Source: Eucommia ulmoides (Eukaryota > Streptophyta > Magnoliopsida > Garryales > Eucommiaceae). Taken from it: a stretch of DNA of 64,000 nt. The notes beneath the pieces were generated by a model, which worked only from the letters and a program-made list of their open reading frames with translations, had not been told where the DNA came from and did not search any database. The stretch is taken from assembly GCA_016647705.1 (NCBI GenBank), contig CM028330.1:53060897-53124896 (forward strand), written 5' to 3'. Below, one piece after another: positions 1 through 64,000 of the stretch. The position numbers were made by a program, and so were the translations under genes. Position 1 is the stretch's first letter. The number at the start of each line of letters is the position of its first letter.

Positions 1-135
1 GCAAAAGGTTAAAAGATTGGACACGTCCCGAACACATGTCGGACGTGTGTAGGTGTCTGACGCGTGTCGAACACGGACACTCAGACTCTGGCGGAGTGTC
101 GGTGCTTCCTAGACTATAACTCAACAAAAGAACAC
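1..135. repeat. Short CGTGTCGGACACG-type repeat
   Basis: Several imperfect copies of a short ACACGTGTCGGACACG-like word follow one another in both orientations and end in a GTCGGTGCTTCCTAG-like stretch. It looks like a small dispersed minisatellite cut by the window edge. No coding sequence is apparent. Confidence 0.4.
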
Positions 136-149
136 ATGTCACCTGACTT

Positions 150-1140
150 GATCATACTCGAGGTTTTGATCACTTTAGGACACCAACATCCTCTTATCAT
201 TTTGATCAAATACCACTTATCTTTTTTATAAATAAAAAATTAATAAATTTTTTATTATAATGACAATTTTACTTTTAATCATTTAAAAAATAATTAAATA
301 ATTAAAAACTAAAATACATAAATAGCCCTTTAAATTTATTATATTTATATATATATTGGTCATTTATTTTTTTACACTAACCTCCATTTTTCAAATATAC
401 ATACCTTTTTAACCCTTTAAAGAAAAAAAAACTTATCTTCTTCCTCCCGTCTCTCTCTCCGCCATCGATCTGCCGCAAGCACAGATCCATGGCAGATCTA
501 TGATCGCGGCAAAGCGGATCTATGTCGTAACACAAATCTGCCATGGATCTGTGCCAGCCACTCTCTCGCTCTTGCCGGTCGTGACAAATTTCATTTATTT
601 TTACATTATTCTCTTAATTTTGAGAAAGTTGAGATAATTCACCGTAAATTTTTCGTTTGTTCGAACATTAATCCGAGGAATCTGTACAGATACAACTTCT
701 TATGCAAGAAATCTCAGTACCTTTTTTTCTTTTTCTTAATGTTGATCGAATTAGTGCTTGTTGAACCAATTCCATTTTCCTTTTGAATGTTGTTCATGTC
801 TGCAAATTATGAAGAGATTGAGCATAGTTAAGGGCTGTTTGGATGGTGTTTGTTTTCTGGAATTTTGGAAAAAAAAAAAAATACAACAATTGATGTGAAT
901 ATATATATATATATATACAGACCTAAATTTTAGATTAATATTAAATTGCATTTCAATGTGTGCAAAGTTTAATTAAAAAATAGAGAGGGTGTTAGTGAAT
1001 TTTGTAAAAAATAAAAGAATAAAAATATATATATTAAGGACATTCATGTCTTTTTACAAGAAAAAAGTAGTCAAAGGAAGTGAATGGTATTTGTAAAATC
1101 ACAGAGAAGATATCTGGTTTAGGGTAAAATGACAGATTCT
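150..1140. mobile_element. Non-autonomous Mutator-like element, family A copy 1
   Basis: The left end (about 150-330) and the reverse complement of the right end (about 1040-1140) both resemble the long terminal inverted repeats of the element at 48878-50023. Shared words include TATCATTTTGATCAAA and TTATTATAATGACAATTTTAC. The interior holds an AGATCCATGGCAGATCTATG-type segment (about 480-565), also present in that other copy, but no recognisable protein. Long AT-rich terminal inverted repeats of roughly 200 bp fit the Mutator superfamily. I could not settle the target-site duplication. Confidence 0.55.
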
Positions 1141-1144
1141 AACC

Positions 1145-1450
1145 ATCATCGGTCAGCGGCCGGCAAAAATCCGGTCATCGGTTGTCATAATTTGTTTTAA
1201 GTTATATTCAACTATTTTTTATCAACATCTTTTTAAGTACTTTTTTTAATTATATTCAATTAATTTTGCAATTGTTGGTCACCGAAAAATTACATGAATA
1301 TAACAAAAAAAAAATTGCACTAAAAAATATATTAAAATGTAACTAACAATAAACATAAAAAATAGTTACATGAAACTAAAAAAAATATATTAAAAAATAG
1401 TTACATATAATTAAAAAAATCCAATGGCCGGTGGTCGACTTTGGCGACCG
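1145..1450. repeat. Inverted-repeat MITE-like sequence
   Basis: It begins CATCGGTCAGCGGCCGG and ends in a roughly inverted GGCCGGTGGTCGACTTTGG, with an AT-rich centre containing repeated TAGTTACATG words. A related structure lies at about 30080-30375. The superfamily is not resolved. Confidence 0.35.
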
Positions 1451-1453
1451 GAG

Positions 1454-1745
1454 GTGTGATGACCCTGTTTCCCAGGGCTGCTTCTTGGTTTCTCCATAAG
1501 GAGAATTAATACTAAATTTGGATAACCTAATAATTTATCTCGTGTAAATCCGAGAAATTTAGAAACTACGACAATAGTTATAATTATCGACGACAATAAT
1601 TTTACTAATTTACTAGAGATAAAATTTTACAAATTACGGTGACAATTTTAATTATCTATTTCTGGAATTAATTTTACAACGGTAAACAATAATTACAATT
1701 ATTACAAATATTAAATTAAAAAATTAATAAAATTTCTTGCGTAGC
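1454..1745 (-). mobile_element. LTR fragment related to the solo LTR at 43062-44344
   Basis: Read on the minus strand, this stretch ends GGAGAAACC...CAGGGTCATCACA. That parallels the end of the solo LTR at 43062-44344, and it shares the upstream words ATAGTTATAATTATCGA and TTTTACAACGGTAAA with the reverse complement of that LTR. It is an old, incomplete LTR remnant with no coding content. Confidence 0.5.
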
Positions 1746-2116
1746 TACATTCCCACAAAATTTTCATTTTCATTTTCATGTAATTATAACTATTTCATGC
1801 AAATTAATAGCTAATATTACCATGAATGTTGCACAATAGCAGTTGGTGCTTAAATCCAAGATAAAATGATATGACAATGCAGATAATATTAATATTATTA
1901 ATATGCTGAAATGTCATAATATAATATCCAACAATTGTGATAATATAACCACATGAAAATAAATACTTTAATATTTATTTGCCTGGATTATGCTCGATTT
2001 TTTTTTTTTTTAATCATTAAAAAAACTGAGATTTTTTTTTTTTAAAAAAAATAACTATAATTATCACACTTTATAATTTATTTCTTCATAACTTCAAAAA
2101 CATTTATGGAACCTAA

Positions 2117-3097
2117 GGTGGCGTTTGGTTAGTGTTCTCACTTTTCTCAACCCAATTGGGATGGGTTGGGTTGGATTGAGTTGAGAATTTTGTTTCCTAC
2201 TATAAATAGAATTGCGTTTGGTAATGTCAATTTTTTTATTTTTTATTTTTGTGCTGAGAACAAAATTGCGTTTGGTAACGATATTATCCTAGAATTATTT
2301 CCAAACAATTGTTTCTTTTATTTCTTTTTCTTTTTCTTCTGTTCTCTTCCTTCGTCTTCGTCTTCACCGAACAAATTCGAATAGATCATCTTCATCTTCC
2401 TTCGTCTTCATCTTCATCTTCATCACATAAATCATCGAACAGGTTAGAGCAACCAAACACAACCCATAATCGATTGAACATATTCTAAAATCGAAATGAA
2501 AATTGAAATCGATTTCGATTTCGAAATCTAAAATCGAAATAGAATTCGAAATGAAAGTGAAGAAATCGAAATCCAAAAGCATTTAGAATGCGATTTCTGA
2601 ATCGAAAATCGAAATAGATATTGAAATCGAAAATCAATTTTGTGATGAAATCAAACCGTTATTCCAATTGCTGAAATCAAACCCCAAAAATTGTTTCGTG
2701 AATGGAATCAATTTCGTCAATGAGACAAAATCGATTTCGAGAACCCAGATCAAGAAGGAGAGAAAGAGAGAAAGAGACAACAACAAACGAACTTACGAAT
2801 GGTTACTTCGATGACGAACAACGTCGCTGCTTGGAGGAGACGAACGGCGACGGTGACGGTGTGAAGTGAAGGCGACGACAACGAAGCCTGGAGAGGAGTA
2901 GGAGACGAAGACGGTGACGGCGATGATAAGAAGACGAAGGCGATGACGGCTATGGCGAGAAGACAAAGACGAAGACGATGATGAAGGAGGCCGACAGGAG
3001 CTCAGATGATGAGAATTGAGAGAGAGAATTGAATCTCTCATTTTAATTTCATGTAATGCCAAGCGTGTCCCTACTTTAGGTTGAGTTTTTTGGGGCA

Positions 3098-3133
<36 letters not shown>

Positions 3134-3282
3134 ATTTTTTGTTTCTCCTTTCTTTAACTTTTCAAGAATCAATTCTCATTTTTTGGATTGGGTTGGGTTT
3201 TATGTTTGCCAAACGCGTTCCTAGAAATCAATCCCAAAATTTTTGGGTTGGGTTGGGTTGAAAACACTAACCAAATGGGGCC
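2117..3282. mobile_element. PIF/Harbinger-like non-autonomous element
   Basis: The ends are inverted: GGTGGCGTTTGGTTAGTGTT on the left, and on the right the complement of GGCCCCATTTGGTTAGTGTT. A TAA duplication lies outside each end (2114-2116 and 3283-3285). A 3-bp TAA/TTA duplication plus a GG...TTTGGT terminus is typical of PIF/Harbinger MITEs. The 1.17 kb interior contains repeated AATCGAAAT words, a GA/CGACGA-rich stretch and a run of about 30 A (3100-3130). I see no transposase. Confidence 0.7.
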
Positions 3283-4179
3283 TAACTAAACGTGGTTTTC
3301 TCATGCAAAACATAAATAAATTAAAGTTTACATAATTTATTATTATTATTGTAAGACCTCAATTGTAGCACTTACGTCATTTTAATTACATTTTAAAGTA
3401 TTTGGGAAAATTCGGGAGAATTTGAGTCAATTAAAAATTCAAATTAAAAAGTTTAGGGGTCAAATTGAAAATTTAAGAAAACATTCTATCCAAAATTGTC
3501 ATTTAATTTTTTAATTGAAACTTAAAAGGAGTGAAATTTCAATTTTAGAACTTTTAAAAAGTTGATTTTGGACTAAAAAGAGGATTTTAAAAATTAGGGA
3601 GAGAAAAGAGTAATTATATAAAAGTTTTATTTTAATATAAATATATATATAAACCCATTTGTGCGCGTGTGCTGTGTGCCGTGAAGATCCGCCGGAGACA
3701 GGGGAAATCGGGAAGTGGGCGACGTGGCATTGCTAGATCAAATTCTACACCACCAAAATCATGCATATAAATGGATCCATGCAAGCCATCATGATCAAAA
3801 TCTATGAGAATATCAAATTCAGTAGAGAACAAATCCAGAAATCTAGAGAGAGAAAGAGGATCGAAGGGAGGTTGTCGGATTTTCCTGATCACCAGTGAAG
3901 GTAGGTTCTCGGGTGTGTATGTGCATATGTTGGTAGTCAAATGTGATCTGTTCTATTCCGTCGAAAGTGTGTGGATCTCTTCATCCGTGTGTGCGACGGC
4001 GTGTGTGTATGTGTGCGCTCTGTTTTTCTGCCGACTGTGGGTATTAGTATGTGTGTGTTTCATTGCATGCATGTGTGGTTGGTTGTGTATGTGTTTTGTT
4101 GTATGTGGTCGATCTGGTAGTGGGTGTATGTGTCCCAATTTTTGACAATGAATAGTTGGCGATCCTCAGCCATCGTCTG

Positions 4180-5071
4180 TGTTGGAGCAAATGAATTTTG
4201 AAATTATTTTTTATAGAAAGTGTCAAATGTTTTCCCTCTATCCCACATTGATTGGGAGAAGAGATAATGAGGAGTATATCTAGGAGTATATGAGATACTT
4301 GAGGTGTGCCCCAAGAGGTACCCACATTTTGTGGAAGGGAGAGGAGCTACATCCCTACTGGTTTACCACGCGCGCGCGCGCCGCCGCCGCCGTCCTTCCT
4401 ACCGTGCCGAGTCGAGTCGAGTCTCGTGTGTGATGAGGTGGCACTTATATAGTTTTTCAGATAAAATTTATTTAAAATAATTATTTTTATTATTAAAATA
4501 AAAATTATTTGGTCTATAAATACTCTCGATTTCTTCTGTTTCAATGATACAAAAACGTTCAAAAATCATTCTTCATTTTTTCTAAAATTGTTCTTCGTTC
4601 TCGAAACTGTTCCGAAACAGTACACTGTGTTCTTTTTTCTCAGTTCAGAACTGTTGTGTTTTGTTCCGAAACTATTCTGAAACAGTTTCATTCTTCACTG
4701 TTTCGGTCTCTTCCATTTTGTTCTGTTCCGGAACTGTTCTGTTATGTTCCGAATCTATTCTGTTCTGTTCCGGATCTGATCTGTTCTGTTCCGGTATTGT
4801 TTTTTCAGTTCAACTTTGATTTCCGAGCAGTTTGTTTGTTTTACGAACAGTGTGTGAAGGATATTTGGTTTTTAGGACTTCTACAGTGTAAAGAACGTCC
4901 TAAACATAGGAGATTTTTGGACTGTTTTATCCTGGGGACGACGAGGCTAAAATACTGCTTGCACGCTTCTTGGGCAGAGCCATAAAAAGTCTTAAAGAGA
5001 GCGATCTAGTCCGCGACTCAACCCAAGCTAATTCGGTAAACTCGTTCTTTATTAATTTCTGCAGTAACAAT
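4180..5071 (+). repeat. 5' LTR of the copia element
   Basis: It begins TGTTGGAGCAAATG and ends near AATTTCTGCAG. It contains a TATA-like TATAAATACT (about 4515), followed by a stretch rich in TGTTCCGAAACTG and TTCTGTTC words. The exact 3' border is uncertain by about 10 bp. Confidence 0.8.
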
Positions 5072-5169
5072 TTTAAGACGTTTATTTTTTGCCAATTATC
5101 TACTACGATGTTTATTGTTGATCTTAACAAGCCCTTTCGTTTCGAAGGGTTTCATTTTAAAAGATGAAG

Positions 5170-5935
5170 ATAGAAGATGTTATTTTTTCTAACTATCAAA
5201 AAAGTAGCATATGTCTGTACTACTGAAAAACGTGTATTACCGAAAGATCCTATCGATACCCAGATTCAGGAAGATAAGAAATGGGCTAAAAATGATTTTC
5301 GTTGTAAGCATTGTATTCTTAATGGTGTGTCTGATGATCTGTATGATTATTACTGTTCGAACAAAACTGTCAAGAAAAATTGGGATGTTCTTTCAAAGAA
5401 ATATGACACTAAAGAGGCTAGAACGAAGAAATATGCTGTAAGTCGGTATCTGAAATATCAAATGACGGACGATAAATCTGTGAAAGCTCAGTCTCATGAA
5501 CTTCAGAAAATTGCTCATGAAATAATTGCTGAAGGTATGTCCCTTGATGAACAATTTCAAGTTACTATTTTAATTAACAAATTACTCATTTCTTGGAAAA
5601 ATTTTAAGAATACTCTCAGGCACAAAACAAAAGAGTTTTATTTAGAGAGTTTGATCACTCGTCTTCGGATTGATGAGGAAGCCCGAAAACAAGATAAAAA
5701 TATGAAGTGCTTGTTATGTCCAACAACGCTCACAGAAAATCGTCATCTGCAATTTTGAAACCCAAAAGAAAAAATAAAGAATCATAATCAGAATCGCCAC
5801 CACAACAACCAGAACAGAAATGCACTTCAAAATCAGAATAAGTTGAAACCCTATTCAAGAAATACTTCTAAACAGTTTACCTGCTTCAACTATAGAAAGG
5901 AGAGCCATATGGCTCGGAACTGCCGGTAAAGACGT
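5170..5935 (+). pseudogene. copia gag region (fossil)
   Basis: The stretch 5177-5755 encodes a gag-like helical region (KKNWDVLSKKYDT and EIIAEGMSLDEQFQV are typical of plant copia gag). It is followed at about 5875-5930 by a zinc-knuckle-like CFNY...HMARNC. Broken; recognised only as the remains of a retrotransposon capsid gene. Confidence 0.75.
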
Positions 5936-5999
5936 CATCCTGCTCCGCAGGCGAATCTTATCGAGGACCAACTTATTGCTATGATTTCTGAAATTAACA

Positions 6000-8900
6000 T
6001 AGTTGGTGGATCTGAAGGATGGTAGGTAGATACGGGTGCCTCACGCCATGTCTGTTATGATCGTGCTATGTTCAAAACTTATTTTGAAAGTGAAGATAAG
6101 AAAGTATTGCTGGGTGATTCCTACTCCACTATTGTTGCTGGTTCTGGTGACGTAGAATTGAAGTTTATCTGTGAAAATATGGTCATTCTTAAGGATGTTC
6201 TACATACCCCAGAGATGAGAAAGAATTTTAGTTTCGGGCTATCTTCTTAACAAGACAGGGTTCACTCAAACTATCGGGGCTGATTTGTACACCTTAACCA
6301 AAAATAATATTTTTGTTGGGAAGGGTTATGCAACTAATAGAATGTTCAAACTGAATGTTGATGCTAATAAAAAAAATTCTTCTGCTTATATAATGTGTTC
6401 TTTTAATATTTGACATACTAGACTTTGTCACGTTAACAAACGCATTATTAAAAACTTAAGTAACTTAGAACTAATTTCTAAATTATCTTTGAATGATTCT
6501 GAAAAACGTGAATTTTGTAGTCAAGCTAAAATTACCAAAATCTCTCATAAATTAGTAATTAGAGAATCTGAATCTCTTGACTTGATACATTCTGATATTT
6601 ATGAATTTGATGGTGTCTTGACTAGGAATGGTAAATGCTATTTTATTATATTCATAGATGATTGTTCTGATTATACTTATGTTTTTCTTATGAAAAATAA
6701 AAGTGAAGCACTTGATATGTTTAAATTGTTTGTGATTGAGATTGAAAATCAATGCAATAAGAAAATTAAGAGGTTGCGGAGTGATAGAGGAACCAAATAT
6801 GATTCTGATATGTTTATTGAATTTTATAATTCTCATGAGATTATTCATGAAAAAAATGCACCCTATTCTCCTGAAATGAATGGTAAGGCAGAAAGGAAAA
6901 ATAGAACTTTTGTTGAATCTGTAGTTGCTATTTTGCTTAACTCTGGTGGGGTGAGATTTTATTGACTGTTTGTTATGTGCTTAATAGAGTTCCCAAATCG
7001 CATAGTAAAATTTCACTGTATGAAGTTTTCAAAAATAAGAAATCAAATTTGTCTTATTTTAAAACTTAGGGTTGTTTGGCATATGTTCGGATCCCTGATC
7101 CAAAAATGAAAAAACTTGCTAGTCGAGTTTATGAATGTGTTTTTATTGGTTATGCTGTGAATAGCAAAACTTATAGATTTTACGACTTGCATGATCATGT
7201 TATTATTGAATTTAATGATACTGATTTTTATGAATATAGATTTCCGTTTAAATTGAAGAATAGTGGGGGCTCGACATCTAATAATATGCCTATCATTAAA
7301 ATTAATGAGCCTGATAATAAATTAGAATTTGAACCTAGAAAAAGTAAACGGACTAGTATTGCTAAGGATTATGGTTCGGATTTCTTTGCATATACTTTAG
7401 AGGAGGATCCGCACACCCTCCAAGAGACATTGTCCTCTATAGATGCCAATTTGTGGCAAGAGGCCATAGATGATGAAATGGTCTCTCTCGAGTCAAATAA
7501 AACTTGACATTTAGTAGATTTACTTCCTGGTTGTAAAACAATAGGATGTAAATGAATTTTTAAGAAGAAATTGAAACCCGATAGAACCATTGATAAATAT
7601 AAGGCTCGTCTAGTAGCCAAAGGGTTTAGACAAAGAGAGAATGTAGATTTCTTTAATACCTTCTCACCTGTCTCTAGAATTACTTCTATTCGTGTGCTTT
7701 TATCACTTGCTGCTATTCATGATCTTATTGTGCACCAAATAGATGTTAAAACTGCTTTTTTAAATGGTGAATTAGAAGAAAAGATTTATATGGATCAACC
7801 TAAAGGATTTGTTATTCCTGGTCAAGAAAACAAAGTATGCAAATTATAGAAATCTCTTTATGGTTTGAAACAAGCACCTAAGCAATGACATGAGAAATTT
7901 GATAATCTAGTCATTTCACATGGTTTTAAAGTAAATGAAAGTGACAAATGCATATATTATAAATCTGAAAATGATATTTGCACTATTATATGTCTTTATG
8001 TGGATGACTTGCTGATTTTTTGTTCTAATATTCATATTGTGAATAATGTAGAATCCATGTTATGTGCTAATTTTGACATGAAAGATCTTGGTGAAACAAA
8101 TGTAATTTTTGGTATTAAAATAACTAGGTCTAAACATGGAATTTCTTTGGATCAATCTCATTATATAGAGAAGATTCTAAAGAAATACAATTTTTTTTTT
8201 AATTGTAAATCAGCATGTACTCCTTATGACCCTAGTGTGAAGTTGTTCAAGAACATCGGTGACGGTGTTAGACAATCTGAGTATGCCGGCATCATAGGCA
8301 GTCTTCGATATACCACTAATTGCACTAGGCCCGACATAGCGTATGCTGTGGGATTACTATACAGGTTTACAAGCAGACCTAGTATTGAGCATTGGCATAC
8401 TATTGACAGGATCATGAGATACCTAAAAAGAACTATGAACCTTGGATTACATTATCAGAAGTTTCCCGCTGTTCTGGAAAGATATAGCGATGCTGATTGG
8501 AATACTCTTTTAGATGACTCCAAGGCAACTAGCGGTTATATATTTAGTATAGCTGGTGGAGCTGTTTCTTGAAAATCTAAGAAACAGACTATTTTGGCTC
8601 AATCTACTATGGAGTCTGAGATGATTGCACTAGCTTCGGCTTGTTTAAAACTGCTTTTTTAAATGGTGAATTAGAAGAAAAGATTTATATGGATCAACCT
8701 AAAGGATTTGTTATTCCTGGTCAAGAAAACAAAGTATGCAAATTATAGAAATCTCTTTATGGTTTGAAACAAGCACCTAAGCAATGACATGAGAAATTTG
8801 ATAATCTAGTCATTTCACATGGTTTTAAAGTAAATGAAAGTGACAAATGCATATATTATAAATCTGAAAATGATATTTGCACTATTATATGTCTTTATGT

Positions 8901-9849
8901 GGATGACTTGCTGATTTTTTGTTCTAATATTCATATTGTGAATAATGTAGAATCCATGTTATGTGCTAATTTTGACATGAAAGATCTTGGTGAAACAAAT
9001 GTAATTTTTGGTATTAAAATAACTAGGTCTAAACATGGAATTTCTTTGGATCAATCTCATTATATAGAGAAGATTCTAAAGAAATACAATTTTTTTTTTA
9101 ATTGTAAATCAGCATGTACTCCTTATGACCCTAGTGTGAAGTTGTTCAAGAACATCGGTGACGGTGTTAGACAATCTGAGTATGCCGGCATCATAGGCAG
9201 TCTTCGATATACCACTAATTGCACTAGGCCCGACATAGCGTATGCTGTGGGATTACTATACAGGTTTACAAGCAGACCTAGTATTGAGCATTGGCATACT
9301 ATTGACAGGATCATGAGATACCTAAAAAGAACTATGAACCTTGGATTACATTATCAGAAGTTTCCCGCTGTTCTGGAAAGATATAGCGATGCTGATTGGA
9401 ATACTCTTTTAGATGACTCCAAGGCAACTAGCGGTTATATATTTAGTATAGCTGGTGGAGCTGTTTCTTGAAAATCTAAGAAACAGACTATTTTGGCTCA
9501 ATCTACTATGGAGTCTGAGATGATTGCACTAGCTTCGGCTAGTGAGGAAGCAGGGTGGGTAAAGAGCCTGCTTTTTGATATCCCTTTATGGGAGAGACCG
9601 ATTCCAACTGCATTGATCCATTGCAATAGTACCGCGACTATTGCAAAGATTCAGAACCGTTATTATAATGGGAAAAAACGACAAATACGTCGCAAACACA
9701 ACACTATTGGGGAGTATATTTCTATAGGGGCTATGAGAGTGGATCATGTATGGTCTGATGATAACTTAGCCGATCATTTGACAAAAGGATTAGCTCGAGA
9801 AAAAGTTTACAAAACATTGAAAGGAATGGGACTCAAGCCCATGGATTGA
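6000..9849 (+). pseudogene. copia pol region (fossil)
   Basis: In order: a DTGAS protease-like motif near 6030, a pre-integrase domain near 6400, an integrase core at about 6560-6960, reverse transcriptase from about 7570, and an RNase H region ending at 9849. Reverse transcriptase words include VHQIDVKTAFLNGELEE and LYVDDLL; the RNase H end contains WSDDNLADHLTKGLA. The frame is broken many times. A segment of about 0.9 kb covering reverse transcriptase and the start of RNase H is present twice in direct order. Confidence 0.85.
7740..9545 (+). repeat. Internal direct duplication of about 0.9 kb in copia pol
   Basis: Two tandem copies of about 0.9 kb, starting around KTAFLNGELEE and ending around the IALAS part of RNase H, appear identical by eye. 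The LTRs of the same element differ at many places. The duplication is therefore either much younger than the insertion or an assembly artefact. Confidence 0.85.
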
Positions 9850-10410
9850 CGAGTCACTTGTGAGGGAAACCTAACCTATAGACTGGAGATCCCAAGAAAT
9901 AGGTTCAAAGGATAATAACAACTCATGAAGTGATATAAAGATAATCATGCTATAATAATGATTTTGAGTTCTATTCCAAATATATGTTGTTTGAAGCATG
10001 ACATCCTGAAGCAATAGAAGGTTGAGTTTTCTTTTATTAACTCTTAATGAGATCTATACTCTATTTGGAGTGGAGTACCTAGCTACAGGAGTACTCTTGA
10101 TAGATTCACCTATGTAAATGTGGAAGTGTGGCCGCTTCCTATGGAATTTTTGGACAAATTCTCTAGAGCGTTCACTATACTGGGATATACGTGTATGGCG
10201 GTAAAGCACGGGCTTTTGGACTACACCTTGATAAAGTTGTGTGTGTGATATTGTTAGAGATAGAGTTCAAAATTACGAGTTACTCTAGTATAAGCTAAAT
10301 CATCTTTACTATGTAAAGGTTCAAGTCAACAAACACATTTACTTATACACAATCTTATATTGTTTTATACTGCTCGATGAAACATTGTTTTAAAAATTCA
10401 AGTGGGGAAT

Positions 10411-11398
10411 TGTTGGAGCAAATGAATTTTGAAATTATTTTTTTATAGAAAGTGTCAAATGTTTTCCCTCTATTCCCTCTATCTCACATTGGTTGAGAGA
10501 AGAGGTAATGAAGAGTATATCTAGGGGTATGTGAGATACTTGGGGTGTGCCCCAAGGAGTACCCACATTTTGTGGAGGAGAGAGGAGCTACATCCTTACT
10601 GGTACCACACACGCGCGTGTGCCGCCGTCGCCGTCCGTCCTGCCGTACCGAGTCGAGTCGAGTCGCTCGTGTGATGAGGAGGCACTTATATAGTTTTTTA
10701 GATAAAATTTATTTAAAATAATTATTTTTATTATTAAAATAAAAATTCTTTTCAGAACGATTTTTTATTGTTTGACCTGGTAAAATCGTTCCCACGATTT
10801 TTGCTCCCACATCCGAGATCTCTCTCCCATTTTCAAACCACTTGGCAACATTTTCAGTCGGCTATTTTTGTCTATAAATACTTTCAATTTCTTCTGTTTC
10901 AGTGATACCAAAAACGTTCAGAAATTGTTCTTCATTTTTTCTGAAATTGTCATTCGTTCCCAAAACTATTCTGAAACAGTACACTGTGTTCTTCTTCGTC
11001 AGTTCAAAACTGTTGTGTTCTGTTCCGAAACCGTTTTCAAACAGTTTCGTTCTTCACTGTTCCGGTCTCTTCCGTTCTGTTTTGTTCTGTTATGTTCCAG
11101 ATTTGATCTGTTCTGTTCCGGTACTGTTTCTTCAATTCAACTTTGATTTTCGAGCAGTTTGTTCATTTTACAAATAGTGTGTGAAGGGTGTTTGGTTTTC
11201 GGGACTTCTACAATGCAAAGAACATTTTAGACAGAGAAGATTTCTGAGCTGTTTTATCCTGGGGACAACGAGGCTAAAATACTGCTTGCATGATTCTTGG
11301 GTAGAGCCGCGAAACGTCTTAAAGAGAGCGACCTAATCCGCGACTCAACCCAAGCTAATTCGGTAAACTCGTTCTTTATTAATTTCTGCAGAAACAAT
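10411..11398 (+). repeat. 3' LTR of the copia element
   Basis: It starts TGTTGGAGCAAATG directly after a purine-rich AAGTGGGGAAT tract (polypurine tract). It follows the 5' LTR along its length and also has a segment near 10750-10860 not present there. It ends near TTTCTGCAGAAACAAT. Confidence 0.8.
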
Positions 11399-13000
11399 GT
11401 GTGTGTTTCGGTTGTTACAGATGTGTGCATAAGGGTGTGTGTGTTTTCCTTTGATAATTGCTGTGTGTTTTCCTTTGATAATTGTTGTGTGAATGTGTGG
11501 GTTGATGAGTGAGGAAGCGTCGGAAGAGATGTGTGTGTGGGTTCTGATAGTTGAGGGTGGTCATTGGAGCTGGTAGGAAAAGAGGGAGAGCGACAGTTGT
11601 GTGAGGATTCTGTCCGTGGTGTGTGGGTGCTGCACGGTTGTCTGGTCCGGCAGTGGGAGCAGGTGATCGGCTACGAGAGGTCGTCGTCGATCAGCTGAGA
11701 TGAAACGGAAACCAAGACGGTAATTATAGGTGTGTGGATTGCATGTATGATCGTCACCATTCATCGTCGTGTGCTGTGGGTGTGTTGTCGACGGCGATTG
11801 TGGGTTGTGCATGTGTTATGTTTGTGTATGTATGCTCTATTTTGATCAGTTACGTGGGTGTATGTGTATGTGTGTGGTTGTTCGGTCAGATAGGAAGGTG
11901 TGGAGGTGGTCGCTCGTCCTTGTGCTGGTGTGTGTGTGTGTGTTGTTCAACACTGGTTGGTTGAGTGTGTATGTGTGCGCGTTGTGTCTGTTGCTGTGGG
12001 TGTGCGTGTGTTGATCGCCGACGGAAGGTTGTCGGAGGAAAATAGAACTGGTGGGGGGCGGCGAGAATCGATCGGTGGCAAAGAACCCAACAAACAGAAC
12101 CGAAGCAGAAAAATAAAAAGAAAGAAGAAGAGGAGAAGAAAAAAAGAAATTACACAAAGAACCCCAATAAAATTCAAAATCCATCTCGCAACCCGTGAAC
12201 GATTCGGAATGGATAACATTTTTCGTTAAGTTTATTTTAGTTTATTAAATTAAATTCTAGCATCAAAATTTTGTAACCAGAATAATAAAATTGGGACCGT
12301 TCACATGAATAAATATTATACAGTAATTAGTAACGGAGCGAAATTAACTGAATAACAATTGTCATAAATAAAATGTGGGGAATGGAAAAAATACGGAACT
12401 TGGGGGCTGCATTACATGATTAGGTTATTTTACATAAAATATTAATTTAGACCCTATTACCATTAGGTTCGCAGGCACTGGAGTATCGGTAGCAACTAGT
12501 CAATAAAAATTGCTCGGAGCGATAGCCAGGTGAGTGTACTGTCTTCTAGTAAATCTATTTTTGTATATATATATGATGAAAAATGTGTTTATTTAAAACT
12601 GGACAACTTTATAACTTATATGGATCAAGCGATTTTGGTTGGTTGTGAAATTGTAGAATTGTGGATTTCGTTGGTTTTAAAAGAAGATGGAAAAATCATA
12701 TTTAAATTAAATCAGTTTTGGGGGATAGAGGTTGATGTTATTGATTTGACGATATTGTTGATTAGACGATGCTATTGATTCGTAATTTGACGATGATGTT
12801 ATTGATTTGACGATGTTATTGACTTCACGATACTATAGTATTTATCTACTTCGGCAGAGTGATGAATTATCTGCTTCGGTGATAATTATCTGCTTCCGCA
12901 GAGTGATGGATGTCCATTAGGAAGGCAAATCCTACGGATGGTACGGTACCGTTGCAACTCCCGATCGTGAGGTTAAAACGATCACATGGCTAGTCGGGGC

Positions 13001-13165
13001 GTGGTGTGATGTGATAAGGTGTGGTGTAATGTGGGGCGTGGTATGATGTGATGAGGTGTGGTGTGATGTGGGGTGTGGTATGATGTGATGTGGTGTGGTG
13101 TGATGTGATGTGATGTGGTGTCGTATGTGGTGTTTTGTCGTATATGGTCTTTTGTTGTATATGGT
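13001..13165 (+). repeat. GATGTGATGTGGTGTG minisatellite
   Basis: About 160 bp of imperfect repeats built from TGATGTG and GTGGTGTG units with no cytosine-rich strand switching. It lies in the right half of the split solo LTR. Apparent open frames across it are low-complexity artefacts. Confidence 0.8.
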
Positions 13166-13775
13166 GATTGTGATGAGTACATTTATACATATTCTTTTAT
13201 ACTGGATTGATATGTTCTGATTTCATTATACTATATGGTTAGTTGAATTATTCTGGTTGATTTTCACTATTTAGTTGGGGTGCTATAGATATATGTATAT
13301 AAACGTTGATTCTGTGGTGACAAGAAAAATGTGTTTTCTTTGTGGTATGAGACATTTATATATTATGAGATTTTTATTTGATATGTGATGTTTATATGTT
13401 TTATACTTGATACATCTAAAGTCTTTTTATTAAGAAGATAGTACACTCGCAGGTACAACAGTTAAGAGTCGGTCCCTTACTGGCACTAGATAGAGTCCAG
13501 CGATGTGGTAGTGAAGGAGTATTTTGAGAGGTGTTGGTTGAGGCGAACCTATACGAGATTCATGGTTGTTTTATCTTTGTTGTTATTAAAAATTTTGTAG
13601 GGATGAGTGTGTCCCTAATTAGAGAGTGTATATATATATATATGGTATGATTTAGTGATTGTGTATTTATGTATGCACTTGTCGTTTCCTAGTTGTTTTG
13701 GCGTGCAGGTGATGTCATGTCGACGTCATGCTTGCCCCAGGGTGATGGGAGTCCGGGGTGGGGTGTGACAATTAT

Positions 13776-13885
13776 ACTCTATAAAAAAATCCATAAATCT
13801 TATAAATTACGGCAGCGATAATTATAATTATCAAATTTTTGAGCCGATTGTACAATAGTGAATAATAAAAATATTTTTTACGAAT
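13776..13885 (-). mobile_element. Short LTR remnant
   Basis: AAATTACGGCAGCGATAATT and the following words resemble the segment near 1640-1700 of the LTR fragment at 1454-1745. It is probably a small leftover of the same LTR family, lying just outside the target duplication of the solo LTR. Confidence 0.35.
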
Positions 13886-14154
13886 AGAAATTCAAATAGA
13901 ATTCCTAGCTCAGTTTTCTTCTCACTGGCTATCGTGAGCAAAGTACAAAGCACTCGTTGGACCTCCAATTTCTCGAAACAACCCATATATGAGTCAGATT
14001 ATCTCTTTCTTAAAGTGATGCTTTTGAACCAGATAACTGTTTATATAGCCTACTGGGTTGACTAATCGCGATCCAATGGGTTATTTTGCATGTCAGCGGA
14101 TCTTGCCCGTGGTTGAGTCCAACCATCATGTTCTCTTACAATCAGCAGGCTCAT

Positions 14155-14352
14155 ACCAACACGAGTTGGCTCAAGCGGAATCGGCTTGAGTTCCCTTAAG
14201 TAACGTCCAGGGATCGAAACTTGGGGTTGTGTATGGAGTGTACTCTGTTGGGAGAAGTCTCCGTTTCGGCGCCCAACTATACTCCGAGGGATTAATCTCC
14301 ACCGATCGTGGTACAAGGAATACCCTGGTATATACCTAAAAAAAAAAAGAAG
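14155..14352 (+). mobile_element. tRNA-derived SINE
   Basis: An A-box-like TTGGCTCAAGCGG (about 14164) and a B-box-like GGGATCGAAAC (about 14211) are spaced as in a tRNA-derived polymerase III promoter. A non-coding body follows and ends in an A-rich tail at about 14338-14351. The sequence does not fold into a complete tRNA by eye, so this is a SINE rather than a tRNA gene. It lies about 160 bp beyond the stop codon of the CHX gene. Confidence 0.6.
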
Positions 14353-14510
14353 GCTCATGGGCAGGAATTCCATACATATTATATGCGTGTGTGTGTATAT
14401 ATATTTCGAGAATTTTCATCATGATTCTTCCATTATTCACACTACCTATATATTTTTCAAAATTCACCGATTTAAAACATAAAAAAAAATAATAAATAAA
14501 AAAAGATAAC

Positions 14511-17500
14511 TCAGTTGGAATCATAATCCCCCTCATTAGTTTCCCGATTCTCCTCCTCTTCTTTCAATGAAGCCAATGAAAGCACAGACATTTGGCTCCG
14601 GTACTGCTGCACCACCAGCACCGATGCTGTAGTGGTGAATCCTACACCGGTCAATATCATCCCGATGGGCCCCAGCTCCGGACAATCCCCACTCTTCTCC
14701 ATCGCCGCCGCCACCTGTCCCTCCGGCATCCTTCCGACCAAAAACAAATTACAGTTACTGTACTCCCTCACCACCTCCCCTATCTGCGACCCACCGGAAA
14801 CCGCCCTCACCTCGTACTTCACCGACCCACAACCCTTCAAACCCTCCAACACCTCCTCATCCATCGTCCGTTGATTGTCGCCGTCGTCGCTGCTATAATC
14901 GCCGTCAACCTTAATCTGAACCGACTCTCCGGCGACTTTAAAATCCGGCACGAAACGAACCACAACCAGACTTATCCCCGGATGCTCCGCCATCCTCGCG
15001 GCATACGCCGCCGCCTCCCGATCATCCGGCCCACCGAAGAACAACACCGTCACCAAATAATGGACGTGACTCGCCGCCACGTGCGACGTCCCACCCAGTC
15101 CCCGGTCGACCAAAATTCCGACCGAACACGGCGAGTTCTCCAGAACCCTTTTGTTTACCTGCCGGATATCCGCCCTCGTCGTCTCCAACGTCCCATCCAG
15201 CCTCTGGTGCTTATGAAACGGAACGATCACCATCGCCGCCCGTTTCCCGCCGGCAGTGCAACAGATATCCTCATGCATGGTGGAAATTCTGGAAATCGCC
15301 GTCATCGGACGAATCGAAACCTTGCTCAAACTCCGGAAAGCCTCGAACGCCACCACAATCTGGTTAGAATCCGCCGGCAGCCCTTTGTTCCAGAAGGGTA
15401 AGCCATTTTTCCGGGCCTTGTGGACCATCAAGATCGCCGACGGCCGTTCGGAGAGCTCCATTAAATGCATGGCGTAGACGCTTAAACCCTGTTTTTGGTC
15501 GGTCCCACGGGAGGCCTCGATGAGGTTGATTAAGGAAGGGATGTTCCTCGTACTGTGAAAACATGCAAGGATTCGGAGTTGGGTTTTCGGGTTGGGTCGT
15601 TGGATCGTTCTGTGCTTGTAATCGGATCTGGATTGGTTTTTGGCGGGTTTGTAGACTGCTACCACCAAGGGGGTAGTGATGAAGGTGGTAAAGAGGGCCA
15701 TTAGAACCATTATAGCAAATGTTTGATCATTCAACACCTAAAAAGAAAAAGAAAAATATTAACGGGATAAAAAAGAGTGATCGTATGTCAGGCTAACTTA
15801 TATACATCTCGACTAATTATCTTACCGGACAATCTAAAAGTATATTCTCTAATATCGACCTAATGCATTTAAAATTAAATTAAAAATTTAATTCTCAGAA
15901 TGTTCTTTAGAAGAATCAAATCATGATTAATTAGGAAATGGAGCACCTCCCCTTTCCAACCGGACTAATACCTCTTGGGTAACATGTGACCTTCTAATGA
16001 AGATATTTCTGTGAAGTGATTAAATAAAAAAATATATTTGTTAGAAGACTACCATACTAAACAAAGTCTATTTTCTATCCAACAATATTTATTTCTTTAT
16101 TTATTTTGATTATACGGTAAGATATGTCCGAGTCAATTTACTTGTACCTTGACTAATCAACTCTTCGGACAATCTTAAGGATACACTCTCCAATATTAGT
16201 GTGGTGCATTCATGATTAAATTTAAAATTTAATTCCTGTAGTGTTTTTCAAGAGAGTCGAATCCTATTTGATAAAATGGCAACTCTCCAATTTAACCGGA
16301 TTAAAATGTTGTGCAATTGAAATAAATGTGACTTAAAAGGGATAAAAAAGTTTTAATATTTTTACTTACCCCTCTATCTCTTCCAATGTTGAGAACGATG
16401 AGCTCCACCAACCCTTTCGTGTTCATCAAGAAACCCAGCGTTAACGCCTCCAGAAATGGCAATCTACACATCATCGAAACGGCGACGGTTCCAACAATCT
16501 TCCCGAAACACGCCGTGAAGATAACCAGAACCAGAAGTCCCCACGACTGGCCGCCGCGGATGGTGGCGACGTTGGTTTTCAGGCCACTGGATACGAAGTA
16601 GAGAGGAAGAAATAGGCCGGAGACGAGGTCTTCGACCTTCTCGACCAGAGCTCCGGCGAACGGACCTTCTTTGGGGACGACGACTCCGAGAACGAAGGCG
16701 CCGAAGAGGGCGTGGATTCCGATACAGTCCGTGATGAACCCCGCCGCCAAAACGGCGCCGAGGGTGCCGCAGATGTAGATCTCGTCGACGGGCTCTCCCT
16801 CAGTGCAACGCTTCGCCATCCATCTGAATATCGGCGGCGCGATGAGGGTACAACAGACGACGAATCCGAAACCCGTCAGAAACACCCACAGAGAAATTAG
16901 CGCCGAGCCGGTGCCGGAGAGGGCAATCGCGAGTGCGAGTAGAATCCAGGCCGCTACGTCATTTACCGCCGCGGCAGACATGGCCATTCTTCCGACGTCG
17001 GTGGTTAGAAGCTTGAGCTCAGCTAGAATTCGGGCCAGAACGGGAAAGGCGGTGATGGAGAGGGCGACGCCCATGAAAACGAGAAACGGAGCTTCGTCGA
17101 CGCCTTTGGAAATGGTGTTCCTGAGTGCGAATGAGGTTCCGATACCCAAGGCGAAAGGGAGGGTGATTCCGGCGACGGCGATGCTCATGGCCTTTTTACC
17201 GGTTCTCCGGAGGGATTTGGGGTCGAGCTCGAGGCCGACGAGGAAGAGGAAGAAGAGAAGACCGAGGTTGGCGAGGGTGTCCAAGACGGTGATACTTCTC
17301 GCCGGAAAAACTGCGTGGAGATATTTGGTGTTTCTCCCTAAAGCTGATGGCCCCAGTAGAACTCCTCCCTGTATATTCAACAGTAAATTATCAGGAAATT
17401 TAAAAAATATATATATATATTTTTCTTGAAATATAAAAATCAATTTCATGCATCAAATATTTTTTTAAATGAATTTTTTAATTTTTATAAAAAAAAATAA

Positions 17501-19353
17501 AAATCTTGATGAATTTTTTATTTTATAAAAAAATTAATTTATACATTAAGGAGTGAATTTTAAAATTTCGTCTCTCGAACCTCCAATTTTTCAAGGTGAA
17601 TATTTTCAAAAATATAAATTTCCGGAGTATTACAACTATAGCATAGTCGGATAATAATAAAAGTCATTTTTCACATTTAAAATTTTATTTGACCCATCTA
17701 AAATTATGAAATTGTCCATTTTAATAAAAAAAAAAATTACAATTTAGTACGAAACTATAATTTTACAATTTACATAAAAGACAGTACACTCACCTCGATA
17801 TTTGCACTACTGAATACCCTACTGTCATAATCTAACGTTGTCGGCATCGCCTAATAACCTTACCATCGTCCAAATCATTATTCACATTATAATTTTGAAT
17901 GATAAACAATCACATCCATCACACTTTACTATTTTTAAGGGGGTTTAATGGTATCTCCAACTTTTTCTTTTTCACTATTCTTCTCTTTGCCCAAACACTC
18001 AGGAATGGACATATATCTCTATATGTGCGGGGTTTAGGGTTGCAGAAAATTTGTGAATTGGGTGGAGAAACTGAGATTTTATTTTAAGAGGGGTATTGAT
18101 GTAAATAATAAAAAATAACTATATGTGTTAGCATATAATGATAACACAATGTGTCCTAAACATGCCAAGATTGACATGTATTATAATAATAATAATAATA
18201 ATAAACTTAAGGATAAGAATGATCAACTTATTTCAAGGAGACATTACATAAGAGACATATTATATGTGTTTCAGTTTCGGGTCAATTCGATTAGTCGACG
18301 AAAGAGGTCGGTTGACTAATAAAAATAGTAGCTTAAAAAAATTAAATGGGTGACCCACTGGCCAATTCGGTCAATTGATGGATATGGTCGGTCAACTAAC
18401 AAATCCAGCAGATGAAATAGAGGAAAAAGGGAAAGCTTCTGGTTGATTCAGTCAACCAGCCATGAGGTTGGTGACTTGTTCAGCCTCAACAAAAGCTTCG
18501 AATTGGTCCATATAAATTTCCTTATCTAAATCCCCATTTGAAAATATAGGTTTTACATCCACTTAGATGAGTCAACTTTAGTAACCGAAGAAAAAGTATC
18601 CAAGAAATCTAAATCTTTTTTTTTTTTTTTTAATTTAAAACCTTTATCAACAACTCTTAATATTAATCTATCTAATTAATATTAACTAATTGTTTAATTT
18701 AAATTTGATATTATATTTAAAGTTGAGCAGATGAATTTAAAAAGGGGACAAATATAGGCTTATAATAGATAATTTTGATGAGTATTTTTGTTAATCATTT
18801 ATCATTAAAACGTTAACTTGGCCTCTAAATTAACCATCAATTAGTGGTGACCTAATTTCTCTACTAATTGAGTACTTAGCTCAAAAATTGATCCAAGAAA
18901 TCTCTATAAATATGTCTCATTCTTCACCAAAGAACACGACAAAATTACCTACAAAGCACAAGTCTCTCGTTCTACTCTCTAATTGAAGACAAGTCATGTC
19001 CTAAGAGTGAAACAAGCAAGGTAAATTTTTGAGCCAAATTCTTGAGCCTAACATTTTCAACCTATTTTTTTATTTTTTTTTAATTCTCGACCTAAATACT
19101 AAAAGGCATTAAACTTTACCTCAGTATAAATTCTACTTTAAATTCCTTGAATCACATTTTTTCTCTAAACAACATTGACTTATTCTCACACCAGAGGGAC
19201 TTCAACGAAACCCAACTTCCAGTGTCTAAGCCGTGTTTTGTAATGATAAGTCAACAAAGTCAACCCCACGAAATTGAATCACTTTGACTGTGATTCATTG
19301 AACCGTATGTCGGCATCATCATATACACACACATATATATGATATACATATGT

Positions 19354-19409
<56 letters not shown>

Positions 19410-19617
19410 TTACAACAATCTCAGCAATGACTCGAGGTTGTCTGAGTGGCCTGAGGAGATAAGCAAGAACTCTGGTGAGGACAAGCACAAGGCAAATCTG
19501 TAGAATGGCCAGCGGAAGTGCGTAGTCAAGAGGGTTGTCCCCTTGGAATGCCCCATTTGACGTTGCCCTCATCGGCGGTGGGCATCTATGGCTATCGCCG
19601 GTGGTATTGCTCGCCAT
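14511..19617 (-). CDS. CHX18/19-like monovalent cation/H+ antiporter (CPA2 family)
   Basis: Three exons on the minus strand: 19617-19414, 17368-16370 and 15737-14511. All junctions are in phase 0 with GTAAGT-type donors and AG acceptors. The 809-residue product matches the usual length of plant CHX proteins and closely resembles Arabidopsis CHX18/CHX19 as I recall them ([20 protein letters not shown] near the start). Residues about 33-435 form the multi-span Na+/H+ exchanger domain, with the conserved Asn204-Asp205 pair in [10 protein letters not shown] and the [17 protein letters not shown] block near the end of exon 2. Residues about 440-809 are the soluble tail with universal-stress-like folds ([27 protein letters not shown]). 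The family exchanges K+ or Na+ for H+ in endomembranes or the plasma membrane. The ATG at 19615-19617 was chosen because it gives the CHX N-terminus. The gene looks intact. Transport specificity cannot be read from sequence. Confidence 0.93.
15780..15980 (-). mobile_element. SINE copy 1 of family S (CHX intron 2)
   Basis: On the minus strand it carries the same landmarks as the copies at 16118-16305, 52180-52380 and 53066-53268: an unusual B-box word (GATTCGACTCTC in the best copies, eroded here), a central AATTTAATTTTAAATGCATTA-like block, and a GTCCGGTAAGATAATTAGTCGAG-like 3' part. It lies in intron 2 of the CHX gene in the same sense as the gene. Confidence 0.6.
16118..16305 (-). mobile_element. 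SINE copy 2 of family S (CHX intron 2)
   Basis: Read on the minus strand it contains GATTCGACTCTC (B-box-like), AATCATGAATGCACCACAC, GAGTGTATCCTTAAGATTGT and TGATTAGTCAAGGTAC, in the same order as the full copy at 53066-53268. It lies about 140 bp from copy 1, also in the sense of the CHX gene. The two together make up most of the 632-bp intron 2. Confidence 0.65.
17635..17890 (-). mobile_element. LTR fragment in CHX intron 1
   Basis: The minus strand reads GTGCAAATATCGAGGTGAGTG, then TTTTATGTAAATTG, then TTATTATTATCCGACTATG. The same words in the same order occur at about 50590-50765 in the solo LTR 48445-51453. It is an old fragment of that LTR family, in the transcriptional sense of the gene. 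The rest of the 2,045-bp intron 1 is AT-rich. A stretch near 18240-18500 holds several GTCAAC/GTCGAC words of unknown origin. Confidence 0.6.
19339..19406. repeat. (TA)n(GA)n microsatellite beside a splice donor
   Basis: A run of TA dinucleotides is followed by about 14 GA dinucleotides. On the gene strand this is (CT)n(TA)n and starts immediately after the GTAAGTA donor of CHX intron 1. Confidence 0.95.
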
Positions 19618-20345
19618 TTTCCCCCCCAAAATTCCAATCAAGTTTATGATCTCAATTCAATACCTACACAAATTAAATAAAAATGGTTGAATTCAACAAT
19701 TGGTAACTAAATAATTATATATAGAGAGAGCGAGAGAGAGAGTTGGCTACGGAATCTTCAAAACTACTAGCTAGATATCAGAGGAGAGGAGGAAAAAAAA
19801 AACACAAAATAGTTGAATTCAACTATGAGTAAATCATATTTTTTATATCTAAAATATGAGTGGGTGACTATATAGACCCTAAGGTTTGTCGAGTTGCACA
19901 TTTAATTCCTCAAGTTTTACGTTTGTTTTAATCTCTCAAAATTCAATAAATCTAAATAAAAAAATGGGTTGTGCTCACTATTCTGTACGTGGCTTTCTAA
20001 TGGGATTTTTTTTTTTTACATCTCATCACAACATAAAATCTAAGATGTTTTCTCTTGATTTTTGCTTATCAATGGTTTGTCTGAAAAATGAGAATTGTTG
20101 TTAGGAAAAAGTTAGAGAAAATTGTCTTGGTTTAACGAAGAAATAAAATAACAAAAATATTCTCATTAAAACACCGAATGCTAAGTACAACTTACTTTCC
20201 ATTTAAAATCAATGTAATTTTCCGAAATGTACAATTTACCAAACCTCATAGAAAGAGAGAGAGGGTTGGCCATGGCGTCTGCCGTCTAGAGAGGGAAAAA
20301 AAAAGGGTTGAATTCAACTTTAATGAAGTAAAGAAAGAGAGAGAT
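19618..20345. other. Upstream region of the CHX gene
   Basis: This AT-rich 5' flank contains GAGAGA tracts near 19722-19742 and 20248-20262. The segment near 19870-20100 resembles the 'first half' of the pentad-rich MITEs further right (CCCTAAGGTTTGTCGAG). No convincing core promoter element can be singled out. Confidence 0.4.
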
Positions 20346-20825
20346 TAAACTTTTCGCTAAATTGCCTTTGTACCCCTAAAATTTAGATGTAGTCTCATTT
20401 TATCCCCTAACATTTTAATTGTTACAATGTTCCCCCCCAACTTTTATTTCTTTATCAATTTTGTTCAATGAGCTGATTTCGGTCAATTGCTTTCTCAGAA
20501 AAAGGGACAAATGACATTGAGGCTCTAACTTTAAAGGTGTTGAGTGCAATGTAATATTTTTTTATTTCATTAATTTTCTGTCATGCACAAGTCACACAAT
20601 TAATTCTGGTAATAAAATTGATCTGAATCAGACAATTGAATCAAAATAATCCAAAAAGTAAACGTTAAGGGACAAATTGCAATAATTAAAACAGACAATA
20701 AAATTGATCCGAATCAGACAATTGAACCAAAATAATCCAAAAAGTAAACGTTAAGGAACAAATTGCAATAATTAAAATATCAAAAGCAGCAAAGTGAAAC
20801 TCGGGTGGAGAGTTTGATTTACAAA
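20345..20825. repeat. Inverted-repeat element with an internal 87-bp tandem duplication
   Basis: The left end (TTCGCTAAATTGCCTTTGTACCCC) is roughly inverted at the right end. Near 20608-20780 a unit of about 87 bp containing GAATCAGACAATTGAA and AAAGTAAACGTTAAGG is present twice in tandem with few differences. It is related to the neighbouring element at 20862-21245. Confidence 0.5.
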
Positions 20826-20861
20826 AACCACATACATGATATAACTATAACAAAGGCTAAA

Positions 20862-21245
20862 TTTCACTTTAAACCCCTAAAGTTTGGGTCCAATATCAAT
20901 TTGCCCCTTTCATGTTTTAATTGTTGTAATTTACCCCTTGAAATTTATTTTTTTGTATCAACTTGCTTCAGTTAGCTTATTTTGGTCAATTTTATTACCA
21001 GAGTTAGTCGTGTTACTTTAGAAAAACAATACAACCAAGGAAAAATTTGTGTTGCACTCAGCACTAAAGTTTTTTGTGTTGTCGTAGTTTGCTACTATTC
21101 AAGCAAAAAATTGACCGGAATTAATTAATTTGACTAAATTGATAAGAAAAGCAAACTTCAGGTCATAAATTAGAATAATTAAAACAACAAGAGGACAATA
21201 TGAGGCCATACTCAAACTTCAGGGGTGCAAATTGCGATTTAGCCA
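20862..21245. mobile_element. MITE with long terminal inverted repeats
   Basis: The left end GGCTAAATTTCACTTTAAAC and the complement of the right end GGCTAAATCGCAATTTGCAC match. The similarity continues for about 100-150 bp through TTTTAATTGTTGTAATTTA. It has no coding capacity. The superfamily is not certain. Confidence 0.6.
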
Positions 21246-21478
21246 AGAAAATTCTAACTTCTCATAATAAAAATAGATAAGAAAAAAGGGGAAAGGTTGC
21301 TTTTGTTGAACAAATATTAATTGTTTAAATTGCAATAATTAAAGAACGAGAAAAATTGAGAACTTATTCAAAATTAGGGGTCCAAAGTGCAATTTAACCA
21401 TAATAAATTGAAAATTCTAACTTCTAACCATATAGATAGATGAAAAGTCAGAAAGGCTGCTTTTGTTGAACATATCAC
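21246..21478. repeat. Direct repeat flanking a MITE remnant
   Basis: A stretch of about 70 bp (AAAATTCTAACTTCT ... GGTTGCTTTTGTTGAAC) occurs at about 21246-21318 and again at 21410-21474. The intervening segment resembles an end of the neighbouring MITEs (AGGGGTCCAAAGTGCAATTT). Confidence 0.5.
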
Positions 21479-21499
21479 GTGCCGGATCTAATCAATCTC

Positions 21500-21780
21500 T
21501 TTATTTTATTTATGAATAAATAACTTCAGATTATGAATGTGAGGCAAAGTCTCACCTCACGAATTAAGGTCTAAAACTATCCTACACTGGTATTAAAGCT
21601 CAAGTTATAACAACTCTGACCCAATATGCACAAAGAGCGAAACTGGTTGAGGGTTAACTATCAAAAAACCCGATGTGTGAGAGTGATATTGTTGAGTTTA
21701 TCGCACATAGGATATTGAAGAGGTTAATAGTCAGATTATAAGTGTGAAAGAAAAAAATGTAAACTAACTTTTAAGGTTGA
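21500..21780 (+). mobile_element. TRIM-like fragment
   Basis: TGGTATTAAAGCTC (about 21581) resembles the initiator-Met primer-binding site used by many plant LTR elements. About 110 bp later TGTTGAGTTTATCGCACATA begins a segment like an LTR start. The words between (AACAACTCTGACCCAATATG, GGTTGAGGGTT) recur in opposite orientation at 54350-54505. There is no coding sequence. It is a degenerate miniature LTR element. Confidence 0.45.
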
Positions 21781-22792
21781 GAGAAATCCAAGATGACCTT
21801 ATAATAAGTTAGAACACTTTTAAAAAAAACCGTCAGATCAAAAAATAAACAAATTTATATTATGCATTGTTAGATCAAACCGACACTACTATTTTATAGA
21901 ATTAAAATGAAATTGTGATAGCATGCGTGCACACTAATACAATAGAAGTAACATAAGCTCCTCAGTCTTGGGAGTTATCACGTTGGTGGAAAAAGATATT
22001 TACTAAAAGAGCCCTCAAGTTTCAGAGTTGTTTTCATAGAGGATGAAATACTTTGTAAGGGTTATCTAAATTAATTTATTTTAAAAATTATTTTTCTATT
22101 GATCAATAATTTAAAAAAAAAAAAAAATCATAATGTTAAACATAGAACTATTTAAATTTTATTAAATTTTTAATTATAATTTGCTTTAATTATTTTCAAA
22201 TATTTTACAATCAAAACATAATATAAGCCTGTTTGATTTAATTTTCGAAAAAATTAAAAATAATTTTTGAAATTTGTGAAAAAATTATTTGGTTTAAATT
22301 TGAAAAGGGTTTTGCAAAAAAAATATTTATATTAATAATGTATTGAAATTAAAAAAAATAATGTGATCGATTGATATATAATATCGAAAAATACAGATGA
22401 TGATTATGTTGTTTAATTTGTGGTAAAAATTAAATTAAATTTATAAAAAAAAAAATATTGCAAATGAGGTGATAGATTGAATATTGCGAAAATTATTTTA
22501 TAATTTTTGAAAATTGATATTGGAAATTTACCAAGAAAAATCATGAAACTTCTACTCCCAAAATCAAAAAAATAATAATAATAATTTGGAAAAAAAAAAT
22601 TCTACCACTAAGAAATAATGTCCTTAGAAACAAAGCAAGAGATGATGGAACTAAACAAGATCAATCATCATCAATTTGGACCCCTGGTTGATTGTAGAAT
22701 CTAGAGAGAGAAAACAGGGGGGATTCATTGTAGGATTTAGAGAGAGAGTCATGGCAGATTTCAGGAGTGGGGTGGATACCGGGGTCCAGGGA

Positions 22793-22984
22793 TGACAAAA
22801 AAAATCGAACCGACGGGTAATCGAGAGAAACCAAACCAAATGGTTCTGGTTGAAACCCACTAAATGGGTTTGATTTTGGTTTTAGATTTAAAAACCGAAG
22901 TGGTTTTGGTTCTGGTTTTGATTTTGAAATAGTAACAACGTAACCAAACCACGTAACTAAACCGTGAACCAAATCACGTAACCG

Positions 22985-23032
<48 letters not shown>

Positions 23033-23484
23033 TTTAGTATTTATAGTTTCATCCCTATTTTTATTTATTTACACTTTTAACTTTTTTTAGTTTATACTTT
23101 AATTGGTTTTTAATTTATGTTGAAGAGTTAGTTGGTTTCGCAGATTATATAATTTTATAGAATTTTTTTATGTAGTTAGTTTTGCTATTGGTTTTTAATT
23201 ATTTTAAAAAGTGTATGATTTGAAGAATATTTAGAATTAATAGTAAATTGTGGTTCGTGATTACGGTTTTGGTTTCGATTTTGTTTTTCATAAAATTTTA
23301 AAATCTTAAACGATTTCTTGGTTTTGCGGTTTTGGTTTTGGTGTTTGTTAAAATTAAACGATCCGATTTTAAAACCGTTTAAAAAAAATCGACGGTTTTG
23401 GTTTTGGTTTTACATATCTTATATGGTTATGGTTTTGGTTTTGTCTGAATCCGAGCTGAACCCGGACTGTTGACATCCCTATCG
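22793..23484. mobile_element. hAT-like non-autonomous element
   Basis: It starts CAGGGATGACAA and ends TTGACATCCCTA, a short inverted pair. The 8 bases outside are CCGGGGTC on the left and TCGGGATC on the right, an imperfect 8-bp duplication as expected for hAT. The interior is made of AACCAAACC/GGTTTTGGTTTTGG words and a (TA)n run at about 22987-23029. No transposase is seen. Confidence 0.5.
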
Positions 23485-23579
23485 GGATCCATGAATGGCA
23501 ACATATTCGTAAATTGGCAAAGAAGTCATAGGCATTATCGTCTTTTTAACACTCAAAGAAAAATCAATTCAAAACCTGC

Positions 23580-24120
23580 AACGCCGCGTATGCGCTGGGT
23601 GCCATTTCCATGAAAACGTCCTTTTGCTCATTTTTTCAATTTCAAATCCCCAAATGTGGAATTTCAGGCACCAATTCAATGACAATAATACCCCAATCTC
23701 ACCATCAAATTTTCAAATACAGCCACCAAACAAACAAATAACCCTAACAAACTGAAATTCCGCCCACAAAATCATATAAATCACGGCCAGTAAAACGAGA
23801 CAAAAATCGATTCATATTTCCATGGAATTTGCCAAAAACGAGATCGAATAACATACCTGAATTCAAATCCGATGAACGTCCGCATGAACGTAAATCATCA
23901 ATTCCTCAAGTTTTGCACGTTCAGAGAGAGAAAACCATATCCGAATCTGAGAAATCTTGGGGGATTCCGTTGCGCATGTCCATCACCGTCTCATTATCAG
24001 CAATCTCGCTTCCGAATATGCTCAAATCAAATCGAATTTAACTCTATTCTGCGGTGAACCGTGAAGAACGGAACTCTCTCTCTCTCTCTCTATATATGTA
24101 TAGTGTGTAAAGATATAGAG
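23580..24120 (-). other. Possible 5' leader exons of a lost minus-strand gene
   Basis: On the minus strand a CT-rich leader (from about 24115) contains a short open frame of 20 codons (MDMRNG...) and ends at a plausible donor, TTCAG|GTATGT near 23857. Further down, near 23600, an ATG opens MEMAPSAYAALQ directly before another GT. No continuing exon is visible beyond, where the hAT-like element lies. It could be the front of a truncated gene or chance. Confidence 0.25.
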
Positions 24121-24279
24121 AGAGGATAGAGGACAGAGAAGATAGGAGAGGGAGGGACACGGTTTCAGTAAATCTGTTCCCGTATTTGTAGAACCGCGAA
24201 ATTATTAGCGATTACCGAAAATGCCACTGGAAAAAGGAGGTAATTAGGTAAAGAGGACACTAAGGTAAGATCTTTTTTT

Positions 24280-25765
24280 CGAGTCGTTTACTTAATAAAT
24301 ATAATTTTTTTTAAAAAAATTCTCAAAACAAACCAATCTCAACTTTTTTACATAAATCCAGCATCCCGATATTCGGAACACCGGAATCTAGTGATCCCGG
24401 TGTTCCGAACACCGGGACTGATTCAATTTTTTATTTTTTCAATTTTTGATCCCGGCATTCACAACACCGGGACCACTTTCCATACTCACCATTCAAAGAG
24501 AGACAGAGAGAGAGAGCAGATAACGAACGAGTAAGGCAAAAAAAAAAAAATCAAATGACACTTTATGTCCCCAATGTTTGATTGTTATTAATAAAATATT
24601 TTTGACATTTTCTTACACTTTGTTAATAATGGATTTTTTAGATTTGAAAATGATTTTTGACACTTTATTTTTATTTTATTTTTTATTCAATTTAAGTAAT
24701 AAAAAAAATTATGGAAATATTAAATTTATTATTTATTATATCATGACAATTTTTGGTCAACCGAATTGAATTTTAAGTCGATCGAATGGGACATCCTGTC
24801 GACCAAATTCAATTTTTAGTCGACTGAATTGAATTTGGTCGACATAATGTCCTATTCGGTCAACCAAAATTCAATTTGGTCGACCAAATTGAATTTGGTC
24901 AACCGAATTCAATTTTTAATCGACTGAATGGGACATCCTATCGATCAAATTCAATTTCGTCCACCAAATTCAATTTTTGGTCAACCGAATTGAATTTTAG
25001 TCGACCGAATGGGACATCCTATCAACCAAATTCAATTTTTGATCAACTGAATTGAATTTGGTCAATAGGATGTCTTATTCGGTCAACAAAAAAATCAATT
25101 CAGTCGATCAAAAATTGAATTTTGATCGTCCAAATGGGACATCCTATCAAGCAAATTCAATTTGGTCAACCGAATGGGGCATCCTGTCAATCAAATTTAA
25201 TTTGGTCGGCTGAATTGAATTTGGTCGACCGAATAGGGCATCCTGTCGACCAAATTTAATTCAGTCAACCAAAAATTAAATTTGATCGACAGAATGTCCC
25301 ATTCGATCAACCTAAAATTCAATTCGATTGACAAAAAATTGTCACGATATAATAAATAATGAATTTAATATTTCCATGAATTTTTGTTTATTACTTGAAT
25401 TGAATAAATAATAAAATAAAAATAAAGTGTCAAAAATCATTTTCAAATGTAAAAAATCCTTTATTAATAAAGTGTAAAAAAATATCAAATTTTTTTTATT
25501 AATAACAATCAAACATTAGGGGTATAAAGTGTCATAAATGCTTTGAATTTTTTCATGCCTTTCATTCTCTGCTCTCTCTGTCTTGCGTACTGCCCTCTCT
25601 CTCTGTTTAGTGAGTATGGAAGTTGGTCCCGGCAAATGCCGGGACCAAGCTTTTAAGAAAAAAAAAAATATTAGTTTGTCCCGGGATGCTCGACTTATGT
25701 AAAAAAGTTGAGATCCGCCTGTTTTCAAAAAAAAATTAAATTATATTTATTATGTAAACGACTCG
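24280..25765. mobile_element. Mutator-type foldback element
   Basis: Two inverted arms of about 450-490 bp (24280-24765 and 25320-25765) share CGAGTCGTTTAC at the tips, then TCTCAACTTTTTTACATAA, CACCGGGA words, GAGAGA tracts and TGTTTGATTGTTATTAATAA. A perfect 9-bp duplication TCTTTTTTT flanks it (24271-24279 and 25766-25774), the hallmark of Mutator superfamily insertion. Between the arms is a minisatellite of GGTCGACCGAATTGAATT-type words in both orientations. No coding sequence is present. Confidence 0.85.
24760..25330. repeat. GTCGACC/GAATTGAATT palindromic minisatellite
   Basis: Some thirty imperfect monomers of about 18-20 bp combine (T)GGTCGACC and AATTGAATT with occasional GAATGGGACATCCTGTC. 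Each monomer is itself nearly palindromic. It forms the centre of the foldback element. Confidence 0.85.
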
Positions 25766-25774
25766 TCTTTTTTT

Positions 25775-26278
25775 AATGACGTAATGCCATTGGGCTTTTG
25801 TATTTTATTTTAACTAGCTTGAACTCGAGTATTTTGCAGATTTAGAAAAACATTATAATAAATTTTTAATATTAAAACATGAAATATATATTTATTAGCA
25901 ATATTCAGTAGCGGATATATAAATTTTATTAAGTAATGACATTTTATAAATATAGAAAATAAATATACTATTAAAAATTACATAAATAATCATAATATTT
26001 CAATAAATTAACTTTTATTAATATATTTTAAAATAACAAACAAATAACCATAAATTTAGATTAATGTTATCAATTTTTGTAAGTCTAATAAATTCAAATT
26101 TAAGTATCTAATTCCTTTTTTGGTTGGAAATATTTTTTCAAGCATATTTTTTTTTTAAAATTATTTAAAATGTGCACAGAAAAATCAATTATATATTTGT
26201 GTATTAATTAAAAAAATATACAAAAGAAGAAGAAGGAGTAGAGCACTCATTATTTGATATATATAAAAAAAAAAAAAA
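25775..26278. other. AT-rich intergenic stretch
   Basis: No gene, repeat pair or regulatory element that I can support was seen. Confidence 0.5.
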
Positions 26279-26515
26279 GGTTAATAACACTTTACCCCCT
26301 TATAATTTGACCAATTTGCACTTTAACCTCCTGTGATTTGAAAATCATCACTTATCCCGTGGTCAGATATTTGTTGCACTTATCTCCCTATATCAGGAGG
26401 TAAGTGGTTTGAAAATCTAACCACATGGGGATTAAATGACGATTTTCAAACCATATGAGGTAAGTGCAAATCGATCAAATCACAGAGGGGTAAAATTTAA
26501 TTAACCCTAAAAAAA
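26279..26515. mobile_element. Foldback MITE of about 235 bp
   Basis: The left arm GGTTAATAACACTTTACCCC is matched by the complement of the right arm GGGTTAATTAAATTTTACCCC. Pairing continues through TGTGATTTGAAAATC/GGTTTGAAAATC for about 100 bp per arm, so almost the whole element is one imperfect hairpin. It is flanked by A-rich runs. Confidence 0.7.
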
Positions 26516-26718
26516 ATAAAAAATAAAATATAAGAGCTTACCAAAATACTAGAAATAGGTATTCTTCAACCTAATTAATTTATATCGTATCTAATTTATT
26601 TTTGGTTGAAAATATTTTCTCAATCATAATTATTTTTTTAAATAATTTAAAATGTGCACTATAGAAAAAATTGAATATGATTAAAAAAAAATTGAGTAGA
26701 ACACATTGCTAGATATAT

Positions 26719-26778
<60 letters not shown>

Positions 26779-29119
26779 AAACTCATAAAAATGCTTAAAA
26801 GAATCATTCTCAAATCTCATTAAAACATTCTCTCTCGTTCCACTTTTAAGTTGATATATATAGATATAGATATAGATAGATTTTGAAAATTTTAAAAATA
26901 AAAATACTAATTGAACACTAGATTATTCGTATTTACAATCTCGAGATGGGGTAAAATTAAAAAAATAAATATTTTAGAATATAACTTTTTATATTAAAAT
27001 AAAATTTAATATGCAAATTATTGATAATATTGAGATTTTAATTTCATTATGAAAAAATGGCAACGTATTGTTATAGTACAATGATAATAAATAGCGGATC
27101 TACAAAATCGATTGAGGAGTTAAAAAATATTAGATGTTTATTAGATATTCATAAAAATTTGGGGAGTTACGTAAAATTTTAAGAGTTTTAATTGAATTTT
27201 TATTAAAATATAAGGATAAAAATGAAAAAATTCAAAGGATGAAGGGGAATTTGAGTCTCCCTGGTGTTTTTTTTAAATTAAAATATTATATAATTAGTTC
27301 AAAAATCATGAAAATTTATGCTGAGATTTTTTTATTTTATTTTTCAAAAAAAATCTAAATCAACAGTTAAAAATATCTTCAACGATTCGTTGGTAAAAAA
27401 TATCTTAAATATAAATTAAATTATAATATATTATATAGATTAAATCTCAATAGATATTTGTTGAAATTTTAGTATATATCTTAGTTCTACACTGACTCAT
27501 AACTTGCGGTGATTTGTTTATATGGTAATAGTGTTCTAGTGTAAAAATCACGTTGTGTCGTATTAAGTATTTTTCATTCTTATTATTCATTTATGCCCTT
27601 AATTCAAAAACAAAAATTTAAGAACATAAACAAAAAACAAATTGTTTTAAAATATGATGGCCAATTGTCAATAATAAATAAAATTTAAAAATATTTGGGG
27701 GAGAAAAATTATTCACAAAAATTATTGGTGATGCCTTTGGATAATGATTGATATTATTGATTTTTTTTTAAATTATCAAAAAATGTAAATAAATTATTTA
27801 TAATATTATAATATTTTGTTCACGTTTTTTTTTTTTAATTTTTTAATTAATATTAACTGAATTAAAACTGCATATTTTATATCACAACTCAAATTAACTA
27901 AAATATCATCAAACTCACGGAAAAAAAAAAAAAAAAAAGTTAATAAGAAAATTATCTACAAATATTAAAAAAATAAATAAAAAATAAGATTTTAAAAAAT
28001 AGAGACTAATAAAAAAACCTTATAATTTTTTGTGGGAATTTTAAAAAATAAGTTAAAAAGGATTTTTTTAATAATTTACGCAATTAATATTTTAATCCAT
28101 ATAGTCAACGCACTATAATATTTTTTTCAAAAATATAAAATTACCATCAAAAGTCCAAAAGCCACTATACACTATAAAAATTACTATGATTTTTTACATA
28201 GAAAAATTACAATAACTTATATGTATAACAATTATTTTAAACTTTTGAAGAAAAAAATATTATAGCACGTGGACCGTATAGGTTAAAATTTTAATTTCTT
28301 TATAAAATTTCTTAGACTGTGTTTGGTTAGGTGGAAAAATGATGGATAAGAAAAAGAAAAAGAAAATAGGATTGAAAAAAAAAAAACACTTGTTTGGTAG
28401 ATGAAAAATTGGAGGAAAAATAAAATAAAAAAGAAAATAAACAATTTGAAAGTAATTTTTTTCCCCGCAATTTCCGGAGAAAATGAAAGAAAGTGAATCA
28501 AAATAAGTAAAATTACAATTATATTCTTGATAATAGAATGTTTAATTTATTTTTATAATATATGAAGATAATATCATAATATTACATTAAAATTGATTAT
28601 TTTTTCTCTTGTTATTTTTCTTTTGTAATTAAATAATATAAAAAAATATTTAAATAAAAATATTATCCTTTTATTTTTATTTTTTCAGCATTTCAAATAA
28701 AAATAAATGTATCCTTTAAAAATATGAAAAAAAATAATTATTAATTGTTAATCGGTCACTATAGATAAAATGAATTCATATATCTGACTAATTGTTGTTG
28801 TAACTTTTTCCACAGTCAAATTTTGCTACTTTTTCCAGAGCTTTCGGTGAATATTCACATTACCTCCGTGGTGTCTAGTGGCTTTTCCATCCACCGGACA
28901 CGTGTTTCCTGGATGAGATGGGACCCACATTATTATTTTACTAGGAAATTGGTCACCTTAAATGTCGGCTTAAACTCTATAATTTTTCCCCTTTTAAATT
29001 ACACCAACACCCCTATATTATGAAATTATTTAAATTTAACCCGTAAATTATTTATTTCCTGGATAAATACACCAACCACCACCAAATTATGGAATTATTC
29101 ACAATTAGAGACATCAATT
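26516..29119. other. AT-rich intergenic DNA
   Basis: It contains an A-run plus (TA)n tract at about 26719-26774 and many A/T homopolymers. A CTGTGTTTGGTTAGG word near 28317 could be one end of a further Harbinger-like MITE, but I could not find its partner. A G-box-like ACACGTGT lies near 28898. No gene is supported. Confidence 0.5.
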
Positions 29120-29290
29120 TGTTTTTTCAAGTTCCCAAAACCGGAGAGCGGATAGCTAATGCATTCTGCTTATTGAACAGGGTTTTTTGGTCTATCCGTA
29201 ACCCCTAGATGTCGAAAGCGTCTTTGGAGTGATCTCGTAGTTTCTACGGGATTTTTAGATAGTATTGCATCATCTATGCATGAATTATTC
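29120..29290. other. Possible plastid-derived insert (NUPT)
   Basis: This GC-balanced stretch stands out in AT-rich DNA. It contains GGAGAGCGGATAGCTAATGC, TATTGAACAGGGTTTTTTGG and ATGTCGAAAGCGTCTTTGGA. These resemble my memory of the plastid inverted-repeat spacer near trnV-GAC. This is recognition from memory only; an alignment to a plastid genome would decide. Confidence 0.4.
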
Positions 29291-29529
29291 TTCGTTAAAT
29301 TGGATAAGATCATACTTTTACCTTTTAAATTTATAATTATTTGCATTTTGCAATGTAAAAATTAGATTAATTGTATTTTGATCCTCTATGTTTACGGCTT
29401 ACAAAATAAAACAATAAAATAGGTTAAAAATAATATATAGAATGAGATAAAACCAAAAAATTATTAAAAATATAACTTACTAAATTTTGAGCAATTCAGA
29501 TAGTTAAACTTAAAACATTTCGATCCAAT

Positions 29530-29712
29530 TTTTTTTTTTTTTGTATACCCACGAGCGTCTCCACACTTATATAGAGCGTGAGACTAATCTCGTTTGGGAT
29601 TCTGTGGCTACTTCTCTCAACAAATGTCCTTCTGCAGGCTCGAACCTCTGACTTTGCAGAGTTCTGAATTGTTTTAACTAAAACGTGTCAAGACACCGCT
29701 TAAGCTGGTATT
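29530..29712 (-). mobile_element. tRNA-derived SINE (family T)
   Basis: On the minus strand it starts near CCAGCTTAAGCGGTGTC and has a B-box-like GGTTCGAGCCTG (about 29636-29647), then GAGATTAGTCTCACGCTCTA and GTGGAGACGCTCGTGGGTAT. It ends in an A-run (the T-run at 29529-29541). The second copy at 48212-48335 shares its 3' part. Confidence 0.65.
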
Positions 29713-29714
29713 TC

Positions 29715-30079
29715 GATCCAATTAATGAACTGCATTTGATGACCACATTTAAGATAGCTTGGTCCAACAAAATGCTTAATTTCAAAGGTTGTTAATTTTT
29801 ATTTATTTATATTCTTATTTTTTGACAAGAGTAACTATCATGATGATACCAAAAGTTTATAGAAATATATTCATTTAGATAAGTATTGAAAAATAATAAA
29901 AACATATTTAGTCCGGACTTTAATCCATAATTTATTTTAGTTTAGCTTTAAATTAAATATAAATTTTTTAATTATGATTTAACTTGTATTTTAATTTCAT
30001 GGTCAATGTTCCCTTATACTTCTAATAAAATACTTCTAATTAAAGTTTTCATCGTCTACTGTTAGGACCATCCTCTGTA
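29715..30079. other. AT-rich intergenic DNA
   Basis: Nothing beyond AT-rich sequence can be supported here. Confidence 0.5.
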
Positions 30080-30375
30080 GCCATTTGTCGTCGCCCACTG
30101 TTAGACCTCAAGATTTCGGTGGCCAAAGTCCGGTCACTTGTTGCCAGAATTTTTTAAGTTACATGTAACTATTTTTTTAATATATTTTTAAGTTATATTT
30201 TTATTTTTCGACAACTGACAACCAAAAAAATTATCAAATGTATATTAAAAAAAATGTTACTATGAAGTAGTTGAATGTAATTAAAAATAATTATGATGAC
30301 CGATGATTGGAGTTTTGACTACTAGGAATGGCCAGAATATGGCGGGCGGTAGGGATAAGTCGACCATTGGTGACG
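30080..30375. repeat. Inverted-repeat sequence related to 1145-1450
   Basis: GGTGGCCAAAGTCCGGTCAC near the left and ATTGGAGTTTTGACTACT...GGCCAGAATATGGCGGGCGG near the right frame an AT-rich centre with AAGTTACATGTAACTATT. This recalls the TAGTTACATG-rich element at 1145-1450. Low certainty. Confidence 0.3.
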
Positions 30376-31553
30376 TAATCCTAATTAGAACATTAATGTT
30401 TTTATAAACTCTAATAGATGAAACTAAAATTAAAGTAATTATTTATTTTATGATTTTTTATTAATTTGGTGTCATTATTAGAGTCTTTCATCAATTGTGC
30501 CTTAATAAAAAGATTAAAAAATAATTCTAATTATGGTATTTCTTTACACAAAATATCCTTTTTAGCCTGAAAATTCAAAGAAAAATAATAAAAAAGTAAT
30601 TTCTCAATAATTTTCACATATATTTAGTTCTCTAAATGGATATTATTGTTTAAAATCCTAAAGATGTGGATTTGACTTCGTTTTTTTCACCTTTGGATAC
30701 TCTGGTTTTTTATTTAATTAAAACTTATTTTAACTCTGGTTTATCACCGTTTCAACGGCTCAACACCAAATTCACTACCATCCTCCGACTCGTTATGAAA
30801 TAGCGATTCCAACACCATCGAAAAATAGCCCAATCCAATTTTTACATATATTTGTACAATCGTTTTAAATTCTCTCAAGATTCTATCCTTTGCACGCTCA
30901 TTACGTTGTCATGGATAATATTATTTTGTTTATAATTAATATGGATAATGTTGTGACAACTCTACATTAAACATTTGACTTCTCATATAAACCATCATAA
31001 GTTGACTTTATGTAAGAGTAGTTTATTTTAGATTTTCCTTTTTTCTCAATCATTAAGCAAAAATCACAAGATACCTTATTTTTTATAATGAATTATTGGC
31101 TCACATATGGTTTTGATCAAATTAATTATATTTTATATTCTTGCACTATTTTCGTAAGCACTTACATCTCATGTAGTTCAAATTTCAATTTTTCTCATTC
31201 ATTTGGGATCTGTAAATCCAAACAAGAATATTTTTAGATTCTTGTTCAAATCACTCTCCCCCTCCTCTCTCTTTATACACACACTTTATGTAGAAAGAGA
31301 GGCAACAAAGAGAGAGAAAGGGAACATCGTCAGAGGAATGAATAAGTTGGTTAGAGGTGACGTTGTTGTTCGCAGAAAGAAAATGACAAAAATATCCTTA
31401 ATTTACAAGTGAAATTATAAAATTATTTTTAATTTTGTTAAATTTTTAACCGTTGCACTTAAATCAGAAGTTAATGATGTAAGCGCTAGCAAATACATTA
31501 AATGAGTGTAAAGCAAAATTTGATCAAACCATATAGGCAAAATGTAATTAACC

Positions 31554-31584
<31 letters not shown>

Positions 31585-32520
31585 GAGGGTTTCATTTCTT
31601 TTTAAATAAATGGATGAGCATTAATTGTAGTTCACATTCTTACTTTCTCAAAGAGCAATGTTGGAAGTCAAGTTTCAATCACAAGTGACATATGGATAAG
31701 GAAAAATTAGGGCCTTACATTTTGGTTTATTAAAATAAATACATAATTTGACACTGTATTTAATTGCTTCATCTATTTGGTTCCTAAACTATTAAATTAG
31801 TTTCAATGTGATTTAAATTTTTTATTTTATTTTTAAAAATTAATTAAATACATATTTTCCTATGAAATTTTTATTTTAATTTTTTCTCTCCTTTCTCCAA
31901 CGAAAATTATCATCGGCACAATCGTTGATGACTGCTCTGCTAACTCTCTCTCTCTCTCAAGCAAAAAAAAATAAATATATATATATATATATATATATAT
32001 TCAAAAAAATAAAATTACACTAACAACGCCCCATCCTTAACCCCCCTCTTCCGTACTAGTTGCAATCGCCGTCCATCCCAGCCACCACCCCACATCCTCC
32101 ATCCCAGCTGCAACCGCCGTCCCACCATTAGATTAAGTGTCACTACTTATCATGAACACTTTTCTATGATGTTTCTAGCCACTTCATAATACTAAAGTAA
32201 CAATTTAATTCCTATAACCACTCCAAAATTTTTTTAATTATACTCCAATTTCACTATTCATGTACCTTTTGAAAGACATATTTGAATTTATGGGGGTGTC
32301 AATTGGCAAATTTCCAAACTTTATTACGGGGAATAAAATACCGAAGGGGAAAATGATTATAATTGACAAACATGGATGGTTGAGGAGTTCTCCCAATTTG
32401 TTTTTCATGTCATGGCAAAAGAGAAGAAGGTAAAGGAACCTCTTTTATAGGCCACTCGGTTTTTTTTTTTTTAATTATTATTATTGCTATTATTTTTAAT
32501 CTTCGGAATAACTCAATAGA
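30376..32520. other. AT-rich intergenic DNA with microsatellites
   Basis: Contains a (TG)n run at about 31558-31584, a (CT)n run near 31945, and an (AT)n run near 31975-32000. A 22-bp word at 32505-32526 recurs at about 47127-47148. No gene is supported; small open frames here are AT-rich chance frames. Confidence 0.5.
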
Positions 32521-32524
32521 TTAA

Positions 32525-33386
32525 GGCTGTGTTTGGTACGTTGAGAATAGGATTGGAATTAGTATGATGATGAAATGGAATGGTCATTACCGTTCCTATG
32601 TTTAGTAGCGAAAGAGATTACATGTGGTATTAGAATGATATCAAATGGTAAAATAGTAATTTAATTGAATTTTCAAACGGTATAATAGTTAATTTAATTA
32701 AATTTCATTATAATTCAAATATTTGTTTAGTATTTGGTCTCGTTTTTTGGCCAATTATTGATTAAAATCTGATGCCATGTAATGAGATTAGTCAATACCA
32801 AGTTTATCTTGATATTGGTTAATCTCATACTTTGTGGGATTAGGGAATCATTAGTAATGAGAATGGATTTAAATCTCATGTGTCAAACATAGAAATAGAA
32901 TGATCATTCCTATGACCATTCTAATCCCATCTCGAATCTCGCGTACCAAACGTCATCTCTCTCTCTCTCTCCCAACCCCCCACCAATACTACCATCCACC
33001 TCCCGCAGGCCCCCTACCCCCAATCCACCTCCTCTTCTTCCTTCTTCTTCTCCCTCCTCCCCATCTTCTTCTTATCTCTTTCTATATATATATATATATA
33101 TATATGTACACACCCCTCTTATTTGAAATTTCATTTGGTTTATCTTTTAATATTCTTTATTTAAAAAAAAATTATTTGTTTTTCAAGTGGAGACTTTATT
33201 GTACAAATCCATTATATTTCTGATTTATTCTCAACATTAATCAAACATTGGAATGTGAATGATTATTTCAATATCACATCTAATCCCTTTTATCACCAAA
33301 TATAGATATGATAATAATTATTTCATTCTATTACCATAGTAATTCTAATTCTATTGTCATTTCATTCCGATATACCAAATGCAACC
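32525..33386. mobile_element. PIF/Harbinger-like non-autonomous element
   Basis: The left end GGCTGTGTTTGGTACGTTGA and the complement of the right end GGTTGCATTTGGTATATCGG form an inverted pair. TTAA lies outside both ends, consistent with a 3-4 bp TTA(A) target. Inner parts such as CATTCCTATG and ATTGGTTAATCTCAT pair within the element. A CT/CCTCCT-rich block lies at 32958-33070 and a (TA)n tract at about 33086-33104. No transposase is seen. Confidence 0.6.
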
Positions 33387-33599
33387 TTAAAATCTATTCA
33401 CGAGAGTATTTTTGTGCATATTAAAAATTTTATAGAAATATCAAGAGAAATGAATGAAAGAGATTCTATTTCATGAACATAAATTGTTTGATCATGTTCC
33501 AGAAAAGAAAAAGAAAACGATTCTCATATCTCACAAAATTCAAGATCAAACACCTGATCGCCAATTGAAACGAAAATGTAACTATACATGATTTTTTTG

Positions 33600-33770
33600 A
33601 AATCTTACCTTCTTCCAGAGACCAGAAGTCTCAGGAATTTTTTGATTCTTGCACAATTGCGGTCCAGTTGTGCGACATTTACTTCAAATTAAACGCATTT
33701 CGCAGCACGGAATTGAAGTTTCGAACCAAGCATTCACTTTTATACGGGTAAAATTGGGTCTTCTCTATGT
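33600..33770 (-). promoter_or_regulatory. Possible promoter and leader exon, minus strand
   Basis: On the minus strand GTATAAAAGTG (about 33736-33746) could be a TATA box. A non-coding leader follows and ends at GAAGAAG|GTAAGATTTC near 33610, a good donor. The palindrome-like GCACAACTGGACCGCAATTGTGC lies at about 33652-33674. No coding exon is found downstream, so this may be the head of a truncated gene. Weak. Confidence 0.25.
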
Positions 33771-33837
33771 GCTGCCACCTGAACCAAATTTGCCATGTCT
33801 CCAGCGCCACGTCAGATATCGCCGCAGAAGAACAGGT

Positions 33838-34425
33838 TGATTCATATAGCCCGACCTGAACCTCGGTGCTCGGGCTGACTTGTCACTCTAAACGAGCTTG
33901 GCCCATGGGCTTACCCATCAACGAACAAAGGGCCCAAGGCACAGGCCCATAGTTTTAATCCGTCATGTTTCTCACACGCTTGACTACTTAGCGCTAAACC
34001 GAGTTTAAGGCCCTAATCTTACGGGACACTAATCACTTCACCACCTATAAATAAAAGGCTTCATCAATACATCTCCACATGCGAATATACACACAAATAC
34101 GCCCAGCAAATCAAGGTAAGAGCTTTCCTTCAAACAAATTGTTTTCTTCCCCCCGATCTTTTACTCTCACGCCGGATGGGACACGCCGGGAACACGCAGC
34201 AAGTCTTGTGTGCAGGTGACAGGTTGGAGCTCAGCCTAGACAATGGCTTGGATAATACAGGATTGGACCTCACAGTTCGGACAACGCTTGCCCAGCTCTG
34301 ATAAGAGGCCCCTTAAGGACGAATGTCATTTCCAGATCGGTTGCAACTCTCAGTTCAAAGGGTGACCAAACCATATTGTTAGTCGGATCGATTTTTTGCA
34401 TCAACAATTTCCAAGACTCCAATTC
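33838..34425 (+). mobile_element. LTR-like sequence
   Basis: A GC-balanced block with a TATAAATA box at about 34046, a leader-like region after it, and an end reading CGGATCGATTTTTTGCATCAACA. These are features of a plant LTR, but I found no partner copy in the window and no target duplication, so the call is tentative. Confidence 0.35.
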
Positions 34426-34561
34426 TATGAAACCACACAATGCATTTAAGTTAGGGTTTGTTCATCGTCCATGAAATGCAACACGATCCTTCTGTACAAC
34501 AGTTGCTCTCAGATCTACATTTGAACAATAGATTGGAAATGGAAACTCTTTAGAAATTTAA

Positions 34562-34832
34562 GCTATTGGCGACTCAGTGCGCTGTCATGGGAAGCCCCAC
34601 TCGAAGCCCAACCACAAGCCCCGTTATTCACTTCCGCCGCTGAAAGACTCTTCGGATGTTTCTCAGTCGGTTTACCAGCGGGAGTAGCCGCAGATTTCTT
34701 TGTCAAGACGATGAATCGACGACAGATCGTAAGAAGGCCATTGGGGATTTGCCGAAAAAAGGTAAGGAGATGGTCTTCAGCTACAAGCTGAAGGATTTGT
34801 TCGTTTGTTCAGTGGCTTGGGATAAGGAGGTG
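34562..34832 (+). pseudogene. Host-gene fragment, unrecognised (left part)
   Basis: About 270 bp of non-retroelement coding-like sequence. A first frame reads KPHSKPNHKPRYSLPPLKDS, then the reading shifts by one base near 34665-34675 to a frame giving SRRFLCQDDES and AIGDLPKKGKEMVFSYKLKD, then FVCSVAWDKE at the border with the LTR at 34833. The downstream remainder seems to lie at 46921-46960, beyond a 12 kb retrotransposon cluster. I do not recognise the protein; the basic, Ser/Pro-rich start suggests a nuclear or regulatory protein but proves nothing. The visible frameshift and lack of an upstream ATG mark it as a pseudogene fragment, perhaps carried by a Mutator-like element whose right end is at 46961-47117. 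Confidence 0.5.
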
Positions 34833-35334
34833 TAGACACAACATTTTGACCGCCCCGCAAAAATTCTATACTTTATTTTATAGTTAACTTTGTGTTATTT
34901 AACTTTGTTTTTATTTTATTTTATTCCAAAAAATACAAAATAGTTAAAGAAAAAGAAAAATAATGAAATAAAAATAAAATGAGTGAAATTGAAAAAAGAA
35001 AAAATTGGGGAGAAGAGGGTCGCATATTCAAATTGTGAGAGCAAGAATAGAAGAGAGAGAGAGAGAGAATTCGGTGGGCCCCCTAGTCCAACCAAGAAAG
35101 GGAGGAAATAGAGAGAGAAAGTGAGAGAATAGATAGAGAATCGGTTGGGAGGGAGAAAAGAAAGAGAGAGTAGTGTGGTGGGTCCCACTTTGACTTGTCG
35201 ACTCTTACACAAAAAAAAAAAAAATAGGGGCAGTTACCAAGAAGTCCTCATATGAGGACAAAACTACCAAATACATCTTTTTTAAAAACGTGTTACAAAT
35301 AGTCATTTTGCTTTTTTGTGACGATTTTACCCAT

Positions 35335-35560
35335 CGTGTTATATTCAATACGAGGATCGTGTTATATTCAACACAATCTCAGATCATGTTACCTTCAACA
35401 CAATCTCAAATTGTATTATATTCAACACGATCTCATATTGAATATAACACGACGTCGTGTTACATTATAATTTTTTCATTATTCAACACAATCTCAAATC
35501 GTGTTATATTTAACACGAGTGTGCTGAATATAACACGAAATCGTGTTACATTCTAATTTT
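35335..35560. repeat. CGTGTTATATTCAACACGAT minisatellite
   Basis: About eight imperfect units of 20-26 bp, in both orientations, containing CGTGTTATATT and CAACACGATCTCA. A further unit lies near 35825. It lies inside the Pack-MULE. Confidence 0.75.
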
Positions 35561-36025
35561 TTCATTCAAAAATGATAATTTCTCTCCTACATTCATATGT
35601 TTGATTTTACAAATAAAAACTAAATCAATCCAACCAAATGAACTTTAAATTCCATTCAAACCAATTTATCTCTTCTACATTTGCTTGATTTTTACAATAC
35701 AAACCAAATCCATCCTAAATTCCATTCAAATCAACCAAATCAATACAAATCCTGGATCAATACAAATCAACCAAAGCAATACATTGAATCAATTAAAAGA
35801 GAATATGATCACTTTGTTCGTCTTGAACACGATCTCGTGTTGAATATAACACGAAATTGTGTTACATTCATTCAAATTGATAATTCTCTCTCCTGCATTC
35901 ATATAATTGATTTTTATCCATACAAACTAAATCAATTCAACCAGATGAACTATAAATTCCAATCAAATTAATTAAAGCAAATAAACCAAATCAATACAAG
36001 ACCTAGAAAAATCAATTTGCTTCAC

Positions 36026-36244
36026 CTTTTTGGCACCGTAAGTGGTGAACTCTTGAAGAGAAATTGTTTGACCCTTCTTCTTCGACTTGGTTGTGGCGGC
36101 GGCGAATAGGAAAAGGAAGTCAGAAAGCGCCACCGAACCTGGGGCATCGTTTCCGCCAAACGCCTGCTTGAGCTCCGATTCGAGCTCCTCGGAATCAAGG
36201 GCCCACGCCCCTGGCTTAGCCCAAGAGCTCACTGTTGCCTCCAT
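36026..36244 (-). pseudogene. Captured first exon of a plant eIF4B-like gene
   Basis: An ATG at 36242-36244 opens 73 codons, with WAKPGAWALDSEE near the start and TTKSKKKGQTISLQEF near the end. It stops in phase at AAG|GTGAAG, a plausible splice donor. Plant eIF4B-type and related glycine-rich initiation-factor proteins begin with a W..(P)GAWA(L)D..E motif and have a (D)FPSL..A...K.KKK..(S)L.EF segment, which this matches in order. Here the segment reads DFLFLFAAATT, so the usual FPSL core is lost. Only the first exon and a CT-rich leader are present; no second exon lies downstream within the element. The family call is from memory and is moderately certain. The exon is a captured fragment, not a working gene. 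Confidence 0.55.
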
Positions 36245-37329
36245 GCTTCTCTCTCTCTAGCGCTTCTCTCTCTTCTGCGTTACGTTGTGAAATTGCTACG
36301 AAATTGTGATTTCCGAGGGTTCGTCTCAAACACGATCAATTACTGTGAAATTTGTTTGTTTCTTACTTTACGAAAAGCAAAGTAACAACAGCTACAACGA
36401 GTACAAATACAACATGTTCACCGACTACGACAAGGCTATAACAGCTCACCAACTATAACAAGGTCATCTTCATCGACGTATATGAAGGTGTTCGGGTACA
36501 ACAATATGTTGTGGAAGTTTCAAATCATGATGGTCGGAGTTTCAGATCTGCCCTTCGTCGTCGTTCGTCGCTTCTTGATTCGATCTGCTGGTTCGAGGAA
36601 GGCGATTCGATTCTATTTTAGATAGTAGATATATTGAAGATCCCATTAAAAGTCCAATGGGCATCACTAATTTCTCCTCATAACGAAAATCATCCAAGAA
36701 GAAAAGTTGAAAACCCCTAAAATTTCTTCTGAGGTCGGTCTCTTTCTCTCTCTCTCCCCTGTTTGGTTGTTTTTCACCAATTGCTTCATCTAGTTAAATT
36801 AACTAATTGCAAGGGTTCCGACGACATTGACGGCGCCGGTGATGACGGAGAGCAAGGACTATGGAGGAAGAGGAAGATTGCGAGAGGGAGATGAGGAATC
36901 TACAAGAGTTATGGTTGAAGATAGGCGGTAATCTAAAGAAGGCGAAACAGTGAAGAAGGGTAAATTCGTCACTTTAAAATATTTAGGAGTATTTGGTGCA
37001 ATCAAGCACTTTTTATGGGACTATTTGGTGCAAAAAAAACATTATGGACTATCTTGTAGATTTGTTAATTTAACAAGACTATTTAGTATTTTTCTCAAAA
37101 AAATAAGAAAGAAAGTAGGAAGGGGCCACCCCACGTGGCAGATCGAGGAAGGGCAGTAGAAAAAACTCTAAAATTCTAGAAAATTCTTTTTTTTAGCCTT
37201 TTTTTTTCAATTTTACCCTTTCTCAGTCCAATTTGGACTGGGCTTTGGCGGCCAGACATAGTTTTGAGGGTTTCCTAAGTGTTTTTACGCCTAATATTCT
37301 CCTATAAATAGGACCCTCCTATTCGTTAT

Positions 37330-37620
37330 GAGTCCTTTTTTTTCATTACTCTAAACGATCTTCTAAACAGACACTTGTTCGTCATGAGTATTGTCATGAG
37401 TCTCTGTTTTTTATCATTCTAGACGATCTTCTAAACCGACATTTATTCATCATGAGTATTGTCATGAGTCTTTTTTTCATCATTCTAAACGATCCTCTTA
37501 ACAGACACTTGTTCATCATGAGTATCATCTTGAGTCATTCTTTTATCACTCTAAACGATCCTCTAAACGAACACTTGTTCATCATGAGTATCGTCATGAG
37601 TCATTTTATTTTATTTGTTT
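37330..37620 (+). repeat. Tandem repeats of about 65 bp (block 1)
   Basis: Four to five units of about 60-66 bp containing CTAAACGATCCTCTAAAC and CTTGTTCATCATGAGTAT. The same unit forms the blocks at 42845-43056 and 44350-44500, all near the 3' end of internal regions of the gypsy-type elements. Confidence 0.85.
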
Positions 37621-37722
37621 TGTCGTTGAAAAATTCACTTTGAAGAAAAATTGGACGATCAAAATGATGTGATCTTTTGTCTTTATCAAGCAAGTGGAAC
37701 TCGCATGACAAAGAGAGGCAGC

Positions 37723-40184
37723 TGTAGATACGACATTTTGACTGCCCTATAAAAATTTATGTTTTATTTTATAGCTAACTTTGTTTATTTAACTTGGTTT
37801 TTATTTATTTTATTTCCAAAAAATCAAAAAAACATATATAAAAAAATTGAAATGAAATAAAGGGAGTTAAATTGAAAGAATGAGAAAAAAGGGGATTGAA
37901 TGTGAATAAGAGGAAAGATAGAGGAGAGTGGGGCCCCTTTTGGGTCCAAACCATGAAGTGTGAGAGAGAAATAGAGGAGAGAAAGATGAGAGAGAGCCGA
38001 GAGAGGAGAGGTAGAGAGAGTGAGAGAATGTATGAGAGAGAGTGAAAATTATATGCATCAGTGGGCCCCTCTTTTTGCCTTATCAGTGTGTGTGTGCATG
38101 TAAAAAACCAGTAGGCCTCTTTCTTTTACCATGTGTGTGTGAGTGAGAATGAGAGAGAGAGAGAGGAAAAGAGGTGGGAACCCCTGCTGCCATGTGTATG
38201 TGTGTGCACGTGAGAGAGAGTGGAGAAAGGGCCAGCGGCCCACTGCCACGTGTCGTCGACTGAAAGGCGGCGGACAGGCTTGTTTCCCTCACACGCCCAA
38301 AACCCTAAGGGATTTCTTTGCCCTTTTCTTCCAATTTTACCCTTTCCTAGTCCGACTTGGACTGGATTTAGGCGGCCAGACTTAGTTTTTAGGGTTTCCT
38401 AAGTGGTTTTCATGTCCCATCTTCTCCTATAAATAAGACCCTCCTCCTTCTAACTGATTCATTCAGAAATTGAGAGAAAAAAACCCTTAGTGAGTGATTC
38501 TCATCGTAAACCCTTTTAAAAAGCTGTTTGCACGAGAGGAAAAACCCAAGTATCAGGATTCTTGGCCTAGAACATGTATGTTTTTTTATTTTAATTCTTT
38601 TTTCAGTTTATTTTATTCTTTTCGCAATTTAAATTCCTGCAAATTTTATTTTTTTAATTGTTCGATGACTCGATAAAAAATGTCAGGATAAGATTCTTTA
38701 TTCTCAATCTGAATCTTTGAACGTTTAAACGAGGACACTATCTCACTATTTTTTTATTTTTTGCATTTATTTATTTATTTTGTTTACAAATTCATAAAAA
38801 AATTAAAAAAAATAAGTTGTCTGATGATCCGATGAAAACGTCGGGGTGGACTTCTCGTGTGGAACTTAATCTCGAACGTTAGGTGAAGGATGTTTGACTC
38901 TTTGTTTTTCTGTTTTTATTTTTATTTTATTTTAATTATTATTATTTTTTTCCTTACAAAATTCTTTAAAAAAACAAAACAAAAAAAACACTAGGATGAT
39001 GAGCCTGCCCAATTTAAGAAAGACAACTTTTGCTTACACTGTTTCCTTTCTTTCTAATTTTTGCTTTTCATTTGTCTTGAAAAGAAATCATTGTTTTTTC
39101 TTGTTTTGAAAACAATTGATACAACAAGTTGTTTTTTGTTCTAGTTTTTAAATGCAAATTTGAGATAAGGAAACAGTGACGAATTGGGCGGTCATTATTT
39201 TTCATGTTCACTATTCTGGATTTGTTTCTTTTCAATGAAATAATAATAATAATAATAATTAATTGTTTTGTAAAAATTAATTCCCACAAGCCTTAAGTTG
39301 AATTCAACGATTCAAAACATTGAAGAAAAGATTTCTCTACTGACAATTTGATTCTCCAAATAAAATAAATTTATAAAATAATCGGTTTAGTAAATCATTT
39401 TCCTTCACCGAGTTGTTTCGTTGAATTTTATTTAAGTTTTGGTAGAATTAATTTTGACAAAACGCGTTTCCGTGATATTCCCTTATTCTTACTTTCATAG
39501 AATTTAAGGGATTATTAAATTGAAATTTCTTTAAATTAATTGGACAAATTAAGAAAGTTGGCATTTTGTGACATTGCATTTGTAGAAAATTTATATCATA
39601 TTTCACGTCATTTTGCATGTTGATTTTGCATCACTTAGAAAATATTTTGACTTGCCCACTTCAATTCAAAGAATTTCATCGGAAACACATATAAAAACAC
39701 TGTCGGGGACCATTCTTATCGAATCCTTAATATTCGATAAGAGGTTATACCGGAGGAACATTTCAAAAAATCCAAAAACTTGTCCTACCTTATTTGTGAA
39801 AATACCAAAAAGATTTTATAAGAAGAAAATGATTTCAAAATAAAATAAAACACTTGGACTAAACTAATTGGACATAAGATACCGTTTTTGAACGGACATC
39901 TTGGGATGCCTAACACCTTCTCCGAGCGTAACTGACCCCCGAGCCTTTAAATGAATCTTTGGTTGATCGTGTTTTGAAGTCAAATTTTACTTAGGTCTTT
40001 TAAATTTCTTTTCTAAAAATTCGGTGACCTAGCACACCATTTAAATTCAATACTAGGTGGTGACTCCTTATTTTTTTAAAAACGGCCTAAGTATTTTTTG
40101 AAAACTGACGCTTTAAAAACTCCCTCTCCTTAAACTTATTTATTATTATTTTTCTTCTTTGGAAAAACGGGTCGGGTCGGGTCA
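37723..40184 (+). repeat. Second LTR of the gypsy-type cluster
   Basis: About 2.46 kb, starting TGTAGATACGACATTTTG after AAAGAGAGGCAGC and ending GGGTCGGGTCA before the primer-site-like TGGCGACTCC. It contains a TATA-like CTATAAATAAGACCCTCC near 38427. It aligns by eye with 44626-46920, with many differences, so it is old. Confidence 0.75.
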
Positions 40185-43056
40185 ACTGGCGACTCCACTA
40201 GGGATAATTAGAGGGTCGAACCTAATATGTCCAAATAAGTCCAGCTATACCATGTCCGAATATTATATTTTATTTTGTTTTCTTTTCCTTCTATTTTTGT
40301 AAATAAATTGTGATGTTTTCTCTTTTCTTTCTTTTCTCTCGGGCTCTTATATTGTTATAAAACCTCCGACACAAGTACAGTTGTCTTGTATTCATATTAT
40401 CCCCACAGGATTCTATGAGTACGAATGGATTTTAAGACTACCTAAGACCCATGTCAACTAATAAATGGGTCTGTTGTAAGAACAGGATGAGACAGAAAAA
40501 TTGGTCCCAGAAAAGTAATTTCGATTCTCCCCATCCAAAGTCAGGTCTTTACTCGCAGCCAGGCCTAGACTCATTCCAGGATGACATTAGAAAGTAATCT
40601 TGAATATCCCCGTACGCCCAGATGGCTCGAATGCAGGAAACCATCGACATGCTGAGAGAAAGGATTAACGAACTTAGTCGACCTCAGGAGGTGCTTGTCC
40701 TTCCATCTAGTGAAACTCATGTGACTGAATCACAAATTGGAAACCCTCCAAGTGTCGGGATGGAAAACTCAGTGCCGAATTCGAACCTTGTCGACCCAAA
40801 CTTCGTGGTTTCGGTCTACTATGGACCTCAGATAGTCCATCACCCTTTCATCTATAGAGCTCCAGCATATCCTAGCCAATGGCATGTCTATCAAGTCTCA
40901 CCCAATGGCCCGACCCCTTCTGCACTACAAATCGTCATTTACTCGGAGAGGGTCGTTGCTCCACCAAGGATCCAATAGCCAATCAACAGGCCTCGACCAT
41001 CGAAATCGAAAACAGAAATAAAAAAAATAAAAATAAATAAATAAATCTAAAATGCTACAAAACCAGGGTTTTTGTTTATTTTCAATTTGCTAGGTGTTTT
41101 TGATAAAAATAGGAAATCTTCACGTACTCACCTTTCCATTTCGTTGGTCTTTTGGATGAAAAATGATTTGTTCTGTAATGGCTTTTTAAATTTCAATAAT
41201 GCAATACTGTTTATCCAAAACTGTGATCTAATGTTTGAATTTTACTATTTTAGGTGCTCAAAATTGCCTGCATATATTGTATGTGATGTAACCGAGCTAG
41301 GACGTGAAAGTATGATTTCAATACAGAGCTAGACCACGATCCAATAGGACTAGAAACAAAGAAAGATTTTGTTTAGCCAAACGATGGTGAGATCTAAAAG
41401 GCCCTTGACCAAATCCGATAGCAATTCCAGAGTATCGGGGGATTTGAAAGTCAAGATTGGTATCCCTTGTCCTAACGATGCTTTGATATATTGTTGCAAG
41501 CTGATCAAACTATCTCCGGTTGTTCTTTAGTGATTGATAAAATTGGGTGTAAATATCATGGTTCGCCTGTTGTCTGAGTTACCTAATGGCGAAAAGAGAA
41601 CACAATCATCCTAGGTCAATGATCCCAATGAAGAAACTCTCAAATGTTGCAAGAAGGTCTCCATTCGCAAAGAAGATCAAGTTCATTGATAAGCTCGGTT
41701 GCCCCTGAACCATCGCAAGTTCGATCATCTATTTAAAAAAAATGAAAGAAAAAAAAAGGAAAAAAAAAAAAGAAAAAAAAAGTGAAAATGTGGAGTAACC
41801 GAGTAAGAAGTGTTGGTGCAAATAAGAAAGAGATTAGACGAGGAAAGAAAGATGATAGTTTCATCCGTTCAAGGTTTTCGCCTCAACTCAATTTGGCAGG
41901 CAAACAACGTTTTTCGGGATCAGAACTTGATGGATTTGAATGGAATCAGAATTTGTGGAAAAAAACATTGGTCGTGGTTGGGAAGTGTATTGGAAGCATA
42001 TTTCTTGGCAATCCGACTCAAGATCTCACAGAAAATTGTATCAGGCATTAAAGGTACTCGTTTAGTAATTTTTTACATTTGCCTTTTTTTTTTACTAAAT
42101 CAATTTTGCAGGACTTGAGAAAACACAAAGTATGTAGGAGTATTAGAATCCCAAGTATCAAAGCACCTAAAAATTATAAAAGACAAAACTCCAGTCAAAC
42201 AAGTCAAGGAGACCTTTATGAGGCATGTTGAACCCTCCCCCTGAGTTGAAAAGTGAAATCTCGAAAATTAAAAAAAAAAAAAAAAAGGTCTCATCGAATC
42301 ACCCCAAGACATGTTGTGCCCTGAGTTGGAAAGCGAAGTTTATAAATTCAAATGGAAGAATCTCCCGATATGCTTTGATCCAAGCACGATCACCCGAAGC
42401 GATTATGGCCGAAAGGGGGGAACGGAATTGTGAGTCATCAAAGATAACAATTTTTCAGACTAAAATTTTGTTTTGAAAGTGTTATTTTACAGAGATCTCA
42501 AAAGGACTGGAAGCATGAATTTCCCTATCACTAGGGTTTTTTACCTTCCTCCTGACTCAAATTGGAGATTCTTATTGCTGAAAATTCAGAAGCTCTAAAT
42601 GAGCATCCGGGTATGCGTTTTGCCCTAAAATGGACGTCAAGTGAACTACGCTAAACCTAATTCTCGGCGTAGTATTAAGGTATGTAGGCAACTTGTAAAG
42701 ATTCGGTCATTTGAGAGTTGGCTGGGGTACATTTTATATCTTTGCTCTCTCATATTTGCTCAGCCAAAAACTGGGGCATATTCTATGCCTCTGGACCTTT
42801 TTTTGTCCCCCAACCAAGAGGGCTTAGGCTTGAGCTATTTTCTATCACTTTAAACGATCCTCCAAACGAACATTTGTTCTTCATGAGTATCGTCATGAGT
42901 CATTCTTTTATTACTATTAACGATCCTCTAAACGGATACTTGTTCATCATGAGTATCGTCATGAGTTATTCTTTTATTATTCTAAACGATCCTCTAAACA
43001 GACACTTGTTCGTCATGAGTCTTTTTTTTATTACTCTAAACGATCCTCTAAACGGA
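40185..43056 (+). pseudogene. Internal region of the gypsy-type element (fossil)
   Basis: It starts with the primer-site-like TGGCGACTCCACTAGGG. The stretch 40622-40978 encodes a gag-like segment (MQETIDMLRERINELSRPQ). The remainder to about 42840 has gag-like scraps but no recognisable protease, reverse transcriptase or integrase. It is a broken or non-autonomous element; other open frames in this region are not genes. Confidence 0.55.
42845..43056 (+). repeat. Tandem repeats of about 65 bp (block 2)
   Basis: Four units of the same CTAAACGATCCTCTAAACGG...CATCATGAGTATCGTC type as block 1, running up to the insertion point of the solo LTR at 43062. Confidence 0.85.
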
Positions 43057-43061
43057 CATTT

Positions 43062-44344
43062 TGTAATATCCTAAAAATTTATATTTTATTGTTTTATATC
43101 TTTGGGATTGGTTGTAATTGATGGTATAAATAAATATTTAATAATTTATGCGGGTTGAAAGTGTAATTTTAAGGTCTAATAACAATATTATGTAATACTT
43201 GGGGGTATTTGTGTAATTTCAAACAAAAATCTTGCATGCATTGCATGAAAGTTAGAACATGTGTAAGGGCTACCTAGTAGGTTGGAAACGTGTGAAAGAA
43301 AATGAGAAAGGAAGAAGATGAGATGGGTATGTGGGTCCTATTTTTGTTTTATCATTATAATTGTGTGTTCTGAAATTGGTTTTGGGGGGAGGGGAGGAAG
43401 TCAAAGCAAATAATGGTGTAAGAGGCCAACCCATATGGGTAGATGGAAAGAGAGCTGAAAGATTGAGAGGGGTGGGTCCCACGTGTATGATATTACACTA
43501 TACATATTATCATGCGTAAATAAATAAGAGGGAGCCGAGAGATTGAGGGAGGAAAGAGCAGATAAGGCGGACGACGCAAAAATAAAATAAAAAAGACAAA
43601 GTGAATAGGCAAAAAAAAAAAAAAAAAAAAGAGGAAGAATAGTAACAGGAGAAATATAATTTCCAATTATAATTTTTAGATTCAGGTAGAATTTTTAACT
43701 CTTTTAATATACGTATTTAATGTTCCTATTGTGTAATTCATGCATGCTATTATTGTTAAATTTTAACTGTTAAATTTTATGAAATAATTATGATTATGTG
43801 AAAATTATGTGGGAATCATGCTAAGGTGTTTTATTTGTCGCGTTAATTAAATGTACGTATTAGAGGGGTTGGAGTTCTACTGAGTGTTGGCTCACAACCC
43901 CACAGTTTTGGTTGCAGGACTAGTGAGGACGAATCGACGCCGAAAATTACATTAGAATTTCTACTTGTAATAATGGTAGTTAATATTTACCGTTGTAAAA
44001 ATTGACTCGATAAATTGAATATAATTATTGTCGTCATTTTTAAATCGATAATTATAACTGTTGCATTAGTTGTAAATTTTCTCCGATTTATAATGGATAT
44101 TCGGTTTTAGTATTAAGGGCCGGTAAGAATGAGACGGCGATAAAAAATTTATTTGAATATTTAATTTATAATAATTGTACTGATTATTCACCATAGAAAA
44201 ATCTGATTCGGTAGATCAATATTTATCACCATCGCATGTAAAATTTTTCAAATTTTTATTAAATAGAGACTAGTGATTCGGTTTAATGTTAAATTATTTA
44301 AGGGGAGAAACCGCGTGGCGGCCCAGGGAAACCGGGCCGTTACA
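43062..44344 (+). mobile_element. Solo LTR with 5-bp TSD
   Basis: It starts TGTAATATCC and ends GGGCCGTTACA, flanked by a perfect duplication CATTT (43057-43061 and 44345-44349). It is 1,283 bp with no coding sequence. It interrupts a tandem repeat array of the gypsy-type element, so it arrived later. Its late part (ACTGAGTGTTGGCTCAC) and its end resemble those of many plant Ty3/gypsy LTRs. A related fragment is at 1454-1745. Confidence 0.85.
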
Positions 44345-44349
44345 CATTT

Positions 44350-44505
44350 GTTCATTATGAGTATCGTCATGAGTCATTCTTTTATTACACTAAACAATCC
44401 TCTAAACGGACAGTTGTTCGTCATGAGTATCCTCATGATTCATTTTTCTATTACTCTAAACGGACACTCGTTCGTTATGAATATTGTCATGAGTCATTTT
44501 ATTTT
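44350..44505 (+). repeat. Tandem repeats of about 65 bp (block 3)
   Basis: Continues the array of block 2 after the solo LTR, with about three partial units, and leads to the purine tract at 44612-44624. Confidence 0.8.
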
Positions 44506-44625
44506 ATTTATTTTGTCGTTGAAAAATGCACTTTGAAAAAAAAAATTAGAAAATGAGACGTTCCAAATAACGTGATCTTTTATCTTCGTCAAACAAGTAG
44601 AATTCGCATGACAAAGAGGGGCAGT

Positions 44626-46920
44626 TGCAGACATGACATTTTGGCTGCCCCTAAAAAATTATATGCTTTATTTTATAATTAACTTTGTGTTATTTAACTT
44701 TGTTTTTATTTTATTTTATTCCAAAAAATACAAAGTAGTTAAAGAAAAAGAAAAAAAAAATAATAAAAAAAAAAGGAGTGAAATTGAAAGAAGAAAATAT
44801 TGGGGGGAGGGGGGCCGCATATTCAAATTGTGAGAGAAAGAATAGGAGCGAGAGAGAGAGAATTCGGTGGGCCCCTCTAGTCCAACCAAGAGAGGGAGGA
44901 AATGAAGAGAGAAGGAGAAAAAGTGAGAGAATCCGTTGGAAGGGAGGAAAGAAAGAGAGAGTAGTGTGGTGGGTTCCACTTTGACTTGTCAACTCTTACA
45001 CAGAAAAAAATAAAAAAGAAAGTGGGGAGGGGCCACCGCCACGTGGCAAACTGAGGAAGGACGGTGGAAAATACTCTTAAAATTCCAGAAAATTCAAAAA
45101 AAAAAATTAGCCTTTTTCCCAGTCCAAACGGCCAAACTTAGTTTTGAGGGCTTAGTAAGTGTTTTCTACACTTAATCTTCTTTTATAAATAGGAACATCC
45201 TCCTCTTAATTTATTCATTGAAAAATTGAGAAAAAATATTTCTTAAAGAGTGATTCTCATCATAAATTCTTTTGTGAAGTTGTGTGCGAGAGAGAAAAAA
45301 CACGAGCATTGAGATTCTTGACCTATAACATGCATGTTTTCTTATTTTTAATTCTTTTTTCAATTTATTTTATTCTTTTCGCAATTTAAATTTCTGCAAG
45401 TTTTATTTTTTTAATTGTCCGATGACTTGATGAAAAACGTCAGGATGAGGTTCCCCATTCTCAATCTAAACATTTGAGCGTTTAGATAAGGACACCAGCT
45501 GGTATGTGTTTTTTTTTGTAATTCATATATAAAAAAAAAAAGGGTCGTTCGATGATCCAATGAAAACGCCGAGATGGGTTTCTCGTGTAGAACTTAATTC
45601 CAATTGTTAGGTAAATGATGTTTTATTGTTTATTTTCTGTATTTTTTTATTTTTTTTTTATTCTTGTTATCAAAACCCTAAAAATAAAAAATAAATAATC
45701 TAAAAATAATAAAATATTTGTTTGTAGAAATTAATTCTTACCAAACTCATGATGAATCCGACGATTCAATAAATCTAAAAAAGTTTTCCATGGTTTCGTT
45801 TCCATTCCTCGACTCGTGTAGAATTTAGAAACAAATGATTTTAGGAAATTTCTTTCCTCAGTAAATTTTTCATGAGATTCCGCTTAAGTTTCAGAAAAAT
45901 TAATTTCAACAAATATTGTTTCCGTGAACCTCCCCTTAGTTTAAATATTCATAAAATTCGAAAAAAATTCAAATCGGGATTTCTTTAAATTAATTGGACA
46001 AACTTAAAATAGACACTACTTGCATCCATCTAACATATTTTTTTCTTGTATCATTTAGATACTTTCTTCACTTTCACTTTTTTATATTTCATGCATACAA
46101 ATTTTTTATTTTATAATTAAAATTGCTTCTTCATATTTAGTCACGACACATACACTATTTGCATTTTTTATTAAATAATTAAATCATTGTCACTCATAAT
46201 CACATTAATGCACGTAGTGTTCCCTGTTTAATCCTCGTATTCATATCATCCTATATTGGCATATTTAAATTAAACTCTTTAGTTTTTTTGGTCACTTTCG
46301 CATAAATAAAATAAATTTCATATAATTTTAGTTTCTGCATTTATATTTTCATATTTATTCACTTATTTTAGTTTACCTATTTAAAATAAAGAATTCTCTT
46401 GGAAACATATATAAATACCTCCCAGGGACCATTCTTGTTGAATTTTTAATATTCGATAAGAGGTTATATCGGGGGGAACATTCCCCAAAAAAATACATAA
46501 ACTTGTCCCACTTTATTTTTAAAAAATACCAAAAATATTTTATAAGAAAGAAAAGATTTTAAAATAAAATAAAACATTCGGACTTAAATTAATTGAATTT
46601 AATTGGACATAAGATGCCGTTTTTGGATAGGCGTCTTGGGGTGCCTAATACTTTCCCTGAGCGTAACTGACCCCCGAACTTTTAAATAAATATTTGGTTT
46701 GACCGTGTTTTTTTGGAGTCAACTTTTACTTAGGCCTTTTAAATTTACTTTCTAAAATTCGATGACCTAACACACTATTTAAATCCAATCTTAGGTGATG
46801 ACTCCTCAATTTTTTTAAACGGCCTAAGTATTTTTTGAGAAAAACTGGCGCTTAAAAAACTCCTCTCTCCTTAAGCTATTTATTATTTAATATTTTTTCC
46901 TCTCAAAAAGGGGCACGTCA
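44626..46920 (+). repeat. Third LTR of the gypsy-type cluster
   Basis: About 2.3 kb, beginning TGCAGACATGACATTTTGG after AAAGAGGGGCAGT and ending GGGGCACGTCA. It runs collinear with the second LTR (for example CCGATGACTTGATGAAAAACG, GAGCGTAACTGACCCCCGA). Confidence 0.75.
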
Positions 46921-46960
46921 GAAGGCAATGAAGACGATACACAAAGGGGAGAAGAAGTAA
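46921..46960 (+). pseudogene. Host-gene fragment, unrecognised (right part)
   Basis: Directly after the last LTR, GCAATGAAGACGATACACAA... reads AMKTIHKGEKK and then TAA (46958-46960), in the frame expected to follow WDKE at 34832 if one copy of the GGAGG/GAAGG duplication is counted. It therefore looks like the carboxy end of the same fragment as 34562-34832. Short, so only moderately certain. Confidence 0.4.
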
Positions 46961-47117
46961 GGAAGGAAGGCTAAAATTGTCATTTCGAAAAAAATAAAAA
47001 CTGGCTTATGCAAACTAGCGCCTTATAAAAGATTATTGTATGCAAAAAAAAAAGGTTATGGGTTCATCTTGTAGATTTAACCTTTTAAGTGAACTCTTTT
47101 GGTATTTTTTCCTATTT
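46961..47117. mobile_element. Right-end arm of a Mutator-like element
   Basis: AAGGCTAAAATTGTCATTTCG, then CTTATAAAAGATTATTGTATGCAAAAAA, then CATCTTGTAGATTTAACC and GGTATTTTTTCCTA run parallel to the right arm of the Pack-MULE at 36955-37096 (AGGGTAAATTCGTCACTTT, CAAAAAAAACATTATGG, ATCTTGTAGATTTG, AGTATTTTTCTC). It is probably the right end of a related element that once carried the gene fragment 34562-34832/46921-46960. No left end was found. Confidence 0.45.
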
Positions 47118-48211
47118 TTAATCCGAGGAATAACTCAATAGATTAAGGAAATTGAAAATGGCTCTTAGATCAATTTTTGGGAATAGAACACAATTGTTCT
47201 CTCTCTCTCTCTCTCTCATTGTCGATGGCAGTGGTCTGTTGGTGGCGTCGGAAGAAGGTGGGTGGTGGCAGTAATGATGTGAGATAATTAGCGAAGAAGA
47301 CAAACAACGGTAAAGAAAAAAAATGAATATATATATATATATTTATCTTTAATTGCGTCTAATTTAACAGCCATTGAAAGTAAAACACTCAAAATTTTTG
47401 GAGCGTATAGAAATTGATCAATATTTAGAGGATCAAAAATAAAATTTACCCTATTTATTTTAATTAATCCTAAATGACTGGATCAAGTTAAGCCGGGCTC
47501 AAAATAAAAACTTAACCCATAGGCCACCCTTGAAAAAATTGGTGGGACTAACACTCAAGCCCTAGGCCCTAGCTTGCCTTTGGACGTAAACTCTAAGTCC
47601 AATCCCTAAAAAATGAGCAATGAACTAGACAAACCTCCAGACCCATGAATAACTTTACATGAAGAGATTAAAGGATTAAAATGATTAATTTGATAATATA
47701 ATATTTTTAAATGGTATAATTAATACAAAATAATTTACAAATTAACTAATTATAGATCAGTTCGACCAACCTGGCCTTAAAAGTTCAGTGCGAAGGTGGT
47801 TAGAAATCATGAAAGGAGATGGTAATGGGCCAACGGCGGTGGCTCCCCTCGCTAGGGCTGAGCAAGGGCGGCCGCACCCCCTCAAAATTTCAATAACACC
47901 CCCTATTTTATTTGCAAATTATATATAAGTATGCAAACTTTATATTGGCCCTAGTGAAAATAAATATTTTCTAAATTTTTAATATTGAAATGAGAAATAA
48001 AGTTGAATTGTTTTATGCATGGATTGGAGGAAAAGCCACTGCAGAGGATATGAGCCCATCAAAATTGGGCCTTTTGACTTGATCCAAAGACTTGGGCCAA
48101 TTTATTTGGATTGGGGCCTCATATCAAAAAGAGCCCAATTAAAAAAATCAATGTAAAAATATAATTAAATCTAGTCCAATTTAATGTGTGGGGACTCTTA
48201 TCTTTTTTTTT
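47118..48211. other. Intergenic DNA
   Basis: A word at about 47127-47148 repeats one at 32505-32526. There is a (CT)n run near 47197-47218. The stretch 47480-47640 is rich in GGCCC/GGGCC words and may be another LTR remnant. No gene is supported. Confidence 0.4.
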
Positions 48212-48335
48212 TTTTTTTTTTTTTAAGGTATATCCACTAGTGTCTCTACGCTCACACAGGGTCTGAGACTAATCTCGTTCGGAGTTTCGTAGCTACCCCT
48301 CTACCTTCTACCACAATGGGAGATCCAAATACTTT
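48212..48335 (-). mobile_element. SINE fragment (family T)
   Basis: The minus strand reads GAAACTCCGAACGAGATTAGTCTCA...GAGACACTAGTGGATATACC and ends in an A-run (the T-run at 48206-48223). This matches the 3' part of the SINE at 29530-29712. It is truncated at its 5' end. Confidence 0.6.
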
Positions 48336-48877
48336 GTTATATTTGTATACGATTATTCTCGGTATTCCTTGTTATACATCATGCATAAGCGTTCGGCTCG
48401 ATTATTTTGGACAAAAATGTCTGAACAAGATCTATGAGAAATAATGTAAGACCTAAATTTTTGCTGTGTATATTTTTAATTGCATTTTATAACATTCAAA
48501 AAGTATTTGAGTTTAGTATGTTATTTTGAAATTTCATTTTAAAATTTTTTAGGGGTCATTATGGTATTTAAAAATTTAGTTTTAAGAATTTTTGGATTTA
48601 ATATGTTAATTTTGATTTGATTCTATAAACTTTGGGGGCCAATTATTATTTTAAAATATAAATTTTAACTTGTGGGTCTAAATGATATTTTAGATAATTA
48701 AGAAGGGAAATTTATGTAATTTTTTTGTTTCATAAGGTGACAAAAAATTATATTTGCAAAGGATAAGAAATGAATGAAAAGAAATGTTGATTTTTGACAA
48801 TGGCATGGATTGGAAATTGGAATTGACAAGGTTGACAAAGATATTGAAAAAAAAAACCATATCGCTATATATATATA

Positions 48878-50023
48878 TGATTTATATCATTTTTTTATCG
48901 TAAATCAAATATCTACCTTATCATTTTACAAATATCAATCAACTCTTTTCATCATTTTTTTTACGTAAAAAAACATAAATACTCTTATGTTCTTTTTGAA
49001 AAAACTAATATTTTTATTTTTATAAAAATTCATTAGTATCCTTTATTTTTAAAATTATACATTTTACAATTAACTTCAAAATAATTTTATTCACCTTCCA
49101 CCCTATCTCACCCTCCCACCACCACTACCCCCGCCTCGCCTACCGCCACCGCCGGAGTTTATGAGCGAAATTTGGTAAAACTGAAAGTCACGATCATTGA
49201 AGAGAGAGAGGCGGCAAAAATCCGCTATAGATTTGTGGCTCAAGCATAGATCCACCATAGCGCTTGGATCCCCTCCACATCAAATTCAGATCCACTTTCT
49301 TTGTTCTCAGACTCAAACTCAGGTACATCATCGCCTCCTTCTCCAATAAGTGAGCTAGTCCTAGGATGTGTTCGATCTCGTGCGCCACCGCCAATTCCAA
49401 GTCGACGGCGACCTTTGACGACTCTGATTCGAGGTCCGCTTCCCACGTCTCCGTTGCATCAAAGTGTAACCTCCCGTTCTCTGGCGAAAAAATGTGTACT
49501 AACACCCCCACCACCCCGTCGAACAGTTCCCCATCGCCGTGGTCACCGCTCACGGCGCAGATCCGCGCCATGGATCTATGTTGCGAGCACAAATCAGCCA
49601 TGGATCTATGCACTGATCCATCTCCATGGCGGAGAGAGAGAGAGAGAGAAAAAAAAAAAATTAGTGGTGGAGTGAGAGAGGGAGGAGATGAAGAAGGTGA
49701 AGGGTTGCTTCAATTTTATTTATTTTTTTGTTAAAGAAAGGGGATCAAAAAAATATTTATTTTTTTAAAATGAGGATGTTGGTGTAAAAAAATAAAAGAT
49801 GAAAAAATGTATAACAAATTTAAATGGTTATTTATGTATTTTAATTTTTAAATAGTTAAGGGTAAAATTGTCATTATAATAAAATATTTATTAATTTTTT
49901 ATTTATAAAGGAGGTAAGTGGTTTTTGATCAAAATGATAAGGAGATTGACTGATATTTATAAAATGATAGGAGAGATATTTGGTTTAGGACAAAATGACA
50001 GGAGAGGTATGTAGTATAAACCC
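48878..50023. mobile_element. Mutator-like element carrying a metalloproteinase fragment (family A copy 2)
   Basis: Left arm (about 48878-49075) and right arm (about 49740-50023) are inverted. They share GATTTATATCA/GGTTTATACTAC at the tips, AAATATCTACCTTATCATTTT/AAATATCTCTCCTATCATTTT and AATATCAATCAA/AATATCAGTCAA. The arms recur at 150-1140 and 51830-52055. The interior holds a fragment of a plant matrix metalloproteinase gene on the minus strand, so it is a Pack-MULE-like element. It lies within an LTR. Outer duplications are masked by TA-rich sequence. Confidence 0.65.
49194..49613 (-). pseudogene. Captured plant matrix metalloproteinase (matrixin) fragment
   Basis: The frame contains FSPENGRLHFDATETWEADL and then AHEIEHILGLAH, the HExxHxxGxxH zinc site of matrixins with all three histidines and the catalytic Glu. 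EKEAMMY follows in place of the Met-turn, and then LRTKKVDL. Plant MMPs usually read FSP.NGRFHFDA, VAVHEIGHLLGLGHS, EAIMYP.I..RTKKV, DD(V/I)EGIQ.LYG. The matching tail DVEGIQALW lies in the next frame (near 49255-49280), so a frameshift separates them. No signal peptide or cysteine-switch propeptide is present. Only part of the catalytic domain was captured. It has no start of its own that fits the family and is best called a pseudogene fragment inside a Mutator-like element. Confidence 0.75.
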
Positions 50024-50172
50024 GTATATAGATATAGATATGGATATGTTTTCTTCCTCTATCATTCTATCTTTCTCTGTCGGTTTCTTCAACACTTCCA
50101 CCCTCCTTTTGTAAGTTTTTCTTCTCTCTCATCTATGTATATGCTTGTGTCTATATATATAACTATTAAAAC

Positions 50173-50179
<7 letters not shown>

Positions 50180-50221
<42 letters not shown>
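50180..50221. repeat. (AT)n microsatellite
   Basis: About 21 uninterrupted AT units in the right part of the solo LTR. Confidence 0.95.
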
Positions 50222-50225
<4 letters not shown>

Positions 50226-51459
50226 CACCTGCGCATGAAATATATATAGATGAATTCAAAAAATATAGTGGGTTTATATTCATGTATAAATATATTAAAT
50301 TTATGAATAATTCAATTTAAAGTAAAAAAATTATAAATTTGATTAAAATGATATTATTAGTATTTTGACTAGTAGATTTTACTGGGGTTAATTAGTTAAC
50401 ATTTTTCTGCAAATTAAACTATTAATTGATAAATTTTATAATTGTAGTAATAGAATTTTTGTTTGTACAATTGCATGCATTTTGTGGCATGTTAGATTTA
50501 TTAAGATAAATTTTTAGTTTAAACTTTTTCGTTGTTAGGTTTAAAGGCAACGTCAACTATGTTAATATTACGGCGATAGTGTAATAGTAGTGCAAATATC
50601 GAGGTGAGTGTATTATATTTTATGTAAATTGCCAAATGATATTTTCATACTAAATTATGAAAAAAAAAAAAAAAAGATTTATTAAAGTTGACAGTTTTAT
50701 AACTTTAGATAGATCGAGTAAAAAGTTGATTGTGGAAAGTGATTTTTATTATTATCCGACTATATCATAGTATGGTCCCGATAGAAGGGCATGTTCTGCA
50801 GGACGTTGTGTTGTAACTTAACAGGAGGGCAATGCCAGTAGGTGGTTGATATACATTGAAGTTGTTGTTACTGATGATGATCATAATGATGATTATCATT
50901 GTGATATGGTGGTTTATACCACTTGTTGACTCCCACCATTAGAGATATTGAATGACCCTAACATTAATGACAACATTAGATTACACAATTATACAAGTTA
51001 CGGTACCGTTATAACTCTCAATCGTGAAGTGAAATGATCATATGGTTAATATAGAAGTATGCGTGGAGTATTTTATTATATATCAAAGTAATTGGACCAG
51101 TTGATTTAAATGCGTTTGTTTTATTGTGATGATATATGCAGGATTTTATTTATGCTTAGTGTGCGGTTATATTTATATATTTTGAAAAGTGGTATATTTG
51201 ATAAATGTATTTAATCCATAAACTATTTTTATATTATGAAGATAATACACCAATAAAATATTTTGTCTCAGATACTCTGGTTAGAGATGAGCTCACTACT
51301 GACATTAGATAAAGTTAGTGGGTGGTTATTATTTTTATTATAGTGCCGCATCGGAAGCTTGGTGGTAGAGTGGTTTGTCTTTTATTTCTACTTTTTCGAA
51401 AAAATTAAAAAAGAAAAAATTGAGTGACGGTCTTGAAAAACCGAGTCGTTACAAATAAA

Positions 51460-51829
51460 TAATTTTTTGTTTATTTATTTATTTATTTATTTTGGGATTT
51501 AACAAAAATAAATAGTCAAAGCTTAGGGTTGGAAGATTGTTTTCTAAGACTACACTCCCTAATAAAGATCAACTTTTGGTCACTTTATTGGTCTTAACTA
51601 CTTTTTTTAGAAGTTCTATGAATATCTTTTTATTCTTCATTTTTATTAATTATTATACATATAATAAATTAAGATAATTTTTCTGATTTAAAAAGAATAA
51701 ATCAATAACATTGGATTATTAAAAAATTAAAAGAAAAATTTTGTTATAAAATTTCACACTTATTTTTAAGACGGTTAAATTAAATTATATTTTGTATTAT
51801 TTAATTTTTAGATTTAGATTTAGGTGCTT
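51460..51829. other. AT-rich intergenic DNA
   Basis: ACACTCCCTAATAAAGATCAACTTTTGG near 51551 may be a decayed left arm of the Mutator-like sequence that follows. Nothing else is supported. Confidence 0.35.
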
Positions 51830-52055
51830 TAGTAAAAGGCATTTGTTCATTTTAGTTTTTAATTATTTAGTTAATTTTTTAATTCTTAAGTGCAAAATTG
51901 TCATTAAAATTTTAATTTTAGTAAAAAAAAATTATGTAAAAGAGAGTTAAAATCAAATGGCCTTTGATCAAAGTAATAAGAGGTTGACTGATATTTAATG
52001 CATGACACGAGAAATTTATGATCAAGTGTTAAATAATAAGAGATGTAAGTGATAA
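51830..52055. mobile_element. Arm of a family A Mutator-like element
   Basis: TTAAGTGCAAAATTGTCATT, then TTTGATCAAAGTAATAAGAGG, then TTGACTGATATTTAATGCATGA matches the right arm at 49855-49965 in order and spacing. The left arm is not clear. Confidence 0.55.
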
Positions 52056-52179
52056 AAATTTTAATATAAATATAATTAAGTAAGGTGATTAATTAACTTT
52101 TGTAATTTTATATTATTTAAAAATAATTTGATAAATAATATTAAAGTGAGCCTTTCAGCTCAAAACGTTGCGATCTATA

Positions 52180-52380
52180 TATTTTTTAGTTAGACGGTAA
52201 GGTGTTCTGGGTCAACTTTATACGCACTTCAACTAATTACTTCCTTGAGCGATCTTAAGGGCACTCTTTTTTACATTGGTCTGGTGTATTCAGAATTTTA
52301 CTCTTATAGTGTTTTTCAGAAAAATCGAATACTGATAAATGAAAAAAATGATATTTTCTCTTACCAACTAGACCGAAAAT
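52180..52380 (-). mobile_element. SINE copy 3 of family S
   Basis: On the minus strand it contains GGTCTAGTTGGTAAGAGAAA at the 5' end (A-box region), a B-box-like segment, ACACTATAAGAGTAAAATTC and GATCGCTCAAGGAAGTAATT. It ends near ACCTTACCGTC and an A-run. Confidence 0.6.
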
Positions 52381-52607
52381 GGGGAAAGTGTGAAATGAAG
52401 ATGTATTTAGTGTGAAATATGGTATATGGGGACATGACAACATGAAATTGAGAATGATGGAACATAGAAGGACAATTTTGATTAATATGTCCCCACTATA
52501 TAATTCAATTGCTCTTCAACAAAATTTCATAGATAGAGACTATGTGAGAGATAGTGAGGGACCAATTTTAGAAGAATATCTTTCCAAGAGAGAGAATTTT
52601 AGGTGAT

Positions 52608-53028
52608 GTTTGGTTATTGCTTCTGTTTTTAAGTTTTTTTGAATAAATTGGGGGTGAGAACACTTTTTCTATGCTATACATGTTTCGTAATCATCATTGT
52701 GTCGAAATTGTGTCTTGTAATTTATGAGAACTGAAACGAAAAATACGTTTGGTTGTAACATTTTTTTTTTTTTTTTAAATATATGGCGGCCGACGTGTTG
52801 GGGATGGTCGACGTGGAGGTGGTGTGAATAGTTCTGTAAGAACGAATAAGAATTAATATTTTTTTGTTTTATCAAATTTTTTGAAAAAAATCAGAAAATA
52901 ATCACAAATTACTTATAAAATTTCGGAAACAAAAACGTGTTTATTAAACGTGTTTCCACACATTAATCTTAAATTTTTGAGAGCGGGAACAAGAATAAAA
53001 AAACATAAATAGTAACCATAGGTGAATT
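52608..53028. mobile_element. MITE of the GTTTGGTTAxTG family
   Basis: Left AGGTGATGTTTGGTTATTGC and the complement of the right end TTCACCTATGGTTACTATTT form an imperfect inverted pair. The interior shares TTTATGAGAACTGAAACGAA and AAACGTGTTTCCACACATTAATC with the element at 59350-59770. Non-coding. Confidence 0.55.
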
Positions 53029-53065
53029 AAGCTTGAATTAGAAGAATATAGACATACTCAAGAAG

Positions 53066-53268
53066 TGTTAGTTTGGTTGGTAAGAAGAGATATCATTTTT
53101 TTTTGTCAATTAAGATTCGACTCTCCTATTAAACACTCAAGAAATTAATTCTTAAATTTAATCATGAATGCACCAGATCTATGTAAGGGAGTATATCCTT
53201 AAAATCGTCCGGTGTGATGATTAATCGAGGTCAATATAAATTGATCCAGAAGGTTAAAAAAAAAAAAT
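53066..53268 (+). mobile_element. SINE copy 4 of family S (best preserved)
   Basis: It starts GTTAGTTTGGTTGGTAAGAAG (A-box region) and has a B-box-like AGATTCGACTCTCC about 45 bp later. AATCATGAATGCACCAGATC, GAGTATATCCTTAAAATCGT and TGATTAATCGAGGTCAATAT follow, and it ends in a 12-A tail. About 200 bp. It defines family S in this window. Confidence 0.7.
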
Positions 53269-53442
53269 AACTTGACTTCTAGAGAGCAATTTCAAAAGCT
53301 AGAGAGAGAGAGACCACAAGAATAAATTCTAGAGTGGGCAATGTCAAAAGCTAGAGAGAGAAAAAGAGAGCAATTTTAGAAGAACCACATCCAGAGAGCA
53401 ATTTTAAGAGAGAGAGACTGCAATTTTATAGGAAAAACTTCC

Positions 53443-53473
<31 letters not shown>

Positions 53474-53509
53474 CTGGATTTTAAAATTGTAGAGAGGGAG
53501 AGAGCGGAG
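53269..53509 (+). promoter_or_regulatory. GA-rich 5' flank of the USO1-like gene
   Basis: Repeated AGAGAGAGA tracts (up to about 24 bp near 53446-53471) alternate with short CAATTTTA words. Such purine tracts are common in 5' leaders and promoters of plant genes (GAGA-type). No clear TATA box can be assigned, so the transcription start is unknown. Confidence 0.4.
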
Positions 53510-56500
53510 ATGAAAAGTGGAGAAAGAAGTGGGGAAGAGCCAGCAGAAAAGCGAGAGAATTTGGGCGAAAAGTTGAGGAGAGAGAGAGTGTTGCTGGGTA
53601 AAAGAGGGGGACAATCCACTCCATCACTACCCCCATGGCGTCTCCAATTACATCATAATTCCTCTCCTCCTCCTCCTCCTCCCTCTCTCCCCTCCGTCTC
53701 CGCCAGAAAATTGGCCGCAACCCTCTGGGAGCTCCACCACTACAATCTCCCCCTCTCCAAAATGAACCACGGCCACCGCCGCCACCACCACCATCACCGG
53801 CTCCAGCAGCATCGCCATCTTTACAAGGACAAGGGACTCGACGGCGACGGCGACGGCCCTGATCCTTCCACCCACTTCCCTGACCAGGTACAAAAACCCT
53901 CAAAACCCTTCTTCTTCCATGAATTTTTTTTCTTTTTTTTTCTGGGTATTGATTTATTTCGCATTTGGTGATTTGGGTCTGAAAATTTAGTGGATTTTAG
54001 CTAATGTTATCATCTGGGTCTAGATTATATAAGCAATTAATTGAATTGAATTGAGTTGAGACTGTTTATGATTTATGCCTCTCATTAAGACACAAATTGG
54101 TACAAATGGATCCTATGTCTTGCTGTTTATTACAGCCTTGGAGTTATTGCAGTCCCCAGTTGTCTTTTGTCTTTCTCAAGTGGGCAATGGGATGTTTTGT
54201 TCTCATTATTTTTGAGTTTTTTTTTTCTTTCCCTTAAAATTGTTCTATTTCTCTTAATAATCACAAGCCTGTTCTTGATTAATATAATTATTTAGGTCAT
54301 ATTTAACAATTGTTTTTGTTTGGTTCTAGTAAAATTAGTATATTCCCCTCACACACCGGGTCAAACCCTCAACCAGTCTCTTCCCCTTTGTGCCTATTAG
54401 GCCAGAGTTGTTGTAATTTGGGCTAGATGTGACTTTCTCTCACACTTATAATCTGACCACCGGCCATTCCACTTCCAATGTGGGATAAACCCAACAGGAA
54501 AAACACGTTTCTGTTTCTATAACAGAAATTTGGTTTGTTTTTCTGGGATTTTGGGGCACTTTAGGGCCTGTTTGGTTTGCTGTTTGTTGTTAAAACTATT
54601 ATTCAAAAACTCTATTTTCACACTATGTTTGGATTGAGAGAATGGAAACAAGATAAAGAGATTACATTTTAAATAAATGAGAGAAAAATAGTAACTTTTC
54701 CTTCGAGATCTTGTTTGGTAAGAAAGTATAATTGCTATAGCCGAAACGACTATTATGCCCTATTTCAAAAGGAAAAAAAGAAGACGACGCCAAGGGCTTT
54801 TTGGTCATTACATTTCTTTTCTCTCGATTTCTCTCCTATTCTCGTCATTTTCTCTTTTCCTTTCCCCCTTAAAATTAGCAAACAAGGGATATAATGAGAA
54901 ACCCTAAATTTTTCTCTTCTCAATCCAAATGGATAAATTTTTAACAAAAAACTGTTTTCAGATCACAAACCAAACAGAGCAATTAACGAATTCTATAGAA
55001 CGTTATAGGTGAATTCAACTGTTTTGAAGAATAGAATGTAGTATTCTGAAATGGAGTTTTTTTTTTTTTTTTTTGGTGGGGGGGGGGGATCTCGTTGATT
55101 TAACGTTTAGCCGGATAAAAGTTGCAAGTTGCATAGAAATAATAGTGATTTGAATGCTAGGTTTGTATATGTGTTTGGGGAATAGACCGTTATAGTTGAA
55201 TTCCAATATTATAATGAATTAAATATTGTTGTTCCAATATTTTTTTTTTTTTTAAGCTCATTTTTTTTTTTGTGAAATCTCTTTGATTGAACGTTTAGCC
55301 GGATAGCGCAAGTAGTTTGAGGAGGCATGTAGCTGCATCACTGATGATGCAGCGTCATCGATCAGCTGAAAGGAGCAATCATGCCATACAACCTGCGTCT
55401 CCGGCAAGTTATGAAAGTTCTATGGAGGTATACATGATCTTTAACAATGGCAGGTCCAGAAAATTTGTTCAGGGGGAATTAATTTTTTTTAGAGGGTCTA
55501 CTGAATATTTCTGTAAATTAGAGGGGGTTTAAGTAAAATTTTAAGGGTTTTAATTGATTTTTTCTAAAAATATAGGGGCTTAAGCAATAATCATTATTCT
55601 AATTCCATGATATGGCCTCCCCGGTGCGATTTGTTCAAAACGATGGGAGTCAATGTGTAATTATATGACGTTGTAGAAAATTACACATGAAACTCCAAAA
55701 CTTACACTCAACCCCCTCAAAATGGTAAAATCATTTTGTCAATTTTAATTATGGAAAATGTATTTGACTAAACAATGAAACATGTCCCAATTTTCCTTTC
55801 TCATTTTTCCTGTTTTTTTTCCGGCCAAACACGTCTCCTCGTTTTGCAGATGGCGCCTTATAATCCCGCTGTTACCCCTACAAGTTCTGTAGAATTCAAA
55901 GGAAGAATAGGCGAAACAAGTTATAGCCTCAAGACATCTACGGAGCTTCTAAAAGTACTAAATAGGATATGGAGCCTCGAAGAGCAACACGCTGCCAATA
56001 TAAGCCTAGTTAAAGCCATGAAAAAAGAGCTAGATCACGCCCGAGCCAAAATCAAAGAGTTAATCCGAGAACAACAATCAGATAGGCACGAAATCGATGA
56101 ATTAATGAAGAGAATTTCAGAGGGTAAATTAATTAGGAAGAGCAAAGAGCAAGATCGAATCAATTCCGCTGTTCAATCCGCTAGGGATGAGCTCGAAGAA
56201 GAACGGAGGTTGAGGAAACGATCGGAGACGCTTCATAGGAAATTGGCACGCGAACTTCAAGGGGTAAAATCGTCATTTTCTAGCGCAATGAAAGAGATTG
56301 AAATTGAGAGAAAATCGCGGGTTCTATTGGAGGATCTTTGCGATGAGTTTGCTTGGGGAATTAGGGATTACGAGCAAGAATTGCATGGTTTGAGGCAAAA
56401 ATCGGAGAAAAACCGGGCCCGCAACGACGATCGTATGATTCTTCATATATCTGAATCATGGCTTGATCAAAGAATGCAAATGAAAGCCGAAAATGAGAGC

Positions 56501-57235
56501 GGTTTAAGAGGAAGAGACTCGGTGGTGGAGAACTTGAGGTCAGAAATTGAAGGTTTTCTTCAAGCTAAACAAAGGGTTGGTTATAAAATTAATGATAATG
56601 CTTTTCGAAGGAGTTCTTTAGAATCAATCCCGTTGAATTTAACTGTTAGTGCCCCTCGAAATGATGATGACGACGACGACGATGATTCAGACGACGATTC
56701 TCGTTGTTTTGAGATAAACAAAAAAATGGATGAATCTGAAGAAGCCCAAATCGATAAATTGGTGAATTTCGTTCATTCGAAGAAAAAAATCGGATCTTTT
56801 GAACGGGTCAAAGAATTAAGCCCGACCCGTTTGCAGGTGAAGTTTGAAGAACAAATGGCGCTTGTTGATGATGATAAACAACAGTTGAATTCAACTGAAA
56901 AAAATCCAATTGAGAATGAGATCACCATTTCGAGAAAATCCGAAATTTGTGAAGAAGATGAGGAAGATGACGGTTTGGAAACAAAGAAGAAGGGTAATTT
57001 TGGAATTGCTTCTTCTTGCGGTACCTCTGCTTGGAGGAGTTGCGCTAGTCCAGTTCGTCAATGGACTTCGAGACTCCCTTCGCAGGATCTTGACACTTGT
57101 CACGCATCTGAGTCGTCGTCTAAATTACCTCCTCCGGATTTAAAGCAGGATACATTGAAATCGAAGCTGATTGAAGCAAGAACAAGAGGTCAGAAGGCAC
57201 GTTCGCGTTTAAAACCGTCTAAAATTTCGTTTTAA
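53510..57235 (+). CDS. Coiled-coil protein of the At5g41620 / USO1-like family
   Basis: Three exons: 53510-53887, 55299-55427 and 55850-57235, joined in phase 0 by CAG|GTACAA, TTTAG|CCG, GAG|GTATAC and TTGCAG|ATG. The 630-residue product has nearly the length I recall for Arabidopsis At5g41620 (about 620), annotated there only as 'intracellular protein transport USO1-like'. Residues 1-126 are basic, with a poly-Pro run, RKLAATLWEL and a His run. Residues 127-169 hold the family block LRRHVAASLM...SPASYESSME. Residues about 200-410 form a long coiled coil containing CDEFAWGIRDYEQEL. An acidic Asp run lies at 440-452, and the C-terminus is basic (SRLKPSKISF). The function is not known; the USO1 label reflects only coiled-coil similarity. 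Intron 1 (1,411 bp) holds a TRIM-like piece and a MITE. The gene appears intact. Confidence 0.88.
54345..54510 (-). mobile_element. TRIM-like fragment in intron 1
   Basis: The minus strand reads TGTTGGGTTTATCCCACATT (LTR-start-like), then CAGATTATAAGTGTGAGAGA, AACAACTCTGGCCTAATAGG and GGTTGAGGGTTTGACCC. The same words occur at 21600-21770 on the plus strand. A miniature, non-coding LTR relic. Confidence 0.5.
54565..54980. mobile_element. MITE in intron 1
   Basis: Left GGGCCTGTTTGGTTTGCTGT and the complement of the right end TTGCTCTGTTTGGTTTGTGA form an inverted pair about 400 bp apart. TTA lies close to both ends. Non-coding, AT-rich. Harbinger or hAT origin cannot be separated by eye. Confidence 0.5.
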
Positions 57236-57493
57236 AGTTGCATGATTTTTGGTTGCATCGAGGATGAATAAGTGCTTATTGAGATTTGATCGGAAGAAGG
57301 AGTTTTTGACTCGGCATTTGTGTTTTTTTTGTGAATTTCCTCAGGTAATTTACTACTTTATTAATGGTTTCTTTATCTAATTTGATTTTTAATTTTCACA
57401 TAATTTTAGTTTATTTAACTAAAAAAGTGAGTTAAAAAAAAATATTACGTTTTCATGAATCATAAATTTCCCGACGTACATATTGATATGTTA

Positions 57494-57566
57494 GGTAGCG
57501 TTTGGTTTCATGGAATTTTACATGCGTTTGTTGTCCAACTTTAATTTTTTAATACCAAACGCTGCC
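57494..57566. mobile_element. 73-bp mini-MITE with TTA duplication
   Basis: GGTAGCGTTTGGTTTC on the left and the complement of the right end GGCAGCGTTTGGTATT are inverted. TTA flanks both sides (57491-57493 and 57567-57569). With only about 40 bp between the ends, it is an extreme deletion product of a PIF/Harbinger MITE. It lies about 260 bp beyond the stop codon of the USO1-like gene. Confidence 0.75.
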
Positions 57567-57604
57567 TTAGGTTATTTCATGTTGTAGGAGTACAATAGCT
57601 TATT

Positions 57605-58018
57605 TTATAGGGTTCAAATGTTGAATTCAAGTTTTTTTTGAATGTATCGATGAACAATATTTCCCACACGATGAACGATGAACTTGAACGATGAATGTTA
57701 TACATATAATACGCCGCATTTGAAGAAATGCATTGCTCTGTTTTTACTGTTCAAATGTTGAATTCAACTCTTTTTTTTTCTATGTATAGATGAACAATAT
57801 TTCCCAAACGACGCACGATGAACTTGAACGTTGAATGTTATGCATATAATATCCTGCATTTGAAGAAAGGCATTGCTCTGTTATATTGTTCAAATGTTGA
57901 ATTCAACTTTTTTTTTTGTTTCTCTATATATAGATGAACAATGTTCCCCGCATGATGAAATCGAAGATGAATGTTATACATACGAAATGCTACATTTGAA
58001 GAAAGGAATTGCTCTGAC
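57605..58018 (+). repeat. Three tandem copies of a 130-140 bp unit
   Basis: Each unit reads GTTCAAATGTTGAATTCAA, a T-run, GATGAACAATATTTCCC, GATGAATGTTATACATA and GCATTTGAAGAAAGGCATTGCTCTG. Copies start at about 57610, 57748 and 57888. They lie 0.4-0.8 kb after the USO1-like stop codon, so they could be within or just after its 3' UTR. Confidence 0.85.
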
Positions 58019-58354
58019 CTTATGAACCAAAACGTGATTTCTGAATGAAGTTTCAACGTTCAAAGTTCAACCAAGATTCTGTGTATATGTATATGCCTGT
58101 AACGTATAAGCAGATTTCCTCTGATTTGGGTTTTCGATTTCTATGTACAATTAGTGGTTTCTCTTCCCCCTTTTTTTGTAAAATTATACTCTTTTCCACG
58201 CTCGAATTTTCAAATCATCGGTTTTGTTATAGGGTTTTGAAGCTTACTTGTGTGTCTGAATTCCTTCAAATACAGTGGTCACGGACTTTACAAAATAGAG
58301 CAAATCGGTGGAGGTTTTCCCCCGACATTGCTTATTTGATTCTTAAGTTAGTAA

Positions 58355-58570
58355 AGGAGTTATGACTCTGTTCATCCACCCTGTGACATCATTGTGCTGA
58401 GGTGTCTTAGGTATTGATTTTTTCAACCTGATGCTGAATTTCTTACAGTACTCTTCGAATGGTCCGTTGTATTGACCACCATTATTTGTACGTATATACT
58501 TCAAATATCTGTCAGTTTCTCTCTTAACTTTTATATGAAACTACTTGAAAACTTTCACCACTTGAGAGTG
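58355..58570 (-). pseudogene. copia integrase fragment (fossil)
   Basis: Minus-strand translation gives RTNNGGQYNGPFEEYCKKF and PKTPQHND, the integrase-core neighbourhood of Ty1/copia elements (usually RTDNGGE(F/Y) and PGTPQQNGVAER). It is a short isolated remnant, unconnected to the element at 4180-11398. Confidence 0.7.
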
Positions 58571-58729
58571 TTAGGAATGAGATTTACAAAACAAACGAAT
58601 TTTGACTTCAGGGATAAGGAAATCCAAGAGAATTGAATTGGGATTTCAATTTTGTTTGAGCATAAGGATTGAGTCAAAAGTCAAGTTTTCCTGAATTTGA
58701 TTAAACTTAGGTGATGTTTGTTAGTTTCA

Positions 58730-58960
58730 GCAGGTCGATTTTACCTGTATAGAGACATTGAATGCCCTATATGAGCTAAGAGTTGGCCAAAATTGTCCCG
58801 AATTTGATTTAGCAGAGTTGATTGTGTTTAATTTCAGTAGATTGATTTTACCAGTCTATAGACATTGGATTCCCTAACTAAACTTAGAGTAGGTTAAACA
58901 GTAATTTAGTTGAGTTGATTGTGCTAGATTCACCAGATCGATTTGATAGACCACCGATTA
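58730..58960 (+). repeat. Tandem repeats of about 105 bp (block 1)
   Basis: Two and a half units containing TCGATTTTACC...TATAGAGACATTGAAT and GAGCTAAGAGTTGG. Further units at 59760-59960 (TCGATTTTATCAGTCTAGAG, GAGCTTAGAGTTCG) indicate one array later split by insertions. Confidence 0.6.
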
Positions 58961-58964
58961 AGTG

Positions 58965-59340
58965 CACTGTATGACAAAAGTATTAAGGAGGTTGATAGTA
59001 TAGAAATTTTTATTCTCTTTTGGTTGTTGAGTTGTTTGAGTTGGTTAGAGTCTAGTTAAGTTGTTGAGCTTGTTGTTGGGAGTGTTTAAATTTCCCAAAT
59101 AAATAGCAGTGGAAAGTAGGAGAGAAGCATGAGAAATTTAGGGAAAAGAATTGGGAGAGACTAGGCTCTCGAAATCCTAGAACCTATCTACTGTATTTTG
59201 TATTTTCCTTCTTTGAATTACTGTTTCAGCTATTATTCTACATCATTTTAGCAATACAATCACAGTTTTCTATCAATTTCTCTTTATTTCTCATTCAATC
59301 AGTTTATGTTTGAGAGTGATTTAACACGATTTTATCAATT
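58965..59340 (+). mobile_element. LTR-like sequence
   Basis: A block between two parts of a tandem array. It has CTACTGTATTTTGTATTTTCC and ATTATTCTACATCATTTTAG near the end, as in polyadenylation regions of plant copia LTRs. No partner copy or clear duplication was found. Tentative. Confidence 0.35.
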
Positions 59341-59349
59341 TAGAGACAA

Positions 59350-59770
59350 AAGTGGCGTTTGGTTAGTGTTTCTGTTTTTTTCTACTTCTAATAAACTGAA
59401 ATGAAAATTCTGTTTTTGTTCTGGAGTATTTTAGGAATAGAAACATGTTTGGTAATGACCATTGTTTTGAAATTATTTTTTTAATTTATGAGAACAAAAA
59501 CAAAAAACGCATTTGGTTACAACATTTGTTCTTTATTATTATTTTTATTATTATTATTATGTATGGTTTGCTTACGGAGTGGTAGTGGGAATTGTTTTAT
59601 GGGAGTGAATAGAAATCAACATTTTTTTATTTCTCATATTCTTCTAAGGAATTTAGGAATTATTCCGAAATTACTTACAAAATTTTGGGAACAGAAACAT
59701 GTTTACTTTACCCGTTTCTGTACATTAATCCCAAAATTTTGAGAACGGAAACAGTAATCAAATGAAGCCT
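59350..59770. mobile_element. MITE of the GTTTGGTTAxTG family
   Basis: AAGTGGCGTTTGGTTAGTGT on the left and AAGGCTTCATTTGATTACTG (complement of the right end) are inverted. TATGAGAACAAAAACAAAAAACGCATTTGG in the interior recalls 52720-52760. It lies within a tandem array. A partial copy of the right end is at about 59950-60020. Non-coding. Confidence 0.6.
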
Positions 59771-60078
59771 TAATGCCCCAACCAAGCTAAGTGTTTGTCA
59801 AAATGACTTCAAAACTCATCTAGTTAACTCGAGTCGATTTTATCAGTCTAGAGAAACTGAAAGTCCTAACCGAGCTTAGAGTTCGTAAAAATTACTCTAA
59901 ATTAGATTAAACTTAATTGATTGTGCCATGTTAATTTTATCAGTTTGTATATCAATCCCAAAATTCTGAAAGTGGAAACAAAAATCAGAGAATAGAACGA
60001 AAACAATAACCAAAGAGGACCTAAATACCTTAACCAAGCTCAACGGTCTAAAAATGCTCAATATCCTAAAGGTGGTCC

Positions 60079-60946
60079 TGTTGGAGCAAATGAATTTTGA
60101 AATTGTTTTTTATTATAGAAAGTGTCAAATGTTTTTCCCTCAATTCCTTCTATCCCACATTGGTTGGGAGAAGAGGAATAGATGAGTATATCTAGTGGTA
60201 TGTGAGACACTTAGGGTATGTCCCAAGGGGTACCCATATTTTGTGTAGAGGAGAGGAGCTACATCCCTACTGGTTTACCACACATGCGCACGCCACCATC
60301 CGTCAGGTCGTGCCGCGTCGCGCGTATGATGAGGTGGCACTTATATATATATAATTTTTTGGACAAAATTTATTTAAATAATTATATTTTATTTAAAAGA
60401 AAGTTTTTCAGAATCGATTTTGACTTGGTAAAAAACAGTTTTCTGATCCTACGATTTTCTATTTCATCTATTTATGCCGACGTTCTTCATCAGTTTTGAG
60501 TATTACGAAATCAGAAATTGTGCTTCATTAGTTCATTCCAAACAAAACAGTTTCTTCTTCTTCGTAACTGTTCCAAAATAGCTTCAATTTTTTTCTTCAT
60601 TTCAGAACTGTTCCGTTCCGTTCTGAAATAGTTTCGATCTTCACTGTTCCGGAACTGTTCTGCTCCGGTTCAGTTTCTTCAATTCGCATTTGTTTTTCCG
60701 AGCAGTTTTGTTCGTTTCACGAATAGTGTGTGAAGGGTGTTTGGTTTTCGAGACTTCTACAGTGCAAAGAACGTCCTAGACAGAGGAGATTTCTAGGCCG
60801 TTTTAGCCTGGGGACGACAAGACTAATATACTGTTTGCACGCTTTTTGGGCAGAGTCGCGAAACGTCTTAAAGAGAGCGACCTAGTCCGCGACTCAACCC
60901 AAGCTAATTCGATAAACTCTTTCTTTATTAATTTCTCGCAGCAACC
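60079..60946 (+). mobile_element. Solo LTR of the copia family at 4180-11398
   Basis: It begins TGTTGGAGCAAATGAATTTT and ends near TTTCTCGCAGCAACC. It follows both LTRs of the copia element along its length, including GAGCGACCTAGTCCGCGACTCAACCC near the 3' end. GGTCC before and GGTCA after may be an eroded target duplication. No internal domain. It lies only about 220 bp upstream of the DUF1191 start codon. Confidence 0.8.
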
Positions 60947-61166
60947 GGTCATCTAATCAATCCCACAATTCATGCTCAAGAAATCATTGACTTCATCCCT
61001 TGGTGGCATCCTATGATTAAGTTTGTCTCATTTTTTTCCTTCTAATGGACCCCTTTTACAAGCACGACTTCAAAGTAAAAAATTCAAACTTTTTTGAAAA
61101 AATAAATAAATAATTATCAAAAACCCTTGATTTCTTTTCACTTTGATTCTCTAATGCTGAATTTCA

Positions 61167-62075
61167 ATGGGAAAAACGGTGATGACCAAGATGAAATTCA
61201 ATAAAATCTGCTATTTTTTCTGTTTTCTTCTCTCATTTTCATGCTCCGTTGTCCATGGAGCCAACTCCGGCGCCGGTGAATACCTTGATTCTCTTCTCCG
61301 GGGACATGCTTTCCGGGCTATAGTTCACCGGAGGCCACGAACCGGCGCGCTTTACAATGCTACTCTCCCACAAAGTCTAGCCGGAATGAGGGTCGCCGTT
61401 GTCCGGCTAAGAAGCCGGACTCTATGGCGAAACGGCACAATTGTCAGCAATTTTCGAATCCCGCCAGAGACTCTGCCGGCGCCCTCGGTAAAAAGGCTTC
61501 TCGTGGTGTACCAAGATCTCGGAAACTGGTCTTCTCTCTACTATAATCTCACCGGCTACAGATTAATCACCTCCGTCGTGGGGTTTTCCGTTTATGATTC
61601 TTCGAATCTGAGCAGTAAAAATACCAGGAAGCTCGATCTAATTCCGATGAAAAAACCCATTTCGATTCAGTTTTCGAATTACGAATTCCCGATCGGAAAC
61701 GCAAAGTGTGCTAAATTTGGCTCCGACGGGAAATTTGAACTGAGCGATACGAGTTCTGGGTCGCCGGTTTTGTGTTATAGCAGAGGTCAGGGGCATTTCG
61801 CGGTGGTTGCTCCGGTGGGGAGGAGGAGGAGGAGGAAGAAGACGGCGGCGGATTTGGGTGTGATCGGATTTGTGATCGGATTTTTCGGGTTGATTGTGGT
61901 GGGTTCGATTGGGATTTCGATTTTGAGGATGATGAGAGCGAAGAAGATTGATCGGATGGAGAGAAGAGCCGACGATGGGGTGGTTCTCGGAACTGTTTGG
62001 ATCGGCGGCAGCAAAATGCCGTCGGCGACGGTGACGAGAACTCATCCGATACTAGAGAATGGAGATCTTCCTTAA
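61167..62075 (+). CDS. DUF1191 family single-pass membrane protein
   Basis: A single uninterrupted frame of 302 residues. Residues 1-31 form a signal peptide with hydrophobic core YFFCFLLSFSC. Residues about 32-217 are a predicted luminal/extracellular domain with N-glycosylation sequons at N64, N89, N120, N127 and N147 and a Cys pair (181, 203). Then come the basic run RRRRRKK, a transmembrane segment at about 230-253 (GVIGFVIGFFGLIVVGSIGI) and a 50-residue tail ending THPILENGDLP. Family marks are GEYLDSLLRGHAFRAIVHRRPRTGALYNATLP (positions about 37-68) and RVAVVRLRSRTLWRNG. Plant DUF1191 proteins (for example Arabidopsis At3g08600) share this layout and usual length of about 300. Their function is unknown. 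ATGs at 61182 and 61191 are alternative starts; the first gives a normal signal peptide. No intron is needed. Confidence 0.9.
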   Translation: MGKTVMTKMKFNKICYFFCFLLSFSCSVVHGANSGAGEYLDSLLRGHAFRAIVHRRPRTGALYNATLPQSLAGMRVAVVRLRSRTLWRNGTIVSNFRIPPETLPAPSVKRLLVVYQDLGNWSSLYYNLTGYRLITSVVGFSVYDSSNLSSKNTRKLDLIPMKKPISIQFSNYEFPIGNAKCAKFGSDGKFELSDTSSGSPVLCYSRGQGHFAVVAPVGRRRRRKKTAADLGVIGFVIGFFGLIVVGSIGISILRMMRAKKIDRMERRADDGVVLGTVWIGGSKMPSATVTRTHPILENGDLP

Positions 62076-62615
62076 TCCATGGGGAATTTCTGGTTTCTTT
62101 TGGATTTGCACTTTGTACCCCTAAAGTTTGGATGTAGTGTCAGATTGGTCTCTGATTAATTTTAAAAAGAATTATATTTTAGGTCCCTAAATTATATGGG
62201 GGCATTCACTTCCTCGCTTTTAAGTTCTTTGTGTGTCTCTTCATGGACTACCATGCGATGTTTGTCAAATTACACATTTGATCTTTCAATTTTATACTTG
62301 TTTCGATATTGTAAAATTAAGAATATTTTTAACAAATTTAGAAGAAAAATGTATTCTGCTCAACGTGTAATCTACTGATGGAGATATTTAAATAATTTTA
62401 TTACTCCACTAAAGTTAAAATGATTTTGTGACGAGTAATGTAAAAAAAGACATCTTATGTTTAGTAGAGTGATGAAATAGTAAAAATATCCCTATTACTA
62501 GGTCACATGTTGAACTCAATCTATTTTTTGTCCAGAGTTATTAAAATATTCTTAATTTTGCGGAATAAAAACACATATGTAACTTAGGGATCAAATATGC
62601 AATTTAAACTTTAGA
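62076..62615. other. 3' flank of the DUF1191 gene
   Basis: Contains GTACCCCTAAAGTTTGGATG and TAGGTCCCTAAATTATA words like those of the MITEs near 20345-21245, suggesting a remnant. No further gene is supported, and the polyadenylation site cannot be assigned. Confidence 0.4.
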
Positions 62616-62617
62616 GC

Positions 62618-63345
62618 AACTACAACCCAAATAAATATTTTCATTAGATAAAATATTATTTTGCCTGATAAATAATGTCTTTGCCTAATAGTAATTAGGA
62701 GTTGTATTCCAACCATTCTATTAATATTTTTATTTTAATTTTAATTTTAGCTAATCAAACTTTTACCTAGTGAATTGGAGTAAATAATATTGATATTGAA
62801 TAGGCAAATTGGTGGTTAAAAGTTCCCACCACTTTAGGTAGAAATGACTCTTGAGATAACTATTAGGTAAAATGTCTATGGTGATGACTTTTAGATTTGA
62901 GCGTAATTTTTAAGTTTGATTAGCTAAATGATAATTATACCATTTGGTTCTTGAGATAGTTAGTGGGTTAAAGTTGCTCTTAGTATTTCAATTTTAATTT
63001 TGACTAAGTAATTATTTACCTAGTGGGTTAGAATAGATAATATTATTATTGAATAGACAAATTGACAGTTAAAATGTTCTCACCAATTTTTAATTAACTC
63101 TTTCACTTTAAGTAGACATGACTATTAGGTAAAATAGCAATAATGATGGTTCTATGTTAGAGTTCAAATTTTTAAATTTGATTAGATAAAATGATAATTA
63201 CACCATTTGGCTCATAAGATGACTAGTGGGTTGGACATACTCTAAACAAATATTTACCTAGTAGATTAAAGTAGATAACATTGATATCAAATAAGTAAAT
63301 TGATAATTAAAAGTTACTATCAATTTTTAACTAACTTCTTCATAT
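62618..63345. repeat. Array of MITE-like units
   Basis: Units of about 270-350 bp share TTTACCTAGTGGATTAGAGTAG, GATAATATTGATATTGAATAG, ACTATTAGGTAAAAT and CATTTGGCTCTTGAGATGA. The first unit begins GAGCAACTACAACCCA, and the complement of its end reads GAGCAACTTTAACCCA, an inverted pair at about 62622 and 62977. Two and a half units are present, then the LINE, then the remainder at 63806-63885. Confidence 0.65.
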
Positions 63346-63805
63346 AACAACAACAACTAAATCTTTGTCACACTTATGTAGGGTCGGTTACATGAATTCA
63401 TTTATGCCATACTGATTTATTAAAAGTCGTCCCCTCCGTCAGGTTTAATGTCATCAAATCATTTATAATAGTCCCGTCTAACGTCTTTTTAGGTCTACCT
63501 CTCCCTCTAGTAACTCCCTACACTTGAATTAAATCACATTCTCTCACCTGTGCTTCTATAGCTCTTCTATAGACATGCTCAAACCATCGTAAACGATTTT
63601 ATCTAATTTTTTCTTTGATGAGTGTTATTCCTAAATTCTCTCTAATAACTTCATTCTTAATTTTATCCATTCTTGTCTTCTCACTCATCCACCGCAACAT
63701 CCTCATTTCTGTTACTCCAATTTTCTAGACATGATTCGTTTTTACCTCTTAACATTCTGAACCATACAGAGACGCTGGTCTTATAACAGTTTTGTAGAAT
63801 TTTTT
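63344..63805 (-). mobile_element. 5'-truncated RTE-type LINE
   Basis: Minus-strand reading gives pieces of the C-terminal reverse-transcriptase region typical of plant RTE LINEs: [65 protein letters not shown] and IHVTDPT. It ends in a (TTG)n tail (AACAACAACAAC at 63347-63358 on the plus strand). In-frame stops after KEKIR, LIQV, VWHK and DPT, the last in a tail that normally ends the ORF, and one frame change show it is dead. TTTTTAACTAACTTCTTCAT before it and TTTTTAACTAACTTTTTCAT after it are a target duplication of about 20 bp, as expected for LINE insertion. Confidence 0.8.
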
Positions 63806-63888
63806 TTTAACTAACTTTTTCATCTTATGTAAAAATAGCTTTTGAGATTGATACTAGGTAAATCGACTATGGTGATGGCTTGTGTTAG
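63806..63888. repeat. Continuation of the MITE-like array after the LINE
   Basis: TTAACTAACTTTTTCATCTTATG, GATACTAGGTAAATCGACTATGG and GGTGATGGCT match the middle of the units at 62800-62890, continuing the unit interrupted by the LINE. Confidence 0.65.
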
Positions 63889-64000
63889 ACCCTAAAAATG
63901 CTGGAGGACCAAACAGCACCAACTTGGTGCGATTTGCTACCGGACATGGTGCTTGCGGCATGGATGGGTTCGTTGGCAGAAAGTGCACCAGATTGGTGCC
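63889..64000 (+). mobile_element. Start of an LTR cut by the window edge
   Basis: TGTTAGACCCTAAAAATGC at 63889 interrupts the MITE array abruptly. GC-richer sequence with repeated CACCA(A/G)(C/A)TTGGTGC words follows. The TG start and the abrupt border suggest an LTR retrotransposon that continues beyond the window. No proof within the window. Confidence 0.4.

Follow-up and report, generated by a model that had tools for sequence, protein, structure and literature searches.

The window analysed here, a 64,000-nucleotide stretch of the Eucommia ulmoides genome, is AT-rich (GC 0.337), and in it an element of 1.87 kb, carrying a short coding fragment on the minus strand, lies within an older repeat of LTR type (Table 1). 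An earlier reading made from the sequence alone (the sequence-only reading) had described this element as a Pack-MULE, that is, a non-autonomous Mutator-like element harbouring part of a gene, which had captured an eIF4B-like first exon and entered an old gypsy-type LTR. With regard to the host, the repeat begins with TG at 34831, 37723 and 44626, and purine-rich tracts precede the starts at 37723 and 44626, while a PBS-like word, TGGCGACTCC, occurs at 40187 and is a putative primer-binding site. These repeats after purine-rich tracts, together with the PBS-like word, are the basis on which LTR anatomy is recognised, and that part of the earlier description stands; the gypsy label, which calls for a gag-pol of that type, is not shown, as two ORFs near the repeats returned no Pfam match. 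From 37723 to about 46913 the sequence has two ends that match each other at 68-80%, which fits a putative old LTR element adjoining the partial LTR that hosts the insertion. The insertion itself precedes, by about 200 bp, a TATA-like box identified by eye at 37303. Past this box, tandem repeats of about 69 bp occupy 37320-37615, and matches to them were seen at 42829-43061 and 44344-44508 upon self-comparison of the window. Two further features lie at a distance: a head-to-tail duplication of 899 bp (7746-8644 and 8645-9543, 99.9% identical) in a region labelled copia-like by eye, and a stop-to-stop frame on the minus strand (49197-49709) with a matrixin-type peptidase domain (E 1.4e-20).

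Table 1. Positions within the window of the element, its parts and the related sequences.
Feature	Positions	Strand	Remarks
Partial old LTR-like repeat hosting the element	34831-37320	+	Span includes the insert
Target-site duplication (TSD), left copy, AAAAAAATA, 9 bp	35218-35226		Word occurs once where the flanks join in the sister repeat
Inserted element	35227-37096		1870 bp
Left terminal arm, diverged	35227-35345	+	Best non-training match (35235-35337) of the two-arm profile, E 0.15
AT-rich interior bearing direct repeats and CGTGTTATATTCAACACGA-like palindromic repeats	35333-36012		Taken as the element's own sequence
Largest eIF4B capture, if flanking repeat-like sequence marks the borders	36013-36318	-	Leader no longer than 74 bp, with up to 13 bp beyond the exon
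GT donor of the exon	36025-36024	-	Sequence reads GTGAAG
Captured first-exon-like fragment, N-terminus of plant eIF4B family	36026-36244	-	73 codons, PF06273
Internal stretch, GC 0.34-0.52 in 100-base steps	36338-36934		No Pfam family in 36245-36960
Right terminal arm	36935-37096	-	101/165 positions identical to the second MULE-type end, E 2e-6
Target-site duplication, right copy, AAAAAAATA, 9 bp	37097-37105
Sister repeat lacking the element (related empty site)	44626-45201	+	AAAAAAATA at the junction, 45004
Second MULE-type end, related to the right arm	46943-47113	-	No accepted partner end or TSD

Terminal inverted repeats (TIRs) of MULEs usually measure 100-500 bp, and the two arms of this element, in inverted orientation, are about 119 bp (left) and 162 bp (right) long. 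The sequence-only reading had called them diverged inverted arms, and both inversion and divergence are indeed found, even though the likeness is weak when considered alone. In a three-arm alignment, left and right arm are identical at 64 of 116 positions (about 55%). Among 1000 dinucleotide shuffles, 8 scored at least as high as the best local alignment between them (25), as did 21 of 1859 random pieces of the window, and in that alignment the arms are offset from register by about 30 bp. When scores anchored at the ends were compared with 3000 random position pairs, the number of pairs that equalled them was 32 at 20 bp, 404 at 30 bp, 46 at 50 bp, 70 at 110 bp and 155 at 140 bp. An inner block of 18 bp (35318-35335) is 89% complementary to 36955-36972. 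Taken alone, the inverted arms are hence suggestive, not strong. The right arm, on the other hand, clearly aligns with another Mutator-like end in the window, the one ending at 47113, in the same orientation and with E-values of 1.6e-6 and 2.1e-6 in the two search directions. A two-arm profile made from these two ends, with the left arm left out of training, gave 105 matches across the window when E-values up to 5000 were allowed, and the best of the 103 that were not training sequences was the left arm, inverted. As this match lies within 8 bp of the end that the TSD defines, on the inner side, we infer that chance is a less likely explanation for it. With the second end alone as query, the left arm was the best remaining match (E 10), while it was absent among the first 7 matches of the right arm alone; the left arm alone met the right arm solely through a short block in its inner part (E 28), which ranked below an unrelated site (E 2). 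No single arm-similarity result is strong by itself, and the low identity between the arms as well as the outcome of both single-arm searches count against a Pack-MULE assignment. So does the identity of more than 75% between TIRs that was required in a published screen, though for coding MULEs (PMC3903597). For the second MULE-type end, a partner was sought over 12 kb upstream of 47113 and none was accepted; the left end at 46523, the only one among the best 12 candidates with an exact 9-mer partner, was rejected, as the sequence around it is homologous to the LTR repeat.

The poor match between the arms, in which this element is unlike plant Pack-MULEs, could also mean that we are dealing with the same element in a non-TIR subclass of MULEs, with ends that were never well matched, which would be compatible with the Pack-MULE reading. 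A class of non-TIR MULEs whose two ends show low similarity is described (PMC3903597), and the element resembles it in this respect. However, both arms share their end pattern, in inverted orientation, with the third end in the window, which sets the element apart from non-TIR MULEs, and old TIRs diverge too. Assignment to that subclass is possible, but on balance we find it rather doubtful.

The coding fragment proposed by the sequence-only reading, an exon of 73 codons running from an ATG to a splice donor, was recovered as such. On the minus strand, a frame of 90 codons (35972-36244) is open, and its first 73 codons precede the GT donor with no stop. In 100-base steps, the GC content over the exon is 0.52-0.60, and the exon thereby stands out from the element's left part, where values of 0.21-0.34 were measured. 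Sequence resembling the internal repeats of the element is found on both sides of the exon. On one side, 35978-36012 is identical to the internal repeat at 35727-35761 at 29 of 35 positions (0 of 200 shuffles as good), and at 31 of 45 when the comparison is widened to 45 bases (1 of 200); on the other, 36319-36337 matches the internal segment 35816-35834 at 17 of 19 positions (1 of 200). The latter border, resting on one such match, is the weaker of the two. Because element-like sequence appears to resume at 36319, 74 bp upstream of the ATG, the captured leader would be correspondingly short, and the suggestion that a host promoter could have travelled with the exon is not supported by the arrangement of these repeats. 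A longer, promoter-bearing capture, made of the eIF4B leader and upstream control sequence reaching towards 36934, might be argued for given that no source was identified for 36338-36934 and that this stretch is lower in AT than the element's left part, but the match to internal sequence so close to the ATG speaks against it, and we deem it unlikely. Matches to sigma-70-type promoters were discarded as meaningless for a plant.

An open frame as long as the exon has a probability of about 5% at the exon's own composition, and it is hence the protein-family match that carries weight. The Pfam plant eIF4B family (PF06273) matched the 90-residue ORF with an E-value of 1.9e-6 and 27.7 bits, and the 73 residues alone with an E-value of 2.2e-6, which supports the eIF4B identity that had been proposed. 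The score is 0.3 bits below the whole-protein cut-off of 28 bits, and this counts against the overall reading. It could be envisioned that the exon derives from some other protein with a similar short N-terminus, as the match spans 63 of the 502 profile positions and falls slightly below the cut-off. The E-value, however, and the fact that the match (residues 7-73 against profile positions 4-66) begins almost at the start of the profile and ends, within a 90-residue ORF, at residue 73, directly before the predicted donor, make such a source very unlikely. Searches for relatives of the exon yielded 146 pattern matches in bacterial and archaeal genomes and 15 in viral contigs, none of which was confirmed, and a plant gene is not expected in either set. 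Solved structures gave no match at E up to 1, and our literature search found no paper that joins the terms "Pack-MULE" and "eIF4B".

In the remainder of the interior, no transposase was detected, in agreement with the sequence-only reading, within the frames scanned. These were six-frame translations, with X at stops, of 35227-36060 and 36245-36960, in which no transposase family was found, and six chosen ORFs, likewise negative, that covered parts of 36061-36244 and 36961-37096 and thus some, not all, of the frames there. Two weak Pfam matches in the left part of the element (E 0.03 and 0.05) belong to unrelated families and were taken as chance. The CGTGTTATATTCAACACGA-like palindromic repeats beside the left arm (35318-35560) are predicted to form a very strong RNA fold (z -8.41, with 0 of 200 shuffles as good). 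The stretch 36338-36934 contains TC-rich sequence with a leader-like appearance. It is possibly a second captured piece; a search for a second captured gene in all six frames of 36245-36960 returned no Pfam family up to E 10. A likeness of 36245-36934, on the reverse strand, to the internal repeats was set aside, given that 96 of 200 shuffles were as good.

Whether the 1.87 kb were truly inserted is a question that the duplicated word proves little about when taken alone, because AAAAAAATA is common in the window (34 places on the plus strand), its left copy adjoins an A run, and pairs of identical 9-mers at the spacing of the TSD number 4, this one included, against about 3 expected from nearby spacings. 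Decisive support comes from the related empty site. Self-comparison of the window showed that 34828-35227 matches 44623-45018 at 88%, and 37097-37320 matches 45004-45201 at 69%, and that the two matches overlap on the sister repeat at 45004-45018. When the flanks were joined and aligned to the sister repeat, the match was continuous across the junction, where one AAAAAAATA is present; the left flank (34831-35226) had 350 identical, 39 mismatched and 6 gap positions, and the right flank, to about 37320, had 164, 35 and 42, respectively. As the sister repeat aligns in this manner with a single copy of the word, the 1.87 kb very probably arrived by a genuine insertion that duplicated 9 bp, as had been proposed. 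Slippage in the A-rich tract or chance as the source of the 9-bp repeat, for which one could cite the frequency of the word and of such pairs as well as an A run that is 5 bases shorter in the sister repeat, is extremely unlikely, since variation in the length of that run does not yield a second copy beyond 1.87 kb, since the paralogous repeat aligns on both sides while lacking exactly those 1.87 kb and one AAAAAAATA, and since the right arm resembles the second end at 47 kb. The nesting of the element within the repeat also bears out that it is younger than its host; it provides no absolute age.

Based on the related empty site, the 9-bp TSD, the relative of the right arm, the profile match of the left arm, the eIF4B match, the lack of a transposase family in the frames scanned, and the step in GC at the exon, we consider it highly probable that the element is a Pack-MULE with poorly matched ends and an eIF4B-family exon. 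According to this model, the element is a Mutator-like DNA transposon, 1870 bp long and non-autonomous, whose cargo would be a small piece of a plant gene of the eIF4B family, namely the first coding exon with at most a few intron bases and a short leader. Gap repair or template switching at a parent gene elsewhere would have supplied this piece; as models for capture, PMC8277862 names gap filling and template switching. The element would then have inserted into the older LTR-type repeat, duplicating 9 bp of target, with mobilisation in trans by a transposase supplied from elsewhere. Most likely, what we see today is an inert relic.

By itself, this is an ordinary element of a well-described kind. 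Like plant Pack-MULEs, it has inverted ends, no transposase found, a gene fragment inside, a GC-rich capture in an AT-rich frame, and a TSD that falls inside the range of 8-11 bp given for MULEs (PMC4858842). Unlike the coding MULEs of maize and rice, few of which are reported inside other transposable elements (PMC3903597), it sits in an LTR-type repeat. Our analysis adds one gene-fragment capture in which the order of events can be read from the nesting, with the repeat first and the element later, and in which the empty target site and a second related end lie within the same 64 kb. It is highly improbable, in our opinion, that the leader and the exon with its donor are transcribed and provide a neighbouring gene with a new first exon, or give rise to small RNAs directed at the parental eIF4B gene. 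Expression of the exon, if it occurred, would offer a test of whether fragments of this sort regulate or reshape a core translation factor.
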